Of a stretch of DNA of 64,000 bases, positions 1-64,000 are shown piece by piece (position 1 is the stretch's first letter; every line of letters begins with the position of its first letter). The stretch covers positions 681,901-745,900 of the forward strand of contig NZ_SMFQ01000004.1 of NCBI RefSeq assembly GCF_004339015.1, in the 5' to 3' direction. Below the pieces are notes generated by a model, which was not told the origin of the DNA, made no database searches, and was given only the letters and a program-made list of their open reading frames with translations. The DNA comes from Cocleimonas flava. Lineage in GTDB: Bacteria > Pseudomonadota > Gammaproteobacteria > Thiotrichales > Thiotrichaceae. A program made the position numbers and the translations under genes.

Positions 1-612
1 CAGATAGAAAAGACCTGCACTTATGAAAGATTCAAACGGCGCATAGTATCGCGAGTTCAGTATTTTCGCCGCGCCGAACAAATCCACCAGTGTAATCACA
101 CCAGCAAGTACCGTCGCGTGCAACATAAAGATCACTTCATTGCCGTACATGGGAATAGAACGCCTTAACGCACTCGGCAGAATAACATGGCGATATTGGT
201 CCCATCGGGACATACCGTAAGCCACTGCTGCTTCTATTTCACCTTTAGGTGTTTGTACAATCGCGCCACGGAAAATTTCTGCCGTGTAAGCAGCAGTATT
301 CAGTGCAAATGCGAGAATCGCACACCAATAAGCTTCTTTGAAGAAGCCCCACAATAGACTCTCGCGTAACCATTCAAATTGCGATAAACCATAATAGATA
401 ATAAATATCTGTATAAGTAGGGGGGTGCCTCTGAATACATAGATAAAGCTTTTAGCCGGTATTCTTGCCCACTTCGTTTTTGAGGCAGCCATAATCGACA
501 AGGGTATGGAAATAACAAACCCGGCGATTAAAGATATAATGAGTAATTGTAAAGTAAGACCTAAGCCTTTAAATAAGAGCGGTAGGTTGTCGAAGATAAT
601 CGAAAAATCCAT
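1..612 (-). CDS. Amino-acid ABC transporter permease, HisM type (partial)
   Basis: Inner-membrane permease of a polar amino-acid importer; with the neighbouring permease it forms the channel of a HisQMP2-like complex. The frame is open from an ATG at 612 to the window edge, giving about 204 residues and lacking the C-terminus. It begins MDFSIIFDNLPLLFKGLGLT and contains the family's conserved RGTPLLIQI segment and the EAA-loop stretch EIEAAVAYGMSRWDQYRHVILP that contacts the ATPase. It lies 1 base downstream of the HisQ-type gene, so it is co-transcribed with it. The codons for GTPLL read as CACCCCCCTACTT on the coding strand and so resemble the window's dispersed repeat; because these residues are family-conserved I take that as coincidence. 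Substrate is inferred from the binding protein (basic amino acids or histidine). Confidence 0.9.
   Translation of the reverse strand, partial: MDFSIIFDNLPLLFKGLGLTLQLLIISLIAGFVISIPLSIMAASKTKWARIPAKSFIYVFRGTPLLIQIFIIYYGLSQFEWLRESLLWGFFKEAYWCAILAFALNTAAYTAEIFRGAIVQTPKGEIEAAVAYGMSRWDQYRHVILPSALRRSIPMYGNEVIFMLHATVLAGVITLVDLFGAAKILNSRYYAPFESFISAGLFYL
417..430 (-). other. C6-element look-alike in a permease codon run
   Basis: The codons for GTPLL in the HisM-type gene read CACCCCCCTACTT on the minus strand. The peptide is family-conserved, so I judge this a coincidence or a source-like similarity rather than an inserted repeat copy; it is recorded because the match is exact over 13 bases. Confidence 0.4.
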
Positions 613-613
613 T

Positions 614-1297
614 TCAATGACCTCCTATTTTGTAGCGGCGTTCTAACCATTTCATGGCGAGATCACTGATCGCTGTAATCAGCAGGAATAGAACACCCAC
701 TAATACGTAAAACGTAAATGGCTGGCGTAATGTATCGCCTGCAACTTTCGCGTTGAAGACCATGTCTTCGAGGCCAATAACAGACACTAGCGCCGTTGTT
801 TTGACCAATACCAGCCAGTTATTGAAAAACCCTGGAATCGCATGACGAATCATTCCCGGGAAAGTAATGTGGGTAAATACCTGAAAACTTGTCATACCGT
901 ATGCATGACCTGCTTCAATTTCACCTTTGGAAACCGCCATAATCGCACCACGGAAGGTTTCGCCCATATAGGCACCAAAAATAAAACCAATGGTAAGAAT
1001 GCCGGCGATAAATGGGTCGATATCTATATAACCCCAGCCGAATTTATCACCCACTTTATTTACCAGAACCTGACCACCGAAGAAAATCAGCATCATTAAA
1101 ACAAGGTCTGGAATACCACGGATGACAGTGGTGTAGGTGCCGGCAATAGCTTTCGCGATAGGACCACCATAGAGTCTGGCGGATGCGGCAAGAATGCCTA
1201 AAGCAAGTGAGAGAATTAATGACAGCAGGGCTACTTCGACTGTTACAACCATGCCCTTTAGGATCATGGGAAGGTAGCCACCAAATATTTCTGTCAT
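614..1297 (-). CDS. Amino-acid ABC transporter permease, HisQ type
   Basis: Second membrane subunit of the basic amino-acid importer, 227 residues, the usual length for HisQ/ArtQ proteins. Hydrophobic segments begin at about residue 10, and the conserved permease features are visible: RGIPDLVLMMLIFF near residue 60 and the ATPase-contacting loop GEIEAGHAYGMTSFQVFTHI near residue 125. Start ATG at 1297. It follows the binding-protein gene after 70 bases that contain a strong hairpin, and is followed by the HisM-type gene after 1 base. The operon order ATPase, binding protein, permease, permease matches lysine/arginine/ornithine or histidine importers. Exact substrate cannot be fixed from sequence alone. 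Confidence 0.9.
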   Translation of the reverse strand: MTEIFGGYLPMILKGMVVTVEVALLSLILSLALGILAASARLYGGPIAKAIAGTYTTVIRGIPDLVLMMLIFFGGQVLVNKVGDKFGWGYIDIDPFIAGILTIGFIFGAYMGETFRGAIMAVSKGEIEAGHAYGMTSFQVFTHITFPGMIRHAIPGFFNNWLVLVKTTALVSVIGLEDMVFNAKVAGDTLRQPFTFYVLVGVLFLLITAISDLAMKWLERRYKIGGH

Positions 1298-1330
1298 AGG
1301 ATAAATCTGTTAGGAAGGTTAACTAAAAAA

Positions 1331-1355
1331 CCTCTCCTCGATTTACGAGGAGAGG
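1331..1355 (-). terminator. Intercistronic hairpin between binding protein and permeases
   Basis: A perfect 10-base-pair inverted repeat (arms 1331-1340 and 1346-1355, five-base loop) followed on the minus strand by six T. It lies between the stop of the binding-protein gene and the first permease. The inference is a partial terminator or 3'-end stabiliser that keeps the periplasmic protein more abundant than the membrane subunits, as in hisJ-hisQ of enteric bacteria. Confidence 0.75.
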
Positions 1356-1367
1356 CTGGTAGAGATC

Positions 1368-2138
1368 TTATTCGCCAAACACGTCGAAATCGAAGTATTT
1401 TTCACGAACTTTATCGTAAGGAGACTTACGTAAGTTTTCTAATGCTGTATTGAATTTATTCGCTAGCTCTGTATCACCTTTGCGTATTGCAATACCGATA
1501 CCTTCACCGAAGTATTTCGGATCTGTGTAGCTATCACCGATAAACTCATAGTCTTTTCCGTTATCAGAGTTGATGAACTCAAGCAGTACGAATGCATCAG
1601 CGAATACAAAGTCTAAACGACCTGCATTTAAGTCTAGGTACGCTTCTTCCTGTGTGCCGTAACGTTTGATATCAACGCCTTCGCCAAATGTACCAGTGAT
1701 AAACTTGTCAGAAACAGTACCGCGTTGAACACCTACGCTCTTGCCTTTTAGGCCTTCAGCAGAGATCACATGGTCAGCACCTTTTTTGTGGATGAAACGC
1801 GCAGGTGATTTGTAGTAATGATTAGTGAAATCAACTTTCTCTTTACGCTCTTCTGTAATAGACATAGAAGCCACGATCGCATCGTACTTTTTAGCGATAA
1901 GTGCTGGGATAATGCCATCCCAATCTTGTTTGATTAGCTTACACTCAACACCCATTTCTTTACAAAGTGCGTTAGCCATATCGATATCAAAACCGCTAAG
2001 CTTTCCATCTTTATCTACTTTACTAAATGGAGGATAAGCGCCTTCAACACCGATGCGTAGCGTTTCTGAGAATGCCGATGCAGTAAAAAGCAAAGAAACA
2101 CTCAATAACAATGAGCTAATAGTTAAACGTTTTTTCAT
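1368..2138 (-). CDS. Periplasmic amino-acid-binding protein, HisJ/ArgT family
   Basis: Solute receptor of the upstream/downstream ABC importer, 256 residues. A signal peptide is evident (MKKRLTISSLLLSVSLLFTASAFS), so the mature protein is periplasmic. The family 3 binding-protein signatures are present: GVEGAYPPFSKVDKDGKLSGF near the mature N-terminus and SMSITEERKEKVDFTNHYY at about residues 90-110, a form typical of lysine/arginine/ornithine- and histidine-binding proteins. Start ATG at 2138 with AAGGTAAAT-like sequence upstream. It sits between the ATPase gene (185 bases upstream) and the permeases. Cationic amino acids are the best guess for ligand; the exact one is inferred, not seen. 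Confidence 0.9.
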   Translation of the reverse strand: MKKRLTISSLLLSVSLLFTASAFSETLRIGVEGAYPPFSKVDKDGKLSGFDIDMANALCKEMGVECKLIKQDWDGIIPALIAKKYDAIVASMSITEERKEKVDFTNHYYKSPARFIHKKGADHVISAEGLKGKSVGVQRGTVSDKFITGTFGEGVDIKRYGTQEEAYLDLNAGRLDFVFADAFVLLEFINSDNGKDYEFIGDSYTDPKYFGEGIGIAIRKGDTELANKFNTALENLRKSPYDKVREKYFDFDVFGE

Positions 2139-2323
2139 AAGGTAAATCCTTTTCTATTGGTTTAATTGATGTATTTAATCAATACACTCGTCTATCTTAG
2201 ACAAAAAACGAGCGTTTGTTTTGAGGAATCTCAGATTTTGCTTAATAAAAACTCTATAAGTATCAAATTCCTGTGTAACGCTTTATATAACAGGCTGTTA
2301 AAAATCGTTATATTGAGTAATAC

Positions 2324-3079
2324 CTAATACTCCTTTGAAATAAACTGCGTAAATTGGGGTGATTTAGGATTGGTAAATACTTCTTGTGGGGGACCGTCTT
2401 CGACAATAACGCCATCATCGAAGAAAATAACGCGGTTAGACACATCTCTGGCAAATGCCATCTCATGCGTAACCACCAGCATCGTTAGCCCTTGTTCGGC
2501 TAATTTCTTGATGACATTCAGCACTTCTTCAACCAGCTCGGGATCGAGTGCAGATGTTGGTTCATCAAATAATAAAATATCCGGTTCCATCGCTAACGCT
2601 CTGGCAATCGCCACACGCTGCATTTGACCACCAGATAACTGGCCTGGGTAATAATCCAGTCGATCCATCATATCGACTTGTGCGAGGTATTTTTCGGCGC
2701 GTTGTTTGGCTTCTTTTTTAGGAAGTTTTAGGGCCGTTTTTAATGCAATCGTGACATTGTCTAGAACAGTCATGTGAGACCAGAGATTAAACTGCTGGAA
2801 CACCATCGGCATTTTTGTGCGCAAACGACGAATTTGTGCTTTGTCGCTCGCGACCGAGTCACCCTTTTTATTCGGGCTAACCGTAATAGCTTCACCGTTG
2901 AGACTGATTGTCCCTTCTGTGGGGGTTTCTAAAAAGTTGATGCAGCGTAGAAAGGTACTTTTACCTGAACCACTGCGACCTAGAACGGATATTACGTCCC
3001 CTTTGGCAGCATCGATTGAAACACCCTTGATAACTTCCAGGGACCCGAAACTTTTATGCAGATTATCTATTTGTAACAC
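2324..3079 (-). CDS. Amino-acid ABC transporter ATPase, HisP type
   Basis: Cytoplasmic ATPase that powers the importer encoded downstream, 251 residues. Walker [10 protein letters not shown] at about residues 34-42, signature LSGGQMQR at about 148-155, Walker B ILLFDEP at about 168-174, and the H-loop histidine at about 205 in VVTHEMAFA are all intact. A GTG at 3079 is taken as the start because the family N-terminus ([11 protein letters not shown]) begins immediately after it. It is the first gene of a four-gene minus-strand operon (ATPase, binding protein, two permeases). The 240 bases upstream carry a C6 repeat copy in antisense orientation and a GGGTTT tract. Confidence 0.92.
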
Positions 3080-3191
3080 GTATAATTTTTTTCTTAGATC
3101 AGTTGGTTTGATTGTAGCCTATGTGAATGATTTGTTTTGAAAATAATCATCATAGTTAAGGGTAATGTTGGAAAAACATACATAGGTCAAA

Positions 3192-3220
3192 GTCACCCCC
3201 CTACTTTGGGGGGCTTTTTT
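3192..3220 (+). repeat. C6-TACTT element, copy 1
   Basis: Core CACCCCCCTACTTT followed by GGGGGGC and six T. The arms CCCCCC (3196-3201) and GGGGGG (3208-3213) pair perfectly, the best terminator-like hairpin of the family. It points rightward between two minus-strand genes, so no annotated gene reads into it in the terminating direction. Confidence 0.85.
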
Positions 3221-3226
3221 ATGTTT

Positions 3227-3246
3227 GGGTTTGGGTTTGGGTTTGG
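3227..3246 (+). repeat. GGGTTT hexamer tract
   Basis: Three GGG runs separated by TTT (GGG at 3227, 3233 and 3239) followed by TTTGG, just downstream of the G6 arm of repeat copy 1. The spacing could support a G-quadruplex on the plus strand. Non-coding, in the upstream region of the HisP-type gene. Confidence 0.7.
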
Positions 3247-3319
3247 CTTTATGTTTGAGGTTTTATTGTATGACTTTTTTAGAACATGACCTTCAGAGCA
3301 TGTTCTATGGAAGTATGTT

Positions 3320-4492
3320 TTAAGACTTGTCTTTCATTTGTTTCACGGACGTATTCTTATTCGGAAAGAAAGGATGCAATACCTGTCCCATCACCGTTCT
3401 GGGTATGCGTTTAGTGGTGCCGTATTCCGCCGGCCAATGTTCTCCGGGCAAGTGATAGGTGCCAAATAATCGATCATAAAGAACGGTATGCGCTGAGTAG
3501 TTCGTATCAATCGCGGGCTTTTCCGAACTATGATGCCAATGATGAAATTGTGGCGTCACGAACACGTATTTCAATGGCCCAAACGGTATCGATAAATTCG
3601 TGTGAATCAGGATGGCTTGCAAGGCGGCAAATACCACATAAGCATTTAACGCCGTTTCATCGGCACCTAATAAATACAATGGAATCATCACCATGGCGCG
3701 TTCGGAAAATACTTGAATGAAATGACCGCGTGACCCTGCCAGCCAATCGATGTTTTCAATCGAATGATGCACCGCATGTACTGGCCACAGCAGCTTAATT
3801 TCGTGATACGCCCGATGCTCCCAATACAAGACAAAATCAGCACTCAAGACAATTAAAATCACTTGCAGCGTAATCGGCATGGATTGAATAGATTCTTGTA
3901 ACGATGGGCTTAATGCCCAATCAAAATGACTGGCGTGGTAGTTGCCAAAAATCAGGATTGCGGAGATAGCCAAATGATTAAAGCAAAAATAAAACAGATC
4001 AACATCCCATTCGGGACGCATGATGATCTGATCACGGTATTTAGGGAACAGTTTTTCCAGCACCATAAAAATGATAGTTGACCCTAAAAATGCGAGTATT
4101 AACCAATCGACACCTAACGATAACTCTTTAGGCTCAACCGCCCCGACAGGTATTTTGTACCCGCCTAAAGCAAAGCCTATCAAGGTCAGTGTAATGCCAG
4201 CCAGACCAAAATATTTATAGCGGGCTTTATTCAATATCAGCGTCAACGCACCAAACAATAATGAAAAATACATCCCGTATTTGAGCACTATTTGTAATTG
4301 CCCCGCATCATAGGTTTTACGCAAATCGGTTGTGGTGAGATATGAAGGGTATAAATACGCAAATACCGCCAATAAACTTAAAACACCTAAAACCAGAGAT
4401 AAAACCCCGCTGATTTTGCCTTCGCCAAAACGAAATTCTTTGGATGAATCTTTTTCTATTTGCCTTTCTTTGTATTGGTATTCTTCGTTCAT
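3320..4492 (-). CDS. Fatty acid hydroxylase / sterol desaturase family membrane protein
   Basis: Integral membrane di-iron enzyme candidate, 390 residues. The N-terminal third has several hydrophobic segments, which is more than the minimal family core. The C-terminal half carries the histidine clusters of the superfamily in order: EHRAYHE (HxxxH), HAVHHS (HxxHH) and FHHWHHS (HHxxHH-like). Family members hydroxylate or desaturate lipids, sterols or carotenoids with O2; the substrate here is unknown. Start ATG at 4492, stop at 3320. It stands alone between intergenic regions that each carry a C6 repeat copy, so it is probably a single-gene transcript. Confidence 0.85.
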   Translation of the reverse strand: MNEEYQYKERQIEKDSSKEFRFGEGKISGVLSLVLGVLSLLAVFAYLYPSYLTTTDLRKTYDAGQLQIVLKYGMYFSLLFGALTLILNKARYKYFGLAGITLTLIGFALGGYKIPVGAVEPKELSLGVDWLILAFLGSTIIFMVLEKLFPKYRDQIIMRPEWDVDLFYFCFNHLAISAILIFGNYHASHFDWALSPSLQESIQSMPITLQVILIVLSADFVLYWEHRAYHEIKLLWPVHAVHHSIENIDWLAGSRGHFIQVFSERAMVMIPLYLLGADETALNAYVVFAALQAILIHTNLSIPFGPLKYVFVTPQFHHWHHSSEKPAIDTNYSAHTVLYDRLFGTYHLPGEHWPAEYGTTKRIPRTVMGQVLHPFFPNKNTSVKQMKDKS

Positions 4493-4821
4493 TGTTAGCG
4501 AGTCCTATGCTCTTTTAAGCTTATGCATTTAAGCCATTTTTTATTATTTTTTGCCGATTATAGCAAAACAACCCTAATGAGGGCTTAAGCAATCTTAGCG
4601 TCGAAATACTTCTCAGCATGTACTAACTAAAGGCACCCCCCTACTTTGAAGGCTATTTTACGTTTGTTTATTAAACGCACATTACCTTTGTTTTTAATGT
4701 GATCATAAAGCTGAACGCTTTCGACTGGATAGTTGTAAGGAAGCGAAGGAAGAGTGAATTAGAGAAGAAATGTGAATGAGGGAAAAAGAGATTTATTCTT
4801 TATGATTTTCGGATTGGCAAT
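4493..4821. other. Intergenic region, 329 bases
   Basis: Contains the second C6 repeat copy at 4632-4659, AT-rich sequence upstream of the hydroxylase gene, and the 3' region of the binding-protein gene at 4822. No further gene is apparent on either strand. Confidence 0.6.
4632..4659 (+). repeat. C6-TACTT element, copy 2
   Basis: Core GGCACCCCCCTACTTTG followed by AAGGC and a broken T-run. The hairpin is weak. It points rightward between two minus-strand genes, so it cannot terminate either of them. Confidence 0.75.
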
Positions 4822-5652
4822 TTATTGGCACTGGCTCAGAAACGCCTTTTTGGCTTCCTTTTGTATTGATTCCATCTCACCACTTCTTTGCATTTTTAGC
4901 AGCTCTAACTTTAGTTGTTCGGCAATAGACTCGTTACGTTTATGCAAATAATGGTACATCTGAAAGTTATCTAAAATGGGAGTTAATGCCTTTATATCGT
5001 TAAACTTGAATTTATTTGCGATACATCTCACGCCATATACCCCAATAAAAAAATCACTCCTGTCGGCACTTAATTTCCTTAAACCCTGGTAGCTCGTTTT
5101 CACTCTTGCTGAGTTGAATCCCTTGCTTTTTTGTTCTGCAAATTTATTACCAAAAATAAAATCAATTTTGTATGGTTTAAGGCTTTCCCATCCTTCTACG
5201 ACAAAATCCTGTTTTTTGGTATACGCATAAATCTCATTTGAAACAATCGAAATCGGTATCTTTATCAAATTATGATATTCACTTTGAAGCCCAGTCATTC
5301 TCACTAACTCACCACCTGTCACCCCAGAGTTAGCAAATACTAAAGATCGTTCTGGGGGGAACAATTCAAATTCGACTTCTTTTCCAATTCGCGAATAAGC
5401 GACTTTAAGGATGCGTCTGGCTGTTTCTATAAATAATGAGCTATCAAGGTCTGGCTGAGAAATAACAATTTTGTTACCGCTATCTAGGCTATCGTTATCA
5501 GGAGTACTATCGTTAACAGGAGTACTATCGTTTTGCACTTGGGGCTCTGCTTGAGAAACGCTTGGGTGAACATGTTGAGATGCAATTGAAATAGACGCCA
5601 TTGTAGAAATAGCGAAAATAGCAGCGATGAAAAGCTGTTGCAGCTTATGCAT
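4822..5652 (-). CDS. Orphan periplasmic solute-binding protein-like, paralog A
   Basis: 276 residues with a signal peptide (MHKLQQLFIAAIFAISTMASIS) and a low-complexity linker with repeated NDSTP units at about residues 40-55, then a domain resembling bacterial extracellular solute-binding family 3 proteins. It shares a block pattern with the next gene: VEGWESL(K/L)PY near the middle, SDFFIGV/SDVFIGL, a central Cys in RCIANK and a C-terminal QCQ, suggesting a conserved disulphide. No permease or ATPase gene adjoins it, so transport is not implied. Such orphan proteins may act as sensory or scavenging binding proteins. The ligand is unknown. The pair is in tandem, 135 bases apart. Confidence 0.7.
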   Translation of the reverse strand: MHKLQQLFIAAIFAISTMASISIASQHVHPSVSQAEPQVQNDSTPVNDSTPDNDSLDSGNKIVISQPDLDSSLFIETARRILKVAYSRIGKEVEFELFPPERSLVFANSGVTGGELVRMTGLQSEYHNLIKIPISIVSNEIYAYTKKQDFVVEGWESLKPYKIDFIFGNKFAEQKSKGFNSARVKTSYQGLRKLSADRSDFFIGVYGVRCIANKFKFNDIKALTPILDNFQMYHYLHKRNESIAEQLKLELLKMQRSGEMESIQKEAKKAFLSQCQ

Positions 5653-5787
5653 AAAAACCTGTTTGTTTAGAATTAATGTGTAAATTCATAATTTATAATA
5701 AGTGCTGCCTCAATAACTATTATGAAAACGATACTTAGCTGATTAACTTCTACCAGAGTAAACTCTAACTATATTATTAAACAGACA

Positions 5788-6522
5788 TTAACATTGATTC
5801 ATAAACTCTAAAACAGATTGTTTCTGTAACTCCTCGATTCGTCCTGATGATTTCATATTTCTTAGAATCAGCTCTAATTTTTTAGCGAGTTCACTGTGCT
5901 CTTTATTTAAAAAATGAAATAAAATCACAGTCTCCAAGGGTGGATCTAAGGATTTAATATCTGACAAATTCAGTTTATTGATAACACACTGAGCACCGGT
6001 TAATCCGATAAACACATCACTCCTTCCCAGATCCAGTTTGATTAAACCTTGCGTTTCAGATCTGACCCCTTCAAATTTCATCCCTTGTGTTTTTTGTTCA
6101 ATCGTTTTGGAGCCTGCAACATAACCAATATTATAAGGTAAAAGACTTTCCCATCCTTCTACTTTTATATCCTTTTTGGCATAAACAGAAATCACGTCAT
6201 AAGCCACTGGCACAGAAATCATTATAAGATCTGGATGCTGTGCTTTAATACCGAGACTTCTTGCTAATAAACCATCCGCAGAACCATCTTCGACATAATA
6301 ACCCGAGCGTATTGCAGGTAACTTTTCAAGGCTAAGACTGAAACCAATCTGATGATAAGCCTCCGTAAGTATGCGTTTAGCCATTAATTGATAGGCCGAC
6401 TCTTTGGCATAAGACAGTACAATTTCATGATCCGCATGAGATTGCGAAAACACCGAAAAGGAAATAATAATAAGAAATGATCGTAAACAGGAGGATCGTA
6501 TTTTTTTTATTAGCTTGGTCAT
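5788..6522 (-). CDS. Orphan periplasmic solute-binding protein-like, paralog B
   Basis: 244 residues, signal peptide in the first 30 residues (hydrophobic SFLIIISFSVFSQSHA). Paralogous to the gene at 4822-5652: both have the ARRIL/AKRIL helix, a GGELVRMTG/ADGLLARSLG turn, VEGWESL, a central Cys (GAQCVINK) and a terminal Cys (MNQC), but B lacks the NDSTP linker. The fold is that of family 3 solute-binding proteins. It is upstream of paralog A on the same strand, so the pair looks like a local tandem duplication that has diverged. The function is unknown and no transporter partner is visible within 2 kb. Confidence 0.7.
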   Translation of the reverse strand: MTKLIKKIRSSCLRSFLIIISFSVFSQSHADHEIVLSYAKESAYQLMAKRILTEAYHQIGFSLSLEKLPAIRSGYYVEDGSADGLLARSLGIKAQHPDLIMISVPVAYDVISVYAKKDIKVEGWESLLPYNIGYVAGSKTIEQKTQGMKFEGVRSETQGLIKLDLGRSDVFIGLTGAQCVINKLNLSDIKSLDPPLETVILFHFLNKEHSELAKKLELILRNMKSSGRIEELQKQSVLEFMNQC

Positions 6523-6845
6523 TTCTTAACTTCTATAAAGGTGAGTACTAGTGAGTAGTGTGCACACCAGCGGATGTTCACTATATATTATTCACCATAA
6601 TATCTTATATACAAAACAGTCTCACAAGTATTCATAGTATTTTATGCAGACCATGAAAAAACTTATAGTTCAGCTTATATCTATAGACACTCTCTTATGT
6701 TTGGAGTTTTTTTAAACAGTAAAACGAAGTAAGGATTGAATCTAGACGGCGCATATTTAAATTTATAGAAAAATCATAAATCTGTAATACTCTTGTCATG
6801 TTCAGCGTCTACTATCTTCTGCTTTTTAGACAGAGGATGCTTAGA
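6523..6845. other. Divergent intergenic region, 323 bases
   Basis: AT-rich region between the minus-strand binding-protein genes and the plus-strand HD-domain gene; it should hold both promoters. An AGAGG Shine-Dalgarno sequence at 6832-6836 precedes the chosen start at 6846. I see no other gene and no clear operator. Confidence 0.5.
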
Positions 6846-7391
6846 ATGCGAAAAATCTCAGAATTACAAGCGTTCTACACGCCTGATAATCAAAACAAAT
6901 ATAACGAAGCGCTATCGCAGCTTCAACATGCTGTGCAAGTTGCCAAACTTGCTGAGCAAAACTTTGCAACCGATGCACAGATTGCTGCCTGTCTATTACA
7001 TGACATTGGCCATTTAATTTTTGATACTGACCTGACACTTGAAGACAGAGATGATGTGCACGAAGTACATGGCGCGATCATTTTAAGTCAATTCTTTGGC
7101 CCCGAAGTGTTTCAGCCGGTTCGCTATCACGTTGAGGCCAAAAGGTATTTATGCACCATTGATAGTCACTACTATAACGACCTCTCCCCAACTTCTAAAC
7201 AGAGTTTAAAGCTACAAGGCGGACGCTACCAAAACACGCAACAAATCAAAGCGTTTGAAAACAAGCCGTATTTCAAGGAAGCCGTTCAACTTAGTCGATT
7301 TGATGATTGTGGGAAAACGTCAGAAAATTCAAATGCAGATTTTGATCACTACCTTCCACTACTGAACTCACTACATGCGTATGCTAGCTAG
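6846..7391 (+). CDS. PhnZ/TmpB-like HD-domain phosphonate oxygenase
   Basis: 181 residues from the ATG at 6846, chosen because AGAGG lies 9 bases upstream; upstream in-frame starts lack such a site. HD-domain fold with the di-iron ligand pattern: H28, H52-D53 in LLHDIGH, H56, H72/H75, H95 and D153/D154. The stretches EAKRYLC, LQGG and YFKEAVQLSRFDD closely follow the pattern of PhnZ, the mixed-valent di-iron oxygenase that cleaves the C-P bond of 1-hydroxy-2-aminoethylphosphonate to glycine and phosphate. TmpB is a relative that makes glycine betaine from the trimethyl analogue. The 2-oxoglutarate-dependent partner (PhnY or TmpA) is not in this window, so substrate is inferred. The next gene is also phosphonate-associated. 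Confidence 0.7.
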   Translation: MRKISELQAFYTPDNQNKYNEALSQLQHAVQVAKLAEQNFATDAQIAACLLHDIGHLIFDTDLTLEDRDDVHEVHGAIILSQFFGPEVFQPVRYHVEAKRYLCTIDSHYYNDLSPTSKQSLKLQGGRYQNTQQIKAFENKPYFKEAVQLSRFDDCGKTSENSNADFDHYLPLLNSLHAYAS

Positions 7392-7534
7392 TCTTTTATT
7401 AGGAAGATTAATCAGTACGGCTCACCGCTTTTTCAAAACAGATAATTCAAAAATAGATGGAGAATCAGGTTCAGGTCATTTAAAACCTATCGTAACGATG
7501 GTTTAATAGAGATCACTGCTAACCACTTTTTATT

Positions 7535-8299
7535 ATGGACACATCAACGAGAATGAATAACCCTAGCTCATCTACTCAGATACCTGAAAGCGACATACAA
7601 AGTCAGGAGCGCTATGCGATTTATTTCACTCTGCCAACGGATCATCCTGTTTATCGCTTAGCAACTTTGTGGCTTGGGTACGATGTATGCACCGGCAGAC
7701 ATATTGAAGACTTTGAAAAAACTGTTTACCACCGTGACCTGGATGAATTAGCTAAATTTTCGACAAATCCTAAAAAGTACGGTTTTCACGCAACACTTAA
7801 AGCACCATTCAGACTGCAATCGGGCAAAAATATTGAAGAGCTAGAATCAGCTCTGGATGAATTCAGCAAAAACTATCGTCCATTTAAATGCAAACCACTA
7901 AAAATCAAAAAAATGGATAAGCTTTTAGCATTGACCCCGATTAAACCGTGTAAAAAATTAACTGCTCTAGCGTCTGATTGCGTCACCACATTCGAAGATT
8001 TCCGCGCACCCAACACAGAGATTGAGAGAGCACGAAGAGATCCCGATAATTTAACCCCCCATCAAACCGAGCTGTTAGACAAATGGGGTTATCCGTTTGT
8101 GATGGATGAGTTTAATTTTCACATGACGCTGAGTAATCAATTGAAGAAAAAAGACATCAAGATTGTTCGTAAATGTCTCAAACAATTATTCAGATCTTTT
8201 TTAGGAAAGCCCTTCCACGTCGACCAAATCTGTTTGTTTCACCAAACCAACTACCATGAGCCATTTAAATTAGTGAGACGTTATCCGCTAGTGGGATGA
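7535..8299 (+). CDS. DUF1045 phosphonate-associated 2H phosphoesterase-like protein
   Basis: 254 residues. Two HxT motifs of the 2H phosphoesterase superfamily are visible, FHATLKAPF at about residue 88 and FHMTLSN at about 203, and the opening RYAIYFTLPTDHPVYRLATLWLGYD is typical of DUF1045 (putative phosphonate metabolism protein), usually found in phn operons. The exact reaction in the family is not settled; a phosphodiester or cyclic phosphate role has been suggested from the fold. It follows the PhnZ-like gene after 143 bases in the same direction. Start ATG at 7535 with an alternative in-frame ATG at 7553. It converges on an ABC transporter gene with a repeat-derived terminator between them. 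Confidence 0.82.
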   Translation: MDTSTRMNNPSSSTQIPESDIQSQERYAIYFTLPTDHPVYRLATLWLGYDVCTGRHIEDFEKTVYHRDLDELAKFSTNPKKYGFHATLKAPFRLQSGKNIEELESALDEFSKNYRPFKCKPLKIKKMDKLLALTPIKPCKKLTALASDCVTTFEDFRAPNTEIERARRDPDNLTPHQTELLDKWGYPFVMDEFNFHMTLSNQLKKKDIKIVRKCLKQLFRSFLGKPFHVDQICLFHQTNYHEPFKLVRRYPLVG

Positions 8300-8425
8300 A
8301 GCCCGTAAGAAGATAGAATAAAGATAGAATGATTCTGAATTCGATAAGAGTTATCGCGACCTTTGCAGAATCGTAAATTTAAGGGAAATAGTTGAGGATA
8401 TAAAGAGGCTTTTCTATTGATTAAT

Positions 8426-8455
8426 AAAAAAACCCCTTATAAGTAGGGGGGTGCC
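8426..8455 (-). terminator. C6-TACTT element, copy 3, terminator of the ABC operon
   Basis: Minus-strand copy GGCACCCCCCTACTTATA followed by AGGGG and seven T. CCCCT pairs with AGGGG, giving a short hairpin with a good T-run. It begins three bases after the stop codon of the ABC ATPase gene, so here the element is correctly placed to end transcription of that operon. Confidence 0.85.
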
Positions 8456-8458
8456 TAA

Positions 8459-9205
8459 CTAAAGAATCTGACTCAAAAACTCTTTGGTACGTGGATCTTT
8501 CGCTTCATCGAAAAAGTTAGTGGGTGAGCCATGCTCGACGATGACACCTCTGTCCGTAAAGTAGATATGATCAGCCACTTCTCTCGCGAAATTCATTTCA
8601 TGGGTTACCAGAATACAAGTCATGCCCTCTTCCGCCAGGTCTTTTATCGTTTGTAAAACTTCATTAACCGTTTCAGGGTCGAGTGCCGCGGTGACTTCAT
8701 CAAACAGCATTACATCAGGATTCATTGCCAGTGATCGCGCGATAGCAACACGTTGCTGCTGACCACCAGAGAGCTCACCCGGATAGCTATCCTCTTTGCC
8801 TTCAAGACGTACTTTTTTAATCAGTGCTCTTGCCGTTTTTTCTACTTCAGCTTTACTTTGTTTCAATACGCGAATGGGCGCCATCATGACATTTTCAAGC
8901 GCGGTTTTATGCGGAAAAAGGTTGTATTGTTGAAACACCATTCCCACTTTTTTTCGAAGCTCTAGCTTGTCGAGATTAGGATCATTGACTTCTTGCCCTT
9001 CAACTAAAATTGATCCCTGCTGGATATCGTTAAGCGCATTGATACAGCGAATCAGTGTCGATTTACCAGAACCAGATGGTCCAATAATACACACCACTTC
9101 ACCTTTTTTTATGTCCATCGAGACACCTTTCAAAACTTCAAGATCACCGAATGCTTTGTGCACATCCTTAATCGAAACCATTGGCATGCTGTCATCCCAG
9201 TTCAT
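8459..9205 (-). CDS. Polar amino-acid ABC transporter ATPase (AapP/GlnQ type)
   Basis: ATPase subunit of a second amino-acid importer, 248 residues. Walker [10 protein letters not shown] at about residues 42-50, signature LSGGQQQR at about 145-152, Walker B VMLFDE at about 165-170 and H-loop THEMNFA are intact. A valine follows the Walker B glutamate ([10 protein letters not shown]) where most relatives have proline; this is not expected to block function. It is the last gene of a minus-strand operon (binding protein, two permeases, ATPase). Start ATG at 9205. The stop codon abuts a C6-element terminator. Confidence 0.92.
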
Positions 9206-9304
9206 ATATATTATTCCTTTGACTTTTAATCACACTGTTGTTCTGAAGAACAACAGTGTGTTTATTACTTTTTCTTAAAGAGTATTTTCTTAAGAAAACG
9301 CTCC

Positions 9305-10204
9305 TTAACCTATCACTGAGAATTTCTTTTCTAAACGCACTGTCCAGCGTGCAATCGGGTAGCAATACATAAAGAAAATCAACAGTACAAATGAATAGAA
9401 TGGCGCGAGTAAATCCGTTCTACCACCTTCTGCTGCCAATGCTTGTCCCGTAAGCGTCATTACCTCTGATACACCAACGATAGATGCCAATACGGTTGCC
9501 ATCGTAAGTATCGCGTAGAGGTTCATCCATGGCGGTAACATGCGTTTTACACATTGCGGCAAGATGATTAACCACAGCGTTTGTCTGCGTGTATATGCCA
9601 GACTTTCTGCAGCTTCCCATTGACCACTCGGTAGCGATACAACGGCACCGCGAACGATCTCTGAAACATTCGCCATAACGGGTAATGATAAGCCAATGAT
9701 GGCTTTTACCCAGTCAGGTAACGGTATAGCTAATCCGCCAATGTTTATTTCAAACGGTAGTAAGAACATCGCGAAAAAGAGTAAAACCAACCACGGTGAA
9801 TTACGGAAAAATTGAGTGATAAACCACGAAACCCTGCGCACCCATTTATTCAATGAAATTTGACCTAAGCCGAGTGCTGCGCCTGCAGCCGTTCCAATTG
9901 CCATCGCACAAATAGAGATCACGATATTGAAGATAAAACCTTTCAGTAACAACGGCATCCAGCGCCACAATACTTCTGCAATCGAAGACTTGGCATTGTC
10001 ATCGACACCAAAGGCAATACTTGATGAAACCATACAAAAGAACAGGATCACAAAGCCATGCCAAGGCTTGAAAATATAAGCGCTTAGACTCGACAGAATT
10101 GAACCGGGTTCTTTAACCTCAGGAGTGATCATGACTGGCAGATCGGTTTTATATTCCTGCTTTCTTTTGCGGCTATTAAAGCCATTGTAATAAGACTGAT
10201 TCAT
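9305..10204 (-). CDS. Polar amino-acid ABC transporter permease (second)
   Basis: 299 residues, longer than a minimal HisM permease because of an N-terminal cytoplasmic extension of about 45 residues before the first membrane segment (PWHGFVILFFCMVSSSIAFG). The permease core has FFRNSPWLVLLFFAMFLLP and the ATPase-contacting loop SGQWEAAESLAYTRRQTLWLIILPQ. The start ATG overlaps the stop of the preceding permease by 4 bases (ATGA), implying translational coupling. Together they resemble AapQM/BztBC pairs for acidic or general L-amino acids. The substrate is an inference from the family. Confidence 0.9.
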   Translation of the reverse strand: MNQSYYNGFNSRKRKQEYKTDLPVMITPEVKEPGSILSSLSAYIFKPWHGFVILFFCMVSSSIAFGVDDNAKSSIAEVLWRWMPLLLKGFIFNIVISICAMAIGTAAGAALGLGQISLNKWVRRVSWFITQFFRNSPWLVLLFFAMFLLPFEINIGGLAIPLPDWVKAIIGLSLPVMANVSEIVRGAVVSLPSGQWEAAESLAYTRRQTLWLIILPQCVKRMLPPWMNLYAILTMATVLASIVGVSEVMTLTGQALAAEGGRTDLLAPFYSFVLLIFFMYCYPIARWTVRLEKKFSVIG

Positions 10205-10947
10205 GTGCCAAACCCCGGAATTTTAAGCGATCTTTCCCAACGATTCATACCCCAGACTAAAATACCTACCAGGAAGAAGTATGCGAGTAATAAGAAGATC
10301 ATCATCTCGGTGACATTGACATTATCTGACCAGATTTGATTGGACTCGTAGAGCATTTCCGGCACCGCAATCGCGTACGCCAAGGTCGTCGTTTTAACCA
10401 GATTAACCAGGTTATTATTTAACGCTGGTAATACCACGCGAAATGCCAAAGGCAGCGTAATATCTTTATAAATCTGAAGACGAGAAAAGCCCAATGCTTC
10501 AGCGGCTTCAGTTGTAGATTTTGGAACAGCTTCCATTCCCGAACGGAATATTTCTACATTAAATGCACCAGCAAAGAATGACAGCGAAATAGCGGCCCAG
10601 GCAAATCCACCTAAAATGGGGACTTCGCCACCATAACCATTAGAGACTTTTGGCAACAGAGCGCCTATCGCGAAATAGAAGAAATAAAGTTGCACCAAGG
10701 GAGGTGTATTTCTAAATATCTGGATATAGCCATTAACAATTCGGCGTGTCCATTTCAGCGGTGAGTTTTGTAACCATGCGCCTATTATCCCAATAATTAT
10801 GGAGAAAAATAAGGCGACAACGGATAACTTAATTGTCATCAGGAACCCATTCCACATGCGGTCCCGATCGTAACTATCGTATAAAAAAGGTAGGTTTATA
10901 CCCGTATTATCATAGAGTAATTTAAACCATTCAAAAAATGATTCCAT
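10201..10947 (-). CDS. Polar amino-acid ABC transporter permease (first)
   Basis: 248 residues. The conserved permease segments are IFRNTPPLVQLYFFYFAIG at about residue 78 and the loop TTEAAEALGFSRLQIYKDITLPLAFR at about 138-165. It begins 98 bases after the binding-protein gene, a gap holding a hairpin, and overlaps the next permease gene by 4 bases. It forms the heterodimeric channel with that protein and is driven by the ATPase at 8459-9205. Start ATG at 10947. Confidence 0.9.
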   Translation of the reverse strand: MESFFEWFKLLYDNTGINLPFLYDSYDRDRMWNGFLMTIKLSVVALFFSIIIGIIGAWLQNSPLKWTRRIVNGYIQIFRNTPPLVQLYFFYFAIGALLPKVSNGYGGEVPILGGFAWAAISLSFFAGAFNVEIFRSGMEAVPKSTTEAAEALGFSRLQIYKDITLPLAFRVVLPALNNNLVNLVKTTTLAYAIAVPEMLYESNQIWSDNVNVTEMMIFLLLAYFFLVGILVWGMNRWERSLKIPGFGT

Positions 10948-10983
10948 GCATGAATCTCAGTATTGGATATTAAAACAAATAGA

Positions 10984-11017
10984 AATGGGTGAAACTTGAA
11001 ATCAAATTCCACCCATT
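10984..11017 (-). terminator. Intercistronic hairpin downstream of the binding-protein gene
   Basis: Inverted repeat with 8-base arms AATGGGTG (10984-10991) and CACCCATT (11010-11017), with a further partly paired interior. It lies between the binding-protein stop and the first permease. There is no long T-run, so it more likely stabilises the upstream mRNA end or attenuates partially. Confidence 0.6.
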
Positions 11018-11045
11018 AGGATAAACTTTAGCAAAGGACTAAAGC

Positions 11046-11861
11046 TTATTTGTACTCTTCATGCATTTTTAATGCAAAAGGCGTGTTTTCTACACCCCAT
11101 TTTTTCTCAAGCTCAAGAATACGACCAGACTTATGCCAGCTCTTGATTTGATCACTCATTAACTCATGGAATTTAGTCTCGCCTAATTTAACCGCTAAAC
11201 CCCATGGTGCATCATCAATAGTTTTCAATGGCATTTCATAACCTTCCCAAGCAGGATCCTTGGTTTTAGCAACAATTGCCGAATCATCGTACACAAATGC
11301 TACACAGTTACCGCCTTTTAATGCAGCATACGCTTCAGCCGTTCCTTTAAAGGCTACGATTTGAGCACCATATTCTTTACCGGTTTTCTTGTTATAGAAA
11401 GCACCTTGAATACCACAAACTGGTTTACCCTTTAGATCTTCCCATTTCTTGAAGCCGTATTTCGCTGGGGCTAAAATATTCGTACCTGATGAGTAATAAT
11501 TAGGGTCTACGATTGAAACAACCTTACGACGATCTGGCTTATCAGTCATTGTCGCAATCATTAAATCAACCTTACCCTGCTCCAAAAATTGCATTCTATT
11601 TGAGCTTACGACCGGTACATATTCAACCTTTACACCTAAACGATCAGCAACATCTTTTGCTAATTCAGGCTCGATTCCTATGATTGCACCAGAAGGATCA
11701 CGGAAACCATAAGGTTTGTAGTCGGCTTTTACTGCTACTTTTAAAACACCGCTTTTCTTAATATCATCAATCGCGTCAGCTTGAGCAACCTGGCTACTCA
11801 TCGCTATTGCACAAAGCACGGAAGCGCTTACAAGTTTACTTAAGATAGGTTTAATCATCAT
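11046..11861 (-). CDS. Periplasmic amino-acid-binding protein of the second ABC importer
   Basis: 271 residues with a signal peptide ending near AMSSQVAQA. Family 3 solute-binding features: VAVKADYKPYGFRDPSGAIIGIEPELAKDVA near the mature start, TMTDKPDRRKVVSIVDP at about residue 105, and a Cys pair in KPVCGIQGAF and GGNCVAFV that could form a disulphide. An AGAGGA Shine-Dalgarno precedes the ATG pair at 11861/11858. It heads the operon with two permeases and an ATPase. The ligand is likely a polar or acidic amino acid, or a related amino compound. It cannot be fixed further. Confidence 0.88.
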   Translation of the reverse strand: MMIKPILSKLVSASVLCAIAMSSQVAQADAIDDIKKSGVLKVAVKADYKPYGFRDPSGAIIGIEPELAKDVADRLGVKVEYVPVVSSNRMQFLEQGKVDLMIATMTDKPDRRKVVSIVDPNYYSSGTNILAPAKYGFKKWEDLKGKPVCGIQGAFYNKKTGKEYGAQIVAFKGTAEAYAALKGGNCVAFVYDDSAIVAKTKDPAWEGYEMPLKTIDDAPWGLAVKLGETKFHELMSDQIKSWHKSGRILELEKKWGVENTPFALKMHEEYK

Positions 11862-12094
11862 GAATCCTCTTTAATATATGCCACAAAAATACGCTAAAAA
11901 ACATAAAAGAAAATTGATCAAATCAGGTGGCAACTAATCTCTACAATTTCATTTAATAAATCAATCGTAGTAGAGATAAAACGTGTTGTCAGAAAATCAG
12001 TCTTTTTATTTTTCCCTAGTGGTATATCTATTATTTTTGAAGGATAGTTACTGATAAGCCAGATTAAAAGAGCATATAAATTAATCAGATAGAT

Positions 12095-12832
12095 TCACAC
12101 TGTTTTCATCGACCCTGAATAAGGTTTGCGTAAAACCACATCATGCACCATTTTTGTAAGTGTCGTTAAATCAAAAACAGGGATGTTTAATTGCTGTTGT
12201 ATCTGAGCTGAGAATGGTGGCAAATCGGTGCACTCTAGAACCAAGGCACCCATATTTGGAGAACTTTTTTGTAACTTTTTGACTGCCTGCATTACCTCTT
12301 CTTCAATAAGCGTGATATTCATATCATCACGTTTTCCTTCCAGTATGACTTCACGAAATTCTGTTGAATCTTCTAAACCTTGAATAGCAACAGGAATATC
12401 TCCCGCCCCTACTGCGGCGAAATGTTTTTTGGTCAATTTTGAAGCATTGGCAGTCAGTACGCCTACAATTTTGTTGTTTCCTAACATGTGATAAGCAAGC
12501 GGCACTTGTATTAGACTTGATGCAAATACGGGAATATTTACGGCATCAGCAAGTTCTTTCTGAAACAAGGCTAGAAACCCACAACTACCTGTAATTGCAC
12601 CCACGCCTTCTTTTTCTAAACGCTTTGCTGCCTCAATAAATGGGGCAATATATTCAGCACTAGGTTGTTCAATTAGTTTTGCAATAGTTGCGCCACGAAT
12701 GGTTTCATAGAGCACAGGAAAACCTAAGCCTTCTTGATTTTTAATATGACCGGGAGGTTTAGGAAAGTAAGATTCCAGACACAGCACCCCTATTGTTACT
12801 CCGTAATAGTTAGGCCCACCTTTTAAAATCAT
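12095..12832 (-). CDS. Aspartate/glutamate racemase family protein
   Basis: 245 residues. The two catalytic cysteines of cofactor-independent Asp/Glu/hydantoin racemases are present at C84 (TGSCGF) and C201 (LECTDLPPF), with an N-terminal GVLCLESYFPKPPGH and the ETIRGATI segment. It probably interconverts L and D forms of an amino acid or a derivative in the cytoplasm. The start ATG overlaps the stop of the DadA-like gene (4 bases), and the chain TAXI binding protein, TRAP permease, oxidoreductase, racemase is a single minus-strand operon. The inference is import, racemisation and oxidation of one compound. The substrate is unknown; maleate isomerase-like chemistry is a less likely alternative. 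Confidence 0.82.
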   Translation of the reverse strand: MILKGGPNYYGVTIGVLCLESYFPKPPGHIKNQEGLGFPVLYETIRGATIAKLIEQPSAEYIAPFIEAAKRLEKEGVGAITGSCGFLALFQKELADAVNIPVFASSLIQVPLAYHMLGNNKIVGVLTANASKLTKKHFAAVGAGDIPVAIQGLEDSTEFREVILEGKRDDMNITLIEEEVMQAVKKLQKSSPNMGALVLECTDLPPFSAQIQQQLNIPVFDLTTLTKMVHDVVLRKPYSGSMKTV

Positions 12833-14103
12833 GTACTTGCCCCGTTAGTCATTTTAAAACGTCTGAGAGAAAATGCTTTCATATCAAAATCAGGTTTTTT
12901 ACCGGTTAAAATATCTGCTAAGACTTCGCCCGTTTTAGGTGCCATCATTAACCCAAAATGGGAGTGTCCGAATGCCGCATAAAAGTCTTTCTGTCCCTCA
13001 ATTTCACCCAACATAGGTAAACTATCAGGAAATGATGGACGACGCCCCATCCAGAAATTTGTTTTACCAACATTCAAATCAGGAAACATCGTCTTAGCTT
13101 GAGTGGTTAATAAACCTTCTCTACTTTGATCGGCAGGTTTATCAGGATGAGCAAATTCTGCGGCTCCAGCCAGACGTAAACCATTCATCATTGTGCTAGC
13201 AACAATCTTTGCCTCCATATCCATAATCGAATTATTCAACTCGACTTGAGGATCAGATATTTCGATATGATAACCACGCTCGGTAGCCAATGGCACCTTC
13301 ACGCCTAACGGCTCCAATAATTTTTTAGACCAGACACCCGCTGCAAGTATTACCCTACTGCTCGTTAAGTGACTGCCATTTCCTTCAATTTCCCAACCAT
13401 CGGCCTGTTTTCGGATCGAAGACACATCTAGATTAATAACCTCAACCCCTAAAGATTTTGCTTTTTCAACCAATACTTCACTCAACTTACCAGGGGATAA
13501 AGTCCTGGCCTGACCCTTGATGATAACGGCTGCTTTGTACTTAGGGGACAACGCTGGTTCAAAACGTCTCAACTCATTATCGGTAATTAATTCAAGATCT
13601 CCGCCTTTTTCGAGACGAATACGGTAATCAAGATTATCCAGACTTACCTTGTTCGCATCCCGAAATACATGCACGTAATAACTATCCACGATGAGATTTT
13701 CGTGACCCGTTCCCATTAGGTGTTCACGGAATAATTCGATTGAAGGGCCGCACAAATAAGACATGGTATCGGCTGTTTTACGCACTGACTCTTCATTCGA
13801 ATTTAATAATAACTTACTCCCCCATGAAATCATTTGAGGCCAGAATTCAGGGCTCACAGACAAAGGTCGATCACGACTTAACAGTAAACTCGGTATTTTT
13901 TTCCACAGACCAGGTAATGCCATCGGTATGATTGACCAAGGCGAAATAACTCCGGCATTCCCAAAAGATGTTCCCTGACCTGGTTGATCGCGATCAATCA
14001 GTCGAACGGGTACTCCGCGTTTTGCAAGCGATAGCGCACAGCAGATACCAACTATGCCAGCGCCGATAATAGTGACAGGTTCTTTATTCATGGCAATCAT
14101 CAA
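12829..14103 (-). CDS. DadA-like FAD-dependent D-amino acid dehydrogenase/oxidoreductase
   Basis: 424 residues, DAO family. An N-terminal dinucleotide-binding motif VTIIGAGIVGICCALSLAKRG (GxGxxG) starts at about residue 8, an ATG (glycine-rich) segment VILAAGVWSKKLL lies at about residue 255, and a C-terminal FGHSHFGLMMAPKTGEVLAD closes the FAD site. DadA-type enzymes oxidise D-amino acids (or proline and sarcosine analogues) and pass electrons to the respiratory chain. Start at the ATG at 14103, overlapping the TRAP permease stop by 4 bases; ATG 14091 is an alternative. The downstream racemase suggests the substrate reaches it as the L form and is converted first. Confidence 0.85.
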   Translation of the reverse strand: MMIAMNKEPVTIIGAGIVGICCALSLAKRGVPVRLIDRDQPGQGTSFGNAGVISPWSIIPMALPGLWKKIPSLLLSRDRPLSVSPEFWPQMISWGSKLLLNSNEESVRKTADTMSYLCGPSIELFREHLMGTGHENLIVDSYYVHVFRDANKVSLDNLDYRIRLEKGGDLELITDNELRRFEPALSPKYKAAVIIKGQARTLSPGKLSEVLVEKAKSLGVEVINLDVSSIRKQADGWEIEGNGSHLTSSRVILAAGVWSKKLLEPLGVKVPLATERGYHIEISDPQVELNNSIMDMEAKIVASTMMNGLRLAGAAEFAHPDKPADQSREGLLTTQAKTMFPDLNVGKTNFWMGRRPSFPDSLPMLGEIEGQKDFYAAFGHSHFGLMMAPKTGEVLADILTGKKPDFDMKAFSLRRFKMTNGAST

Positions 14104-16310
14104 ACCAACACTGCGCTTCGCTTACTTAAAACCTGCGTGATGATCACAGGAGAAACGATAATGAGCGCAGCAAGATCCGCGCTTAAAGATGGCGCCACAA
14201 ACACCAACCCGGCAATAGCAGCCAGAATACGTGCAATCACTCCCATTGGTGCTAACCAGAACCCAACCACAGCTGCAGACAAACAGATGACCCCCATCAC
14301 ACAACTCACGGCAGAGTATGTAAATGTCCACAAATCAAAACCAGCAGAGGAAACAATCAATAATACAGGTGCGTAGACAAAAGCCATGGGCGCAATGATT
14401 TTACCCAATCCGAGTGTGAATGCCGAAATACCGGTTCGGAAAGGATTAGAGTTTGCAATGGCTGCTGCGGCATAAGCGGAGGTACAGACCGGTGGGGTTA
14501 TCTCAGCGACTACCCCGTAATAAAGAACAAATAGATGACTCGCTATTGGCGGTATACCTAACTGTGCCAATGCAGGCTGAGCTACAGAAACCAGCATGAT
14601 ATACAACGCGGTAGTCGGGATACCTGCTCCCATTAAAATACAAGCAATCGCAATGAAAACAAGTGAGATAAAGAGCTGTAAATCTTCTACAGAAAACAGG
14701 TTTAGCGAACCAAGACTGACTATTGAGTGGAAATCAGACGCTAAAGCACCAGCCCCCTGCGTTACCATAAACCCGATACGAAAACCGATACCCGTAGTGT
14801 TAATAACACCTACTACGATACCCACAGCAGCAGATGCAGCACCTACAGCTAAGGCATATTTAACGCCCAGTTGCACAGACTCCGACATTTCAGGGAGTTT
14901 TGTACGCTCTACAGGATTCAGTGTTCCGACTAGAGCACCCGCGATTAAAATCAGAGACATTGTTCCGCTAAAGCCTTCATTGGAAAACTTCCAGACAACA
15001 AAAGCGATGAACGCCGCGGCATATACCATTGTTATCGGTTGTTTTATGCGCGACATACCTGTAACGATAGCCAACGAAATTCCACAGAAAGCTGACATAA
15101 ATGGGGTATACCCGGCAAATAAAACAGCTAATAAACCAATAAGCGGAATGATATTTGCCCAGCCCTTGCTCCAGACTTCTTTTAACAAAGGCAATTGTTC
15201 TTTAGTTAAGCCCTTGAGATCGAGCTTACGCGCCATCAAATGGACAACGGTAAATACACCGACATAATGTAAAAATGCAGGAAAAATAGCGGCAATAATA
15301 ATTGTGGTATACGGCAGTTCTAAAAACTCAGCCATAATAAATGCAGCTGCACCCATAATAGGTGGTGTGATTTGACCACCTGCAGATGCAGCAGCCTCTA
15401 CCCCACCGGCGAAATGTCCGGGATAACCCAAACGCTTCATATTAGGAATAGTCAGTGCCCCTGTAGAAACCGTATTGGCAACCGATGAACCTGATATCGT
15501 GCCAAAGAAAGCAGAAGAAATAACAGACACTTTTGCAGGGCCACCTGTATATCGTCCTGCGAGAATCGTGGCGTTATCGATAAACAACTGACCTAATCCG
15601 GTACGTTGTGCAATAACCCCAAATAAAACAAAGTGAAACACGATGGTTGATACAACCCAGAGTGTGACACCAAAAATACCCTCTTGCGGGAAATACATGG
15701 AAGATACAAACGTATTAAATTTAACCCCTGGATGTTGCAGTAAACCGGGGAAATAAGGCCCCAATAAAGCATAAGATATAAACACTGCAATGATAAATGG
15801 CAGCACCCAACCCAGCGTACGACGCGCAATATCAAGCACCAACAAAATAATAATCACACCAAAGAACAAATCGAACTTATTTGGATTGCCCATTCTGAAC
15901 GTTTGTTCTTCTATCCCTAAAAACGGCACTCCACGCCATGCAAACCCAAGATAAAGCGCAGCTGACACCCCAAGTATCATCAGTATCAGATCATAAATAG
16001 GAATATTCCCGATTCTGAAAGGTGTGGACTTTAGCTTGAATAAACCCTTTGTATTAAAAACCGGGAAAAATGCATAGGTCAGTATAAACAAGCCAGACAA
16101 ATGCCAGCCCATGTGCCAGTGATCTGCAGGCAAACCAAAACCAGCAGTAATATAGTGATAAGCAGCAAATACTAATGCAACTACACGTAAAATAGAACCT
16201 GCCCTATTGGTTACAGCACGCGTTGCGCTACTCTCATCATATTTACGCTCAATCGCTTCAAGCTCTTCTGCTGTGAGGTCATCTGTATTTTGTTTGGTAT
16301 TTTGATTCAT
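14100..16310 (-). CDS. TRAP transporter fused 4TM/12TM permease, TAXI type
   Basis: 736 residues, the usual size for the fused small and large membrane subunits of TAXI-TRAP systems. The first 60 residues are soluble and acidic, followed by about 16 or more hydrophobic segments. Signatures of the DctM-like domain are seen: SGSSVANTVSTGALTIPNMKRLGYPGHFAGGVEAAASAGGQITPPIMGAAAF at about residues 270-330 and MGAGIPTTALYIMLV at about 560. It works as a Na+-coupled secondary importer with the TAXI binding protein encoded 117 bases upstream. The stop overlaps the DadA-like start. Substrates of TAXI systems are mostly organic acids or amino acids such as glutamate; here the neighbours favour an amino acid. 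Confidence 0.93.
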   Translation of the reverse strand: MNQNTKQNTDDLTAEELEAIERKYDESSATRAVTNRAGSILRVVALVFAAYHYITAGFGLPADHWHMGWHLSGLFILTYAFFPVFNTKGLFKLKSTPFRIGNIPIYDLILMILGVSAALYLGFAWRGVPFLGIEEQTFRMGNPNKFDLFFGVIIILLVLDIARRTLGWVLPFIIAVFISYALLGPYFPGLLQHPGVKFNTFVSSMYFPQEGIFGVTLWVVSTIVFHFVLFGVIAQRTGLGQLFIDNATILAGRYTGGPAKVSVISSAFFGTISGSSVANTVSTGALTIPNMKRLGYPGHFAGGVEAAASAGGQITPPIMGAAAFIMAEFLELPYTTIIIAAIFPAFLHYVGVFTVVHLMARKLDLKGLTKEQLPLLKEVWSKGWANIIPLIGLLAVLFAGYTPFMSAFCGISLAIVTGMSRIKQPITMVYAAAFIAFVVWKFSNEGFSGTMSLILIAGALVGTLNPVERTKLPEMSESVQLGVKYALAVGAASAAVGIVVGVINTTGIGFRIGFMVTQGAGALASDFHSIVSLGSLNLFSVEDLQLFISLVFIAIACILMGAGIPTTALYIMLVSVAQPALAQLGIPPIASHLFVLYYGVVAEITPPVCTSAYAAAAIANSNPFRTGISAFTLGLGKIIAPMAFVYAPVLLIVSSAGFDLWTFTYSAVSCVMGVICLSAAVVGFWLAPMGVIARILAAIAGLVFVAPSLSADLAALIIVSPVIITQVLSKRSAVLV

Positions 16311-16356
16311 ATTAATGCTGCAACTTGGTCAATTGTTATTGGGTAGGGTAAACCGG

Positions 16357-16381
16357 GGTATCTCGAATTTATCGAGATACC
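16357..16381 (-). terminator. Intercistronic hairpin between TAXI binding protein and TRAP permease
   Basis: Perfect 10-base-pair inverted repeat, arms 16357-16366 and 16372-16381 with a five-base ATTTA loop. No T-run follows on the minus strand. Like the hairpins at 1331 and 10984 it sits between a binding-protein gene and its permease gene, fitting a role in differential expression. Confidence 0.7.
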
Positions 16382-16427
16382 TGGTCACTTTTCAACATCA
16401 TTTTTTTAACTGAAAAAACGAATAGGC

Positions 16428-17435
16428 TTAGAGTTTGCCTTTTTCTTTATAGAACTTTTCTGCACCAGGATGTAAAGGAACACCAAGCGCACTGATACCA
16501 TCGAGTGCTGTTTCCAACGTGATTTGTTTACCCTTGGCATGACCATTGTCTAACAGTTTACGCGTATTATCGTTCCATAACGCAGACGTTAGTTTGTAAA
16601 CCATATCTTCTGATAAATCTGAAGAAACAACCAATAGGGCACTTACAGCTGGCGTCTTAACATCCTTATCTACCCCCTCATAAACCCCTCCTGGAATCAT
16701 TGAAGGGATATAAGCTGGAACAGCTTCATTGATTTTAGCTAAATCTTCATCAGTAAATGAATGCAAGCTCATACCCTTTGTAGAAGCAAGTTGTATCATT
16801 GCAGCAACCGGCCAACCAGCCGCATAAAAGTACGCATCGATCTGTCCGTCAGCCAAACGTTCTGCAGATTGTGAGTTATTTAACTCAGCCTCTTCCATAT
16901 TATCGCGATTGACGCCCCACTTATCTAGCATCTGCAATACTGCAACCTGGGTACCAGAACCTGCTTGAGCAATACCGACACGTTTACCCTTTAAATCACC
17001 CAAATCTTTAATCGTTTTGCCTTTTGGCATAACTAAATGTAAATCTTCCGGATACAGATTTGCCACAATACGTAACTTCGGGTGTGGTTTACCTTCAAAT
17101 TTACCTTCACCTTTGAACATGGCGCGTGTGACATCAGCTGCAGCAAGACCTGCTTCTAACTCACCGTTTTCCACAGCTGCATTATTGAATACAGAAGCTG
17201 TTGTAGATTGTGCGATAGCGATTAAACCAGGAACACCACACTGACCACCTTTCTCACAAGGGCGTGAGCCAGGAGGAGCAGAAATACCATTGGCAATGGT
17301 TCCACCGATAGGGAAGTAAGTGCCACCAGCACCACCTGTACCTATACGAAAGAATGTGGGATCAGCCGCTATTGCTGGTCCGGCTGTAACTATTGTGGCA
17401 AGCAACGCACTTGCTAACTTGGAACTCATGGACAT
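16428..17435 (-). CDS. TAXI family TRAP transporter solute-binding protein
   Basis: 335 residues with a signal peptide (cleavage near AGPAIAA). The TAXI hallmark FFRIGTGGAGGTYFPIGG opens the mature protein and ENGELEAGLAAADVTRAMF follows at about residue 90. A Cys pair lies in RPCEKGGQCGVPG. It binds substrate in the periplasm and delivers it to the fused TRAP permease downstream. It is the first gene of the operon; a palindromic operator candidate lies 80 bases upstream. Start ATG at 17435 with AGGAGT upstream. Confidence 0.93.
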   Translation of the reverse strand: MSMSSKLASALLATIVTAGPAIAADPTFFRIGTGGAGGTYFPIGGTIANGISAPPGSRPCEKGGQCGVPGLIAIAQSTTASVFNNAAVENGELEAGLAAADVTRAMFKGEGKFEGKPHPKLRIVANLYPEDLHLVMPKGKTIKDLGDLKGKRVGIAQAGSGTQVAVLQMLDKWGVNRDNMEEAELNNSQSAERLADGQIDAYFYAAGWPVAAMIQLASTKGMSLHSFTDEDLAKINEAVPAYIPSMIPGGVYEGVDKDVKTPAVSALLVVSSDLSEDMVYKLTSALWNDNTRKLLDNGHAKGKQITLETALDGISALGVPLHPGAEKFYKEKGKL

Positions 17436-17514
17436 CGTTATACTCCTGTTAAATTAAAAAAATCACGCTTAACCACCGTAATTCAGGTTTGCGATGATAA
17501 GAGTGTAGTCGCTT

Positions 17515-17544
17515 GCAATATAAATACTAATTTGTTTATATTGC
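17515..17544. promoter_or_regulatory. Palindromic operator candidate for the LysR regulator
   Basis: Perfect inverted repeat with 10-base arms GCAATATAAA (17515-17524) and TTTATATTGC (17535-17544) separated by 10 bases, in the 167-base gap between the divergent LysR gene and the TAXI-TRAP operon. Its size, AT-rich symmetry and position fit a LysR-type binding site controlling both directions. Confidence 0.7.
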
Positions 17545-17602
17545 TTTTTATGAAGTTTTACTTATATGAAAATACTTACTATTAATTTCTTACGATGATT
17601 AT

Positions 17603-18541
17603 ATGAACCTAACCCAGCTAAAAGTGTTTACCGAAGTCATGAAAACTGGCTCTATTTCTAAAACTGCCGTTTTGCTCCACAGGACGCAACCGGCGATAAG
17701 TTTATCGATAAGAAACCTTGAAGACTCCATTGGCTTTAAATTATTTGAACGACAAGGAAGGCAACTGGTTGCTGTTCCCGAAGCCTTTTACTTTATGGAA
17801 GAAGCACAGGCTATTTTGAAACGTGTTTCAACGATTGAACGCACCCTGCATAGTATGCAGAACGCAGAGATGGGAAGTTTGAGGATCGCCGCCATGCCCG
17901 GACCTGCAACCTACCTTTTCCCACGCTTTATCAGTCGTAGTATTGGAGACAACCCACACATTAAAGTCACCTTATTCGCCCATTCTTCAAACCAGGTTCA
18001 TGAATTAGCAGCCACTCAAAGTATAGATTTTGGTTTTGCTGATGCTGCAAATCTGAATGGTGAAGCAGGCCAATACTCCATAGAAAAGTTTTCCGCAGAC
18101 TGCTTTGTTGCCCTGCCTCAGGATCATATTCTGACACGCAAAAAAATAATCAGCATTTCTGATCTGGATAATCTCCCCATGGGCGGGCTGATGAAACAAC
18201 ACATCAACACCGAACGCGTGAATCGTCTATTTGATGAACAAGGACTCTCGTTTAATCAAATTGTAGATAGTCAGACATTTTTACCCGCATTACAGTTTGT
18301 CAGTGCGGGCCAATGTGTTGCGATAACCGATCCTTTAACCGCGGTAACAGAAATGAAAATGAATAGTTCACACGGAAAAGTCGTTTTCAGACCGTTGAAG
18401 GAAAACCTTCGCTATGAATACGCGGTGTTATCGTCAAACTTCAGACCATTATCTAAACTGGCGCAAAAGTTAAAAAGTGATTGGCAGGATGAACTCAACA
18501 GGCTTTTAAATGAAATTGACGCGAATCCCTACCCGGAATAA
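17603..18541 (+). CDS. LysR-family transcriptional regulator
   Basis: 312 residues. The N-terminal winged helix-turn-helix is clear: MNLTQLKVFTEVMKTGSIS followed by AVLLHRTQPAISLSIRNLEDSIGFKLFERQGR in residues 1-57. The C-terminal co-inducer-binding domain of about 200 residues follows, with LRIAAMPGPATYLFPRFI at about residue 95. It diverges from the TAXI-TRAP/DadA/racemase operon and shares a palindrome-bearing intergenic region with it, so it most likely controls that operon in response to the imported compound. A C6-element terminator follows its stop. Confidence 0.93.
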   Translation: MNLTQLKVFTEVMKTGSISKTAVLLHRTQPAISLSIRNLEDSIGFKLFERQGRQLVAVPEAFYFMEEAQAILKRVSTIERTLHSMQNAEMGSLRIAAMPGPATYLFPRFISRSIGDNPHIKVTLFAHSSNQVHELAATQSIDFGFADAANLNGEAGQYSIEKFSADCFVALPQDHILTRKKIISISDLDNLPMGGLMKQHINTERVNRLFDEQGLSFNQIVDSQTFLPALQFVSAGQCVAITDPLTAVTEMKMNSSHGKVVFRPLKENLRYEYAVLSSNFRPLSKLAQKLKSDWQDELNRLLNEIDANPYPE

Positions 18542-18562
18542 ATACTCATTCATAATTCTTAA

Positions 18563-18592
18563 GGTCACCCCCCTACTTTAGAGGCTTTTTTT
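18563..18592 (+). terminator. C6-TACTT element, copy 4, terminator of the LysR gene
   Basis: GTCACCCCCCTACTTT followed by AGAGGC and seven T. The stem CC-CTA/TAG-GG contains one mismatch, so the T-run probably does much of the work. It lies 21 bases after the LysR stop and in the correct direction, between convergent genes. Confidence 0.8.
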
Positions 18593-18612
18593 ATTGCTGG
18601 AATTGAATGTTG

Positions 18613-20025
18613 TTAGCCTTTTTGATTCAGCTCTAAGAGTTTGAATAGATCAGTAATCGACCCAAGCTGTTCTAGATTAAAGAGCATGTCGATCAACTTA
18701 TTGAGTTGGGTTTCCCCCACTCTGCCCTGAACGCATTTACTGAATTTCTCGATAAACTCTTCATCCGTAAACGGCTTTTCATGATTACCTCTAGCCAGAT
18801 CGTTCTCTAGAAATAACTGTTCCCCATCTTTTTTGTTGATCCAGATCTTTATTGGTGCAGTGCCAATAAATCCGAGCTTGGCAAGATCTTCGTCAACCTC
18901 CATGGTGATACATTGCATCAATGACTGGACTCTAGGATCTTGAATTTTCTCTTCGGTAAATTCACTCAATGTAATTTGACCATAGATCAAAGCAGCAGCA
19001 ACAGAGAACTCTAAAGAAAATCGAGCTTCAACGGGTGTCTTGGGTTGATGAGACACCAACTCTTTAGGGCCAAGTAAGCTCACACCGCAATGAATGGATT
19101 TGATATCTTCCCAATCTATGTTTTTGTTTTCGAGCTGATTGTCTTCGAGTAATTCGAGCAACACATCACAGGCAGGATGATTCCCACTGCAATTTGGGTA
19201 TTTTTTGAACGCGTAGCCTCGGGTAGAAATATCCCATCCCTCTCCAAACATAATGGGCTTAGAAGCATTTCTCGCCTTACTCGCTAAGGTATCACCAGCA
19301 AAGCATTGTATAAAACCATCCTGTCCTTCAAGTGCCATCGGGGAGGATGTTACGCCCGACTGCGCCAGACTGACCGCTTCCAAACCTGCTTTGGCTGCCA
19401 TTCCCGCATGATAAGGTTTTGATTGAGTACCAAAATTACTACGTATGCCACTGGCTCGTGACAGCGAAAGCGCTAAAGCACGGACAGTCATTTCTTCATC
19501 TAAGCCCATTAACTGGCACGTTGCTGCGGCTGTTCCAAATGTGTAAAAAATCCCAGTCGTATGCCAACCGCGTTCAGATGCCTCCGGCATCATCAAATCG
19601 GCCACTTTGTGCGCGACCTCTACACCAGCAATATAGGCAAGAAGTAGTTCTTTCCCTGAGCTACCCCGCTCCTCTGCAACCGCCAACAATGCTGCTAGTA
19701 TGACTGTCGTTGGATGTCCGATCGTTGCCCAGCTGGTATCGTCAAAATCAAGCGCATGTCCTGCCGCCGCATTGATCAATGCAGCATGTTCAATATCCAT
19801 TTTGAGATCACTACCAATGATAGAAGCGGATTTGCCCCAGCTCCTAACACTTGCCCAGTGCATTAAATTTTGGGTAACAGCCTGACTGCTGCCAGGAATG
19901 GCAACCCCGATGTAATCAAGCACGGCACGTTTCGCCAATTCGACCACGTCTTTTGGCAACTGCTCGTAACTCATATTTTCAAGAAAGCGCGCGGCTTGTA
20001 TCAGGATAGGTAATTGAGGACTCAT
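18613..20025 (-). CDS. MmgE/PrpD family protein
   Basis: 470 residues, normal length for the family that includes 2-methylcitrate dehydratase PrpD and cis-aconitate decarboxylase. Recognisable features: LAKRAVLDYIGVAIPGS at about residue 26, HALDFDDTSWATIGHPTTVILAALLA at about 90-115, and YAFKKYPNCSGNHPACDVLLELL at about 275, which matches the KxYPxCxxxH pattern. It probably acts as a dehydratase, isomerase or decarboxylase on a carboxylic acid. No prpBC genes adjoin it, so a methylcitrate role is not supported. It converges on the LysR gene and is upstream-flanked by the GlxA-type regulator. Start ATG at 20025. Confidence 0.85.
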   Translation of the reverse strand: MSPQLPILIQAARFLENMSYEQLPKDVVELAKRAVLDYIGVAIPGSSQAVTQNLMHWASVRSWGKSASIIGSDLKMDIEHAALINAAAGHALDFDDTSWATIGHPTTVILAALLAVAEERGSSGKELLLAYIAGVEVAHKVADLMMPEASERGWHTTGIFYTFGTAAATCQLMGLDEEMTVRALALSLSRASGIRSNFGTQSKPYHAGMAAKAGLEAVSLAQSGVTSSPMALEGQDGFIQCFAGDTLASKARNASKPIMFGEGWDISTRGYAFKKYPNCSGNHPACDVLLELLEDNQLENKNIDWEDIKSIHCGVSLLGPKELVSHQPKTPVEARFSLEFSVAAALIYGQITLSEFTEEKIQDPRVQSLMQCITMEVDEDLAKLGFIGTAPIKIWINKKDGEQLFLENDLARGNHEKPFTDEEFIEKFSKCVQGRVGETQLNKLIDMLFNLEQLGSITDLFKLLELNQKG

Positions 20026-20123
20026 TCGCAGATCATCGTTTAAAATTATTGTATAAGGATACGCCTAAAACAGAAAAGCCCAAGTCAATTTTTTAACGTT
20101 CTGCTCAAAGAAAAATGTACCTT

Positions 20124-21095
20124 TTAAGCTTTCATTCGCAATGACGAAGGGGTCTGTGCATATTGTTTATTAAACGATGATGAAAAATGTGCGGCACTAA
20201 TAAAACCTGTCGCCTGAGCAATTTCTATAATTTTCATTGGAGATTGCTGAAGCAGATTTTTGGCGGTTTGCAGGCGTAGCTGCCGATAAAAATCCATGGT
20301 TTTATGCCCCAGTTTATCTTTGAATAAGCGGTTTAACTGACGCGGACTGATTTCTGAGAGTCGCGCTAACTGTTCCAAATCCAGAGGGTCAGCAATGTGG
20401 TTTTGCATCGCTTCAATCGCAAGAATTACCGGTTGTGTGGCTGATGGATATCGTTCTGCCAAACTTGAACGTTGCGGCCCTGCCGAAGGTCTGACTTCGG
20501 TATGGATAAACCAATCGCTGACTTCTTGCGCAAATGTTGCACCATGATGTTTGGTGAGAATCGCATTCATCATATCTACTGGCGCAACACCACCGGCGCA
20601 GGTATAGCGGTCACGATCGATAACATACAATGAGTTTTCAAGAAGTATGTCTGGCATTAATTCCTGCAATGCGGTGGTGTATTCCCAATGCGCGGTCATC
20701 CGACGGTTATTCATAACCCCCGCTAAAGCCAATGTTACTGGGCCACCTGAAACACCGCCTAGGATCATTCCCTGCTTGCTTAACTTTCTCAGTAATTTAT
20801 AAATCTCTGGTTTCTTCAAGACATTGAATTCACCACCACCGACCACAAACAGAATATCCACATTCTCTGCATCTTCCAGTTTTGCGGTTGCATTTACCTG
20901 AATATCCATCGAACTTTTTGTTGAAACATCATCGATAGAAAACAGATCAATTTTGTAAAACGCCTGTTGCTTTGCCCGCTTAAGCAATGTATTTGCCGCA
21001 CGCAATGGTTCAATCGCCGAAGAGAAAGCCATCAAGGCAAAATCGTCGATCAGTAAAAAACCCACTCTGAATAATTTAAACTTTTTTTCTGACAT
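20124..21095 (-). CDS. GlxA-family AraC-type regulator (GbdR/SouR-like)
   Basis: 323 residues from the ATG at 21095, where the protein begins MSEKKFKLFRVGFLLIDDF as in family members; an in-frame start at 21161 would add 22 residues. An N-terminal DJ-1/PfpI-like domain (VGFLLIDDFALMAFSSAIEPLRAAN, VDILFVVGGGEF, GGVSGGPVTLALAGVM) is followed by a C-terminal AraC helix-turn-helix pair (LARLSEISPRQLNRLFKDKLG, IAQATGFISAAHFSSSFNKQYAQTPSSLR). Homologues such as GbdR and SouR of Pseudomonas activate glycine betaine, dimethylglycine and sarcosine catabolism. Divergence from soxB fits that role, so it likely activates soxBDAG in response to sarcosine or a betaine intermediate. GbdR versus SouR cannot be decided from the sequence. 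Confidence 0.85.
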   Translation of the reverse strand: MSEKKFKLFRVGFLLIDDFALMAFSSAIEPLRAANTLLKRAKQQAFYKIDLFSIDDVSTKSSMDIQVNATAKLEDAENVDILFVVGGGEFNVLKKPEIYKLLRKLSKQGMILGGVSGGPVTLALAGVMNNRRMTAHWEYTTALQELMPDILLENSLYVIDRDRYTCAGGVAPVDMMNAILTKHHGATFAQEVSDWFIHTEVRPSAGPQRSSLAERYPSATQPVILAIEAMQNHIADPLDLEQLARLSEISPRQLNRLFKDKLGHKTMDFYRQLRLQTAKNLLQQSPMKIIEIAQATGFISAAHFSSSFNKQYAQTPSSLRMKA

Positions 21096-21357
21096 TGACC
21101 CAAGACCTTTGAGCGAAAGTATGGCGAGAGGAAAATGAGCGTAAATTTCCAGATTTTTCATAAAAATAAGGGTAATAGCACGGCTATTGACCGCATTTTT
21201 AGGGGAAATCTGGGAGTTTTAAGCCATTTTAGTCCGTCATATCTTTCGTGAAAAGGTCTTAATTAAAACACATTACGTCTATTTTAAGAAACCAAGGTAT
21301 CAATAAACCTGCCACTATTGATGAACATTAATTGTATTAACTGCTAGAGAATTAAAT

Positions 21358-22638
21358 ATGCGTAATTCTGGTTTTCGATATACGGGTTTTCGATATTCGG
21401 GTTTTAAAGTTATCAAAGAAGCCCTCACCGGCCACAAAGGTTGGAAGCCAGTTTGGCGCACGCCTGAACCAAAAAAAGAATACGATATTATTATCATTGG
21501 TGGCGGCGGTCATGGTTTAGCCACGGCACATTATCTGGCAAGCCGTTACAACATCACCAATGTGGCTGTTTTGGAAAAAGGCTGGATTGGTGGCGGTAAT
21601 GTGGGACGTAATACCACCATTATTCGCTCCAACTATTTACACCCGGAAAACCAACCTTTCTATGAATTATCGATGAAGCTCTGGGAAGGACTCGAGCAAG
21701 ATTTAAACTACAACGCGATGGTCTCGCAACGCGGTGTTCTTAATCTATCCCATAGCGATTCACAAAATGATGCGTATGTTCGTCGAGGCAATTCGATGAT
21801 TATGTCGGGTGCTGATGCGCAATTACTGGATCAGGAGGGTGTGCGTGAGCTCTACCCTTTCCTCGATTTTGACAACGCACGTTTCCCTATCAAAGGCGGC
21901 CTCTTGCAAAAACGTGGTGGCACAGTACGACACGATGCGGTGGCCTGGGGTTATGCGCGTGGTGCTGATAGCCGTGGCGTCGATATTATCCAGAATTGTG
22001 AAGTCACGGGCTTCCTGATTAAAGATGGAAAATGCACTGGAGTTAAAACCAACAAAGGTGACATCGGCGCTAAAAAAGTAGCGTCCTGTGTGGCGGGTTC
22101 TTCTAGCCGTGTAATGTCACAAGCAGGTATGAATTTACCGATTGAAAGTCATGTATTACAAGCATTTGTCAGTGAAGGATTAAAACCGATTATAGATGGC
22201 GTAATAACTTTCGGCGCGGGACATTTCTATATTTCCCAATCGGACAAAGGCGGTCTGGTGTTTGGAGGAGATCTCGATATGTATAACTCCTACGCACAAC
22301 GCGGCAACCTGCCAGTCGTCGAAGATGTTTGTGAAATCGGCATGGCAATTTTACCTGCAATTGGTCGCGCAAAACTGTTACGAAACTGGGGCGGAGTGAT
22401 GGATATGTCGATGGACGGCTCGCCATTTATTGATCGCACCCATATCAAGGGATTGTATTTTAACGGTGGCTGGTGTTACGGCGGTTTCAAAGCGACACCC
22501 GCGAGTGGTTTTTGTTACGCCCATTTACTTGCAACCGATACACCCCATGAAGTTGCCAAAGGTTTCCGTCTGGATAGATTCCAAACCGGTAATGTTATTG
22601 ATGAAAACGGACGAGGCGCGCAACCGAATACGCATTAA
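21358..22638 (+). CDS. soxB: Heterotetrameric sarcosine oxidase, beta subunit
   Basis: 426 residues. FAD-binding GGGGHGLATAHYL at about residues 48-60 and the QKRGGTVRHDAVAWGYAR segment at about 185-202, where the histidine (H192) corresponds to the residue carrying covalent FMN in known SoxB proteins. It holds the sarcosine-oxidising site of the SoxABDG complex, which turns sarcosine into glycine, formaldehyde equivalents (or methylene-THF) and H2O2. The N-terminus has a five-residue unit repeated (SGFRY, TGFRY, SGF) from a 15-base tandem duplication not seen in the usual MRYSGF opening. First gene of the sox operon, divergent from the GlxA-type regulator. Confidence 0.95.
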   Translation: MRNSGFRYTGFRYSGFKVIKEALTGHKGWKPVWRTPEPKKEYDIIIIGGGGHGLATAHYLASRYNITNVAVLEKGWIGGGNVGRNTTIIRSNYLHPENQPFYELSMKLWEGLEQDLNYNAMVSQRGVLNLSHSDSQNDAYVRRGNSMIMSGADAQLLDQEGVRELYPFLDFDNARFPIKGGLLQKRGGTVRHDAVAWGYARGADSRGVDIIQNCEVTGFLIKDGKCTGVKTNKGDIGAKKVASCVAGSSSRVMSQAGMNLPIESHVLQAFVSEGLKPIIDGVITFGAGHFYISQSDKGGLVFGGDLDMYNSYAQRGNLPVVEDVCEIGMAILPAIGRAKLLRNWGGVMDMSMDGSPFIDRTHIKGLYFNGGWCYGGFKATPASGFCYAHLLATDTPHEVAKGFRLDRFQTGNVIDENGRGAQPNTH

Positions 22639-22685
22639 TTATGAATATCCTAAATTACAACTCAATTAACTCACTAAGCTCATCT

Positions 22686-22714
22686 AAAAAACTCGCTGTA
22701 AGTGGGGGGGTGAC
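22686..22714 (-). repeat. C6-TACTT element, copy 5, antisense inside the sox operon
   Basis: Minus-strand copy GTCACCCCCCCACTTA followed by CAGCGAG and six T, with seven C and CA in place of TA. It occupies the soxB-soxD gap and points against transcription of the operon, so it cannot terminate soxB. Confidence 0.8.
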
Positions 22715-22744
22715 ATTACTTATTGATTCAAGAGGTGCCCTCCT

Positions 22745-23092
22745 ATGATTATCAACCACCCTCTTCTCGGCCCTCGAGACGCATCTGAATTCGTTTATCT
22801 GGGTGATGCATGTTTAATGAATCGACCAGCCTGGGTTGGAGAAAGAATCGAAGGTGAAGATGCCAATGACGCAAAAACGGCAGAAGCACTCCAGCAATAC
22901 CACGACTATGTTCACCTAAGACAAAACAATGCGGGCGAACACAAAGAACTTTGGTATCACGAACAAGGTGACCGATCATGGTTAGTTGTGACTCGCAATA
23001 CCATCACCCATGAAATTTATAATGTTGAATTAGCTAAAGATGTTGCGTTAGCTAATAAAACCGCGCGAGCTTCTCAAGGCGGTAAGAAATGA
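22745..23092 (+). CDS. soxD: Heterotetrameric sarcosine oxidase, delta subunit (zinc-site variant)
   Basis: 115 residues, start ATG at 22745 with AGAGGTG seven bases upstream. Position between soxB and soxA, and segments such as GPRDASEFVYLGDA and HKELWYHEQGDRSWLVVTRNT, identify SoxD. Classical SoxD binds zinc through a CPxCG motif near the N-terminus and a later His and Cys (HGCRRW). Here these read HPLLG and HEQGDRSW, so all three cysteines are replaced, while the histidine region (EHKELWYH) remains. The single Cys of the protein (C28, DACLMN) is elsewhere. The subunit is therefore probably zinc-free yet still structural. Its stop overlaps the soxA start by 4 bases. Confidence 0.9.
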   Translation: MIINHPLLGPRDASEFVYLGDACLMNRPAWVGERIEGEDANDAKTAEALQQYHDYVHLRQNNAGEHKELWYHEQGDRSWLVVTRNTITHEIYNVELAKDVALANKTARASQGGKK

Positions 23093-26076
23093 GCCAAAAA
23101 AACAGATTAAATAAAGACAAAAGTAGCGGCTTCATTGATCGTGATAAAACCATCCATTTCAATTTCAATGGTGAACAGTTTGAAGGTTATCAGGGCGATA
23201 CACTCGCTTCTGCATTACTCGCTAATAATCAAAAACTCGTCGCTCGTTCATTTAAATACCACCGTCCCCGCGGTATTTTCACGGCAGGCTCGGAAGAGCC
23301 AAATGCATTGATGCATTTACGTACAGGTGCGTATCAGGAACCGAATGTGCGCGCAACCGTCGCTGAACTTTTTGAAGGGTTAGAAGCGCGAAGCCAAAAC
23401 CATCGTGGTTCGTTAAAGCACGATTTAATGGCGATCAATGATTTCTTATCTCCCTTCCTTACTGCTGGTTTCTATTACAAAACCTTTATGTGGCCAAAGG
23501 CATTTTGGGAAAAACTCTACGAGCCAATCATTCGCCAATCAGCCGGTTTGGGTGAACTATCAGGACAAGAAGATCCCGATAAATACGACAAAGGCTTTTT
23601 GCACTGCGATATTTTAATCATCGGCGCAGGCCCTAGTGGTTTAGCTGCGGCATTAGCGGCTGGTCAGGCAGGAAGCAGAGTGATTCTGGCTGATGAAGAC
23701 TTTGTCATGGGTGGTCGTTTAAATAACGAAACCTATCAGGTCAATGGAATGCATGGCGCAGAGTGGGCGAAGACAACCTTGGCTGAATTAGCCTCGATGG
23801 ATAATGTACGTTTAATGAAACGAACCACTGTCCTCGGTGCTTACGATCACGGCATATATAGCGCGCTTGAGCGTAAAACAGATCATCTGGCATCCACAGA
23901 CCCTGTCTATAAAACCAAGCCTCGACAAGTGCTTTGGAAAATCTATTCCAAGCGCGCCATCTTAAGTGCAGGATCTACCGAAAGGCCGATTGCGTTCCCC
24001 AATAATGATCGTCCCGGCATCATGCAAGCGGGCGCAGTAAGAACCTATGCCAATCGATACGATGTTGCCGCAGGGCAAAACGTCAGTATATTTACCAATA
24101 ATGATGATGGATGGCGAACTGCGCAAGATCTCGCAGCAAAGGGAATAAATATCCAGGCAGTAATCGATAGCCGCGACATTCAACCGGTTGCTGAAATTTC
24201 TGGTGCAAACATCGAAATGGGTGCTCAAGTGATCGATACCCAAGGTCGTCATGCACTGCAATCCATCCAGTTATCCAATGGTAAAACTTACGATACCGAT
24301 TGCCTAGCCGTTTCTGGTGGCTGGAACCCGAATGTACAATTGAGTTGTCATCATCGTGGTAGACCGCAATGGAATAAAGATATTCTCGCTTTTGTGCCGA
24401 GTGGAGATGGTAGTGGAGGACTCCCTCCAGAAATGCATATTGCTGGAGCCGCAAACGGTGATTTAGACTTGTCATCTGCTTTAAGTAGCGGACACGAATT
24501 AGCCAAATCATTATCCAAAGAATTAGGAAATGCCTCCAAAGTGGGGGGGTGCCCTAAGGCAGAATCCGAGTCTATCGCGAACTCCGCTTTCTGGTTTGTA
24601 AAGACAGACACCAAATCACGTAGTTGGTTAGACTTTCAAAATGACGTTACCACCAAAGATATCAGACTCGCACAGCAAGAAGGCTTTACCGCAGTCGAGC
24701 ACGTAAAACGCTACACCACTTTGGGCATGGCAACAGATCAGGGCAAAACCTCCAATATTCCTGCGATGGCTGTAATGGCGGATAATGAAGGCAAAACAAT
24801 TCCTGAAGTGGGCACCACAATATTCCGCCCGCCCTATACACCCGTATCTATCGCGGCGTATGCGGGTCGATCCCGGGGTAAAGAATTCCGTCCGACACGT
24901 CTCACACCCAGTCATCGATGGGCCAAAGAACAAGGTGCAGAATTTGTTGAAGTCGGCGCTTGGATGCGCGCGCAATGGTTTCCTAAAGATGGAGAAACTC
25001 ACTGGCGCGAAAGTGTCGATCGTGAAGTTACCCAAACACGAAACTCTGTGGGCATCTGCGATGTGAGTACTTTAGGTAAAATCGATATTCAGGGTCGTGA
25101 TGCGGGAGAATTTTTAAATCGCGTTTACTGCAATACCTTCTCTACCCTCAAAGTCGGTATGGTGCGTTACGGTTTAATGTTAAGAGAAGATGGCTTCGCC
25201 ATGGACGACGGCACTACCGCGCGTCTTGGTGAACATCATTATCTGATGACCACCACCACAGCCAATGCGGTTGGCGTATCCAGACATCTGGAATTTTGCC
25301 GACAGTGCTTATGGCCAGATTTAGATGTACACGTGATCTCAGCCACTGAACAATATGCGCAATATTCTGTGGCAGGTCCTAATGCTCGCAAGCTGTTACA
25401 GAAAATTGTTGATCCCGAATTTGATATCAGTAATGAAGCGTTTCCATTTATGGCGTGTGGCGACATTACAGTGTGTGGTGGAACAGCGGCGCGTTTATTC
25501 CGCATTTCATTCTCCGGCGAGCTCGCTTATGAAATCGCAGTCCCTACCCGTTACGGTTACAGCATGATGAAAACATTGATGCAGGCTGGCGAAGAATTTG
25601 ATGCTGTCATTTATGGCACCGAAGCACTCAGCGTAATGCGTATCGAAAAAGGACACGCTGCGGGTAATGAACTTACGGGTCAAACCACCGCGCATAATCT
25701 TGGCATGGGTCGTATGGTATCGAAGAAGAAAGACAGCATCGGTAATATGATGTCTGAACGTCCGAATCTTATTAAAGAAGATGCCAATAGATTGGTTGGG
25801 TTTGTACCCGTCGATAAAAGCGAGAAACTTTCAGCAGGTGCTCATTTCATCCAGAAAGGAAAAAGCGCCATCACTGAGAACGATGAAGGCTGGATGAGTT
25901 CGGTCGCCTTCTCTCCTTCTCTTGGCCATTCGATTGGCATCGGATTTATAAAAAGCGGACATCAACGCATGGGCGAAATCGTGACCGCGAGTAATCCACT
26001 TCTAGGCAAAGACGTCGATGTTGAAATTGTCTCTGCCCACTTTGTTGATCCAGATGGAGAACGTCTACGTGTCTAA
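23089..26076 (+). CDS. soxA: Heterotetrameric sarcosine oxidase, alpha subunit
   Basis: 995 residues, the family's usual size. Domains in order: N-terminal ferredoxin-like segment (FNGEQFEGYQGDTLASALL, RSFKYHRPRGIF) at about 25-70; NAD-binding Rossmann fold with GAGPSGLAAALAA near 180; a second nucleotide-binding region to about 475; and a C-terminal GcvT-like folate-binding domain from about 610 (RAQWFPKDGETHWRESVDREV to LARL..., with GELAYEIAVP and ALSVMRIEKGH). It channels the methylene group to tetrahydrofolate. Residues about 480-490 (NASKVGGCPKA), in the variable linker before the WFVKTDTKSRSWLDFQNDVT segment, are encoded by a copy of the dispersed C6 element. It overlaps soxD by 4 bases at the start and soxG at the end. 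Confidence 0.95.
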   Translation: MSQKNRLNKDKSSGFIDRDKTIHFNFNGEQFEGYQGDTLASALLANNQKLVARSFKYHRPRGIFTAGSEEPNALMHLRTGAYQEPNVRATVAELFEGLEARSQNHRGSLKHDLMAINDFLSPFLTAGFYYKTFMWPKAFWEKLYEPIIRQSAGLGELSGQEDPDKYDKGFLHCDILIIGAGPSGLAAALAAGQAGSRVILADEDFVMGGRLNNETYQVNGMHGAEWAKTTLAELASMDNVRLMKRTTVLGAYDHGIYSALERKTDHLASTDPVYKTKPRQVLWKIYSKRAILSAGSTERPIAFPNNDRPGIMQAGAVRTYANRYDVAAGQNVSIFTNNDDGWRTAQDLAAKGINIQAVIDSRDIQPVAEISGANIEMGAQVIDTQGRHALQSIQLSNGKTYDTDCLAVSGGWNPNVQLSCHHRGRPQWNKDILAFVPSGDGSGGLPPEMHIAGAANGDLDLSSALSSGHELAKSLSKELGNASKVGGCPKAESESIANSAFWFVKTDTKSRSWLDFQNDVTTKDIRLAQQEGFTAVEHVKRYTTLGMATDQGKTSNIPAMAVMADNEGKTIPEVGTTIFRPPYTPVSIAAYAGRSRGKEFRPTRLTPSHRWAKEQGAEFVEVGAWMRAQWFPKDGETHWRESVDREVTQTRNSVGICDVSTLGKIDIQGRDAGEFLNRVYCNTFSTLKVGMVRYGLMLREDGFAMDDGTTARLGEHHYLMTTTTANAVGVSRHLEFCRQCLWPDLDVHVISATEQYAQYSVAGPNARKLLQKIVDPEFDISNEAFPFMACGDITVCGGTAARLFRISFSGELAYEIAVPTRYGYSMMKTLMQAGEEFDAVIYGTEALSVMRIEKGHAAGNELTGQTTAHNLGMGRMVSKKKDSIGNMMSERPNLIKEDANRLVGFVPVDKSEKLSAGAHFIQKGKSAITENDEGWMSSVAFSPSLGHSIGIGFIKSGHQRMGEIVTASNPLLGKDVDVEIVSAHFVDPDGERLRV
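24526..24553 (-). repeat. C6-TACTT element, copy 6, in frame inside soxA
   Basis: On the minus strand it reads GGCACCCCCCCACTTTGGAG followed by GCATTTCC, matching the core, the G-rich segment and a decayed T-run. It encodes SKVGGCP of the soxA linker (residues about 483-489) and keeps the frame open. It is antisense to the gene. Confidence 0.75.
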
Positions 26077-26674
26077 TTTTAAACTTACTGCGCAAACACC
26101 TCTAAATGGGTTTGATCAAAACTTTGGAAGCGCCTCTGATGGAATCAAAGTATCTGAATTACTCGGGCACTCTCTAGTGTCGATGGCGATGCCTGACGAT
26201 CAAAAAGACGCTTTAGCAAAAAACATCAAAGCCGCTTATGATGTGAATTTACCCGAGATTGGTAAATTCACGGCATCAACCGTTGATAACACACGCATTT
26301 TAAGACTACAGCAAGAACAGTGTTTTGTGCTTTTTGAAAATAAAGCTGCTAATGAAGCTAATGATACAAGCAGCAATGCGGTCCCTCATATTCGGGAGAA
26401 AACCAAAGACGCAGCGTATCTCAGTGATCAATCAGACAGCTGGGTGATGCTAAAACTAAGCGGCAAAAATGTAAAAACTGCATTAGAACGTGTTTGCCCT
26501 ATCGACTTACAACCCCCTGCTTTCAATACATTTTCTGTGACCCGTACCGCAATGGAACATTTATCCGTAATCATCATGCAGGAAGGAGAAAATGAATATC
26601 TACTCTTTTCTCCGCGCTCTTCCGCGAAGTCATTTATGCACATGATTTTAACGTCAATCGAAAATGTGTCCTGA
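26069..26674 (+). CDS. soxG: Heterotetrameric sarcosine oxidase, gamma subunit
   Basis: About 201 residues, near the family length. A GTG at 26069 is preferred as start because GGAGA lies 7 bases upstream (26057-26061) and the product then opens MSNFKLTAQTPLNG like other SoxG proteins; ATG 26054 or 26018 are longer alternatives. The start overlaps the soxA stop by 8 bases, implying coupling. The sequence is GcvT-like and includes VMLKLSGKNVKTALERVCPIDLQPPAF and TRTAMEHLSVIIMQEGENEYLLFSPRSSA, typical of SoxG, which packs against SoxA. Last gene of soxBDAG. No glyA or purU follows, unlike many sox operons. Confidence 0.88.
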   Translation: MSNFKLTAQTPLNGFDQNFGSASDGIKVSELLGHSLVSMAMPDDQKDALAKNIKAAYDVNLPEIGKFTASTVDNTRILRLQQEQCFVLFENKAANEANDTSSNAVPHIREKTKDAAYLSDQSDSWVMLKLSGKNVKTALERVCPIDLQPPAFNTFSVTRTAMEHLSVIIMQEGENEYLLFSPRSSAKSFMHMILTSIENVS

Positions 26675-26738
26675 CTCAACTAATCCGTTTTTCCGGAGTA
26701 ATAGGTAAAACTTAATAATCAATAGATAAAAATAGGTA

Positions 26739-26765
26739 GGTCCTCCCCCTACTTTTATCGGGCTG
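26739..26765 (+). repeat. C6-TACTT element, copy 7 (degenerate)
   Basis: GTCCTCCCCCTACTTTTATC followed by GGGC and no T-run. One C is replaced by T and the tail is lost. It lies between soxG and the BCCT gene in sense orientation. Confidence 0.55.
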
Positions 26766-26901
26766 CACGCGTTACCCTGAAGCTTACTATTTACAATCCA
26801 TCGCTTTTTGGTGGGTAAATAGATGCCGGAGTCGTGTCCTTAGCAACTTTCAAAAAACGCTATAACTTGGCTCCACCCTAATTCAATTTACGGAGGAACT
26901 C

Positions 26902-28503
26902 GTGCCCAAAATTAAAACTGATTATGAGATAGGACAAGATAATGTAACACCATTTGGAATGGATATTCACAATCCCGTTTTCATCATTTCAGGACTTTCA
27001 GTAGTCGCATTCGTACTACTAACCTTGATGTTTCAAGAACAAGCCGCAACATTTTTCAAGTGGTTGCGGCCAGCAGTAACCAGTACATTCGATTGGTTCT
27101 TTTTAAGTGCTGCAAATATTTTTGTCATATTTGCCTTCTTCCTCGCGTTATCGCCACTGGGTAAAGTCAGGTTAGGCGGTCAAGAGGCTACCCCAGATTA
27201 CGGCTATATAGGCTGGTTTGCGATGTTGTTTGCCGCAGGCATGGGTATTGGCTTGATGTTCTTTGGGGTATCCGAACCGATGTCTCATTTCAGCTCTTCC
27301 ATGGGCGGTGTCACATTAGGTGAAGGTGGTGTCAGAACCGACTGGGCTCCGTTAGGCGGCGCAGCTGGTGATGCTGATGCATCCCGTAGTTTAGCGATGG
27401 CGGCTACCATTTTCCATTGGGGTTTACACCCATGGGCGATTTACGCCACAGTGGCATTAGCGCTGGCATTTTTCTCATTCAATCATAATTTACCACTGAC
27501 CTTACGCTCTGCGTTCTATCCATTACTGGGAGAAAGAGTCTGGGGCTGGCCGGGTCATCTGATTGATATATCCGCCGTATTTGCAACCTTATTTGGCTTA
27601 ACCACTTCATTAGGCTTTGGCACCACACAGGCACTTGCCGGTTTCAACTTCTTGTTTGGCTGGGGTACTGGCGGCGTCGCTGCTCTTGTTCTGGTAACGG
27701 TGATTACCTCGATAGCCTTAATTTCGGTACTGCGTGGTTTGGACGGCGGTGTCAAAATCCTTTCTGAAATTAATATGGGGCTAGCGCTTTTACTGTTACT
27801 TTTCATCATTATCGTTGGGCCGACAGCCGATATTTTTAAGTCCTTCTTTTCCGGCGGATTTGAATATCTTAAACAATTAATCCCGTTGTCTACGCCATTT
27901 GGTCGTGCAGATACTAACTTCTCTCAAGGCTGGACTTCGTTCTACTGGGCGTGGTGGATTTCATGGTCTCCTTTTGTTGGTATGTTTATCGCTCGCGTAT
28001 CACGTGGCAGAACGGTTAGAGAATTTGTACTTGCAGTAATCATTGTGCCAACTCTTCTGTGTGTTTTATGGATGAGTGCATTTGGTGGTGCAGCAATATC
28101 ACAAGTTATCGCAGACGCTTCTGCACCTGTGGCAAAAGTCGCGCAAGAATTAAAACTGTTTGAAATGGTTAAAGGCTTTCCGTTTAGCAGCGTACTTTCA
28201 CTGCTCGGTATTGTCTTGGTACTGGTATTCTTTGTGACCTCTTCCGATTCTGGATCTTTGGTTATCGACACCATTACTGCCGGCGGTAAAGACGACGCAC
28301 CCGCAGGACAACGCATCTTCTGGTGTACTTTCGAAGGGCTTGTTGCGATCACACTATTATTAGTGGGTGGTAAAGAAGCACTAGGCGCATTGCAGGCCAT
28401 GGCCGTTTCAACCGGTTTGCCGTTTACCTTTGTACTTTTGGCGATGTGTGTCAGTTTGTATCTTGGATTAAGCAAAGCTGCAAAAGCTTTGAAGCCTGTC
28501 TGA
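26902..28503 (+). CDS. BCCT family betaine/carnitine/choline transporter
   Basis: 533 residues with about 12 membrane segments. The Na+-coupled type motif GMGIGLMFFGVSEPMSHF lies at about residue 112, followed by WGLHPWAIYATVALALAFFSFN at about 173 and the BCCT signature WWISWSPFVGMFIARVSRGRTVREF at about 350, with the aromatic substrate-binding tryptophans. GTG start at 26902 with GGAGGA five bases upstream. It imports a quaternary or methylated amine such as glycine betaine. Placement 227 bases after soxG implies that it feeds the demethylation route ending in sarcosine. The short C-terminal tail argues against strong osmosensing, so a catabolic uptake role is favoured. A long palindromic terminator follows. 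Confidence 0.93.
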   Translation: MPKIKTDYEIGQDNVTPFGMDIHNPVFIISGLSVVAFVLLTLMFQEQAATFFKWLRPAVTSTFDWFFLSAANIFVIFAFFLALSPLGKVRLGGQEATPDYGYIGWFAMLFAAGMGIGLMFFGVSEPMSHFSSSMGGVTLGEGGVRTDWAPLGGAAGDADASRSLAMAATIFHWGLHPWAIYATVALALAFFSFNHNLPLTLRSAFYPLLGERVWGWPGHLIDISAVFATLFGLTTSLGFGTTQALAGFNFLFGWGTGGVAALVLVTVITSIALISVLRGLDGGVKILSEINMGLALLLLLFIIIVGPTADIFKSFFSGGFEYLKQLIPLSTPFGRADTNFSQGWTSFYWAWWISWSPFVGMFIARVSRGRTVREFVLAVIIVPTLLCVLWMSAFGGAAISQVIADASAPVAKVAQELKLFEMVKGFPFSSVLSLLGIVLVLVFFVTSSDSGSLVIDTITAGGKDDAPAGQRIFWCTFEGLVAITLLLVGGKEALGALQAMAVSTGLPFTFVLLAMCVSLYLGLSKAAKALKPV

Positions 28504-28525
28504 GAGCAATAGCCAAAGGCTTAAT

Positions 28526-28553
28526 GCTATCGGTGCTTTAAAGCATCGATAGC
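28526..28553 (+). terminator. 14-base-pair hairpin abutting the C6 element pair
   Basis: Inverted repeat with arms 28526-28539 and 28540-28553 (one G-T wobble, almost no loop) between the BCCT stop and the first C6 element. It should fold in the BCCT transcript just before the C6-element terminator. Confidence 0.7.
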
Positions 28554-28580
28554 CACCCCCCTACTTATAGCGGCTTTTTT
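28552..28580 (+). terminator. C6-TACTT element, copy 8, left arm of palindrome
   Basis: GCCACCCCCCTACTTATAG followed by CGGC and six T. With copy 9 it forms a perfect 27-base inverted repeat (arms 28554-28580 and 28590-28616, nine-base spacer). It ends transcription of the BCCT gene and, with copy 9, forms a bidirectional terminator against feoC. Confidence 0.85.
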
Positions 28581-28589
28581 AAGTCATAT

Positions 28590-28618
28590 AAAAAAGCCGC
28601 TATAAGTAGGGGGGTGCA
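28590..28618 (-). terminator. C6-TACTT element, copy 9, right arm of palindrome
   Basis: Mirror of copy 8 on the minus strand with identical core, G-rich segment and T-run. It faces leftward after the stop of feoC and is placed to terminate the feoABC transcript. Confidence 0.85.
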
Positions 28619-28642
28619 TTTAAAATTATAAAATAGAAATAG

Positions 28643-28879
28643 CTACAACCAGCGAACGATCTTCTCATTTGTTACCCATTGATAACTTTCATCTGCATCA
28701 CCACAGCCATTACAGCTACTTCCGCACGATGCGCCCTGCTCTGCGATCTTTCCTTTTTTAATCCAGTATTCGAGCGCAAGCTTCGCAGCTTCTTTGCTGA
28801 TATCGAAATGAATCGCGACATCGTTTAACGAAGATTGCTGACGTTGTTGTATGTAGTTTCTGATTTCACCGAGTTTCAT
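28643..28879 (-). CDS. feoC: FeoC-like ferrous iron transport regulator
   Basis: 78 residues. A winged-helix part (MKLGEIRNYIQQRQQSSLNDVAIHFDISKEAAKLALEYWIKKGKI) is followed by a cysteine cluster C52, C56, C59 (SCGSSCNGC), comparable to the Fe-S-binding loop of enterobacterial FeoC. It starts 2 bases after the feoB stop, so it is the third gene of feoABC. Enterobacterial FeoC binds FeoB and protects it from proteolysis; a regulatory role in Fe(II) uptake is inferred here. Confidence 0.87.
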   Translation of the reverse strand: MKLGEIRNYIQQRQQSSLNDVAIHFDISKEAAKLALEYWIKKGKIAEQGASCGSSCNGCGDADESYQWVTNEKIVRWL

Positions 28880-28881
28880 GG

Positions 28882-31242
28882 TTAACTCACCGAGGAGTTC
28901 AATGGCTTGTGGTTATCCGGCTCTTTGTTACCTACGACCTTAAACGCGTAAATTGTTGCCGTCAGTATCGCTAACAAACACACCACCCAGATAATTGATT
29001 GAGCTGGATGCTGTGAGATCGTTGCTAGTTGATAGAAAATCACTGCTGATGCGTAGGCTAGACCTGTGGTCCATGCGATACCCAGCATTCCCCAACCTTT
29101 TGAGGTTTCACGAATCATGGCACCTGTCGCTGCAACACAGGGAAAATAAAGCAGAATAAATAATAGATAGGCGAAGGCGCCAATTTTTCCATCGAAGCGT
29201 TTGTGCATTGCGCCAAAGGTTGAAATATCAACCTCTTGAGTCGCGGCTGCTTTCTCGCTATCCGAAATATCATCGACGATGGATAAGCCCAATGGATCCA
29301 GCAGGCTATCTGCGACACCTGTTAAGTTTTCTGGAACCGTTAAAAATGCGGCTTTTAAACTGCTGGATAAATCAAAAGCGTCTTCTTTATTTTCGTCTGT
29401 ATTTCCATCTACAACCTTATTTGCATCTGCCATTTGTGGCTTATCGATTTGAGAATAAAGCGCATCGAGAGTTCCGACCACCACTTCTTTAGCTAACAGG
29501 CCAGTAATAATTCCCACGGTTGCAGGCCAGTTATCTTCTTCGATTCCCATCGGTTTGAAGATGGGTGTCACCGTTCTGGCTGTGGCACTGAGCACTGACT
29601 TTTCGGAATTTTCATTACCAAAGGTCAAATCTGTACCCAATGAATTTGCTACATTGATACAGGTTACGACGATGATGATGATTTTTCCCGCACCAAAAAT
29701 AAACCCTTTGAGCTTGCCCCAGCTATTGATCAAAACACTATTTACACTAGGAATCTGGTAATTGGGAAGCTCCATAAAGAAGTCTTCCGCTTCGCCTTTC
29801 AATAGGGTTTTACGCAGAATGAAACCCGTCATAATGGCAAATAAGATACCAATCAAATACAACAAGAAAACAATATTCTGCCCGCCTACGGGGAAGAAAG
29901 CCGCAGCGAATAAGGCATACACCGCAAGACGCGCACCGCACGACATAAAAGGAGACATCATTACGGTGATGATGCGTTCGCGCGCATCGTCCAGAGTACG
30001 TGTCGCCATAATACCGGGAACGTTACAGCCGAATCCGACAATCAACGGTACAAAGGCTTTACCAGAAATGCCCAGTTTGCGCATAAAGTGATCCATGACA
30101 AATGCCGCACGCGACATATAACCGGACTCTTCAAGAACCGTAAGGAATAAAAACAAAGCGCCGATAATAGGAATAAATGTAGCAACAACCTGAACACCAC
30201 CACCAACGCCATTGGCCACAATAGTAATTAACCATTGGGGTAAGCCAATGTTTGCCATCAAACTGCCCAAGCCATCCACAAAGAATGCTTGTGCGGTAAG
30301 GTCGAAAACATCGATGAAGGCTCCACCAAGATTGATACTGAAGGTGAATAGCAAATACATCATCGCTAAAAATATTGGCACACCGAGCCAGTTACCCAGT
30401 ACGTATTTATCAATTTTGTCAGATCGTGTACGGCTGACTTTTCCTTGTTCTGTAACGACTTTTTTGGCTAATTCTGTGGCTTTTTCGAAGCGTACTTCTG
30501 CCAGCAGAAAATCAAGTTCTTCACCTGTTTTTGTTTCAATCTCAGCGATCATCTTCGCTGTCAATTCAGACTGATTTTCCTGTAATATTTTTAGTGCTTG
30601 TGGGCGATTACACTCATGTTTGCGTTGTAATTCAGCCAAGGCAATCTCGACATTCTCATCGTATTGCAGGGTAAAATCTTCAGGGTTTTTGTTAGCCTGA
30701 CTGGTTTTAATCAGTTGCTTTTGTATCTGCGCTGAGGTCTGACTACCTTTCAAAGATATCGGGATGATTGGGCACTTTAGTTGATGAGCTAATTCTTCAA
30801 CGTTGATTGTCATCCCACGTTTATTCGCCACATCCATCATGTTCAGATAGACCAGTGTCGGGATACCCAATTCACGCAATTGCAGGGTTAGGTATAAGCC
30901 TCTTTCCAGAGTGCTTGCATCAAGAATATTAACGAAGATATGTTCGGGACAATCAAGGCAGAACTTTCGTGCAATGACTTCATCTTCAGAGGCATCGGAA
31001 TAATCCAGTGAATAGGTTCCGGGTAAATCGATAACGCGAATACTTTCACCGTTATATTTGAAATAACCCTGCTTGCGCTCAACCGTTACCCCTGGCCAGT
31101 TGCCCGTACTTTGTCGTGCACCTGTGAGTTTATTGAATAAGGTAGTTTTACCCGCATTGGGATTTCCTACCAATGCGACTTTCAGATTATCACAAGAGAC
31201 TTGCTCTTGATCACAACCATTACCACAACATTTTTTTGCCAT
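28882..31242 (-). CDS. feoB: Ferrous iron transport protein B
   Basis: 786 residues from the ATG at 31242; a TTG at 31254 would add four residues (MVKK). An N-terminal G-protein domain has G1 GNPNAGKTT at about 26-34, G3 DLPGTYSL near 65 and G4-like NMMD near 125, then the membrane part with paired Gate motifs (GFGCNVPGIMATRTL, and IFLLYFPCVAATGAM near the end). The inner-membrane protein takes up Fe2+. Before the G domain is a cysteine-rich leader, C5, C6, C10 and C17 (KKCCGNGCDQEQVSC), not present in E. coli FeoB. Between feoA (24 bases upstream) and feoC. Confidence 0.95.
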   Translation of the reverse strand: MAKKCCGNGCDQEQVSCDNLKVALVGNPNAGKTTLFNKLTGARQSTGNWPGVTVERKQGYFKYNGESIRVIDLPGTYSLDYSDASEDEVIARKFCLDCPEHIFVNILDASTLERGLYLTLQLRELGIPTLVYLNMMDVANKRGMTINVEELAHQLKCPIIPISLKGSQTSAQIQKQLIKTSQANKNPEDFTLQYDENVEIALAELQRKHECNRPQALKILQENQSELTAKMIAEIETKTGEELDFLLAEVRFEKATELAKKVVTEQGKVSRTRSDKIDKYVLGNWLGVPIFLAMMYLLFTFSINLGGAFIDVFDLTAQAFFVDGLGSLMANIGLPQWLITIVANGVGGGVQVVATFIPIIGALFLFLTVLEESGYMSRAAFVMDHFMRKLGISGKAFVPLIVGFGCNVPGIMATRTLDDARERIITVMMSPFMSCGARLAVYALFAAAFFPVGGQNIVFLLYLIGILFAIMTGFILRKTLLKGEAEDFFMELPNYQIPSVNSVLINSWGKLKGFIFGAGKIIIIVVTCINVANSLGTDLTFGNENSEKSVLSATARTVTPIFKPMGIEEDNWPATVGIITGLLAKEVVVGTLDALYSQIDKPQMADANKVVDGNTDENKEDAFDLSSSLKAAFLTVPENLTGVADSLLDPLGLSIVDDISDSEKAAATQEVDISTFGAMHKRFDGKIGAFAYLLFILLYFPCVAATGAMIRETSKGWGMLGIAWTTGLAYASAVIFYQLATISQHPAQSIIWVVCLLAILTATIYAFKVVGNKEPDNHKPLNSSVS

Positions 31243-31266
31243 TTTTTTTACCAAAGCTGGCGCTAA

Positions 31267-31500
31267 TTAATGTTCCTTAGAAACAAGAATTTTTTCTGCG
31301 ATTGATCTACCGAGACTAATACGGCTATTGTTATTTGCCAGTACCATATCACCACCGCGATTACGTAATATCTGTAGGTTAGAACCAATGCCAATACCCA
31401 ACCCAAGAAGACGAACCTGTGTTTTACAGTCAGACACAATCTTCTTTACATAAACGTGAGAAGACTCTTGTTGATTAATTAAAGGGCTGGTTTTTAACAT
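31267..31500 (-). CDS. feoA: Ferrous iron transport protein A
   Basis: 77 residues from the ATG at 31500, with the SH3-like FeoA fold: QVRLLGLGIGIGSNLQILRNRGGDMVLANNNSRISLGRSIAEKILV. A longer in-frame start would run through the Fur box and a C6 repeat copy, so it is rejected. FeoA is a small cytoplasmic partner of FeoB needed for Fe(II) uptake. First gene of feoABC, with a promoter overlapping a Fur box 43-85 bases upstream. Confidence 0.92.
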   Translation of the reverse strand: MLKTSPLINQQESSHVYVKKIVSDCKTQVRLLGLGIGIGSNLQILRNRGGDMVLANNNSRISLGRSIAEKILVSKEH

Positions 31501-31542
31501 GTTTAGCTCAAACTGGATTTCACTAATAAACGGGATATTTAA

Positions 31543-31584
31543 AGTGTAAATAAGCAAATACTTAAATGCAAATGATTCTCGTTT
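31543..31584 (-). promoter_or_regulatory. feoABC promoter with overlapping Fur box
   Basis: On the minus strand a -35 TTGCAT (31566-31571) and -10 TACACT (31543-31548) are separated by 17 bases. A Fur-box-like sequence, AAATGATTCTCGTTT within 31565-31584, overlaps the -35. Fe-loaded Fur bound here would block transcription, the usual arrangement for feo operons. Confidence 0.75.
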
Positions 31585-31618
31585 TTGAACGTGACTTATA
31601 TCAATAAAAGACTTTTTA

Positions 31619-31647
31619 GTCACCCCCCTACTTAGGGGCATTTTTTT
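31619..31647 (+). repeat. C6-TACTT element, copy 10
   Basis: GTCACCCCCCTACTTAGGGG followed by CA and seven T; CCCCT pairs with AGGGG. It points rightward between divergent feoA and the gene at 31738, so no known gene reads into it. It would stop any leftover transcript entering from feoA's antisense strand. Confidence 0.85.
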
Positions 31648-31737
31648 ATTTGTTCGTTTTTATAAAAGATGAACCCAGCCATCGCTTTAGCTATTCGAGA
31701 TATATACAAATGATTTAATTGAGACAACAATAACTGC

Positions 31738-32115
31738 ATGCCTCAACGAACGATTTACAGTGTGATTGAATCTCCAACACACCCTCACTTAACTGCGTTA
31801 TATCAAACGCTAGGTATTGAAGAGCTGTGTTTTAAATCGATGCGTAAGTTGATGGCTAAAATAAAAAATACACCACCTGATTTTATCGCCGCTGAATTCT
31901 TTTACGGTTATGGAAATAATTATGCAGGTGTCAATATCAGCAATCTTGATGTCATGCTGTACTCCTTACAACGCTATGCTCCGGATACCAAGGTCTTAGT
32001 TTTTGTGGATAAAAACGAACGTCAATACGTGGACAAACTGAACGATATTTTACCTTTGCATGCTGTATTTAAGCGGCCGTTTGATGAGACCGAGATCGTA
32101 AAAGCCCTTGGCTAG
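31738..32115 (+). CDS. Hypothetical protein, receiver-like fold possible
   Basis: 125 residues, family not recognised. The alternation of predicted strands and helices (SVIESPTHPHLTALY, DFIAAEFFYGYG, DTKVLVFVDKNER, LHAVFKRPFDETEIVKALG) and the late K-R-P-F tail resemble a degenerate response-regulator receiver domain, in which the phospho-acceptor Asp position may be occupied by the AAEFF segment. This is a weak structural guess. ATG start at 31738. It is flanked by feoA (divergent) and a convergent RNase T2 gene. Confidence 0.6.
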   Translation: MPQRTIYSVIESPTHPHLTALYQTLGIEELCFKSMRKLMAKIKNTPPDFIAAEFFYGYGNNYAGVNISNLDVMLYSLQRYAPDTKVLVFVDKNERQYVDKLNDILPLHAVFKRPFDETEIVKALG

Positions 32116-32191
32116 GATCTTGATTAAAACGCTTGAGATTAAATGATTAAGGCTATCTTACTAAATGTGCGTGAGATATCTTAAACAAGCT

Positions 32192-33229
32192 CTAACCTGC
32201 CCTGTCTACATAACCTTTAAAACAGGTAGAGCCTGCATCAATGGCAGATTTCATTAATCTAGAAACATCTAAATCATCTGCAGATTTATCCGTAACCACA
32301 CCGGTAAAGTTTATCCATAATTCACTGATTCGACCTTTGCGGTCACAGCGTAAATCGACTTTTTTGCCCGCACCTTTGCCAAAAGAATTATCAAAGGATT
32401 GACGAATCTGCTTTAAGGAAACCTTTCTACCGATATTTTTAGATAATAAACGACCGACAGCAGACTCATTAATTTTTTGCGTTAGAGCGATCGAATGCTG
32501 ATAGTAAGTATCAGCGTCAGTGCCATAGCAAGTACCGTGTTTTATCCATTCATGACGATGTAGATTTGACGCATAACCGGGCATCACAAATGCGAGTTTT
32601 TTAACCGTTTCATGAGAGAGTTTGAGTGGCTCTAAAAGATGCCAGCGTTTATTTCGATCGATACCTTTGTCGGTATCACTCACACCGCAATAAGCATTTG
32701 CACGTGGCTGAGGCCATAAGCCATGCAACGAAAGATGCGTTGCGTCGTATCTATTTTCACCCAGACTGCGGCATTCTTTTTTCCTAGATCTCGACTCACA
32801 GAAGGTTGGCATCCAACTCAATGCCAATAAGTACTGACCTGATTTTGCTTTTGTCTTGCCAGGTTTTGATGCGATTGTTTTTAGAGCATTTTTGTTATTG
32901 TTCGAAATACCGCATTGATCTGTTTTTATTCCACAGCGGCTATCAATCCAGCGTTCCTGTCTATCGATACCTTCTATTCTGACCCGATAGTGAGTACCTT
33001 TCTTACTTTTTTGAATGATCGAATAGCTATTCCCTTCTGTGACAGTCACATTTCCAGGGTTGGTTTTCTTACGAAAAGATTGAAATGCGGGACATGATTT
33101 CTGAATTTCAAAACACTGGTTTGGCTTTTTAGCGTAAGCCGGAAATGCAAACAGTAGTGAGAGTATAAAACCAAGGACAGCTGTATATCGAAAAACACTT
33201 TGATTTAAAACAACGTTAATTTGCAACAT
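32192..33229 (-). CDS. Secreted ribonuclease T2 family protein
   Basis: 345 residues with a signal peptide (MLQINVVLNQSVFRYTAVLGFILSLLFAFPAYA). Residues about 38-105 form a Cys-containing SH3-like module (CPAFQSF...RWIDSRCG). The RNase T2 domain starts near 130 (QYLLALSWMPTFC) with conserved catalytic motifs HGLWPQ (H169) and HRHEWIKHGTCYG (H226, E227, H231). It cleaves RNA non-specifically through 2',3'-cyclic intermediates in the periplasm or outside the cell, possibly to scavenge phosphate and nucleosides. It is a single gene; the N-terminal module is not part of the E. coli Rna protein and may mediate binding. Confidence 0.9.
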   Translation of the reverse strand: MLQINVVLNQSVFRYTAVLGFILSLLFAFPAYAKKPNQCFEIQKSCPAFQSFRKKTNPGNVTVTEGNSYSIIQKSKKGTHYRVRIEGIDRQERWIDSRCGIKTDQCGISNNNKNALKTIASKPGKTKAKSGQYLLALSWMPTFCESRSRKKECRSLGENRYDATHLSLHGLWPQPRANAYCGVSDTDKGIDRNKRWHLLEPLKLSHETVKKLAFVMPGYASNLHRHEWIKHGTCYGTDADTYYQHSIALTQKINESAVGRLLSKNIGRKVSLKQIRQSFDNSFGKGAGKKVDLRCDRKGRISELWINFTGVVTDKSADDLDVSRLMKSAIDAGSTCFKGYVDRAG

Positions 33230-33363
33230 GCTCTTGGCTATTCCTTTTTGTAAACAATAAACGAAAGGTTAAAAACTTTAAATTAAGAGAGAATCAAGGG
33301 CCTGAAAGTTCATTGAACTATTAAGATGAAGAAACGTGAAAAATAATCGAATCTAATATCAAT

Positions 33364-33393
33364 GACACCCCCCTACTTTAAGGGACTTTTTTT
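33364..33393 (+). repeat. C6-TACTT element, copy 11
   Basis: GACACCCCCCTACTTT followed by AAGGGAC and seven T; CCCT and AGGG can pair loosely. It points rightward between two minus-strand genes (Rieske upstream, RNase T2 downstream) and terminates neither. Confidence 0.8.
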
Positions 33394-33413
33394 AGTATTT
33401 ATATTTCAATGAG

Positions 33414-33764
33414 TTAACTAAGATAAATAACACCATCTTTAATCACAAGGTTAACGGAAGTTAGGCTGGCACCTATGCAAGGCCCTTCTATACAGACTCC
33501 CTCTTCTATGGTGAATTTCGCTGCGTGCATAGAACAAATTATATGTTCTTTATTTTCATCAAGAAAATCATCGGGGTTCCATTCCAAAGGAGCCAAGGCA
33601 TGCGGACATACATTTAGATAGCCAAAAACGTCATCGCCTTTTCTTATTATAAATATTCGTGATGAGTTTTGTTTTACATCAACGGTAAAACCTTTACAGG
33701 ATAGATCTTCAAGATCAGAAAGCTTGCACAGGAATTGATTAGTTACAGCGCTGTCTTTTTTCAT
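33414..33764 (-). CDS. Rieske-type [2Fe-2S] ferredoxin
   Basis: 116 residues. The Rieske cluster-binding boxes are CPH in YLNVCPHALAPLEW (about residue 56) and CSMH in HIICSMHAAKFTIEEGVC (about 81), with normal CxH-x-CxxH spacing. It is a small soluble electron carrier, like NirD or aromatic-dioxygenase ferredoxins. No oxygenase or reductase partner is adjacent; RNase T is upstream on the same strand and RNase T2 downstream. Function unassigned beyond electron transfer. Confidence 0.87.
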   Translation of the reverse strand: MKKDSAVTNQFLCKLSDLEDLSCKGFTVDVKQNSSRIFIIRKGDDVFGYLNVCPHALAPLEWNPDDFLDENKEHIICSMHAAKFTIEEGVCIEGPCIGASLTSVNLVIKDGVIYLS

Positions 33765-33832
33765 TGAGTTTCATTTTGGCTTTTGCGTGGTTATTTCTTA
33801 TATTTGTTATTCTCGTTTGTAGACCTTAGACG

Positions 33833-34546
33833 CTAGTCTTCTGCACCATCTAGTTTCTTGGTTCCTATTTTGTCTTCCCATTGATTTATGATATTACAAA
33901 ATAAATCTGCTGTCTTTTCAGTATCATACACAGCCGAATGAGCTTCATTAGCATCCCACGGAAATCCAGCTGCTTTAACAGAGCGAGCTAAAACCGTCTG
34001 TTTATAGGCCATTGCCGCTAATGTCACCGTATCAAACGTACTGAACGGGTGAAACGGATTACGTTTTTTAGCAATTCGCTGTACCGCTGCATTCAAGAAA
34101 TTAAGATCAAACGCCGCGTTGTGGCCTACTAAAATGGCACGCTTGCAATTGTTCGCCTTCATTTCTTTTCTAACAATCAGAAAAAGCTCATCCAGACACT
34201 TCTTTTCATCGACGGCAATAGCCTGACGAAACGGTAGATTTGGGTCTATACCATTTACTTCTAAAGAAGCTGGCTCAAGGTTAGAACCTTCAAAAGGGCT
34301 GACATGCCAACCATAAGTACGGTGTGGTGCAAGCATGCCATGTTCATCAAATCTGAGTGTAACGGCAGCTACTTCTAATAGAGCATCGGTGTGGTGATTA
34401 AAACCACCCGTTTCCATATCAATCACTACGGGTAAAAAGCCGCGAAATCTTCCTCCTAGTGGATGAAGACATTCTTCAATATTTTCAGTCTCTTCTGTTT
34501 CTGATGTACTTGTATTAAGCAGTGGTGTTTTTAGATTTATTTCCAT
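33833..34546 (-). CDS. rnt: Ribonuclease T
   Basis: 237 residues, slightly longer than E. coli RNase T (215). DEDD-exonuclease motifs: VVIDMETGGFN (Exo I) near residue 38, GHNAAFDLNFLNAA (Exo II) near 136, and HSAVYDTEKTADLF (Exo III) near 203, all intact. It trims 3' ends of tRNA and rRNA and turns over CCA ends in the cytoplasm. The start ATG at 34546 places the first Exo motif within 40 residues as expected. Divergent from aceE. Confidence 0.92.
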   Translation of the reverse strand: MEINLKTPLLNTSTSETEETENIEECLHPLGGRFRGFLPVVIDMETGGFNHHTDALLEVAAVTLRFDEHGMLAPHRTYGWHVSPFEGSNLEPASLEVNGIDPNLPFRQAIAVDEKKCLDELFLIVRKEMKANNCKRAILVGHNAAFDLNFLNAAVQRIAKKRNPFHPFSTFDTVTLAAMAYKQTVLARSVKAAGFPWDANEAHSAVYDTEKTADLFCNIINQWEDKIGTKKLDGAED

Positions 34547-34705
34547 CAGGCGAGCTTACAACAATCGCCCTAAAAATAACACCAGACGATTAATATATTA
34601 TTCTATCTCTGTAACAGATTGAAATTTAAACCGATTTATTTTGGATTGACAAAAAATAAATAGAAGCTACACTTTGTGGCACAATAAAATCACTGAGATG
34701 AAATA

Positions 34706-37366
34706 ATGAGTAACGACCATATAAATGATGTTGATCCACAGGAAACGCTGGATTGGACAGAATCTATCGAAGCGATAATTGAGGCCGAAGGCGTTGAACG
34801 CGCTCACTTCATTATCGAAAAGTTAATCGATACTGCACGTACTAACGGTGCAAACCTCCCTTATAGTGCAAGTACTGCTTATATAAATACTATTCCTCCT
34901 CATTTAGAAAAAACCTGCCCGGGTGATGCTGGACTGGAAAGTCGTATTCGTTCCTTTATACGCTGGAATGCTGCGGCAATGGTTGTAAGAGCAAACCGCA
35001 AAGCGAGTGAACTTGGCGGACATATAGCATCTTTTGCCTCATCCGCAACTTTATACGATGTGGGTTTCAATTATTTTTGGCGCGCACCTACTCCGGATCA
35101 TGGTGGCGACTTAATCTATTTTCAGGGACATGCTTCCCCTGGCATTTACGCGCGTTCTTATTTAGAAGGACGCTTCGACGAAGCAACACTCGATACTTTC
35201 AGACAAGAAGCTGGCGGCAAAGGCTTATCTTCTTACCCTCACCCATGGTTAATGCCTGATTACTGGCAGTTCCCTACTGTTTCGATGGGACTCGGTCCAA
35301 TTAAGTCGATCTACCAGGCGCGTTTCATGAAGTATCTGCAACACCGTAAATTAGCTGATACTAAAGACAGACGCGTGTGGGCATTTTTAGGTGATGGTGA
35401 AACCGATGAACCCGAAACACTGGGTGCTATCTCGTTGGCAGGTCGTGAAAAATTAGAGAATCTGACGTGGGTTGTTAACTGTAACTTACAACGCCTTGAT
35501 GGCCCTGTTCGCGGTAACGGTAAAATTGTTCAGGAATTGGAAGCAGTCTTCCGTGGCGCAGGCTGGAACGTTATCAAAGTATTATGGGGAAGCTACTGGG
35601 ATCCATTACTGGCTAAAGATAAAGACGGCATCTTGAAAAAGCGCATGCTTGAAGTTGTTGATGGTGAATTCCAGAACTACAAAGCGAAAGATGGTGCTTA
35701 CGTTCGTGAAAACTTCTTTGGTGCTTACCCTGAGTTGAGCGCAATGGTTCAAAACATGACCGATGATGATATCTGGCGTTTGAATCGTGGTGGTCATGAT
35801 CCACATAAAGTCTATACCGCTTATGATTCTGCAGTGAATCACAAAGACGGCCCTACGGTTATTCTTGCGCATACGGTAAAAGGTTACGGTATGGGTGCTG
35901 CAGGTGAAGGTCAGAATCGTACTCACTCACAAAAGAAATTAACAGAAGATGAAATGATCGCTTTCAAGGACCGTTTCAATATTCCTTTAAGCGATGAAGA
36001 TGCAGCTGCAGCACAATACTATCAACTGGATGATGACAGTCCGGAGAAAAAATACCTGTTAGATCGTCGCAAACAACTCGGTGGCTCATTACCTGTGCGC
36101 AAAAGTACAGCGGCTCCACTTGAAGTTCCACCTATCGATATCTTCCAGCCATTACTTGATGGATCAGGTGATCGCGAAATGTCTACTACCATGGCATTTG
36201 TGCGTATATTAACGATGATTACCCGTGACAAGAAGATGGGTAAATACGTGGTACCAATCGTTCCTGATGAGGCGCGCACCTTCGGTATGGAAGGCATGTT
36301 CAGACAGCTCGGCATATTCTCATCTGTCGGTCAGCTATATGATCCGCAGGATATAGAACAAGTGATGTTCTATAAGGAAGACAAAACCGGTCAGATCCTT
36401 GAAGAAGGTATCACCGAAGCTGGCGCGTTCTCATCATGGATCGCAGCTGCTACGGCATACAGTACGCACAGCGTTAATATGGTTCCGTTCTATATTTACT
36501 ACTCTATGTTCGGCTTCCAACGTATTGGCGACCTTGCATGGTCTGCTGGTGATTCACGCTCACGCGGATTCCTTATTGGGGCAACGGCAGGTAGAACAAC
36601 ACTCGCTGGCGAAGGCTTACAACATCAGGATGGACATGGCATGGTACAAGCCGGATTGATTCCAAACTGTATCAGTTATGACCCTACTTTCGCCTATGAA
36701 ATGGCAGTCATTATTCATGACGGTATGAATCGCATGTACAACAAGCAGGAAGATGTTTACTACTACATCACTGCAATGAATGAATCTTATAAACAACCTG
36801 CTTTACCGAAAGGCGCAGAAAAAGGCATCGTTAAAGGCATGTACTTGCTGAAAAATGGTGGCAAGAAAAAGAACAAAGTCCAGTTAATGGGCTCAGGAAC
36901 TATCTTGCTTGAAGTCATTGCGGCAGCCGATTTATTACTCGAAGACTGGGGTGTGGATTCTGACATCTGGAGTTGCACCAGCTTTAATGAACTCGCTCGT
37001 GAAGCACACGAAGTTGAGCGTTGGAATAGATTACATCCATTAGAAGATGCGAAAGTGCCTTATATCACCAAGCAATTAACGGGTCATCGTGGTCCTGCAG
37101 TAGCGGCGACTGATTATATCAAGCAGTATCCTGAACAGGTAAGAAAGTGGATACCAAGTGCATATACCGTTTTAGGTACAGACGGTTTTGGTCGAAGCGA
37201 TACGCGTGTTGAACTACGTAAGCATTTCGAAGTTGATCGTTACCAGATAACAGTTACAGCGCTTAAAGCGTTAGCTGATGATGGCACATTACCTGCGGTG
37301 AAAGTCGCTGATGCGCTTGAAAAGTACGGTATTGATACCGATAAACTTAACCCACTACAAGCTTAA
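34706..37366 (+). CDS. aceE: Pyruvate dehydrogenase E1 component (homodimeric)
   Basis: 886 residues, the E. coli-type single-chain E1. The N-terminal E1 segment (DPQETLDWTESIEAIIEAEG) and the ThDP-binding GDGETDEPETLGAISLAGREKLENLTWVVNCN are clear. It decarboxylates pyruvate and transfers the acetyl group to the lipoyl domains of E2. First gene of aceE-aceF-lpd with a Shine-Dalgarno GAGATGA just upstream. No pdhR gene precedes it; rnt lies divergently upstream with 159 bases between. Confidence 0.96.
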   Translation: MSNDHINDVDPQETLDWTESIEAIIEAEGVERAHFIIEKLIDTARTNGANLPYSASTAYINTIPPHLEKTCPGDAGLESRIRSFIRWNAAAMVVRANRKASELGGHIASFASSATLYDVGFNYFWRAPTPDHGGDLIYFQGHASPGIYARSYLEGRFDEATLDTFRQEAGGKGLSSYPHPWLMPDYWQFPTVSMGLGPIKSIYQARFMKYLQHRKLADTKDRRVWAFLGDGETDEPETLGAISLAGREKLENLTWVVNCNLQRLDGPVRGNGKIVQELEAVFRGAGWNVIKVLWGSYWDPLLAKDKDGILKKRMLEVVDGEFQNYKAKDGAYVRENFFGAYPELSAMVQNMTDDDIWRLNRGGHDPHKVYTAYDSAVNHKDGPTVILAHTVKGYGMGAAGEGQNRTHSQKKLTEDEMIAFKDRFNIPLSDEDAAAAQYYQLDDDSPEKKYLLDRRKQLGGSLPVRKSTAAPLEVPPIDIFQPLLDGSGDREMSTTMAFVRILTMITRDKKMGKYVVPIVPDEARTFGMEGMFRQLGIFSSVGQLYDPQDIEQVMFYKEDKTGQILEEGITEAGAFSSWIAAATAYSTHSVNMVPFYIYYSMFGFQRIGDLAWSAGDSRSRGFLIGATAGRTTLAGEGLQHQDGHGMVQAGLIPNCISYDPTFAYEMAVIIHDGMNRMYNKQEDVYYYITAMNESYKQPALPKGAEKGIVKGMYLLKNGGKKKNKVQLMGSGTILLEVIAAADLLLEDWGVDSDIWSCTSFNELAREAHEVERWNRLHPLEDAKVPYITKQLTGHRGPAVAATDYIKQYPEQVRKWIPSAYTVLGTDGFGRSDTRVELRKHFEVDRYQITVTALKALADDGTLPAVKVADALEKYGIDTDKLNPLQA

Positions 37367-37380
37367 GGGAGGCCACGATC

Positions 37381-39051
37381 ATGAGTATTAAAGAAATCGT
37401 AGTACCCGATATCGGCGATTTTGATGCCGTTGAAGTTATCGAAGTATTGGTCGCAGAGGGAGACTTCATTGAAGCTGAAGATTCAATCGTAACGGTTGAA
37501 TCAGACAAAGCCTCTATGGAAATCCCGAGTAGCGCGTCAGGTAAAGTTCTTAAGTTAAAAGTTGGACTCGGAGACAATATCTCCGAAGGCACTGTGCTGT
37601 TGATGTTAGAAGTGGATGATTCTGAAAAAGCAGAACCTTCATCAAAAGACTCTTCGGCAACAGATACGCCTGAGAAACCTTCTGAACCAGTGACAACCGA
37701 AGCACCAGCAACACCTGAGTCGAAAAGCGAAAAGCCCGCTGCAGCTTCGACATCTTCAGCCGGAACAACCAGCATTGAAGAGATCGTAGTACCAGATATT
37801 GGTGATTTTGATGAAGTTGAGGTTATCGAAGTACTTGTTACAGAAGGAGATATGGTAGAAGCAGAAGATTCACTTATCACGGTTGAATCAGATAAAGCCT
37901 CTATGGAAATCCCCAGCAGCGCTTCGGGTAAAGTCCTAAAGGTTAAAGTAAATATTGGCGATAAAGTCTCAGAAGGCTCTGTACTATTAATGATGGAAGT
38001 TAATAGTGGGGGAAGCGACGCCAAACCAGAAGCGGCCCCTGAACCCAAAGAAGATGCAGTGAAACTCAATGTTACTGCTCCCGCTGAGGCTAAGCCAAGT
38101 AAATCTTCCGTTGATAAATTATCACCAACAGTACACCTGGATGAAAAACGCTTCAGCAAAGCTTATGCCAGTCCGTCTGTGCGTAAATTCGCACGTGAAC
38201 TTGGCGTAGATTTAGGCGAGGTTTCAGGTACAAGTCGTAAAGGACGTATTAATAAAGACGATGTAAAAGGTTTTGTTAAGAAGGCTTTAACGACCAAATC
38301 AGCTGGTTCATCATTAGGCGTAGCACCTATGCCTGAAATTGATTACTCAAAATTTGGCGAGATAGAAACACAATCTCTGAGTAAGATAAACAAGCTTACT
38401 GGTGAGTTTTTACATCGTAGCTGGGTGACTGTTCCTCATGTTACACAGTTCGATGAAGCCGACATTACAGAAATGGAAGCTTTCCGTAAGCAAATGGGCA
38501 AGGAGATGGAAAAAGATGGCATTAAAATCACGCCGTTAGCTTTCATTATTAGAGCGGTTGTTACAACGCTTAAGCTCTACCCTCGTTTCAATAGTTCTTT
38601 GGATAATACTGGCGAAAACCTGATTCTTAAAAAATACTTCAATATTGGTGTGGCAGTTGATACGCCAGATGGGCTTGTTGTTCCTGTTATTCGGGAGGTT
38701 GATCAAAAGTCACTGGTAGAAATATCACAAGAAATTCGTCAATATGCGCAATTGGCACGCGACAAGAAATTGAAACCTTCTGATATGCAAGGTGGTTGTT
38801 TTACGATCTCTAGTTTAGGTGGTATCGGCGGAACTAAATTTACGCCTATCGTCAATGCACCTGAAGTTGCTGTGCTCGGTGTTTCTAAGTCATCCATGCA
38901 ACCACAATGGGATGGTACTGAGTTCAAACCGCGCCTAATGTTGCCATTATCACTCTCTTATGATCATCGAGTGATTGACGGAGCAGATGGCGCACGATTT
39001 ACTTCACATTTAAGTAAAATGTTATCTGACATTCGTCGCATGATGGTTTAA
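37381..39051 (+). CDS. aceF: Dihydrolipoamide acetyltransferase E2 of the pyruvate dehydrogenase complex
   Basis: 556 residues. Two lipoyl domains (residues about 1-80 and 130-210), each with the lipoylated lysine in ESDKASMEIPSS; an alanine-, glutamate- and serine-rich linker; a peripheral subunit-binding domain (YASPSVRKFARELGVDLGEVSGT) at about 260-295; and a C-terminal catalytic domain ending in SYDHRVIDGADGARF with catalytic DHRxxDG. It moves acetyl groups to CoA. E. coli has three lipoyl domains; two is common in other gammaproteobacteria. It lies 14 bases after aceE. Confidence 0.95.
   Translation: MSIKEIVVPDIGDFDAVEVIEVLVAEGDFIEAEDSIVTVESDKASMEIPSSASGKVLKLKVGLGDNISEGTVLLMLEVDDSEKAEPSSKDSSATDTPEKPSEPVTTEAPATPESKSEKPAAASTSSAGTTSIEEIVVPDIGDFDEVEVIEVLVTEGDMVEAEDSLITVESDKASMEIPSSASGKVLKVKVNIGDKVSEGSVLLMMEVNSGGSDAKPEAAPEPKEDAVKLNVTAPAEAKPSKSSVDKLSPTVHLDEKRFSKAYASPSVRKFARELGVDLGEVSGTSRKGRINKDDVKGFVKKALTTKSAGSSLGVAPMPEIDYSKFGEIETQSLSKINKLTGEFLHRSWVTVPHVTQFDEADITEMEAFRKQMGKEMEKDGIKITPLAFIIRAVVTTLKLYPRFNSSLDNTGENLILKKYFNIGVAVDTPDGLVVPVIREVDQKSLVEISQEIRQYAQLARDKKLKPSDMQGGCFTISSLGGIGGTKFTPIVNAPEVAVLGVSKSSMQPQWDGTEFKPRLMLPLSLSYDHRVIDGADGARFTSHLSKMLSDIRRMMV
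37495..37932 (+). repeat. Internal near-identical DNA repeat encoding tandem lipoyl domains
   Basis: The 50-base stretch starting GTTGAATCAGA at 37495 recurs at 37882 with only a few synonymous changes, a spacing of 387 bases (129 codons). This marks the duplicated lipoyl domains of aceF and suggests recent duplication or gene conversion between the two copies. Confidence 0.85.
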
Positions 39052-39135
39052 AGTATACGGCTAAATAATAATTGATTATATGATTGACTTTTTTAATTAT
39101 AAAGTTTACCGCAAACAATAGAAGGAAGTATTAAT

Positions 39136-40563
39136 ATGCACGCACCCCTAGTAGTCCTAGGCTCAGGCCCAGGTGGTTACACAGCAGCCTTTCGCGCAGC
39201 AGACCTTGGTCTTGAAGTAATAATGATCGAGAAATATGAAATTATTGGAGGAGTCTGTTTAAACGTAGGCTGTATTCCTTCAAAGGCATTATTACACACT
39301 GCTTCAGTTATTAGTGAAGCAGAAGAAGCAGGAAAGCACGGCGTTAGCTTTGGAAAACCAAAGATTGAAATCGACAAAGTACGTGAGAATAAAGATGAAA
39401 TCGTCTCTAAACTTACCGGTGGATTAAAAACACTTGCTAAAATGCGTAAAGTTACCGTAGTACATGGTTATGGTAAATTCACTACTGATAAAGCGATTGA
39501 AGTAGTAGCAGAAGACGGAACTAAAACCGAAGTTACTTTTGATAATTGTATTATTGCAGCAGGTTCTCGTGTAACTAAATTGCCATTTATTCCATGGGAT
39601 GACCCACGCGTAATGGACTCTACAGGCGCTTTAGAACTCGAAGATATACCCGAGCGTTTATTAGTTGTTGGTGGCGGAATCATTGGTTTAGAGATGGCAA
39701 CTGTTTATGATGCACTTGGCTCTCAAGTAACCATCGTAGAACTATCTCCGGGCCTAATGCCTGGTACTGATCGCGATCTTGTTAAGCCATTAGAGCGTCG
39801 CATTGCCAAGCAATACGAAAACATTTTCACGAATACTAAACTTGCTTCTATTGAGCCAACTGATGCTGGTATGTTATGTAAGTTTGAAGCACTTGATGAA
39901 AAGACAGCTAAGAACGTACCTGAGTCTGATACATTCGATCGCGTACTTGTTTCAATCGGTCGTTCACCAAACGGTAAATTGATTGACGCTGATAAAGCAG
40001 GTGTTGCAGTGGATGATCATGGCTTTATCGCTACTGATAACCAAATGCGCACTAATGTGCCTCACATCTTTGCGATTGGTGACATCGTTGGGCAACCAAT
40101 GCTGGCTCATAAAGCAACACATGAAGGCAAAACAGCCGCTGAAGTTATTGCGGGTCACAAAGCATTCTTTGATGCTCGTGCCATTCCATCTGTTGCTTAC
40201 ACTAATCCTGAAATTGCATGGATGGGTAAAACAGAAGAAGAGTGTAAAGCAGAAGGTATTGAAATCACCAAAGGTGCATTCCCATGGGCTGCAAGTGGAC
40301 GTTCATTAAGTAACGGCCGTAGCGAAGGTATGACTAAGGTAATGTTTGATAAAGGTACTGGCCAGATCATCGGCGCAGGTATCGTTGGAACAAACGCTGG
40401 TGAGTTAATCGCTGAAGCTGTATTGGCACTTGAAATGGGTGCTGATGCTGAAGATATTGGTTTAACTATTCATCCGCATCCAACACTTTCTGAAACATTC
40501 AACTTCGCTGCAGAAGTTGCTGAAGGTACTTGTACGGATATTTACGTACCAAAAAGAAAGTAA
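39136..40563 (+). CDS. lpd: Dihydrolipoyl dehydrogenase E3
   Basis: 475 residues. FAD-binding GSGPGGYTAAFRAA at 9-22, redox-active disulphide C41 and C46 in GGVCLNVGCIPSK, NAD-binding VVGGGIIGLEMATV near 177, and the C-terminal HPHPTLSE with the catalytic histidine. It reoxidises dihydrolipoamide of aceF (and probably of other 2-oxoacid dehydrogenases). A GAAGGAAG Shine-Dalgarno lies 12 bases upstream of the ATG at 39136. Third gene of the pdh operon. A strong terminator follows at 40633. Confidence 0.96.
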   Translation: MHAPLVVLGSGPGGYTAAFRAADLGLEVIMIEKYEIIGGVCLNVGCIPSKALLHTASVISEAEEAGKHGVSFGKPKIEIDKVRENKDEIVSKLTGGLKTLAKMRKVTVVHGYGKFTTDKAIEVVAEDGTKTEVTFDNCIIAAGSRVTKLPFIPWDDPRVMDSTGALELEDIPERLLVVGGGIIGLEMATVYDALGSQVTIVELSPGLMPGTDRDLVKPLERRIAKQYENIFTNTKLASIEPTDAGMLCKFEALDEKTAKNVPESDTFDRVLVSIGRSPNGKLIDADKAGVAVDDHGFIATDNQMRTNVPHIFAIGDIVGQPMLAHKATHEGKTAAEVIAGHKAFFDARAIPSVAYTNPEIAWMGKTEEECKAEGIEITKGAFPWAASGRSLSNGRSEGMTKVMFDKGTGQIIGAGIVGTNAGELIAEAVLALEMGADAEDIGLTIHPHPTLSETFNFAAEVAEGTCTDIYVPKRK

Positions 40564-40632
40564 ATGTTTTAGTTAGCGACTCTATCCATTAATTATTCGC
40601 TTAATTAATGAATAAATAAGCAACTCAAAAAA

Positions 40633-40657
40633 GGCGTTCATTTGAACGCCTTTTTTT
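40633..40657 (+). terminator. Intrinsic terminator of the pyruvate dehydrogenase operon
   Basis: GGCGTTCA (40633-40640) and TGAACGCC (40643-40650) form an eight-base-pair stem followed by seven T. Located 70 bases after the lpd stop, it is the strongest classical terminator in the window and is followed 30 bases later by a C6-element copy in the same direction. Confidence 0.9.
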
Positions 40658-40688
40658 ATGACACGCTCTTATTATTTATATTACTTAG

Positions 40689-40717
40689 GTCACCCCCCTA
40701 CTTTGAGGCGTTTTTTT
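40689..40717 (+). terminator. C6-TACTT element, copy 12
   Basis: GTCACCCCCCTACTTTGAGG followed by CG and seven T. It follows the strong lpd terminator in the same direction, so it would be a backup terminator rather than the main one. Confidence 0.8.
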
Positions 40718-40881
40718 GTTCGTGCCTTTCAAATGATTACAAACATTCTAAAGCTTCTATGCTTTCGTCTTTTACTATGCCGCCACGTTATAATATTCAG
40801 CATGGCATTTAATCAACATCGTACTTAATCAAATTGCACTTGTTCGACAATCAAATGTCATAGCAACGTAACGATTTGAAG

Positions 40882-41772
40882 ATGAAAGACACCGAAAAAA
40901 CACAGAGAATGAAAACCATTAATAAACTTGCAGCATGCCTTTTCTTAGCAGTATTTAGTTTTATTCTTGCTAATACTGTTTGGGCTGATACTAGCTCTGA
41001 TACCAATGTTATTGCGCTTGAAGAAAGTGGGCACAGTAGCGAACAAACGAATCACAAAGAGAATGGTGAATACGTAAGAAAACGCTTTCTGCGCTTAATG
41101 AAAAAGCCTTTCGATACTAAAGACTCAAGAACCAGAATTCTGATAATCGGCGATAGTCACGCTCAGGACTTTCTAAACGCCATTGCTGAAAACAAGCTAT
41201 TAAAAAACAGTCAGATAAGAACGCGCTATATTCCCACCCGTTGCCAGATATATCTTGGGAAATCAGCTTATAAAGAAATTCATGAAAATGATGTAAGCCT
41301 CTGTAATCAATCAGATAGCCTGGAAAGTGCGAAAGCACAAATAACAGAAGCCGATATCATTATATTTTCAGCACTCTGGAGAATGTGGGCAGTAAAGGCC
41401 TTACCCAGAACCATCAGTAACCTTGGACTTTCTCCAGAACAAAAACTGTATGTAATCGGTAGACGTAGCTTTTTAAAGCCTAACAAAGAACAACTGCATG
41501 ACCTATCTAAGAACCAACAGCAGAACTTGAGATTAGCAGTAGACATTCATCAACAAGCCATTAATACAGCAATGGCCAAGGTACTGGATGTACAGACATT
41601 TGTAGATGTACATTTTTGGGTATGTGGGCGAGAAGCAAGTTGCCCTGTTTTCACTGATAACATGAAGTTAATTTCTTTTGATGGTGGCCATCTCAGTAAA
41701 GATGGCGCACGCTATCTGGGCAGGATTCTCTTTAACAAGTCTCAGTTATCAGCATTAATCAACCCTGATTAA
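40882..41772 (+). CDS. SGNH-domain protein, exported
   Basis: About 296 residues from ATG 40882, or 287 from the ATG at 40909 that directly opens the signal peptide MKTINKLAACLFLAVFSFILANTVWA; both are open. The SGNH hydrolase/acyltransferase motifs are visible: block I ILIIGDSHAQDF near residue 90 and the last block DGGHLSKDGARYLG near the C-terminus with the catalytic D-x-x-H. Related domains are fused to acyltransferase-3 membrane proteins (OafA-type) that O-acetylate surface glycans; here it stands alone without a membrane domain. A role in esterification or deacylation of an envelope glycan is inferred; the substrate is unknown. Confidence 0.72.
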   Translation: MKDTEKTQRMKTINKLAACLFLAVFSFILANTVWADTSSDTNVIALEESGHSSEQTNHKENGEYVRKRFLRLMKKPFDTKDSRTRILIIGDSHAQDFLNAIAENKLLKNSQIRTRYIPTRCQIYLGKSAYKEIHENDVSLCNQSDSLESAKAQITEADIIIFSALWRMWAVKALPRTISNLGLSPEQKLYVIGRRSFLKPNKEQLHDLSKNQQQNLRLAVDIHQQAINTAMAKVLDVQTFVDVHFWVCGREASCPVFTDNMKLISFDGGHLSKDGARYLGRILFNKSQLSALINPD

Positions 41773-41785
41773 TACTGCTGCAGAC

Positions 41786-42268
41786 TTAGTCTCTAAAGTT
41801 TGTAAATTGCACAGGCACACCTATGTCTTCACCACGTAGCATTGCCATTACCTGTTGCAAGTCATCGCGCTTTTTGCCGGTAACTCGCATTTGCTTGTCC
41901 TGCATTTGAGTGGTGACCTTAAATTTACCAGCCTTAATCAATTTGCTCACTTTACGGCCAGCATCACCATCTAAACCTTGTTTAAGTAAAATTCTCTGGC
42001 GCGTATTTTTTAACTGACCTTCGATATCCTGAATATCCAGAGCACTGGTATCTACTTTTCTAGCGACCATTTTCGAGCGCAATACATCACGCATCTGTTT
42101 TATCTGGAACTCACCTTCAGCCTTTAATGTAATGACTTCATCGTTTAATTCAAATGAGCAATCACACCCTTTGAAATCATAACGAGTACTGACTTCTTTA
42201 TTGGCTTGATCGACGGCATTTCTTAACTCATGCATATCAACTTCTGAAACCACATCAAACGATGGCAT
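41786..42268 (-). CDS. yajQ: YajQ family cyclic-di-GMP-binding / nucleotide-binding protein
   Basis: 160 residues, standard length. The sequence MPSFDVVSEVDMHELRNAVDQANKEVSTRYDFKG opens it and the DUF520 pattern continues through GRKVSKLIKAGKFKVTTQMQDKQMRVTGKKRDDLQQVMAML. YajQ-type proteins bind nucleotides, and some bind cyclic di-GMP and alter transcription. It is a single gene, converging on the SGNH gene with only 13 bases between stops. Start ATG at 42268. Confidence 0.95.
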   Translation of the reverse strand: MPSFDVVSEVDMHELRNAVDQANKEVSTRYDFKGCDCSFELNDEVITLKAEGEFQIKQMRDVLRSKMVARKVDTSALDIQDIEGQLKNTRQRILLKQGLDGDAGRKVSKLIKAGKFKVTTQMQDKQMRVTGKKRDDLQQVMAMLRGEDIGVPVQFTNFRD

Positions 42269-42540
42269 AGTTTTACCTCTTTACGATTTTATTATTTATG
42301 ATAGGCGTATTTTACACCATTATTCTACAGCAAAAAACTCGTGACCGAGTTGTAACTTAAGACTAACTTACTCCTAAATAGCTAAGAAATATAAGGATTT
42401 CTTAGACTTCCGCAGCCTTAAAATATTTTATGGATCGTGCTGACTTCTCTCTACAATTTTTAATCATAACTACCCTATGAAAATGCGTATTCACAGTTAT
42501 ATACTACGTGTTCATTTATAAACTTATATCGGTATTTCTT

Positions 42541-43074
42541 ATGTCTAGAACCTATCAATTGACGTTAATTCTTTTGTGTTCTTTTGTTCTCAATGCCTGT
42601 GACAACAGCAAACCTGAAGCAGAGGTAGAGACCAAAAAAGAGGTTAAAACAGAGACAAAGTCAGAGAAAAAGACAGAAGCAAAAGCCGAGATGTCAGCTG
42701 CAGATTCAATAACAATTGTTGACCCTTACATAAGAGCCATGCCTCCCGGTCAAAAAGTAACGGCAATGTTTATGACGATGGAAAATTCATCGCCTTCATT
42801 ACAAGATCTAGTATCTGCAGATACCACTGCCAGTGAACATGCGGAGCTACATGAACACAAAATGATTGATGGCATGATGAAAATGGGACAGGTTGAAAAA
42901 ATATCCGTTGAGGCAAATGGATCTGCAGCACTGAAACCAGGTGGTTACCACATTATGTTGATTGGCTTGAAAAAAGACCTTCAACCCGGCGAAATGGTCG
43001 ATATTAAGCTGACCTTTAAAGACGGTTCGAGTAAAACAGTAAAAACAGAAGTGAAGAAAATAGCCGTTAATTAA
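42541..43074 (+). CDS. PCuAC-type periplasmic copper chaperone (lipoprotein)
   Basis: 177 residues. A lipoprotein signal ends in the lipobox LNAC with C20, so the mature protein is membrane-anchored, followed by a Lys/Glu-rich linker (residues 24-50). The DUF461 copper-binding pattern is present: EHAELHEHKMIDGMMKM (H100, H104, H106, M108) and GGYHIML (H137, M139). PCuAC delivers Cu(I) to the CuA or CuB site of cytochrome c oxidase. The start at 42541 is chosen over 42508 because it directly precedes the signal peptide. It is followed by SCO1 on the same strand, the classical assembly pair. Confidence 0.9.
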   Translation: MSRTYQLTLILLCSFVLNACDNSKPEAEVETKKEVKTETKSEKKTEAKAEMSAADSITIVDPYIRAMPPGQKVTAMFMTMENSSPSLQDLVSADTTASEHAELHEHKMIDGMMKMGQVEKISVEANGSAALKPGGYHIMLIGLKKDLQPGEMVDIKLTFKDGSSKTVKTEVKKIAVN

Positions 43075-43129
43075 TTCACCTCTTCTAAGCTACTGATTTT
43101 AAATCAACTAAATCCAGAGAAACACAATT

Positions 43130-43720
43130 ATGTCAAAAGCCCTTATCCCACTTTCTATTATCGCGCTTGTATTAGGCTTAGTTATTGGGAATAGCTTTTT
43201 TGAAGCACCAAAGCCAAAATCTGGTGAATACATCGATCCACCTGGCGGTGATTTCACGCTACAAAGTATTAACGGTGATGTCAGCTTAAGCGACTACAAG
43301 GGCAAGGTTACTCTTCTGTATTTTGGTTATACATTTTGCCCAGACGTTTGCCCAACCTCGCTATCTCGGGTAGGGGCAGCATTTAAAAAGCTCAACGAAG
43401 ATGAGCTTAAACATGTTCAAGGGATACTTATCAGCGTAGACCCAGATCGCGATACACTGCAAAAACTAGCGGACTATACAAAGTACTTTCACCCTCAAAT
43501 AGTGGGAATAACGGGTACTAAAGAAAAAATTGATGAAATCGCTGCGCGGTATGATGTTAAATATCGAAAAGCAGAGGGCACAACTGCGGCTAGCTACCTT
43601 GTTGATCACACAGCCTATATTTTCGTTTTGGATAAAACAGGAAAGATCAGAGAATATCTTCCACATGCTGTCGAAGTAGATCGTGCGGTTGAGGTTATTC
43701 GTAAGCTGATAAATGAGTAG
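43130..43720 (+). CDS. SCO1/SenC family cytochrome c oxidase assembly protein
   Basis: 196 residues. An N-terminal membrane anchor (LIPLSIIALVLGLVIGNSFF) is followed by a thioredoxin-like fold. Copper ligands are C70 and C74 in TFCPDVCP and H160 in VDHTAYIF, all in place. It receives copper from PCuAC and metallates or reduces the CuA centre. Located 55 bases after the PCuAC gene. No oxidase subunit gene is within the window, so the target is inferred. A C6-element terminator follows. Confidence 0.94.
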   Translation: MSKALIPLSIIALVLGLVIGNSFFEAPKPKSGEYIDPPGGDFTLQSINGDVSLSDYKGKVTLLYFGYTFCPDVCPTSLSRVGAAFKKLNEDELKHVQGILISVDPDRDTLQKLADYTKYFHPQIVGITGTKEKIDEIAARYDVKYRKAEGTTAASYLVDHTAYIFVLDKTGKIREYLPHAVEVDRAVEVIRKLINE

Positions 43721-43810
43721 CTAGCTCGACGAGAAACACGGCACAATTAATTATTAATCACGCCACTTTAATAACGTTTTCGTTTTCGGTTTAGCTTTAA
43801 ACGTTACTAA

Positions 43811-43838
43811 GTCACCCCCCTACTTTGAGGGCTTTTTT
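43811..43838 (+). terminator. C6-TACTT element, copy 13, terminator of SCO1
   Basis: GTCACCCCCCTACTTTGAGG followed by GC and six T; CCCT pairs with AGGG. A separate hairpin with arms TAACGTTT (43772-43779) and AAACGTTA (43799-43806) lies just before it. It sits between convergent genes, in the right direction for SCO1. Confidence 0.8.
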
Positions 43839-43888
43839 CAAGGTAAATAGAGCTAGTGCAGAACTGGATGTTTATGTAGTTATATGAA

Positions 43889-44386
43889 CTAGAGCATCTT
43901 CTGCCAATGGCCAACATCGACCCATTGATCAAATTTAAAACCTACTTCTTTAAAGCGGCCCGCCTTTTCAAAACCTAATTTTTCATGAAGTTTCACGCTA
44001 GCTTCGTTTGGCAAAGCGATAATTGACATCAAGGTATGCGCTGAAGTGGTGTTATCGATGAGATCAAACAGGTGCTGATAGAGCTTTGTGCCAAGACCCT
44101 TTTCACCGTTTCCATTTTCCGTATAAATCGTCACCTCTAAAGTGCCCTTATAGGCTTCTCTCACAGCGTATTTATTGGCATAGGCATAGCCAATGATCTT
44201 GCCTTGCTGCTCATAGACTATCCACGGATAAGACTCGGTAGTAGTGCTAATGCGACGAGTCATCTCTTCAACAGAGACAGGGTCGTATTCAAAAGAGATA
44301 CAGGTGTTCTCGATATAGTAGTTATAAATTTCACAGATTGCAGCTGCATCATCTGTGGTTACGGAACGAATCAAACCCGAGCTCAT
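43889..44386 (-). CDS. GNAT family N-acetyltransferase (phosphinothricin/methionine acetyltransferase-like)
   Basis: 165 residues, the size of MnaT/PAT proteins. Typical segments are IRSVTTDDAAAICEIYNYYIENTCISFEYDPVSVEEM, IVYEQQGKIIGYAYANKY, VTIYTENGNGEKGLGTKLYQHL (acetyl-CoA-binding turn) and SVKLHEKLGFEKAGRFKEVGFKFDQWVDVGHWQKML. This close match to the pat/MnaT family suggests acetylation of an amino group on a small molecule such as methionine sulfoximine or another toxic amino acid. Isolated between SCO1 and TrmJ. Confidence 0.87.
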   Translation of the reverse strand: MSSGLIRSVTTDDAAAICEIYNYYIENTCISFEYDPVSVEEMTRRISTTTESYPWIVYEQQGKIIGYAYANKYAVREAYKGTLEVTIYTENGNGEKGLGTKLYQHLFDLIDNTTSAHTLMSIIALPNEASVKLHEKLGFEKAGRFKEVGFKFDQWVDVGHWQKML

Positions 44387-44491
44387 CTGAACCCCCTAGC
44401 GCTTTAAATGGTCAAGGTAGCTAGTTTAATTAAAGGATTTAGAGCTGTCTATTCAAGGTTTTATTTATTAGCGTAATTGGGAAATTATCAA

Positions 44492-44520
44492 GTCACCCCC
44501 CTACTTTGGAGCACTTTTTT
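44492..44520 (+). repeat. C6-TACTT element, copy 14
   Basis: GTCACCCCCCTACTTTGGAG followed by CAC and six T, with a poor stem. It points rightward between two minus-strand genes, so it terminates neither. Confidence 0.8.
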
Positions 44521-44553
44521 CTAATGATATTACTTTGTTATTGAATAACGCTT

Positions 44554-45306
44554 TTAGTCTTTAAGTTCTTTTTGAATAGAAGCAAGAATGCCACGCATGA
44601 TATTCAATTCTGTCTCATCCATCTCAGCACGATTAAACAAGGTCTGTAACTTCTGCATTATTTCACCGGGGTGCTTCTTAAAAATGAATCCCGTTTCAGT
44701 TAATGTTTCATCGAGATGCGTGTAAAACAAATCCATCTGTTGCGTATTAGGGTATTGTTTTGGCGCTTTATTTCTATCGTCTGAATTTAGCGCCCCATCC
44801 CCTGAAACAGCCAGGTGTTGCTTGAAAATTTCGTAACAAAAAGTCTGAACAGCAGCCGCAATATTCAAAGAGCTGTAATCAGGATTCGTCGGAATAGTCG
44901 CACGATATTTACACAGGGAAAGATCCTCATTGACCAGTCCCATTCTTTCCGGACCAAAGACTAAAGCCACCTTATTCGTGGCTGAGGCTGTATAGAGCTT
45001 TTCTGCCGTTTCTTCAGGATTCAAAACGGGCAGATCATAACCGCGTGTTCTTGCCGTACTCGCAACAACAACCGTGCAGTCTTTTATTGCATCAAATAAA
45101 TTATCGACTTGTGTTGCGCTTTGCACAATATCGTCAGCACTTGTCGACATCTTTGTCGCTTCATCTCTGGCTTGTTGCGTTTCGAAATCTTTTGGGGCAA
45201 CTAAGTAAAGCTCACTTAAGCCCATTGTCTTCATCGCACGCGCCGCTGAGCCGATATTACCAGGATGAAAAGTGCGTACGAGCACAACACGAATATTATT
45301 TAGCAC
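44554..45306 (-). CDS. trmJ: tRNA (cytidine/uridine-2'-O-)-methyltransferase TrmJ
   Basis: 250 residues, SPOUT methyltransferase. Key segments are NIRVVLVRTFHPGNIGSAARAMKTMGL, VALVFGPERMGLVNEDL and IPTNPDYSSLNIAAAVQTFCYEI, the trefoil-knot AdoMet site, and a C-terminal extension typical of TrmJ. It methylates the 2'-O of nucleotide 32 of tRNAs. A GTG at 45306 is the likely start. Upstream is ispG on the same strand after 63 bases. Confidence 0.94.
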   Translation of the reverse strand: MLNNIRVVLVRTFHPGNIGSAARAMKTMGLSELYLVAPKDFETQQARDEATKMSTSADDIVQSATQVDNLFDAIKDCTVVVASTARTRGYDLPVLNPEETAEKLYTASATNKVALVFGPERMGLVNEDLSLCKYRATIPTNPDYSSLNIAAAVQTFCYEIFKQHLAVSGDGALNSDDRNKAPKQYPNTQQMDLFYTHLDETLTETGFIFKKHPGEIMQKLQTLFNRAEMDETELNIMRGILASIQKELKD

Positions 45307-45369
45307 GATATTTTTCTATGAATTAAAAGTAATTGAATTAAAGGCTTTGATTTGAACAGTATGAAGCAA

Positions 45370-46584
45370 TCAGGAGTAATGACTTTGAACATAGGTTTCA
45401 ACTATCTGCTGAAATTCCTCTGCAATGCTATCGCCTTTCAAAGTCACCGTTTTCTCTCCATCTTCATAAACGGGAGCGACTGGCTTTTCACCACTACCGG
45501 GTAAACTGATGCCTATATTTGCCTGTTTACTCTCACCTGGACCGTTAACCACACACCCCATGACTGCGACTGACATTTCTTCAACCCCCGGGTATTGGTC
45601 TCTCCAGATTGGCATTTGATCGAGTAGATAGGTTTGAATATCCTGCGCTAAATGCTGAAAATAATCGCTTGTTGTGCGACCACAACCCGGGCACGCAACA
45701 ACTTGAGGCGTGAATGAGCGCAGACCAAGTGACTGTAAAATTTGCTGACCGACAATCACCTCTTTTTCGCGCGCTTCACCCGGTTTTGGTGTTAGTGAAA
45801 TACGTATCGTATCCCCTATGCCTTGTTGTAATAATATAGATAGCGCTGCGGTAGATGCGACAATACCTTTGCTACCCATTCCCGCTTCTGTTAAGCCCAA
45901 GTGCAACGGATATTCACACTTGTCAGAAAGCTCTTCGTACACTTTGATAAGTTCTTGCGCGCTACTGAGCTTGCATGAAATAACAATTTTGTTAGCGGGT
46001 AAACCATATTCTTCGGCTTTGGCGGCACTGCTCAATGCTGATTCTATCAAGGCATCATGCTGTACTTCTGAAAGCTCTTTTGGTTTATCTAGCTGATGAT
46101 TTTCGTCCAGCATTCTTGCTAATAATTTCTGATCTAATGATCCCCAGTTCACACCAATACGCACCGCTTTATCGTATTTAACCGCGAACTCAATCATCTG
46201 TGCGAATTGCTCATCGCCGCGTTTACCTTTACCCACATTTCCGGGATTGATACGGTACTTAGCTAAGGCTTTGGCACATTCAGGCACCGCACTTAGCAGT
46301 TTGTGTCCATTAAAATGAAAATCACCAATCAATGGAACATCACAACCCATTTTGTCTAGACGCTCTCTGATTTCCGGAACGGCTTCAGCGGCTTCCATGG
46401 TATTTACCGTAATACGCACAAGTTCAGAACCTGCTTTGGCTAATTCAGCAACCTGTTTAACCGTTCGGACGACATCAGCTGTATCCGTATTCGTCATTGA
46501 CTGCACTACTACTGGCGCATCTCCACCAATAAGAATATTGTCTACATTAACGGCGAGTGTCTTTTTACGATTTGTTTTGGACAT
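45370..46584 (-). CDS. ispG: 4-hydroxy-3-methylbut-2-enyl diphosphate synthase
   Basis: 404 residues. The TIM-barrel part starts [12 protein letters not shown] near residue 27, and the [4Fe-4S] ligands are seen in [15 protein letters not shown] (CPGCG near 300) and [11 protein letters not shown] near 345. IspG converts methylerythritol cyclodiphosphate to HMBPP in the non-mevalonate isoprenoid route. Transcribed with folK, folB upstream and trmJ downstream on the same strand. Start ATG at 46584. Confidence 0.96.
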
Positions 46585-46611
46585 GATGAATCAGCTTTTC
46601 TGTTGAGGGTT

Positions 46612-47112
46612 TTATTGAATCTTGAGTTTTGGAAAATCAGGCACTTCAGTGAGACTATTTTTATCTAAATCTGACTCTTTTGCTAGTTGAGCAATGGTTT
46701 TCTTTTGTTCTGGATGCACGGTTTCAGCCGCTATCTCTGCCAAAGGGAATAACACAAAAGGGAATTTGAGTATTTCAGCACGCGGGACATCGTTATCTGG
46801 GCGTAAAATTTCATCACCATAGAGAAGTACATCAACATCTAAAGTACGGGATATGAATTTGGTTTTACTTCTTTTCCGAGCGTGTTGATTCTCTATACTT
46901 TTTAGAAAATCTTTTAAATCAGCGTAGCTTAAATCTGTTTCGAATCCGGCAGATATATTGATAAAAGCATCGCCTTTAAAACCAAAGGATGCGCTCTCGT
47001 ACGCCTTGGAAAATACCATATCAGGAAATTTTCTTTGTAATTCATCGACACAGGACTGGATATTCTTTTCTCGATCAATATTGCTCCCAATATCGATATA
47101 TACAGCAACCAT
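46612..47112 (-). CDS. folK: 2-amino-4-hydroxy-6-hydroxymethyldihydropteridine pyrophosphokinase
   Basis: 166 residues, normal HPPK length. It opens VYIDIGSNIDREKNIQSCVDEL, and the signature RTLDVDVLLYGDE (Asp pair binding Mg-ATP) and the FVLFPLAEIA segment are conserved. It pyrophosphorylates hydroxymethyldihydropterin in folate synthesis. It follows folB after 56 bases in the same direction, and folP lies elsewhere at 60381 in the window. Confidence 0.94.
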   Translation of the reverse strand: MVAVYIDIGSNIDREKNIQSCVDELQRKFPDMVFSKAYESASFGFKGDAFINISAGFETDLSYADLKDFLKSIENQHARKRSKTKFISRTLDVDVLLYGDEILRPDNDVPRAEILKFPFVLFPLAEIAAETVHPEQKKTIAQLAKESDLDKNSLTEVPDFPKLKIQ

Positions 47113-47168
47113 TTACATTACCTTAATCAGGTCTAACATTTAAAAAAATTTAACTGACACAAAAGGAA

Positions 47169-47528
47169 TTAACCTGTTGTTCGAGTTCTTTCTATTATAA
47201 CACCCACTTCTGCAGAATCTGTGACTGCCATGGGTTTACCAAGAGATACTTTTATCCAGGGAATATTCATTTTATCCAACAATAATTCAGCAATGTGTTC
47301 TGCAAGCGCCTCTACTAGTTGAAATTCACTTTTATCAACAAGGTCTTTCACTAGTTTTGCGGCTTCTTTATAGTTTAATGTGTCTTTAATATCATCAGAT
47401 TGAGCCGCATTGCGATTATCCCAGCCCATTTCGATATTCACATTAATTTGTTGCTGTATTCGTCTTTCCCAATCATAAATACCTATCACAGCATCCAAAC
47501 GTAAATCACGAATATAAACAATATCCAT
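47169..47528 (-). CDS. folB: Dihydroneopterin aldolase
   Basis: 119 residues. It begins MDIVYIRDLRLDAVIGIYDWERRIQQQINVNIEMGW, the FolB signature, and has the EALAEHIAELLL and VSLGKP segments. It converts dihydroneopterin to 6-hydroxymethyldihydropterin, the substrate of FolK encoded immediately downstream. Start ATG at 47528. Confidence 0.95.
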   Translation of the reverse strand: MDIVYIRDLRLDAVIGIYDWERRIQQQINVNIEMGWDNRNAAQSDDIKDTLNYKEAAKLVKDLVDKSEFQLVEALAEHIAELLLDKMNIPWIKVSLGKPMAVTDSAEVGVIIERTRTTG

Positions 47529-47713
47529 TAAGAATCCTTTTATTCTAGTCCTTTAAGCCTGTTAGTTTAAATGATTAGCTACAGTAATTATGTATTTTTC
47601 TTCAACATGACTTATGACGTTTTTATGCATTACAGAGTAAATAACAATATTGATCTTGTCTTACACTATTGGCAAAAGACTTAAATTACACGAATAAAAA
47701 ATATATCAAGCAA

Positions 47714-47747
47714 TAAAAAAAGCGACTCTTTATGGTCGCTTTTTTTG
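47714..47747. terminator. Bidirectional intrinsic terminator
   Basis: AGCGAC (47721-47726) and GTCGCT (47735-47740) form a stem flanked by A7 upstream and T7 downstream. On the minus strand it follows the stop of the glycosyltransferase gene by 20 bases and ends the glycan operon; the opposite direction may also be stopped. Confidence 0.85.
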
Positions 47748-47768
47748 TAAAGAGTATTTCGATTTTAA

Positions 47769-48788
47769 TTAAGCCCGTAAGAAAACTTTATCTTTTAGTG
47801 TAACCAGAAACTTCAAGGAATTGAGCAACTGCTGATTTCTAAACAATAAGTACCACAATGCTTTTGTCTTAACTGAAAAAGACTCTTTATTTTGTTGATA
47901 CACGCTTTCTCTTACTGATACGTCGATAGTCCTTGTTTTAATAAAGTCAAGATTAGCATCGTGTATGACTTTCCCAATTTCATCCTTAAACTTGAAGTCT
48001 AAATATTGATTGATAAAATCTAATTGCTCTTTAAATCTATTCAAAACACTCTGTCTGCGCTTTGAACTTTTAAGTGTTTCAGAAACTGTCCAGCTGCTTT
48101 CAACCCCTACTCTATATACCGCCATACTGCGGTCTAAATATAATGCCCCACCTCTGGCTGCACCCATTATTTGAGAAACAAAATCACCCGGGATTGCCGT
48201 TTCAAACCAGTTTGGTAAAGAAGAAATTAAACGATTGGTAAATAACAATGATGCTGTGGGACAGAAAACGCCACCACCTAGAATGACTTCCTGAGGTGTA
48301 AATACTTTTGTTTTATCGGCATGTCTAGAGGCAACGTCTTCTCTGACATTATCGATTAATTTATAAGTAGAGTGGAAACACATATCTACATCAGGGTGCT
48401 TTTCCATTTCTTCTACTTGAATCATTAGTTTATCTTTATCTATCCAGTAATCATCGCCATCACAGAATGCAACATACTCTCCCTTAATTTTGGGAAACAG
48501 AATTGCCATGGTATTTACGCCCTGTGAAAACTGATTTTCTGTTTGATACACAGGTTTTACAATGTTGGGGAATGCAGTTTCATACTCTTTTAAAATCTCT
48601 GCCGTTCTATCCGTGGAAGCATCATCATTAATGATAATTTCGAAGGGGAAATCTGTCTCCTGCATTAGAAAACTATCCAGTGCTTCGCTGATACAGTACT
48701 CATGATTAAAGGCAACACAGGTAATGCTGACCTTGATGCCATCCCCTTGCCAGTTTTGACTAATCTCTTTTTCTGTTTTATTTATCAT
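47769..48788 (-). CDS. Family 2 glycosyltransferase
   Basis: 339 residues. A GT-A fold is evident: VSITCVAFNHEYCISEALDSFLMQ, EIIINDDASTDRTAEIL near residue 50 and the DxD-containing YVAFCDGDDYWIDKDKL near 100. It transfers a nucleotide-activated sugar during glycan assembly in the cytoplasm. It is the last gene of a six-gene minus-strand cluster and overlaps the flippase stop by 4 bases. The sugar cannot be told from the sequence. Confidence 0.93.
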   Translation of the reverse strand: MINKTEKEISQNWQGDGIKVSITCVAFNHEYCISEALDSFLMQETDFPFEIIINDDASTDRTAEILKEYETAFPNIVKPVYQTENQFSQGVNTMAILFPKIKGEYVAFCDGDDYWIDKDKLMIQVEEMEKHPDVDMCFHSTYKLIDNVREDVASRHADKTKVFTPQEVILGGGVFCPTASLLFTNRLISSLPNWFETAIPGDFVSQIMGAARGGALYLDRSMAVYRVGVESSWTVSETLKSSKRRQSVLNRFKEQLDFINQYLDFKFKDEIGKVIHDANLDFIKTRTIDVSVRESVYQQNKESFSVKTKALWYLLFRNQQLLNSLKFLVTLKDKVFLRA

Positions 48789-50257
48789 GTGAGTTTTTCT
48801 TTTTTTCTAATGTTAAATATAGTGAGTAAAGAATCAAATTGTTCTAGAACATCTTTGAAAGCCTTAACTTTTAAAACTCCGTTGAATAACAGATATAAAG
48901 CAACAAAAATTATTCCTTTCAATAGCATACTAGGAAAGTCTGAGAGTGCTAACTGCGAACTGATGAACAGTGTAATAGCAACAGCAGGAAAAACGATAAA
49001 CGTTTGAATCAAAATAGGTCGGACAATAGATAAGAATGACAAACCTAATTCGCGTGCAGCAAAATAAATATTCAGTGAGGTTCCCAAAGCTGAAGTAACG
49101 ATTAAGCTATATAGAAACGCCTTAATACCAAAAGCAAACAACACATAGAATGTGATTGATTGAATTATTTTTTTATAAATTTCCAGCTTTAGAAAAGCTC
49201 TGGATTTACCGCGACTACTAAGTACATTCACCATGAGTGCGCTGATAGGATAGGCAAAACCACTGAGAGCCAGTATTTTAAAATAGAAGATAGATGCTTC
49301 CCATTTGGCGCCCAATAACAAAACAATTAACTCATCTGCCACCAAGAACAAGCCACCTAAAATCAGAAAAGTAACAAAGCTGATTATTCCGGTAGATTTA
49401 ATAACGACTCTTCTGAATTGTTCCAGATCATTTTGAATTTTACTCAAAACAGGAAATAGCACTGACATCAAACTACCCGCAGAGTACTTTACCACTAGCA
49501 TATTCAACTGCTTCGCCTGATGAAAGAAACCTAAGGTTGCAGGAGCAAACAGCTTTCCTATAATCAGGTAATCTGCTCTCTCATAGATGGTATCCAAAAG
49601 CCCTGCGAGGAACATATTCATTCCATACCCCCACAGCTGCTTTAATGCTTTGAAAGAGAAAGCTAAAGTAGGAACCCAGCTACTTCTACTCCAAATGAGG
49701 ATATTGATTAACACTTCTCTTGATATTAGTTGAGCGACTAAACTCCATACCCCTGCTCCCCAAAACGCGAGCAGAACACCGATAACACCACTCAGTACTG
49801 AAGCTATCAAGTTAACTTTTGTGAGTAATTCGTAATTCAGTTCTTTTCTTAAAATAACGCTTTGCACGGCATGGAAAGCACTAATAATAAACAGCGATGA
49901 CATCACCTGTATCAAAGGTAGCAGTTCTGGATTGTTATAGAATGTAGCTATCTGACCAGCAGATAAATACGTCAGTAAGGTAAGTAAAAATCCCGCTGTA
50001 ATATTGAAAAAGAAAACGGATGAATAATGTATGGGTAGTAGTTTTGATCGCTGAATTAAAGCTCCACCCAAACCCACATCTGAAAAGATGGTTGCAACGG
50101 AAACAATAACCATAATGATGGCAATCAAGCCGAAGTCACTTGGCTCCAGTAGCCGTGCAAGGAATATAGTGACGATCAGGCTAGACGCATGTGTACCCAG
50201 ATTTCCAAGTAAATCCCAGATAAATGCCTTTAGCCCTTTTGTTTTTAGATCGCTCAC
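48785..50257 (-). CDS. Wzx-type polysaccharide flippase (lipopolysaccharide biosynthesis protein)
   Basis: 490 residues with about 12-14 hydrophobic segments, MOP superfamily. The N-terminal motif GLKAFIWDLLGNLGTHASSLIVTIFLARLLEPSDFG is typical of Wzx/WzxC family lipopolysaccharide flippases. It moves undecaprenyl-linked repeat units across the inner membrane. GTG start at 50257. It is part of the glycan cluster and overlaps the glycosyltransferase gene. No polymerase gene is present here. Confidence 0.92.
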   Translation of the reverse strand: MSDLKTKGLKAFIWDLLGNLGTHASSLIVTIFLARLLEPSDFGLIAIIMVIVSVATIFSDVGLGGALIQRSKLLPIHYSSVFFFNITAGFLLTLLTYLSAGQIATFYNNPELLPLIQVMSSLFIISAFHAVQSVILRKELNYELLTKVNLIASVLSGVIGVLLAFWGAGVWSLVAQLISREVLINILIWSRSSWVPTLAFSFKALKQLWGYGMNMFLAGLLDTIYERADYLIIGKLFAPATLGFFHQAKQLNMLVVKYSAGSLMSVLFPVLSKIQNDLEQFRRVVIKSTGIISFVTFLILGGLFLVADELIVLLLGAKWEASIFYFKILALSGFAYPISALMVNVLSSRGKSRAFLKLEIYKKIIQSITFYVLFAFGIKAFLYSLIVTSALGTSLNIYFAARELGLSFLSIVRPILIQTFIVFPAVAITLFISSQLALSDFPSMLLKGIIFVALYLLFNGVLKVKAFKDVLEQFDSLLTIFNIRKKEKLT

Positions 50258-50314
50258 TATTTTTTCCTAAGGCGAATAGACGATTATATCGACAAATTCA
50301 CCTTTTGTTTTTCA

Positions 50315-52078
50315 CTAGCTAACTTTGCTTGGCTCTATGACCATTTGATCACTCATTTCTTCTTCGGATAAATACGGCCTCATATCTTCAAAAGAACGAT
50401 TAAAGTCTAATCTCGGCTCAACGGTTGTAATGTCCGCCTGCACACGAATATCGATTATTTCACATTCATCAGTTTGTAAACTTTTATCGATTCTCTTTTT
50501 AATTTTTTCCATGTCAGTCACTTGATGACTTTTGATGCCATAAGCCTTACCGATTTTCTTAAAATTAGGTACACTATAATCATTAATTGAACCTACAGAG
50601 TTTCCTTCTAGATAAGCATCCTGACGAAGTTTAACCATGTGTAAACTTTCGTTATTAATCACGAATATCTTAATTGGTAGTTTTCGTCTTTTTATGATTT
50701 CCAATTCCTGAATATTCATTTGGAAACCACCATCACCAGTAATGACAACCGCTCTTTTTCCTGTCGCCAGTGTTGCGCCAATTGCCGCAGGAAGTGCAAA
50801 CCCCATCGAGCCAAAACCACCAGAGAACAAAACACGTTGCTTTGCTTTAGGTTTAAGTGATTGCGCAACCAGCATTTGGTGCTCGCCTACATCGACACAA
50901 ATACAATCATCATCTTCTAAATGTTTAGAAATTTGGTAAACGATCTGGTTACCCAATCTATCAGTTTTATCATTATTGTATTCTGCTGGGTATTGAGCTT
51001 TGTAGCTTAGGACCTTCTCATGCCAAAAGTCGATTTCATTTGAATACTTTCTGAGATTCAATTGATAGAGGAATTCACGCACATCTTCCTTTATCAATAA
51101 ATCCATATCGACCCTGATACCTAATTCATTAGCATCTATATCGACTTGAACCTTCTGAGCTTCGCGCGCAAACGTTTCAATTTTTCTACCTGTTTGCAAG
51201 TTATCTAAACGAGATCCAAGCACTATTAATAAATCAGAATTTGCGATTGTTAAGTTTGCGTGACGTGTTCCGAAATTACCCAAGAAACCCAAATTATATT
51301 TGTACTCACTACTAATAGAATCTTTACCCATTAAGGAGTAAACCATCGGAATTTGAGTCGCTTCAAGAAACTTCATTAATTCAGCTTCTGCACCAGCAAG
51401 TCGGACTCCACCACCTACTAAAACGACCGGTCTTTCTGCTTGACTGATTAACTTAACTGTCTTTTCTATATCAGCCGCTAATTTAGCATTAACCGCATTT
51501 TTCTCTAGTAGCTCTTTATGCTCATCGCTACCAAAAAATGATTCAATCTCTTCTGGGTTAAAGTCAGTTAAGAACTGTAAATTCTCTGGAATACTGACTA
51601 ACACAGGACCTTTTCGACCTTCCTGTGAAATAAAATATGCTTTTTCTAACTCATATCTCATATCTTTTAAATCAGTGATCTGAATGGCATATTTTGTTAT
51701 TGATTCAGAAAGAACGACCATATCGGTTTCCTGAAATCCGAACTGGCGGATATTTCTATCGCCTTTACATTCACTCGGGGGAACATCCCCAATGATAAAT
51801 AGGGTGGGCACTGAATCGAAATAGCAATCTGCTATACAAGTCAGCAAATTAGTCGCACCTGGGCCACTTGTAACCGTTGCCACTCCACTTTTTCCCGTAA
51901 CACGTGCATATGCATCAGCGGCAAATCCTGCCCCCTGCTCATGAATCGTAAAGACATTCTCTATGTCTGGATGCTTATCGATAGAATCACATAAATGCGC
52001 GTTTTTTCCGATATAGCTAAAGACTTTATCGATATGATTGTCTGCTAAAAACTGAATCACATAATCTGATACTTTCAT
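50315..52078 (-). CDS. Thiamine diphosphate-dependent enzyme, acetolactate synthase-like
   Basis: 587 residues. Catalytic glutamate in FTIHEQGAGFAADAYARVTG near residue 47; PYR and PP domains; ThDP motif GDGGFQMNIQELEIIKRRKLPIKIFVINN near residue 440. It is related to acetolactate synthase large subunits, but no small regulatory subunit is present and its neighbours are surface-glycan genes. In such clusters ThDP enzymes of this class (for example YerE of yersiniose synthesis) add a two-carbon branch to a keto sugar; decarboxylation or acyloin chemistry are alternatives. It is encoded with DegT, WbqC, GNAT, flippase and GT2 genes. Confidence 0.88.
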   Translation of the reverse strand: MKVSDYVIQFLADNHIDKVFSYIGKNAHLCDSIDKHPDIENVFTIHEQGAGFAADAYARVTGKSGVATVTSGPGATNLLTCIADCYFDSVPTLFIIGDVPPSECKGDRNIRQFGFQETDMVVLSESITKYAIQITDLKDMRYELEKAYFISQEGRKGPVLVSIPENLQFLTDFNPEEIESFFGSDEHKELLEKNAVNAKLAADIEKTVKLISQAERPVVLVGGGVRLAGAEAELMKFLEATQIPMVYSLMGKDSISSEYKYNLGFLGNFGTRHANLTIANSDLLIVLGSRLDNLQTGRKIETFAREAQKVQVDIDANELGIRVDMDLLIKEDVREFLYQLNLRKYSNEIDFWHEKVLSYKAQYPAEYNNDKTDRLGNQIVYQISKHLEDDDCICVDVGEHQMLVAQSLKPKAKQRVLFSGGFGSMGFALPAAIGATLATGKRAVVITGDGGFQMNIQELEIIKRRKLPIKIFVINNESLHMVKLRQDAYLEGNSVGSINDYSVPNFKKIGKAYGIKSHQVTDMEKIKKRIDKSLQTDECEIIDIRVQADITTVEPRLDFNRSFEDMRPYLSEEEMSDQMVIEPSKVS

Positions 52079-52157
52079 TGGATGTATTCCTAAAATATTG
52101 TTTTTTATAGTCTTTAAAGGTGGAGCTTTAAAAATAATGTGTGATGAAAAACTTGAA

Positions 52158-52616
52158 TCACTCTACTTCAAGTCTTAATAATCGAAAGGCATTTTCTTTA
52201 TCTGCAATGAAGTCAGTGAACCCATTTTTTTTATAAAATTTATGACTCATTTCATTCAAGTAATGAATTTTGACCATCACTACATTGAAATCATGCTCTT
52301 TTGCGTATTCACTAATCCTGGTAATTAACTTTGATCCTAATTTTCGACCTCTAAATCCTTCTTTAATCGTTAAAGAAGAAATATATCCAATTTTCTCTTC
52401 AGCATTATTGAAGTAACAAGGCGAAAGACCGATCAAGTTGACGTTATCCCATAGAGTAAACTGAATGGAGCTTTCTAGTAATTTTTCGCTGTATTCATTA
52501 ATATTTACTCGATCACTGAGTTTCTCGAAGTAGTCATTATCATGCACTTTGAAAAAATCACTGATTTCCAGAATGGATAATTCTTTGATTTCAAATTTTA
52601 TTTCCTGAGAACTCAT
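52158..52616 (-). CDS. GNAT family N-acetyltransferase of the glycan cluster
   Basis: 152 residues. The acetyl-CoA pocket is KEGFRGRKLGSKLITRI (R/Q-x-x-G-x-G/A) near residue 95, followed by NVVMVKIHYLNEMSHKFYKKNGF. Its ATG immediately follows the WbqC stop (no gap), so they are translationally coupled. It probably N-acetylates the amino sugar produced by the DegT aminotransferase upstream. The acceptor is inferred from context. Confidence 0.86.
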   Translation of the reverse strand: MSSQEIKFEIKELSILEISDFFKVHDNDYFEKLSDRVNINEYSEKLLESSIQFTLWDNVNLIGLSPCYFNNAEEKIGYISSLTIKEGFRGRKLGSKLITRISEYAKEHDFNVVMVKIHYLNEMSHKFYKKNGFTDFIADKENAFRLLRLEVE

Positions 52617-53306
52617 TCATTTAAGAACAAACTGACCTAGCAGTTTATTCGCCTCAGCTTTAGAGTTGAACATCAAAACATCGATGATTGATAAATGAGG
52701 GACAAAGTCATTATAAAATTGCTTATATTCAACATCCGCCACTTCTAAAAAAGATAATTCCATACCTTCTTTTTTAAATGACTCTTTGTCATAAAGGCTT
52801 TGGCCACCTATGGCATTAACGTATTTCTCAGCATTTGCCCTTTTACAAATATCAATGGTTCTATCTTGCGCCTTTAAGGTTGTCTCACCTTGCAAATCAC
52901 TTAAATAGACAAACTTGGTATTCATTCCAAGGTATTTTGCGATCTCTTGAATTGAATGCCCCAAATATCTGGCTAAGTTTTTTTCTTGATTTTGTAATAG
53001 TGCTTCAATCATTGGAAATACCTCATTGAAATGAGGTGCCTTTTTATAATTAAGCTTAATCGTGCTAATTATTTTACGGGCATTATTTCCGACTTTTACT
53101 TCGTTAATCAGCGACGTTCCATTAACGCCCATAACCTCCAGGCTAAATCTATGGCGCTCGCCGTTTAACAAAATATAGTTTCTATTTACATAACCTTTTT
53201 TGATGTATTGCATGCTGTCCGATATCACGTATTTGTCAGACAGATTGATTAGCTGCCAATACCCAATATACGGAAACAAATAAGGCTGATTACTACCAAC
53301 TAACAC
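52617..53306 (-). CDS. WbqC family protein
   Basis: 229 residues. The family opening GSNQPYLFPYIGYWQLINLSDKYVISDSMQYIKKGYVNRNYIL is clear. GTG start at 53306 after 2 bases from the DegT stop. WbqC proteins occur in O-antigen and amino-sugar gene sets; the activity is not firmly established, and a role in acyl or amide transfer to an aminosugar has been proposed. It belongs to the DegT-WbqC-GNAT module that likely makes an N-acylated deoxysugar. Confidence 0.9.
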   Translation of the reverse strand: MLVGSNQPYLFPYIGYWQLINLSDKYVISDSMQYIKKGYVNRNYILLNGERHRFSLEVMGVNGTSLINEVKVGNNARKIISTIKLNYKKAPHFNEVFPMIEALLQNQEKNLARYLGHSIQEIAKYLGMNTKFVYLSDLQGETTLKAQDRTIDICKRANAEKYVNAIGGQSLYDKESFKKEGMELSFLEVADVEYKQFYNDFVPHLSIIDVLMFNSKAEANKLLGQFVLK

Positions 53307-53308
53307 TT

Positions 53309-54403
53309 TCAGCTAGCCTGCTCGTAAGTACGCATATTGCTCAGCGTATCAATAATCGTTTCGGCAACCATTGGCTCTACGCCTGAATGCATTGGGATAA
53401 CCAAAATACGGCTAGCAATATCTCTTGAGTTTTCCATGACTTCACTACAATTCACATAAGGTAGTGTATCTAAAGATGGCTTGAAATATTGACGAGCTGC
53501 CACGCCCTTTTCAAACAATGCTGTTCTTACCTGATCCATTTCATTCTCGTCATCAAATACGACAGGGAAATAACTATAGCTCTGATCTGCTGAAGGGTTC
53601 TTTTCTTGCAGTTGAACGAACTCTCTTAATTTACGTGTATAAAATTCGTGACTTTTTTTACGCTCTTTGTGGATGATGTCTTCTTCTTCAAGCATGCATA
53701 GACCCATTGCAGCGCCTACTTCATTAAGCTTAGAGTTAACTCCTAACATTGAAACAGAATCGGGCGCATCAATACCATAATTACGAACGACCTTGGCCTT
53801 TTCGTAAAGTGCATCATCTTTTATAACGATGGCTCCGCCTTCAACGGTATGGAACATCTTGGTAGCATGGAAACTGATTATCGACATATCGCCATATCCC
53901 AGAATATGTTTACCCTTGTATTCCACATCAAATGCATGAGAAGCATCGTAGATCACTTTTAGGTCATGCTTTTTTGCGATAGCGTCAATTTCATCTATCT
54001 CACAAGCGTTACCAAACACATGACACGGTGCGATTGCACAGGTTTTATCATTGATTAATCGTTCAATATTTTTAGGATCCATATTGTATGTATCCTTATC
54101 AATATCAGCGAATACAGGTGTTAACCTTTCCGCTGCTATTGCACTTACTGTAGATACAAAACTAAAAGGCGTTGTTATTACCTCTTTGTCTTCTACTTCA
54201 AGTAAACGATACGCAAATTGAAGCGCATCAGTACCACTAGAAAGGCACAGTAAGTTTTTTACTCCAAGGAAATCTTCGAGCTTTTTCTCGAGTTCTTGAA
54301 CTAAAGGACCATTATTCGTTAGCCATCCGCTTTCATAGATACCATCGATATATGACTTAAACTTTTCCCTATCAGGCATGTATATTTTGGTTACATAGAT
54401 CAT
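53309..54403 (-). CDS. DegT/DnrJ/EryC1/StrS family aminotransferase
   Basis: 364 residues, PLP-dependent sugar aminotransferase. The internal aldimine lysine is in ISFHATKMFHTVEGGAIV near residue 180, and SSGTDALQFAYRLL and ASHAFDVEY are PLP-binding segments. It transfers an amino group from glutamate to a nucleotide-linked keto sugar. First gene of the six-gene cluster (DegT, WbqC, GNAT, ThDP enzyme, flippase, GT2), which should assemble an unusual amino sugar for a surface glycan. Start ATG at 54403 (alternative 54379). Confidence 0.93.
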   Translation of the reverse strand: MIYVTKIYMPDREKFKSYIDGIYESGWLTNNGPLVQELEKKLEDFLGVKNLLCLSSGTDALQFAYRLLEVEDKEVITTPFSFVSTVSAIAAERLTPVFADIDKDTYNMDPKNIERLINDKTCAIAPCHVFGNACEIDEIDAIAKKHDLKVIYDASHAFDVEYKGKHILGYGDMSIISFHATKMFHTVEGGAIVIKDDALYEKAKVVRNYGIDAPDSVSMLGVNSKLNEVGAAMGLCMLEEEDIIHKERKKSHEFYTRKLREFVQLQEKNPSADQSYSYFPVVFDDENEMDQVRTALFEKGVAARQYFKPSLDTLPYVNCSEVMENSRDIASRILVIPMHSGVEPMVAETIIDTLSNMRTYEQAS

Positions 54404-54831
54404 AATAATTCTTATATTTGTTAGAAATTAAATAAATTATTTTTGTTATGCGAATATTCTAAAACTGATCAAAGATTAACCAAATGGAGTTGAGATAATT
54501 GGTAGCATGTACCATTTAATAGGTAGTTTTTAATAGAACGGTAACAAATAGCGCCTAATACTTTTGCAGAGAAAGTATTTGAGATGTCAGCAATTAACGG
54601 ATAATCAAGAAATTAAAATCATAGAAAAATTAGGTATTTACGTAATTTATACTGTAAAAAACCTAATTAAAAATACTGCAGAAGAGTGAGATAAGTGACT
54701 GCTGTAAGTCTATTTATTAGACTTACAGCAGTACTTTTAAAGAATTATTTTACGCGTCTTAATAGACGGTATATCTTGAGTAATAGGCGAGTGAACTATC
54801 AATGTTAGACCACTGATAGATCAGCTATAGA
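54404..54831. other. Intergenic region, 428 bases, with a strong hairpin
   Basis: Contains a 15-base-pair perfect inverted repeat (54698-54732), a second shorter one (CTATCA/TGATAG near 54788-54815), and the promoter region of the DegT gene. No gene-like frame is apparent. AT-rich. Confidence 0.6.
54698..54732. terminator. Perfect 15-base-pair hairpin downstream of galU
   Basis: Arms 54698-54712 and 54718-54732 are exact reverse complements with a five-base loop TTTAT. It lies 100 bases past the galU stop on the minus strand. There is no long T-run there, so it may be a transcription-halting structure, an mRNA stabiliser or a regulatory RNA element. Confidence 0.65.
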
Positions 54832-55731
54832 TTATTTTATAGTCTTCAAATACGCTTTAAATCTATCACCAATTTCTGGATGACGTAGACCATATTCAAC
54901 ATTAGCCATCATATAACCCAGCTTAGATCCACAGTCATGACTTTTACCTGTCATATGGAAAGCATTTACTGTTTCTTTATCCATTAACATCGCAATAGCA
55001 TCCGTTAACTGGATTTCGTCTCCAGCACCTGCGGGTGTATGTGCTAATAAATCCCAAATAGTAGCAGGTAAAACATATCGACCAACAACAGCAAGATTAG
55101 ATGGCGCCTGATCCACTGGAGGTTTTTCAACAACCTGTGTCATTTTCGCTGATTTGCCTGCAGAAATTTCATGCCCATTACAATCGGCTACACCGTAGCT
55201 GCTAACCAATTCCATAGGAACAGGTTCGACCATAATCTGGCTTTCGCCATTTTCATCAAATAATCTGAGCATTTCCGCCATATTTTCAGTCGACAGATCA
55301 CTGCTCGCTTCATCGATCAAAACATCAGGTAATACAACCGCGAAAGGGTTATCACCGATAAGCGGTTTAGCACACAAAACGGCATGCCCAAGACCTTTAG
55401 CAACGCCTTGTCTTACATGCATAATCGTTACATGTTCAGGGCAAATAGATCTTACTTCATCAAGCAATGAACGTTTCACACGCTTTTCAAGCGTAGACTC
55501 TAGCTCATAACTCGTATCAAAATGGTTTTCGATGGCATTCTTACTAGAATGCGTTACCAATACAATTTCAGTGATACCGGCAGCAATACATTCATTAACG
55601 ATGTATTGAATCATTGGTTTATCAACGACAGGTAACATTTCCTTAGGAATTGCTTTTGTAGCTGGCAACATACGTGTACCTAGACCAGCGACAGGAATGA
55701 CAGCTTTACGGATTTCTTTTGTTTTTTTCAT
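54832..55731 (-). CDS. galU: UTP-glucose-1-phosphate uridylyltransferase
   Basis: 299 residues, usual GalU length. The nucleotidyltransferase motif [30 protein letters not shown] is at residue 9 onward, and [20 protein letters not shown] and VEKPP are conserved. It makes UDP-glucose for glycans, trehalose and lipopolysaccharide. It lies just upstream of the glycan cluster on the same strand but is separated from it by 428 bases, so a separate transcript is probable. Start ATG at 55731. Confidence 0.95.
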
Positions 55732-56042
55732 TATTAGTATTTTCCAAAATTAAAAAAATAATTAAGCCCAGCAAATCCTTCGCAAATATAACGATTTGCC
55801 TAATTATTACTCTATTTTCTCATAAAACTATTCTGTAGTCATTACTGTTAGTCGGATACATAGCATGCAAAATAATTTCTATTACACTGATTAGTATAGA
55901 AACAAACCAAATACACCCCCCCTACTTTGGGGCATTTTTTTAAGCTTAAGATTAGAATCTCAAAATGATCAAGGTATGAATAGATAAACCGGTTATTGGT
56001 TTTCTATCAATTACTCTTCAATTACTACTTCTAAAGACTCAA
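55732..56042. other. Intergenic region upstream of galU, 311 bases
   Basis: Holds a C6 element copy (55912-55941) and AT-rich sequence that must include the galU promoter. No further gene seen. Confidence 0.5.
55912..55941 (+). repeat. C6-TACTT element, copy 15
   Basis: TACACCCCCCCTACTTTGGG followed by GCA and seven T; seven C rather than six. CCCC pairs with GGGG. It points rightward between two minus-strand genes, terminating neither. Confidence 0.8.
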
Positions 56043-57722
56043 TTATGCTTCATTTGCTTCGTTTAGTTTTCGCAAATCTTTACGTAACACTTTACCTACG
56101 TTACTTTTAGGTAAATCAGAAACAAATTCAATGTACTTAGGACATTTATATCCTGTCATTTCTTCGTGGCAATAATCTTGAAGTTCTTTTTCAGTCAGGC
56201 TTTCATCACTTTTAACGACAAATATTTTAACCGCTTCACCTGATTTTGCATGTTCAACACCAATCGCCCCTACTTCGAGTACTTTTGGATGTAAGGCTAC
56301 GACGTTTTCTATCTCATTTGGATATACATTAAAGCCTGAGACGATGATTAAATCTTTTAAACGATCAACCAGTTTTACCATGCCATTCTCAGAAACGACA
56401 GCAACATCACCTGTTTTTAACCAGCCATCTTTACTCAACACATTGTCTGTTTCTTTCGGTCTGTTCCAGTAACCTTGCATGACTTGAGGTCCACGGATAC
56501 ACAACTCACCCGCCTCACCAAAACCAAGTTCCTTGCCGCTTTCATCACGAATACTAATCTCGGTCGAAGATATAGGTAAACCAATGCTTCCGGTAAAACC
56601 ATCAATATCGAGCGGATTAATGGTAGCCGCTGGAGAAGTCTCGGTAAGACCATAAGCTTCTACAAGAACATGCCCAGTAACTTCTTTCCATTTTTTAGCG
56701 GTATATTCTTGTACTGCCATACCACCACCTAAAACCAGTTTTAGGTTTGAAAAGTCTAACTGGTCAAACCCTGGGGTGTTTAACAGGCCATTAAAGAGTG
56801 TATTTACCCCTGTCACAAACGAGAACTTTTCCTTAGATAGCTCTTTTACAAAACCCGGCATATCCCTTGGATTAGTTATTAATACACTTTTTGCACCAAT
56901 TTTTAACGCAAACATCGCATTCGCAGTTAACGAGAAGATATGATAAAGCGGCAAGGCAGTGATAAATGTTTCCTGGCCATCGATTAAATCTTTAGACGCC
57001 CAGTGATATGCCTGAAGCAAGTTCGCAATCATATTCTCATGCGTTAATGCAGCACCTTTTGCGACTCCTGTAGTGCCGCCAGTATATTGGAGAAAGGCGA
57101 CATCATCATGACTAACTTCTGCTTCCGTAAACGGCTTACCTTTACCTTCAGCAAGCGCTGTTTTAAAGCTTATTGCCATTGGTAAACTGAAAGAAGGCAC
57201 CATTTTCTTCACATATTTCACTACAAAATTTACCAGCAGTGATTTAGGGAAAGGCGCCATATCACCTATCTTGGTGGTGATAACGGTTTTAATATTGGTA
57301 TGCTGGATAACTTCTTCTAAAGTATGCGCAAAGTTTTCCAGAATCACGATCGCAGTAGCATCGGAATCTTTTAGCTGATGCTCTAGCTCACGGTCCGTGT
57401 ATAGCGGATTCGTATTAACCACGATTAACCCAGCACGTAACGCCGCGAATAAAACAATAGGATACTGGATAAGATTCGGCATCATAATCGCAATACGATC
57501 GCCTTTCTTCAAACCACGTACATTGGTCAGATATGCAGCAAAATCTCGGGTTTGCTGGTCAAGTTCATCATACGAGATAGTTGTACCGAGATTGGAATAA
57601 GCAGGTCTATCGCGAAATTGATTAATCGACTTTTCGAATAAATCCCCTAACGATTTATACTCATTCGTATCTATGAACTCTGGAACCCATTCCGGGTAAC
57701 TTTTCAACCATACCTTTTCCAC
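56043..57722 (-). CDS. fadD: Long-chain-fatty-acid--CoA ligase
   Basis: 559 residues, normal FadD length. The AMP-binding signature YTGGTTGVAKGAALTHENM is near residue 213 and the adenylate-forming motifs VEAYGLTETSPAATINP and DGWLKTGDVAVVSENGMVKLVDRLKDLIIVSGFNVYPNEIE are intact. It activates fatty acids to acyl-CoA for beta-oxidation or lipid synthesis. GTG start at 57722 with AAGGAGAT upstream. Fifty-seven bases upstream of the start is an eight-base tandem repeat, described separately. Confidence 0.93.
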   Translation of the reverse strand: MEKVWLKSYPEWVPEFIDTNEYKSLGDLFEKSINQFRDRPAYSNLGTTISYDELDQQTRDFAAYLTNVRGLKKGDRIAIMMPNLIQYPIVLFAALRAGLIVVNTNPLYTDRELEHQLKDSDATAIVILENFAHTLEEVIQHTNIKTVITTKIGDMAPFPKSLLVNFVVKYVKKMVPSFSLPMAISFKTALAEGKGKPFTEAEVSHDDVAFLQYTGGTTGVAKGAALTHENMIANLLQAYHWASKDLIDGQETFITALPLYHIFSLTANAMFALKIGAKSVLITNPRDMPGFVKELSKEKFSFVTGVNTLFNGLLNTPGFDQLDFSNLKLVLGGGMAVQEYTAKKWKEVTGHVLVEAYGLTETSPAATINPLDIDGFTGSIGLPISSTEISIRDESGKELGFGEAGELCIRGPQVMQGYWNRPKETDNVLSKDGWLKTGDVAVVSENGMVKLVDRLKDLIIVSGFNVYPNEIENVVALHPKVLEVGAIGVEHAKSGEAVKIFVVKSDESLTEKELQDYCHEEMTGYKCPKYIEFVSDLPKSNVGKVLRKDLRKLNEANEA

Positions 57723-57778
57723 TAAATATCTCCTTGGTAATTGTTCTATCTGTCTTTTTATTTTTTAATCGTTATTTT

Positions 57779-57834
57779 GTAACTATGTAACTATGTAACT
57801 ATGTAACTATGTAACTATGTAACTATGTAACTAT
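57779..57834 (+). repeat. Octamer tandem repeat, seven copies of GTAACTAT
   Basis: Seven consecutive perfect copies of the eight-base unit GTAACTAT, ending in an imperfect ATGAAACTATG. It sits in the 5' region of fadD (57 bases upstream of its GTG) and downstream of the nitronate monooxygenase gene. Short-unit repeats of this kind vary in length between strains and could tune fadD expression. Confidence 0.9.
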
Positions 57835-57992
57835 ATGAAACTATGTAGTCTGATAACTCACTCAAACTGTCTATGTCTTTAATATAGCTCTAATTCTCTA
57901 ATTTTTTTGGTTTTTCAGATGGATAGCAATAATTGTTTAAAATTCGGTTTACGCTTATTCCTTCTTTATCTATGTCTTTATCGATGTTTTGA

Positions 57993-59030
57993 TTAACGTT
58001 TAATTAATGCTTGTTTAAAACGTTCAACAATATCTCCCGCAGGTTCTATCTCATTTATACCTGCCACGCTTTTTCCGGCTTGCCAGTATTCCTGTTTACC
58101 CGTTTCATCCATCGAAGACTTACGTAATTTAAACGCTGCCCGAATAGTATAAAACATTCTCATCCAGTGCTTACCTTTGGGATGTTTCAATAACCAGCTA
58201 GCAAACTTCCCTGGCTTTGTGCCCTGAGACTGAATTAAGTCCGTATTGATGATTGAAACAGGAACGCCTGTAATGCGTTCACTCAATACAATATCATCTT
58301 CATCAGCTTTAACGATTGCTTCTTTATAAGGTACGCTACTAGTGCACTCTTTAGTTGCAATAAAGCGAGTACCTAACTGACACGCCGCAAAACCCATGTC
58401 CATTGCTTCGACATATTGTTGTTCGTTTCCTATCCCGCCAGCGCATACAATGGGTACATTGAACCCCTGTAACTCATCCAGCAACTGTTGCTTGCTTTTC
58501 GCACCGGCATGTCCGCCTGCCCGGTTATTCACCGCGATCAAACCATGCGCGCCGCCATCAATACCTTTTTGCGCCCATTTTTTTTCAGTCACATCGTGGT
58601 AAACAATACCACCGTGTGGCTCTACGGCATCAACCACCCATTTTGGATTACCTAAAGACGTGATAAAAAAGCGTACGCCTTCTTCCAAAGCGATATCGAC
58701 CCACTCCACCATTTTATCATGGTAGCGTTTTGATGATTTTTCAATCAACGCATTCATACCGATTGGATTATCGGTAATTGCTTTGATATCCCGAAGGGCT
58801 TGTCTGAAGTCCTGCTTATGGACAAAGGTAAGCGATACCGGCTGCACCACTCCCAATCCACCTGCTTTTGATACAGCTGCCACCAATTCTAAATTCGAAC
58901 AAGGGTACATAGGTCCGCAAATGAGTGGAACTTCAACTTTTGCATGTTCGGTAAATGCTGTCTTCATAGGAGAATGCCCCGAGTTTATTTTTGTTGAAGT
59001 AGTTATGTCTGTTACAGAAGCCAGGCTCAT
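57993..59030 (-). CDS. Nitronate monooxygenase-like FMN-dependent oxidoreductase
   Basis: 345 residues, 2-nitropropane dioxygenase family. ICGPMYPCSNLELVAAVSKAGGLGVVQP near residue 40 and the FMN-binding AVNNRAGGHAG and VCAGGIGNEQQYVEAMDMGFAACQLGTRF segments are present. The first 24 residues before MKTAFTEHAKVEVP may not be translated, as related proteins begin near that methionine. It oxidises nitroalkanes (propionate 3-nitronate type) or acts as an enoyl reductase-like enzyme. Its start overlaps the stop of the hotdog protein gene by 4 bases, so the two are coupled. Confidence 0.82.
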   Translation of the reverse strand: MSLASVTDITTSTKINSGHSPMKTAFTEHAKVEVPLICGPMYPCSNLELVAAVSKAGGLGVVQPVSLTFVHKQDFRQALRDIKAITDNPIGMNALIEKSSKRYHDKMVEWVDIALEEGVRFFITSLGNPKWVVDAVEPHGGIVYHDVTEKKWAQKGIDGGAHGLIAVNNRAGGHAGAKSKQQLLDELQGFNVPIVCAGGIGNEQQYVEAMDMGFAACQLGTRFIATKECTSSVPYKEAIVKADEDDIVLSERITGVPVSIINTDLIQSQGTKPGKFASWLLKHPKGKHWMRMFYTIRAAFKLRKSSMDETGKQEYWQAGKSVAGINEIEPAGDIVERFKQALIKR

Positions 59031-59551
59031 TTTGTCAACTTACTCTCGGTTGCGGGGGAAAGTAACCAATGTACTTTCAAACGTGATACCACATCTCCGT
59101 CAGCATCTTTTATCACCGCATCAACGATTGTGGTGGTTTTCTCGGTGACATTAGCAGGTGGATTAGCGTGCCCTTCTGCAATCAAACGACCACGAGCTTT
59201 CTTGACATATTCAATTTCCAAGTTAACCACTATGGCTTTGGTTGATGTTGAAATACACGACATCATTGCCAACCCACTGGCCATTTCACCTAAATTCGCC
59301 AATGCTATTGCGTGAATACTTTTCAAATGATTTCGAACGGCTCTTCTATCCTTAAGTGCAACTTTTACATAACCCGGTTCAAGCGTTAACACCTGAGCGC
59401 CGATAGATCCCGTATAAGGTACAGCACGACCCAGAAGAATATTATAGAGAAAGCGACCTGCTTTGTTATGGCCCAACTTATTCCAGAGTTGAATAACGCG
59501 ATGCCCAGATACGTTTGAAGGTTTTAAGGTTTGCTGATGTGTTGTTTCCAA
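59027..59551 (-). CDS. Hotdog-fold protein, DUF4442/PaaI-like thioesterase
   Basis: 174 residues. The hotdog pattern VALKDRRAVRNHLKSIHAIALANLGEMASGLAMM near residue 75 is typical of DUF4442, related to acyl-CoA thioesterases. A TTG at 59551 is the probable start because GAGGAG lies five bases upstream. It is co-transcribed with the nitronate monooxygenase-like gene and may hydrolyse acyl-CoA esters; the partner substrate is unknown. Confidence 0.78.
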   Translation of the reverse strand: METTHQQTLKPSNVSGHRVIQLWNKLGHNKAGRFLYNILLGRAVPYTGSIGAQVLTLEPGYVKVALKDRRAVRNHLKSIHAIALANLGEMASGLAMMSCISTSTKAIVVNLEIEYVKKARGRLIAEGHANPPANVTEKTTTIVDAVIKDADGDVVSRLKVHWLLSPATESKLTK

Positions 59552-59632
59552 GGTTGCTCCTCAAAAATCTCATAAAGTAAGTTACTTATGAACGATTCTT
59601 TATTAATTAGTATAGTAGAAAATGGTTAAAAA

Positions 59633-60187
59633 CTAACCATTAAAAGCCTTATCAGATTGTAAATATTCGATTTCTTGCGCAGTACTTTGTCGGCCTAAAA
59701 TCGTATTTCGATGTGGGAATCTCCCGAATTTAACAATGAGTCCTCTATGGTGCTCAGCAAAACGCGTATTGCCATCTAGCTTCCTTCGTTTAAAACATTC
59801 GACGGATAAATCCTGATCACTCAGGTTTTCACTGTGCATAAGAGGCATGTACAAAAACGACAGCTGACTATTGTCAATTTCATCATCAAACCCATGTTCA
59901 ATGGCATGCTTTGTAACAGTCACAGCCTGTTGTTCTGTCGAGAAGGATTTTGCTTCTCCTCTAAACATATTCAAAGGAAATTGATCCAGAACAATACACA
60001 AAGCTAAACAGCCATCCGCACTATCCTTCCATGAATCCAGTTGATGATTTGCCCCCTCCTCCCAAAGAGATTCAAATTTCATCCTTATATGCGTATCCAA
60101 TTCGGGGGTAGATGAAAACCATTGCTTTTTCATCTCATCGCTATACCAGAATGACAATACTTGAGAAATTCGATCATCTTCTTTCAT
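59633..60187 (-). CDS. DUF924 family protein
   Basis: 184 residues. The family pattern QVLSFWYSDEMKKQWFSSTPELD at the start, CLALCIVLDQFPLNMFRGEAKSFSTE near residue 62, and FLYMPLMHSENLSDQDLSVECF near 112 match DUF924, an alpha-helical family of unknown function. Start ATG at 60187. No operon partner is close: 81 bases to the hotdog gene start, 193 to folP. Function is unknown. Confidence 0.88.
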   Translation of the reverse strand: MKEDDRISQVLSFWYSDEMKKQWFSSTPELDTHIRMKFESLWEEGANHQLDSWKDSADGCLALCIVLDQFPLNMFRGEAKSFSTEQQAVTVTKHAIEHGFDDEIDNSQLSFLYMPLMHSENLSDQDLSVECFKRRKLDGNTRFAEHHRGLIVKFGRFPHRNTILGRQSTAQEIEYLQSDKAFNG

Positions 60188-60380
60188 GCGATACCTTTAG
60201 TGCTTATGTGGTGGTTATGTAGAGGTTATGGAGTGTTGAGTGTTAATGACCGTTAAATATTTACACAAAATTCGGATAAAAATAAAAAGCGAGCGTTCGC
60301 TCTATTTAAATGAATACTACAGGCGAACAACAAAACTTGTCGAATAAGTATTTATTATTGAATTTAATTACTTAATACTA

Positions 60381-61235
60381 TTAGCTGTTTTTAATTCGCC
60401 ACGCGACATCCAAAGCTTGTTTATTTTCAATGACATCATGCACCCTAAATACAAGAACACCTGCCTGAACTCCTAATACTGTTGTTGCACAAGTACCTGC
60501 AACACGCTGCTCAGGATTTTTTTTCCCTTGTTTATCGCCATTCCCTGCGCCGATAATTTCGCCAATAAAGCGTTTGCGGCTGGTTCCTAACAATATCGGA
60601 TATCCCAGATTAACTAACGATTCCAAATTAGCCAGTAAAGCCAGATTGTGTTCCAGTAACTTGCCAAAACCTATTCCAGGGTCGAGAATAATATTATCTT
60701 TAGGAACACCAGAAGCCTGTGCCAGTTCCGCACGCTCTTTCAAATAGTGGTTAACCTCAGCACACACATCTTCGTAAAAAGGAGCATCCTGCATGGTTTT
60801 CGATTTGCCCTGACGATGCATTAACACAATTGGTACTTTCTTATCCGCGGCTAATCTAAGAATTTCCTCAGAACCATCGGCGCTTACCGAATCTTCACCA
60901 GCGGAAATATCATTGATCCAGTTTGCGCCGGCATCAATCGCGACTTCCGCCACTTTATTAGACGTGGTATCAACACTTATGGTGATATCTTTATCTTGCT
61001 GACGAATGCCTTCGATGACGGGAACCACTCTGGCAATTTGTTCATCGGCAGACACTTCATCCGCACCAGGGCGAGTCGACTCACCGCCAATATCAATAAT
61101 CGTAGCGCCTTCTTTCATCATTTCAAATGCGCGTTTAATCGCCACTTCTGTTTGATAGTTCTGCCCACCATCAGAAAAACTATCTGGCGTAACATTGAGG
61201 ATTCCCATTATTTGTGGCGTAGTAATATTTAACAT
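60381..61235 (-). CDS. folP: Dihydropteroate synthase
   Basis: 284 residues. TIM-barrel signatures: MGILNVTPDSFSDGG near residue 10, IIDIGGESTRPGA near 48, and SVDTTSNKVAEVAIDAGANWINDISAG near 105; GTSRKRFIGEI near 215. It condenses para-aminobenzoate with pteridine diphosphate, the step after FolK. Isolated from the other fol genes here and from glmM, with which it is often paired. Start ATG at 61235. Confidence 0.95.
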   Translation of the reverse strand: MLNITTPQIMGILNVTPDSFSDGGQNYQTEVAIKRAFEMMKEGATIIDIGGESTRPGADEVSADEQIARVVPVIEGIRQQDKDITISVDTTSNKVAEVAIDAGANWINDISAGEDSVSADGSEEILRLAADKKVPIVLMHRQGKSKTMQDAPFYEDVCAEVNHYLKERAELAQASGVPKDNIILDPGIGFGKLLEHNLALLANLESLVNLGYPILLGTSRKRFIGEIIGAGNGDKQGKKNPEQRVAGTCATTVLGVQAGVLVFRVHDVIENKQALDVAWRIKNS

Positions 61236-61605
61236 GGTTTTTCAGGCTATAAAAGTTATCGGGTTATTTAGGGTGTTGTCGTTTAAAAATGTTTTGTCGT
61301 TTTAAAAATTGTTTTGTCATACAAATTTAAAATAAGGTCATTACTATAGGTTTTTATTAAAACACACCCCCCTACTTATGAGCCATTTTTCACGTTTAAT
61401 TTCTGATCAAACTCTTATCCAACTCTTATTCAACTCTGATCAAACTCTAATAAAGCCCGGTGATACCCTAAAAACACTAACAAAAAAAACCGATATCTAA
61501 ATAGAAAAGCAAACCAAACACATATAATTTTATTTTATTTGCTTAAACTAAAACCTCTATATTATGATAATCAAATACTTACCATTGGAAAAAGTAATTC
61601 CAACC
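61236..61605. other. Divergent intergenic region, about 370 bases
   Basis: Between folP and the gluzincin-like lipoprotein gene. It holds a C6 element (61363-61390) and a run of partly repeated CAACTCT/CAAACTCT units at about 61408-61450. It should contain promoters in both directions. No other gene seen. Confidence 0.5.
61363..61390 (+). repeat. C6-TACTT element, copy 16
   Basis: CACACCCCCCTACTTATGAG followed by CCA and five T, with a poor stem. It lies between divergent folP and the lipoprotein gene, pointing rightward, so it terminates no annotated gene. Confidence 0.75.
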
Positions 61606-62340
61606 ATGATAAAAGTTGTAACGTTCTTAACAATATCGTTAAGTTTTCTTTCTGCCTGTAGCCATGCCCCCATCAAGGTTAGCAACAAGAATCCTAAACC
61701 CAAGACAAGCTCCAATGCCAATCACTTTAGCATTGGCATGATGCGTATTGCCCCAAATATCTACGTTGACCCTAAGATGTCAACCCATCAAAGAGAACAA
61801 CTTTTATCTAACATCAAACAATCCAAAGAAAGTATTCATACCTTTTTTGGTGGCACAGAGTCATCGCCCAAGATATACGCCTGCTCGACAAGAAAGTGCT
61901 TCAAAAAATTTGGCGGCGTGTATGCAAATGCCAAGACCATTAATGATGATACGGTTTTTCTATCCAACAAAGGGCAGAATAAAACCACCATCACCCATGA
62001 GCTTGCACATGCCGAGTTCAACAAACGCTTAGGCAAATCTCACTGGAATAAAGTACCGATGTGGTTTGATGAAGGTTTAGCCGTATTGATTTGCAAAAAC
62101 CCGAAATACGCTAAAACAGTCCCGACAATGCCTTTGAATAAACTAAAAACTCACGACCAATGGCTAGATGCAGTTCGCGATGAGAAACCCGTTTATAATA
62201 TCGCCAGACAGGCAATGGAAAACTGGTATAAAGGAGTTGGTGCCAAGGGTTTACATGACTTGATCGCACGCCTTAAAAAAGGCGAAGACGTTGCATTTGC
62301 TAAAACAGTCAGTTCGGTCCAGCAATACACCAAGCTTTAA
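61606..62340 (+). CDS. Gluzincin-like lipoprotein of unknown function
   Basis: 244 residues from ATG 61606, chosen because it directly opens the lipoprotein signal with lipobox LSAC (C18). A zinc-protease-like motif HELAH (H131, E132, H135) is followed by a second acidic residue in WFDEGLA (E156), the gluzincin spacing. Two cysteines in YACSTRKCF could form a disulphide. The protein is probably anchored to a membrane facing the periplasm. Whether it has peptidase activity is unknown; it stands alone. A C6-element terminator follows. Confidence 0.75.
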   Translation: MIKVVTFLTISLSFLSACSHAPIKVSNKNPKPKTSSNANHFSIGMMRIAPNIYVDPKMSTHQREQLLSNIKQSKESIHTFFGGTESSPKIYACSTRKCFKKFGGVYANAKTINDDTVFLSNKGQNKTTITHELAHAEFNKRLGKSHWNKVPMWFDEGLAVLICKNPKYAKTVPTMPLNKLKTHDQWLDAVRDEKPVYNIARQAMENWYKGVGAKGLHDLIARLKKGEDVAFAKTVSSVQQYTKL

Positions 62341-62365
62341 TACTTTTAGTTCTTTTAATACCAAA

Positions 62366-62395
62366 GCCACCCCCCTACTTTGGAGCGCTTTTTTT
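62366..62395 (+). terminator. C6-TACTT element, copy 17, terminator of the lipoprotein gene
   Basis: GCCACCCCCCTACTTTGGAG followed by CGC and seven T. It lies 25 bases after the lipoprotein stop in the correct direction, between convergent genes. Confidence 0.8.
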
Positions 62396-62480
62396 CAAAC
62401 GTTTTATTAGCTATTAATATATTAATGGATATGTCAGATTAAGATACTTCATCCTGATCTGCTCAATATCTTGAGTAGAT

Positions 62481-63344
62481 CTAATCAATGTTCTTACCAA
62501 TCCTCTTGCCAATATTCTTACCAAGAATAACCACCAAAATCCCACCCAGTACCAGCAATGATGAAACTATCAATATAGTAGTGATCTCTTCGCTAACGAA
62601 AATGACACCACCTATCGCCGCGATTATGGGCACTGACAACTGAATAATCGCAGCCTTTGTAATGGCTAACCCTGAAAGAGCAGAATACCAAATGGCATAG
62701 CCTAATCCAGACGTTACACTGCCAGAAAGTATTGCCAACAACACACCTTGGCTGGATAGCTGGGCTTTATCAACAGTGAAAAGGATCAGCAGTAATATAA
62801 AGGGCAAGGTTCTTAAAAAGTTATTCGTCGTATCTAACAAGGGATTCTGGGATCCTCTGCCGGCTAGTGTATAAAACGCCCAGGCGATGCCTGACAATGT
62901 CATCAACCCAAAACCACTTAAGGATGGCGCTGAGGCTCCTGGAACCAAAAACAAAACCAATCCGGAAAACGCCAAACATAGACCTATCCACTCTATCGGA
63001 ATCAGGCTCTTACCCTGCAATAAACCTGTCAAAATCATAGTGACCTGAACCACGCCGAATAAAATCAACGCACCTGTTCCCGTATCTAATGAAATGTAGG
63101 CATACGAGAAAGTGATTCCATATAAAAACAAAAGAAAAGCAGATAACCAACTGCCCTTTTTAAGGTTCACTTTTCCTTTTGTCTGGATGGCGACTAAAAG
63201 CATTAGAAATACGATTCCGGAGAACAGTCTTATCGCAGTGAAACTGGCCGCATCAATGACATCACCTTTCAAAGCGAGTCTGCACAAAACAGAGTTTCCG
63301 GCAAAGGCTAAAAGCGCTAAGACCGTAAAAAGAATCGTTTTAAT
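62481..63344 (-). CDS. EamA/DMT family transporter with apparent ATT start
   Basis: 287 residues with about 10 membrane segments, a duplicated EamA arrangement. The N-terminal segment ILFTVLALLAFAGNSVLCRLALKGDVIDAASFTAIR matches the family start and cannot begin at the TTG at 63287, which would cut the first helix. In frame, no ATG, GTG or other TTG lies upstream before a TAA; an ATT at 63342-63344 is preceded by GGGAG (63350-63354) five bases upstream, an ideal ribosome-binding distance. ATT initiation is rare (infC type). The protein is likely an exporter of amino acids or metabolites; the substrate is unknown. Confidence 0.8.
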   Translation of the reverse strand: MKTILFTVLALLAFAGNSVLCRLALKGDVIDAASFTAIRLFSGIVFLMLLVAIQTKGKVNLKKGSWLSAFLLFLYGITFSYAYISLDTGTGALILFGVVQVTMILTGLLQGKSLIPIEWIGLCLAFSGLVLFLVPGASAPSLSGFGLMTLSGIAWAFYTLAGRGSQNPLLDTTNNFLRTLPFILLLILFTVDKAQLSSQGVLLAILSGSVTSGLGYAIWYSALSGLAITKAAIIQLSVPIIAAIGGVIFVSEEITTILIVSSLLVLGGILVVILGKNIGKRIGKNID

Positions 63345-63391
63345 GGTAGCTCCCTTTTATATACATACGAAATAAATACGAATTGAATCTG

Positions 63392-63428
63392 CGTGTAAAC
63401 ATTGTGTAGATAGGCACTTGTTTACACG
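63392..63428. promoter_or_regulatory. Inverted repeat upstream of the DMT transporter
   Basis: Arms CGTGTAAAC (63392-63400) and GTTTACACG (63420-63428) are perfect over nine bases with a 19-base spacer, 48 bases upstream of the transporter start. It may be an operator or a transcript hairpin. Confidence 0.55.
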
Positions 63429-63629
63429 TGATTTTAAAACACGATGAATTTATGCTTATACGAGATCCACATCAAATCCGATGCCTCACGAACAACTACT
63501 ATAGCAATAGAAATCATGCAAAAGCTATCAGCTTAAGAGGTGCGTTTTCAAGAAAGCGCTACGATCAAAATGATGAATTGAACGCTGATCGTTTTGCCTC
63601 TCGCTCATTCATTTTTCACTAATATCTGT

Positions 63630-63657
63630 AAAAAGTGCCCCAAAGGTGGGGGGTGGC
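63630..63657 (-). repeat. C6-TACTT element, copy 18
   Basis: Minus-strand copy GCCACCCCCCACCTTTGGGG followed by CAC and five T; CCCC pairs with GGGG. The TACTTT core is changed to ACCTTT. It lies in a divergent promoter region and points away from the plus-strand gene at 63795, so it terminates no annotated gene. Confidence 0.75.
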
Positions 63658-63794
63658 ATAAGCAATAACGATTACAAAGTAATCACCAAATAGTTATCCA
63701 CTTTATGTTGATAAAAACTCAGCCTTAATTCACTATTCAACATTACAACGATTGCCAAAAACACACGCTTTATGGCGCAGATATTAGGAATTCT

Positions 63795-64000
63795 ATGGAT
63801 CCAATTACTCAAGGCGCCTTTGGAGCAGTCTTTGCACAAACTCAGGGCAATGTTAAACACATCGCCAAAGCCGCTATTATTGGCGGACTTGCTGGCATGG
63901 CGCCTGATTTAGATATTCTGATTCGCTCATCCGAAGATTCACTGTTAGCCATAGAATACCATCGTCATTTCACCCATTCTTTACTCTTTATTCCCATCGG
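63795..64000 (+). CDS. YdjM/DUF457-like metal-dependent membrane hydrolase (partial)
   Basis: Open from the ATG at 63795 to the window edge, 68 codons. It begins MDPITQGAFGAVFAQ with GGLAGMAPDLDILI at about 30-44 and EYHRHFTHSLLFIPI at about 54, the conserved HxH/H and acidic residues of the DUF457 inner-membrane metal-dependent hydrolase family. The C-terminus is outside the window. Function in the family is not well defined. Confidence 0.85.
   Translation, partial: MDPITQGAFGAVFAQTQGNVKHIAKAAIIGGLAGMAPDLDILIRSSEDSLLAIEYHRHFTHSLLFIPI

Follow-up and report, generated by a model that had tools for sequence, protein, structure and literature searches.

The HD oxygenases are characterised by an H...HD...H...H...D di-iron motif and include MIOX, which cleaves a C–C bond (PMC8177086, in the part cited here). 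The described systems closest to the locus presented in this work are PhnZ (structures 4mlm, 4mln and 4n71), TmpB (structure 6npa) and the PhnHD protein of Achromobacter (TIGR03276; PMC11203657). Homologues of phnZ are counted in 15 of 1,186 phnWX clusters and in 24 of 75 phnWAY clusters in the relevant section of PMC8154272, where (R)-1-hydroxy-2-aminoethylphosphonate (R-HAEP) is also given as a natural, environmental substrate. PhnHD found with PhnX and without PhnY* has already been published, with HAEP as the predicted ligand, according to the portion of PMC11203657 that treats it.

The locus studied here lies in a 64-kb window, which is the whole stretch of DNA that was analysed (G000:C3:681901-745900), in a 4.49-Mb genome of 10 contigs that is given as 100% complete. 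It comprises two plus-strand genes flanked by genes on the opposite strand. The upstream gene (6846..7391, +) encodes a predicted PhnZ/TmpB-family HD di-iron oxygenase of 181 amino acids, assigned from profile matches, alignment and predicted fold; it starts with the ATG at 6846, its stop codon ends at 7391 and the frame is intact. A Shine–Dalgarno-like AGAGGA is read at 6832..6837 (+), 8 nt 5′ of the ATG; a longer mechanical ORF, from 6798, runs into the promoter. The neighbouring gene (7535..8299, +) encodes a DUF1045 protein with a predicted 2H-phosphoesterase fold (domain match, HxT motifs and model), the true start of which may be further downstream. No terminator was found in the 143-nt gap between the HD and DUF1045 genes, and an intergenic hairpin acting as terminator or operator was rejected, as the gap folds like its shuffles (z −0.22). 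Divergent from the HD gene, two similar-looking adjacent proteins are encoded on the minus strand at 4822-5652 and 5788-6522; both have signal-peptide-like starts, and Pfam at 1e-5 gave no match for them.

Concerning family membership, the HD protein has a Pfam HD match of 33.3 bits, and its top NCBIfam model is TIGR03276 (Phn-HD) with 175.3 bits (8.5e-52; cut-off 214.6). The GmPhnZ1 model gives 147 bits and the TmpB model NF049941 138.8 bits (cut-off 300 for each), and the protein is below all three NCBIfam cut-offs for the PhnZ/TmpB group. In a sequence search of solved structures the best match is TmpB 6npa (5.5e-30), while PhnZ is found at 3.3e-18. The AlphaFold2 model, based on 45 aligned sequences, has a mean pLDDT of 88.8; it superposes on TmpB 6npa with Z 24.5 (rmsd 2.7, 174 residues) and on PhnZ 4mln with Z 24.1 (rmsd 2.3, 176 residues), the next family being MIOX with Z 10.9 (rmsd 3.1, 149 residues). 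In the predicted fold, TmpB and PhnZ tie. Judged by sequence, metal ligands and predicted fold, the protein is a PhnZ/TmpB-family oxygenase, and the family match is not due to chance. The earlier note had read it as PhnZ/TmpB-like, and these matches bear that out; the residues which it quoted (H28, H52-D53, H95, EAKRYLC, LQGG and YFKEAVQLSRFDD) are exact. It missed both the active-site change S150 and the Pho-type promoter.

Two alignments of the HD protein with its relatives were used, all of them among the matches listed, beyond which nearer relatives may exist. The first contains the window protein and 89 others (80 genome loci, three same-order loci, six plasmids and two solved proteins, with L066 and L074 dropped as they carry no HD label). 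The second contains 96 others, namely the first set plus eight class-level loci and minus the plasmid row L094, which is present in the first alignment and stays outside the tree and the second alignment. All six di-iron ligands are present in the HD protein (H28, H52, D53, H72, H95 and D153). The HD protein also keeps K99 and Q124, which, like the ligands, occur without exception in the 96 others; it keeps H56 and S117 as well, conserved in 94 and 95 of the 96, respectively (among the matches listed). Of the 34 columns with at least 90% conservation in the first alignment (among the matches listed) the HD protein keeps 33, and its sole departure is S150, where arginine is found in 97 of 97 others across both alignments (again among the matches listed). 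This residue is located three positions before the last Asp ligand and is equivalent to Arg158 of PhnZ and Arg169 of TmpB. A review (PMC7916636) places PhnZ Arg158, in the part concerned, in a proton-transfer chain Asp161-Arg158-Glu162 beside the metal, Asp161 being a ligand. Given this position in the chain, the activity of the HD protein may be lost; an altered or lowered activity is predicted from the loss of the equivalent arginine. The lid has the form Y-x-E, one residue shorter than YxxE, and is seen in 25 of 97 rows including the query (among the matches listed); since 24 other rows share it, we regard it as a natural variant.

Compared with PhnZ, the HD protein has the same predicted fold, the six metal ligands, glutamine at position 25 and the Tyr and Glu of the lid; however, identity in the structure alignments is 26-30%, the lid is one residue shorter, Arg158 is replaced by Ser150 and the genome holds no PhnY* partner. 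TmpB shares with it the fold, the metal ligands and the AKRYLC and LQGG motifs, whereas the genome lacks TmpA, TmpB-type residues are missing at those positions that are most telling and Arg169 is replaced by Ser150. It resembles the Achromobacter PhnHD, as described in the cited part of PMC11203657, in that the host has no PhnY* and the metal and substrate residues are kept. It differs in having serine for the arginine near the last ligand and in its surroundings: the Achromobacter protein is described beside phosphonatase operons, whereas neither PhnX nor PhnA was found in the present genome, so the neighbourhood logic of the published PhnX-linked PhnHD does not apply here.

The position of the protein within the family was addressed with a signature score and with a tree, in both cases among the matches listed. 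The score is based on the positions that separate 27 TmpA-linked rows from 34 contrast rows (C-P-lyase-, PbfD/PhnX-, PhyH-, DUF1045- and PhnCDE-linked). It is positive in 24 of the 27 TmpA-linked rows, the three negative ones being L012 (−23.2), L052 (−2.6) and L048 (−1.6), and it is −40.8 in the HD protein. The protein carries Q25 and A29; TmpA-linked relatives have M at 25 in 20 of 23 and M at 29 in approximately 80% of 27 (among the matches listed). By its residue signature the protein goes with the PhnZ-, C-P-lyase- and PbfD-linked relatives, against TmpB. In the 97-row tree (among the matches listed) its terminal branch is longer than any other, at 1.64 against a median of 0.48, and no position for it is supported. 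With the protein constrained to the broad TmpA-linked group, the AU test gives p 0.504, the constrained tree being slightly better; with the TmpA-linked core of 22 rows it gives p 0.098. Neither grouping is rejected, and the tree speaks neither for nor against a TmpB position. A clade of the HD protein and L004 is 9.23 log units worse, yet likewise not rejected (p 0.366).

Upstream of the HD gene, a pattern scan gives a Pho-box-like direct repeat, CTGTAAT-ACTC-TTGTCAT, at 6782..6799 (+), with 12 of 14 consensus positions. It is followed after 10 nt by a −10-like hexamer, TACTAT (6810..6815, +), a spacing of the pstS type. The consensus used in the scans is one that we take to be correct, and the genome's own pstS promoter supports it: the best match genome-wide (1 mismatch) is located 55 nt 5′ of pstS, in a pst-phoU-phoB cluster whose gene names, except PstS and PhoB, were assigned by reading translations. 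There too the spacer between the box and the −10 hexamer (TATGAT) is 10 nt, equal to that of the HD gene. Genome-wide, 26 sites have no more than two mismatches, 10 of which are outside ORFs under a criterion set here, and the reversed pattern gives 15; Pho-box-like sites alone are therefore weak indicators, many of them occurring by chance. Within the 64 kb, no site other than that at the HD gene has at most two mismatches, and no other shows the complete architecture of box and −10 hexamer, for which 60 shuffles of the 64 kb give a mean of 0.067 sites. When the 200 nt upstream of the HD gene were shuffled 20,000 times, 10 of the shuffled sequences contained such a box and 1 the complete architecture; the box was spotted by eye and these statistics were run afterwards. 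A box with at least 11 of 14 positions within approximately 400 nt upstream is present in 6 of 88 HD loci including the window (among the matches listed), and the reversed pattern in 0 of 88. Taken together, the HD gene is apparently under PhoB-type, phosphate-starvation control, with PhoB as the putative binding protein.

The DUF1045 gene is adjacent to the HD gene, as the earlier note had it. Its product matches PF06299 with 187.6 bits (cut-off 24.3) and contains both HxT motifs (H85-A-T87 and H196-M-T198). Its model, based on 4 sequences (pLDDT 78.2), is closest to YjcG (Z 15.5, rmsd 2.8, 165 residues), followed by the Arabidopsis cyclic phosphodiesterase (Z 13.8, rmsd 3.0, 166 residues) and LigT (Z 13.3, rmsd 3.4, 164 residues). 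The model thus indicates a 2H phosphoesterase fold, and the substrate is probably a ribose-1,2-cyclic-phosphate-like ester. For DUF1045 proteins, a role in opening the cyclic ribose phosphate product of C-P lyase has been proposed (PMC8235418, part cited), and an increase under phosphate stress is described for a Phaeobacter in the cited part of PMC10132767. The window protein has the domain, both HxT motifs and the 2H fold in common with the DUF1045/TIGR03223 proteins of C-P lyase operons; it differs from them in that its genome has no C-P lyase and in that TIGR03223 is just missed (248.0 bits, cut-off 248.95). In a phylum sample, DUF1045 is found in 77 of 397 genomes, own included. PhnJ is present in 68 of the 76 others and absent in 8, which shows that DUF1045 can be found where C-P lyase is missing. 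Three of the eight have an adjacent phnM or phnN and five have none of the references used. In L152, L154 and L159, which lack PhnJ, DUF1045 adjoins phnM and/or phnN, i.e. the ribose-phosphate part without the lyase.

Looking at the partner genes, the earlier note reported that the window lacks a PhnY/TmpA hydroxylase, a C-P lyase and a phosphonate transporter, and none of these (PhnCDE in the case of the transporter) was seen in the 64 kb, based on its ORFs and the positions of genome-search matches. In the genome, Phn-HD is present in one copy. A TmpA query returned one partial match of 26% identity (7.6e-4) to a TauD-like protein and no TmpA homologue. For the only PhyH protein (L002), the match to the methylphosphonate hydroxylase model reaches 14.4 bits against a cut-off of 500. 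Neither L002 nor L007 (TauD) was retained as a hydroxylase partner, their similarity to phosphonate hydroxylases being not above noise. Genome searches for PhnJ and PhnA found neither, and the search for PhnX gave nothing above the cut-off of 220 bits; HAD proteins were rejected as PhnX (best 41.8 bits). Outside the window, contig 1 encodes a PhnCDE-type importer whose ATPase is over the PhnC equivalog cut-off (323.6 against 266.1 bits) and whose binding protein passes only the broad phosphate/phosphite/phosphonate subfamily (228.5 against 112.05 bits); importers of the PhnD type may carry phosphate, as stated in the cited part of PMC10284923. A second importer, L148, was rejected as a phosphonate importer, as its PhnD-like binding protein fits a putative selenate model (372 bits).

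The HD gene is distributed sporadically in related bacteria. Within the order, 4 of 63 genomes carry it, its own included (3 of 62 others), and 0 of 11 congeners do; from the latter count we consider lateral gain probable; GC content, which is ordinary for this gene, was rejected as a signal of such gain. Of the three other genomes of the order, one (L004/L160, of the same family) has a C-P lyase operon in which phnC to phnM, DUF1045, phnN and HD are clustered, and two (L005 and L006) have TmpA–TmpB pairs. In the latter two, which also belong to the same family, a second, different HD-domain gene follows TmpA–TmpB (L005:2011-2469 and L006:838-1455). At class level, HD is matched in 13 of the 369 genomes sampled, own included and four of the 13 only weakly. 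The 88 labelled HD loci (among the matches listed) have TmpA (23), PbfD/PhnX (14), PhyH (7), phnJ (6), DUF1045 (2) or phnCDE (2) as neighbours, and the rest are the query and 33 with no reference neighbour; the last number is an upper bound, given the few neighbour references and many short contigs. A pairing like that of the window occurs elsewhere among the matches listed only in L083 (DUF1045, HD, phnN), with C-P lyase absent from its stretch.

The promoter, the family and the fold together support a C-P-cleaving oxygenase of phosphate starvation. Our tentative choice, held with slightly less than even confidence, is a laterally acquired, phosphate-starvation-induced PhnZ-type oxygenase which frees phosphate from a ready-made α-hydroxyphosphonate, e.g. 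R-HAEP. At low phosphate, PhoB would bind the box at 6782-6799 and the HD gene would be switched on, possibly together with the DUF1045 gene 143 nt downstream if the two are co-transcribed. As there is no recognisable α-hydroxylase in the genome, the substrate would most likely be a ready-made α-hydroxyphosphonate from outside; R-HAEP would perhaps enter through the PhnCDE-type importer. The mixed-valent di-iron enzyme would then use O2 to cleave the C–P bond into phosphate and a carboxylate, which by PhnZ chemistry would be glycine in the case of R-HAEP, and the DUF1045 protein would serve as the 2H phosphoesterase. Three features are unusual: neither PhnX nor PhnA was found in the genome, the oxygenase gene is paired with DUF1045, and serine stands at the Arg158 position. 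In relation to the published PhnHD without PhnY*, the locus would be a modest variant, with the Arg-to-Ser change, the Pho control and the DUF1045 pairing as new features. A bolder form, which we regard as improbable, is a partner-free, PhoB-controlled HD branch which works without the universal arginine and cleaves a phosphorus substrate new for PhnZ-type enzymes; this would perhaps be a complex hydroxyphosphonate, phosphoribosyl or otherwise, that the 2H esterase prepares or finishes.

In view of S150 and the long branch, lost or altered activity has to be taken seriously, and a crippled enzyme or a changed substrate are strong competitors of the favoured reading. The oxygenase may be crippled or in the course of being lost, i.e. 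encoded by a laterally acquired gene whose product has lost some or all of its activity through the Arg158-to-Ser change, with frame and promoter still intact. We consider this fairly unlikely: the frame is open, 33 of 34 conserved columns are kept (among the matches listed), the fold is confidently predicted, the Pho promoter is well formed and GC is ordinary, all of which are set against the unique loss of the arginine, the longest branch of the 97 rows (both among the matches listed), the pathway partners absent from the genome and the HD gene missing in 11 of 11 congeners. Alternatively, the substrate may have changed, or the feeding oxygenase may belong to an unrecognised family that is neither PhyH-type PhnY* nor TmpA-type. 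This would suit the absence of a known hydroxylase from the genome, the unique S150 with its long branch (among the matches listed) and the breadth of HD oxygenases, which include the C–C-cleaving MIOX (PMC8177086, part cited); we consider it likewise fairly unlikely, as the family-conserved H56, K99, S117 and Q124 are kept, and the Pho control and the C-P-lyase-associated neighbour point to phosphorus.

Two further readings draw on the neighbouring genes. The HD and DUF1045 pair could be the remnant of a C-P lyase operon, where PhnHD and DUF1045 often sit, as in the L004/L160 cluster; phnJ accompanies 6 of 88 HD loci (among the matches listed) and is found in most DUF1045 genomes. However, PhnJ has left no trace in the genome, the gene order is unlike that of L004/L160, the window DUF1045 protein scores 168.8 bits with homologues outside the class against 118 with L160, and the clade with L004 fits worse, which makes a remnant very improbable. 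The lowest probability of all is given to a TmpB-type step in which OH-TMAEP yields glycine betaine and phosphate, and betaine is converted to sarcosine and glycine. The earlier note had put this route forward from the betaine and sarcosine genes of the window, where BCCT, sarcosine oxidase subunits and a GbdR-like regulator are indeed encoded; the BCCT family and soxA/soxB models score over their cut-offs, the specific betaine-BCCT and GbdR models under theirs. A search for GbcAB, which it also suggested, found an apparently fused GbcA-GbcB-like protein of 884 amino acids outside the window (L198:2549-5203, contig 3), with GbcA (496.8 bits) and GbcB (374.0 bits) as its best models, both under cut-offs. 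Betaine catabolism is encoded, TmpB is the nearest solved relative by sequence and the broad TmpB grouping is acceptable (p 0.504). Nevertheless, TmpA is absent and the sole PhyH protein is unlike phosphonate hydroxylases, an outcome that the earlier note itself had named as refuting its proposal; Q25 and A29 stand where TmpA-linked relatives mostly have M, and both the signature (−40.8) and the TmpB model (138.8 bits, cut-off 300) speak against it. TMAEP-to-betaine was consequently rejected as the main reading, on the missing TmpA and the non-TmpB residue signature.

If the phosphate-starvation oxygenase works as favoured above, hydroxyphosphonates would be tapped under phosphate limitation by one oxygenase with no hydroxylase, and the protein would be a natural test of the need for the Arg158 relay in HD oxygenases. 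If it is inactive, counts of phnZ in genomes and metagenomes would overstate working pathways. DUF1045 without C-P lyase must also be explained by any account of DUF1045.

Pho-box-like sites are also seen at two other genes of this genome. One is located 5′ of the binding-protein gene of a PotABCD-type ABC importer operon on contig 1 (L197:7298-8472), with 10-nt spacing to TATAAT; this is possibly an importer of a phosphorus compound. The other is 27 nt upstream of a glycosyltransferase gene on contig 3 (L198:5964-7202), the product of which is nearest to glycolipid synthase models. Lipid remodelling is expected under phosphate stress, and the site at a glycolipid-synthase-like glycosyltransferase fits this.
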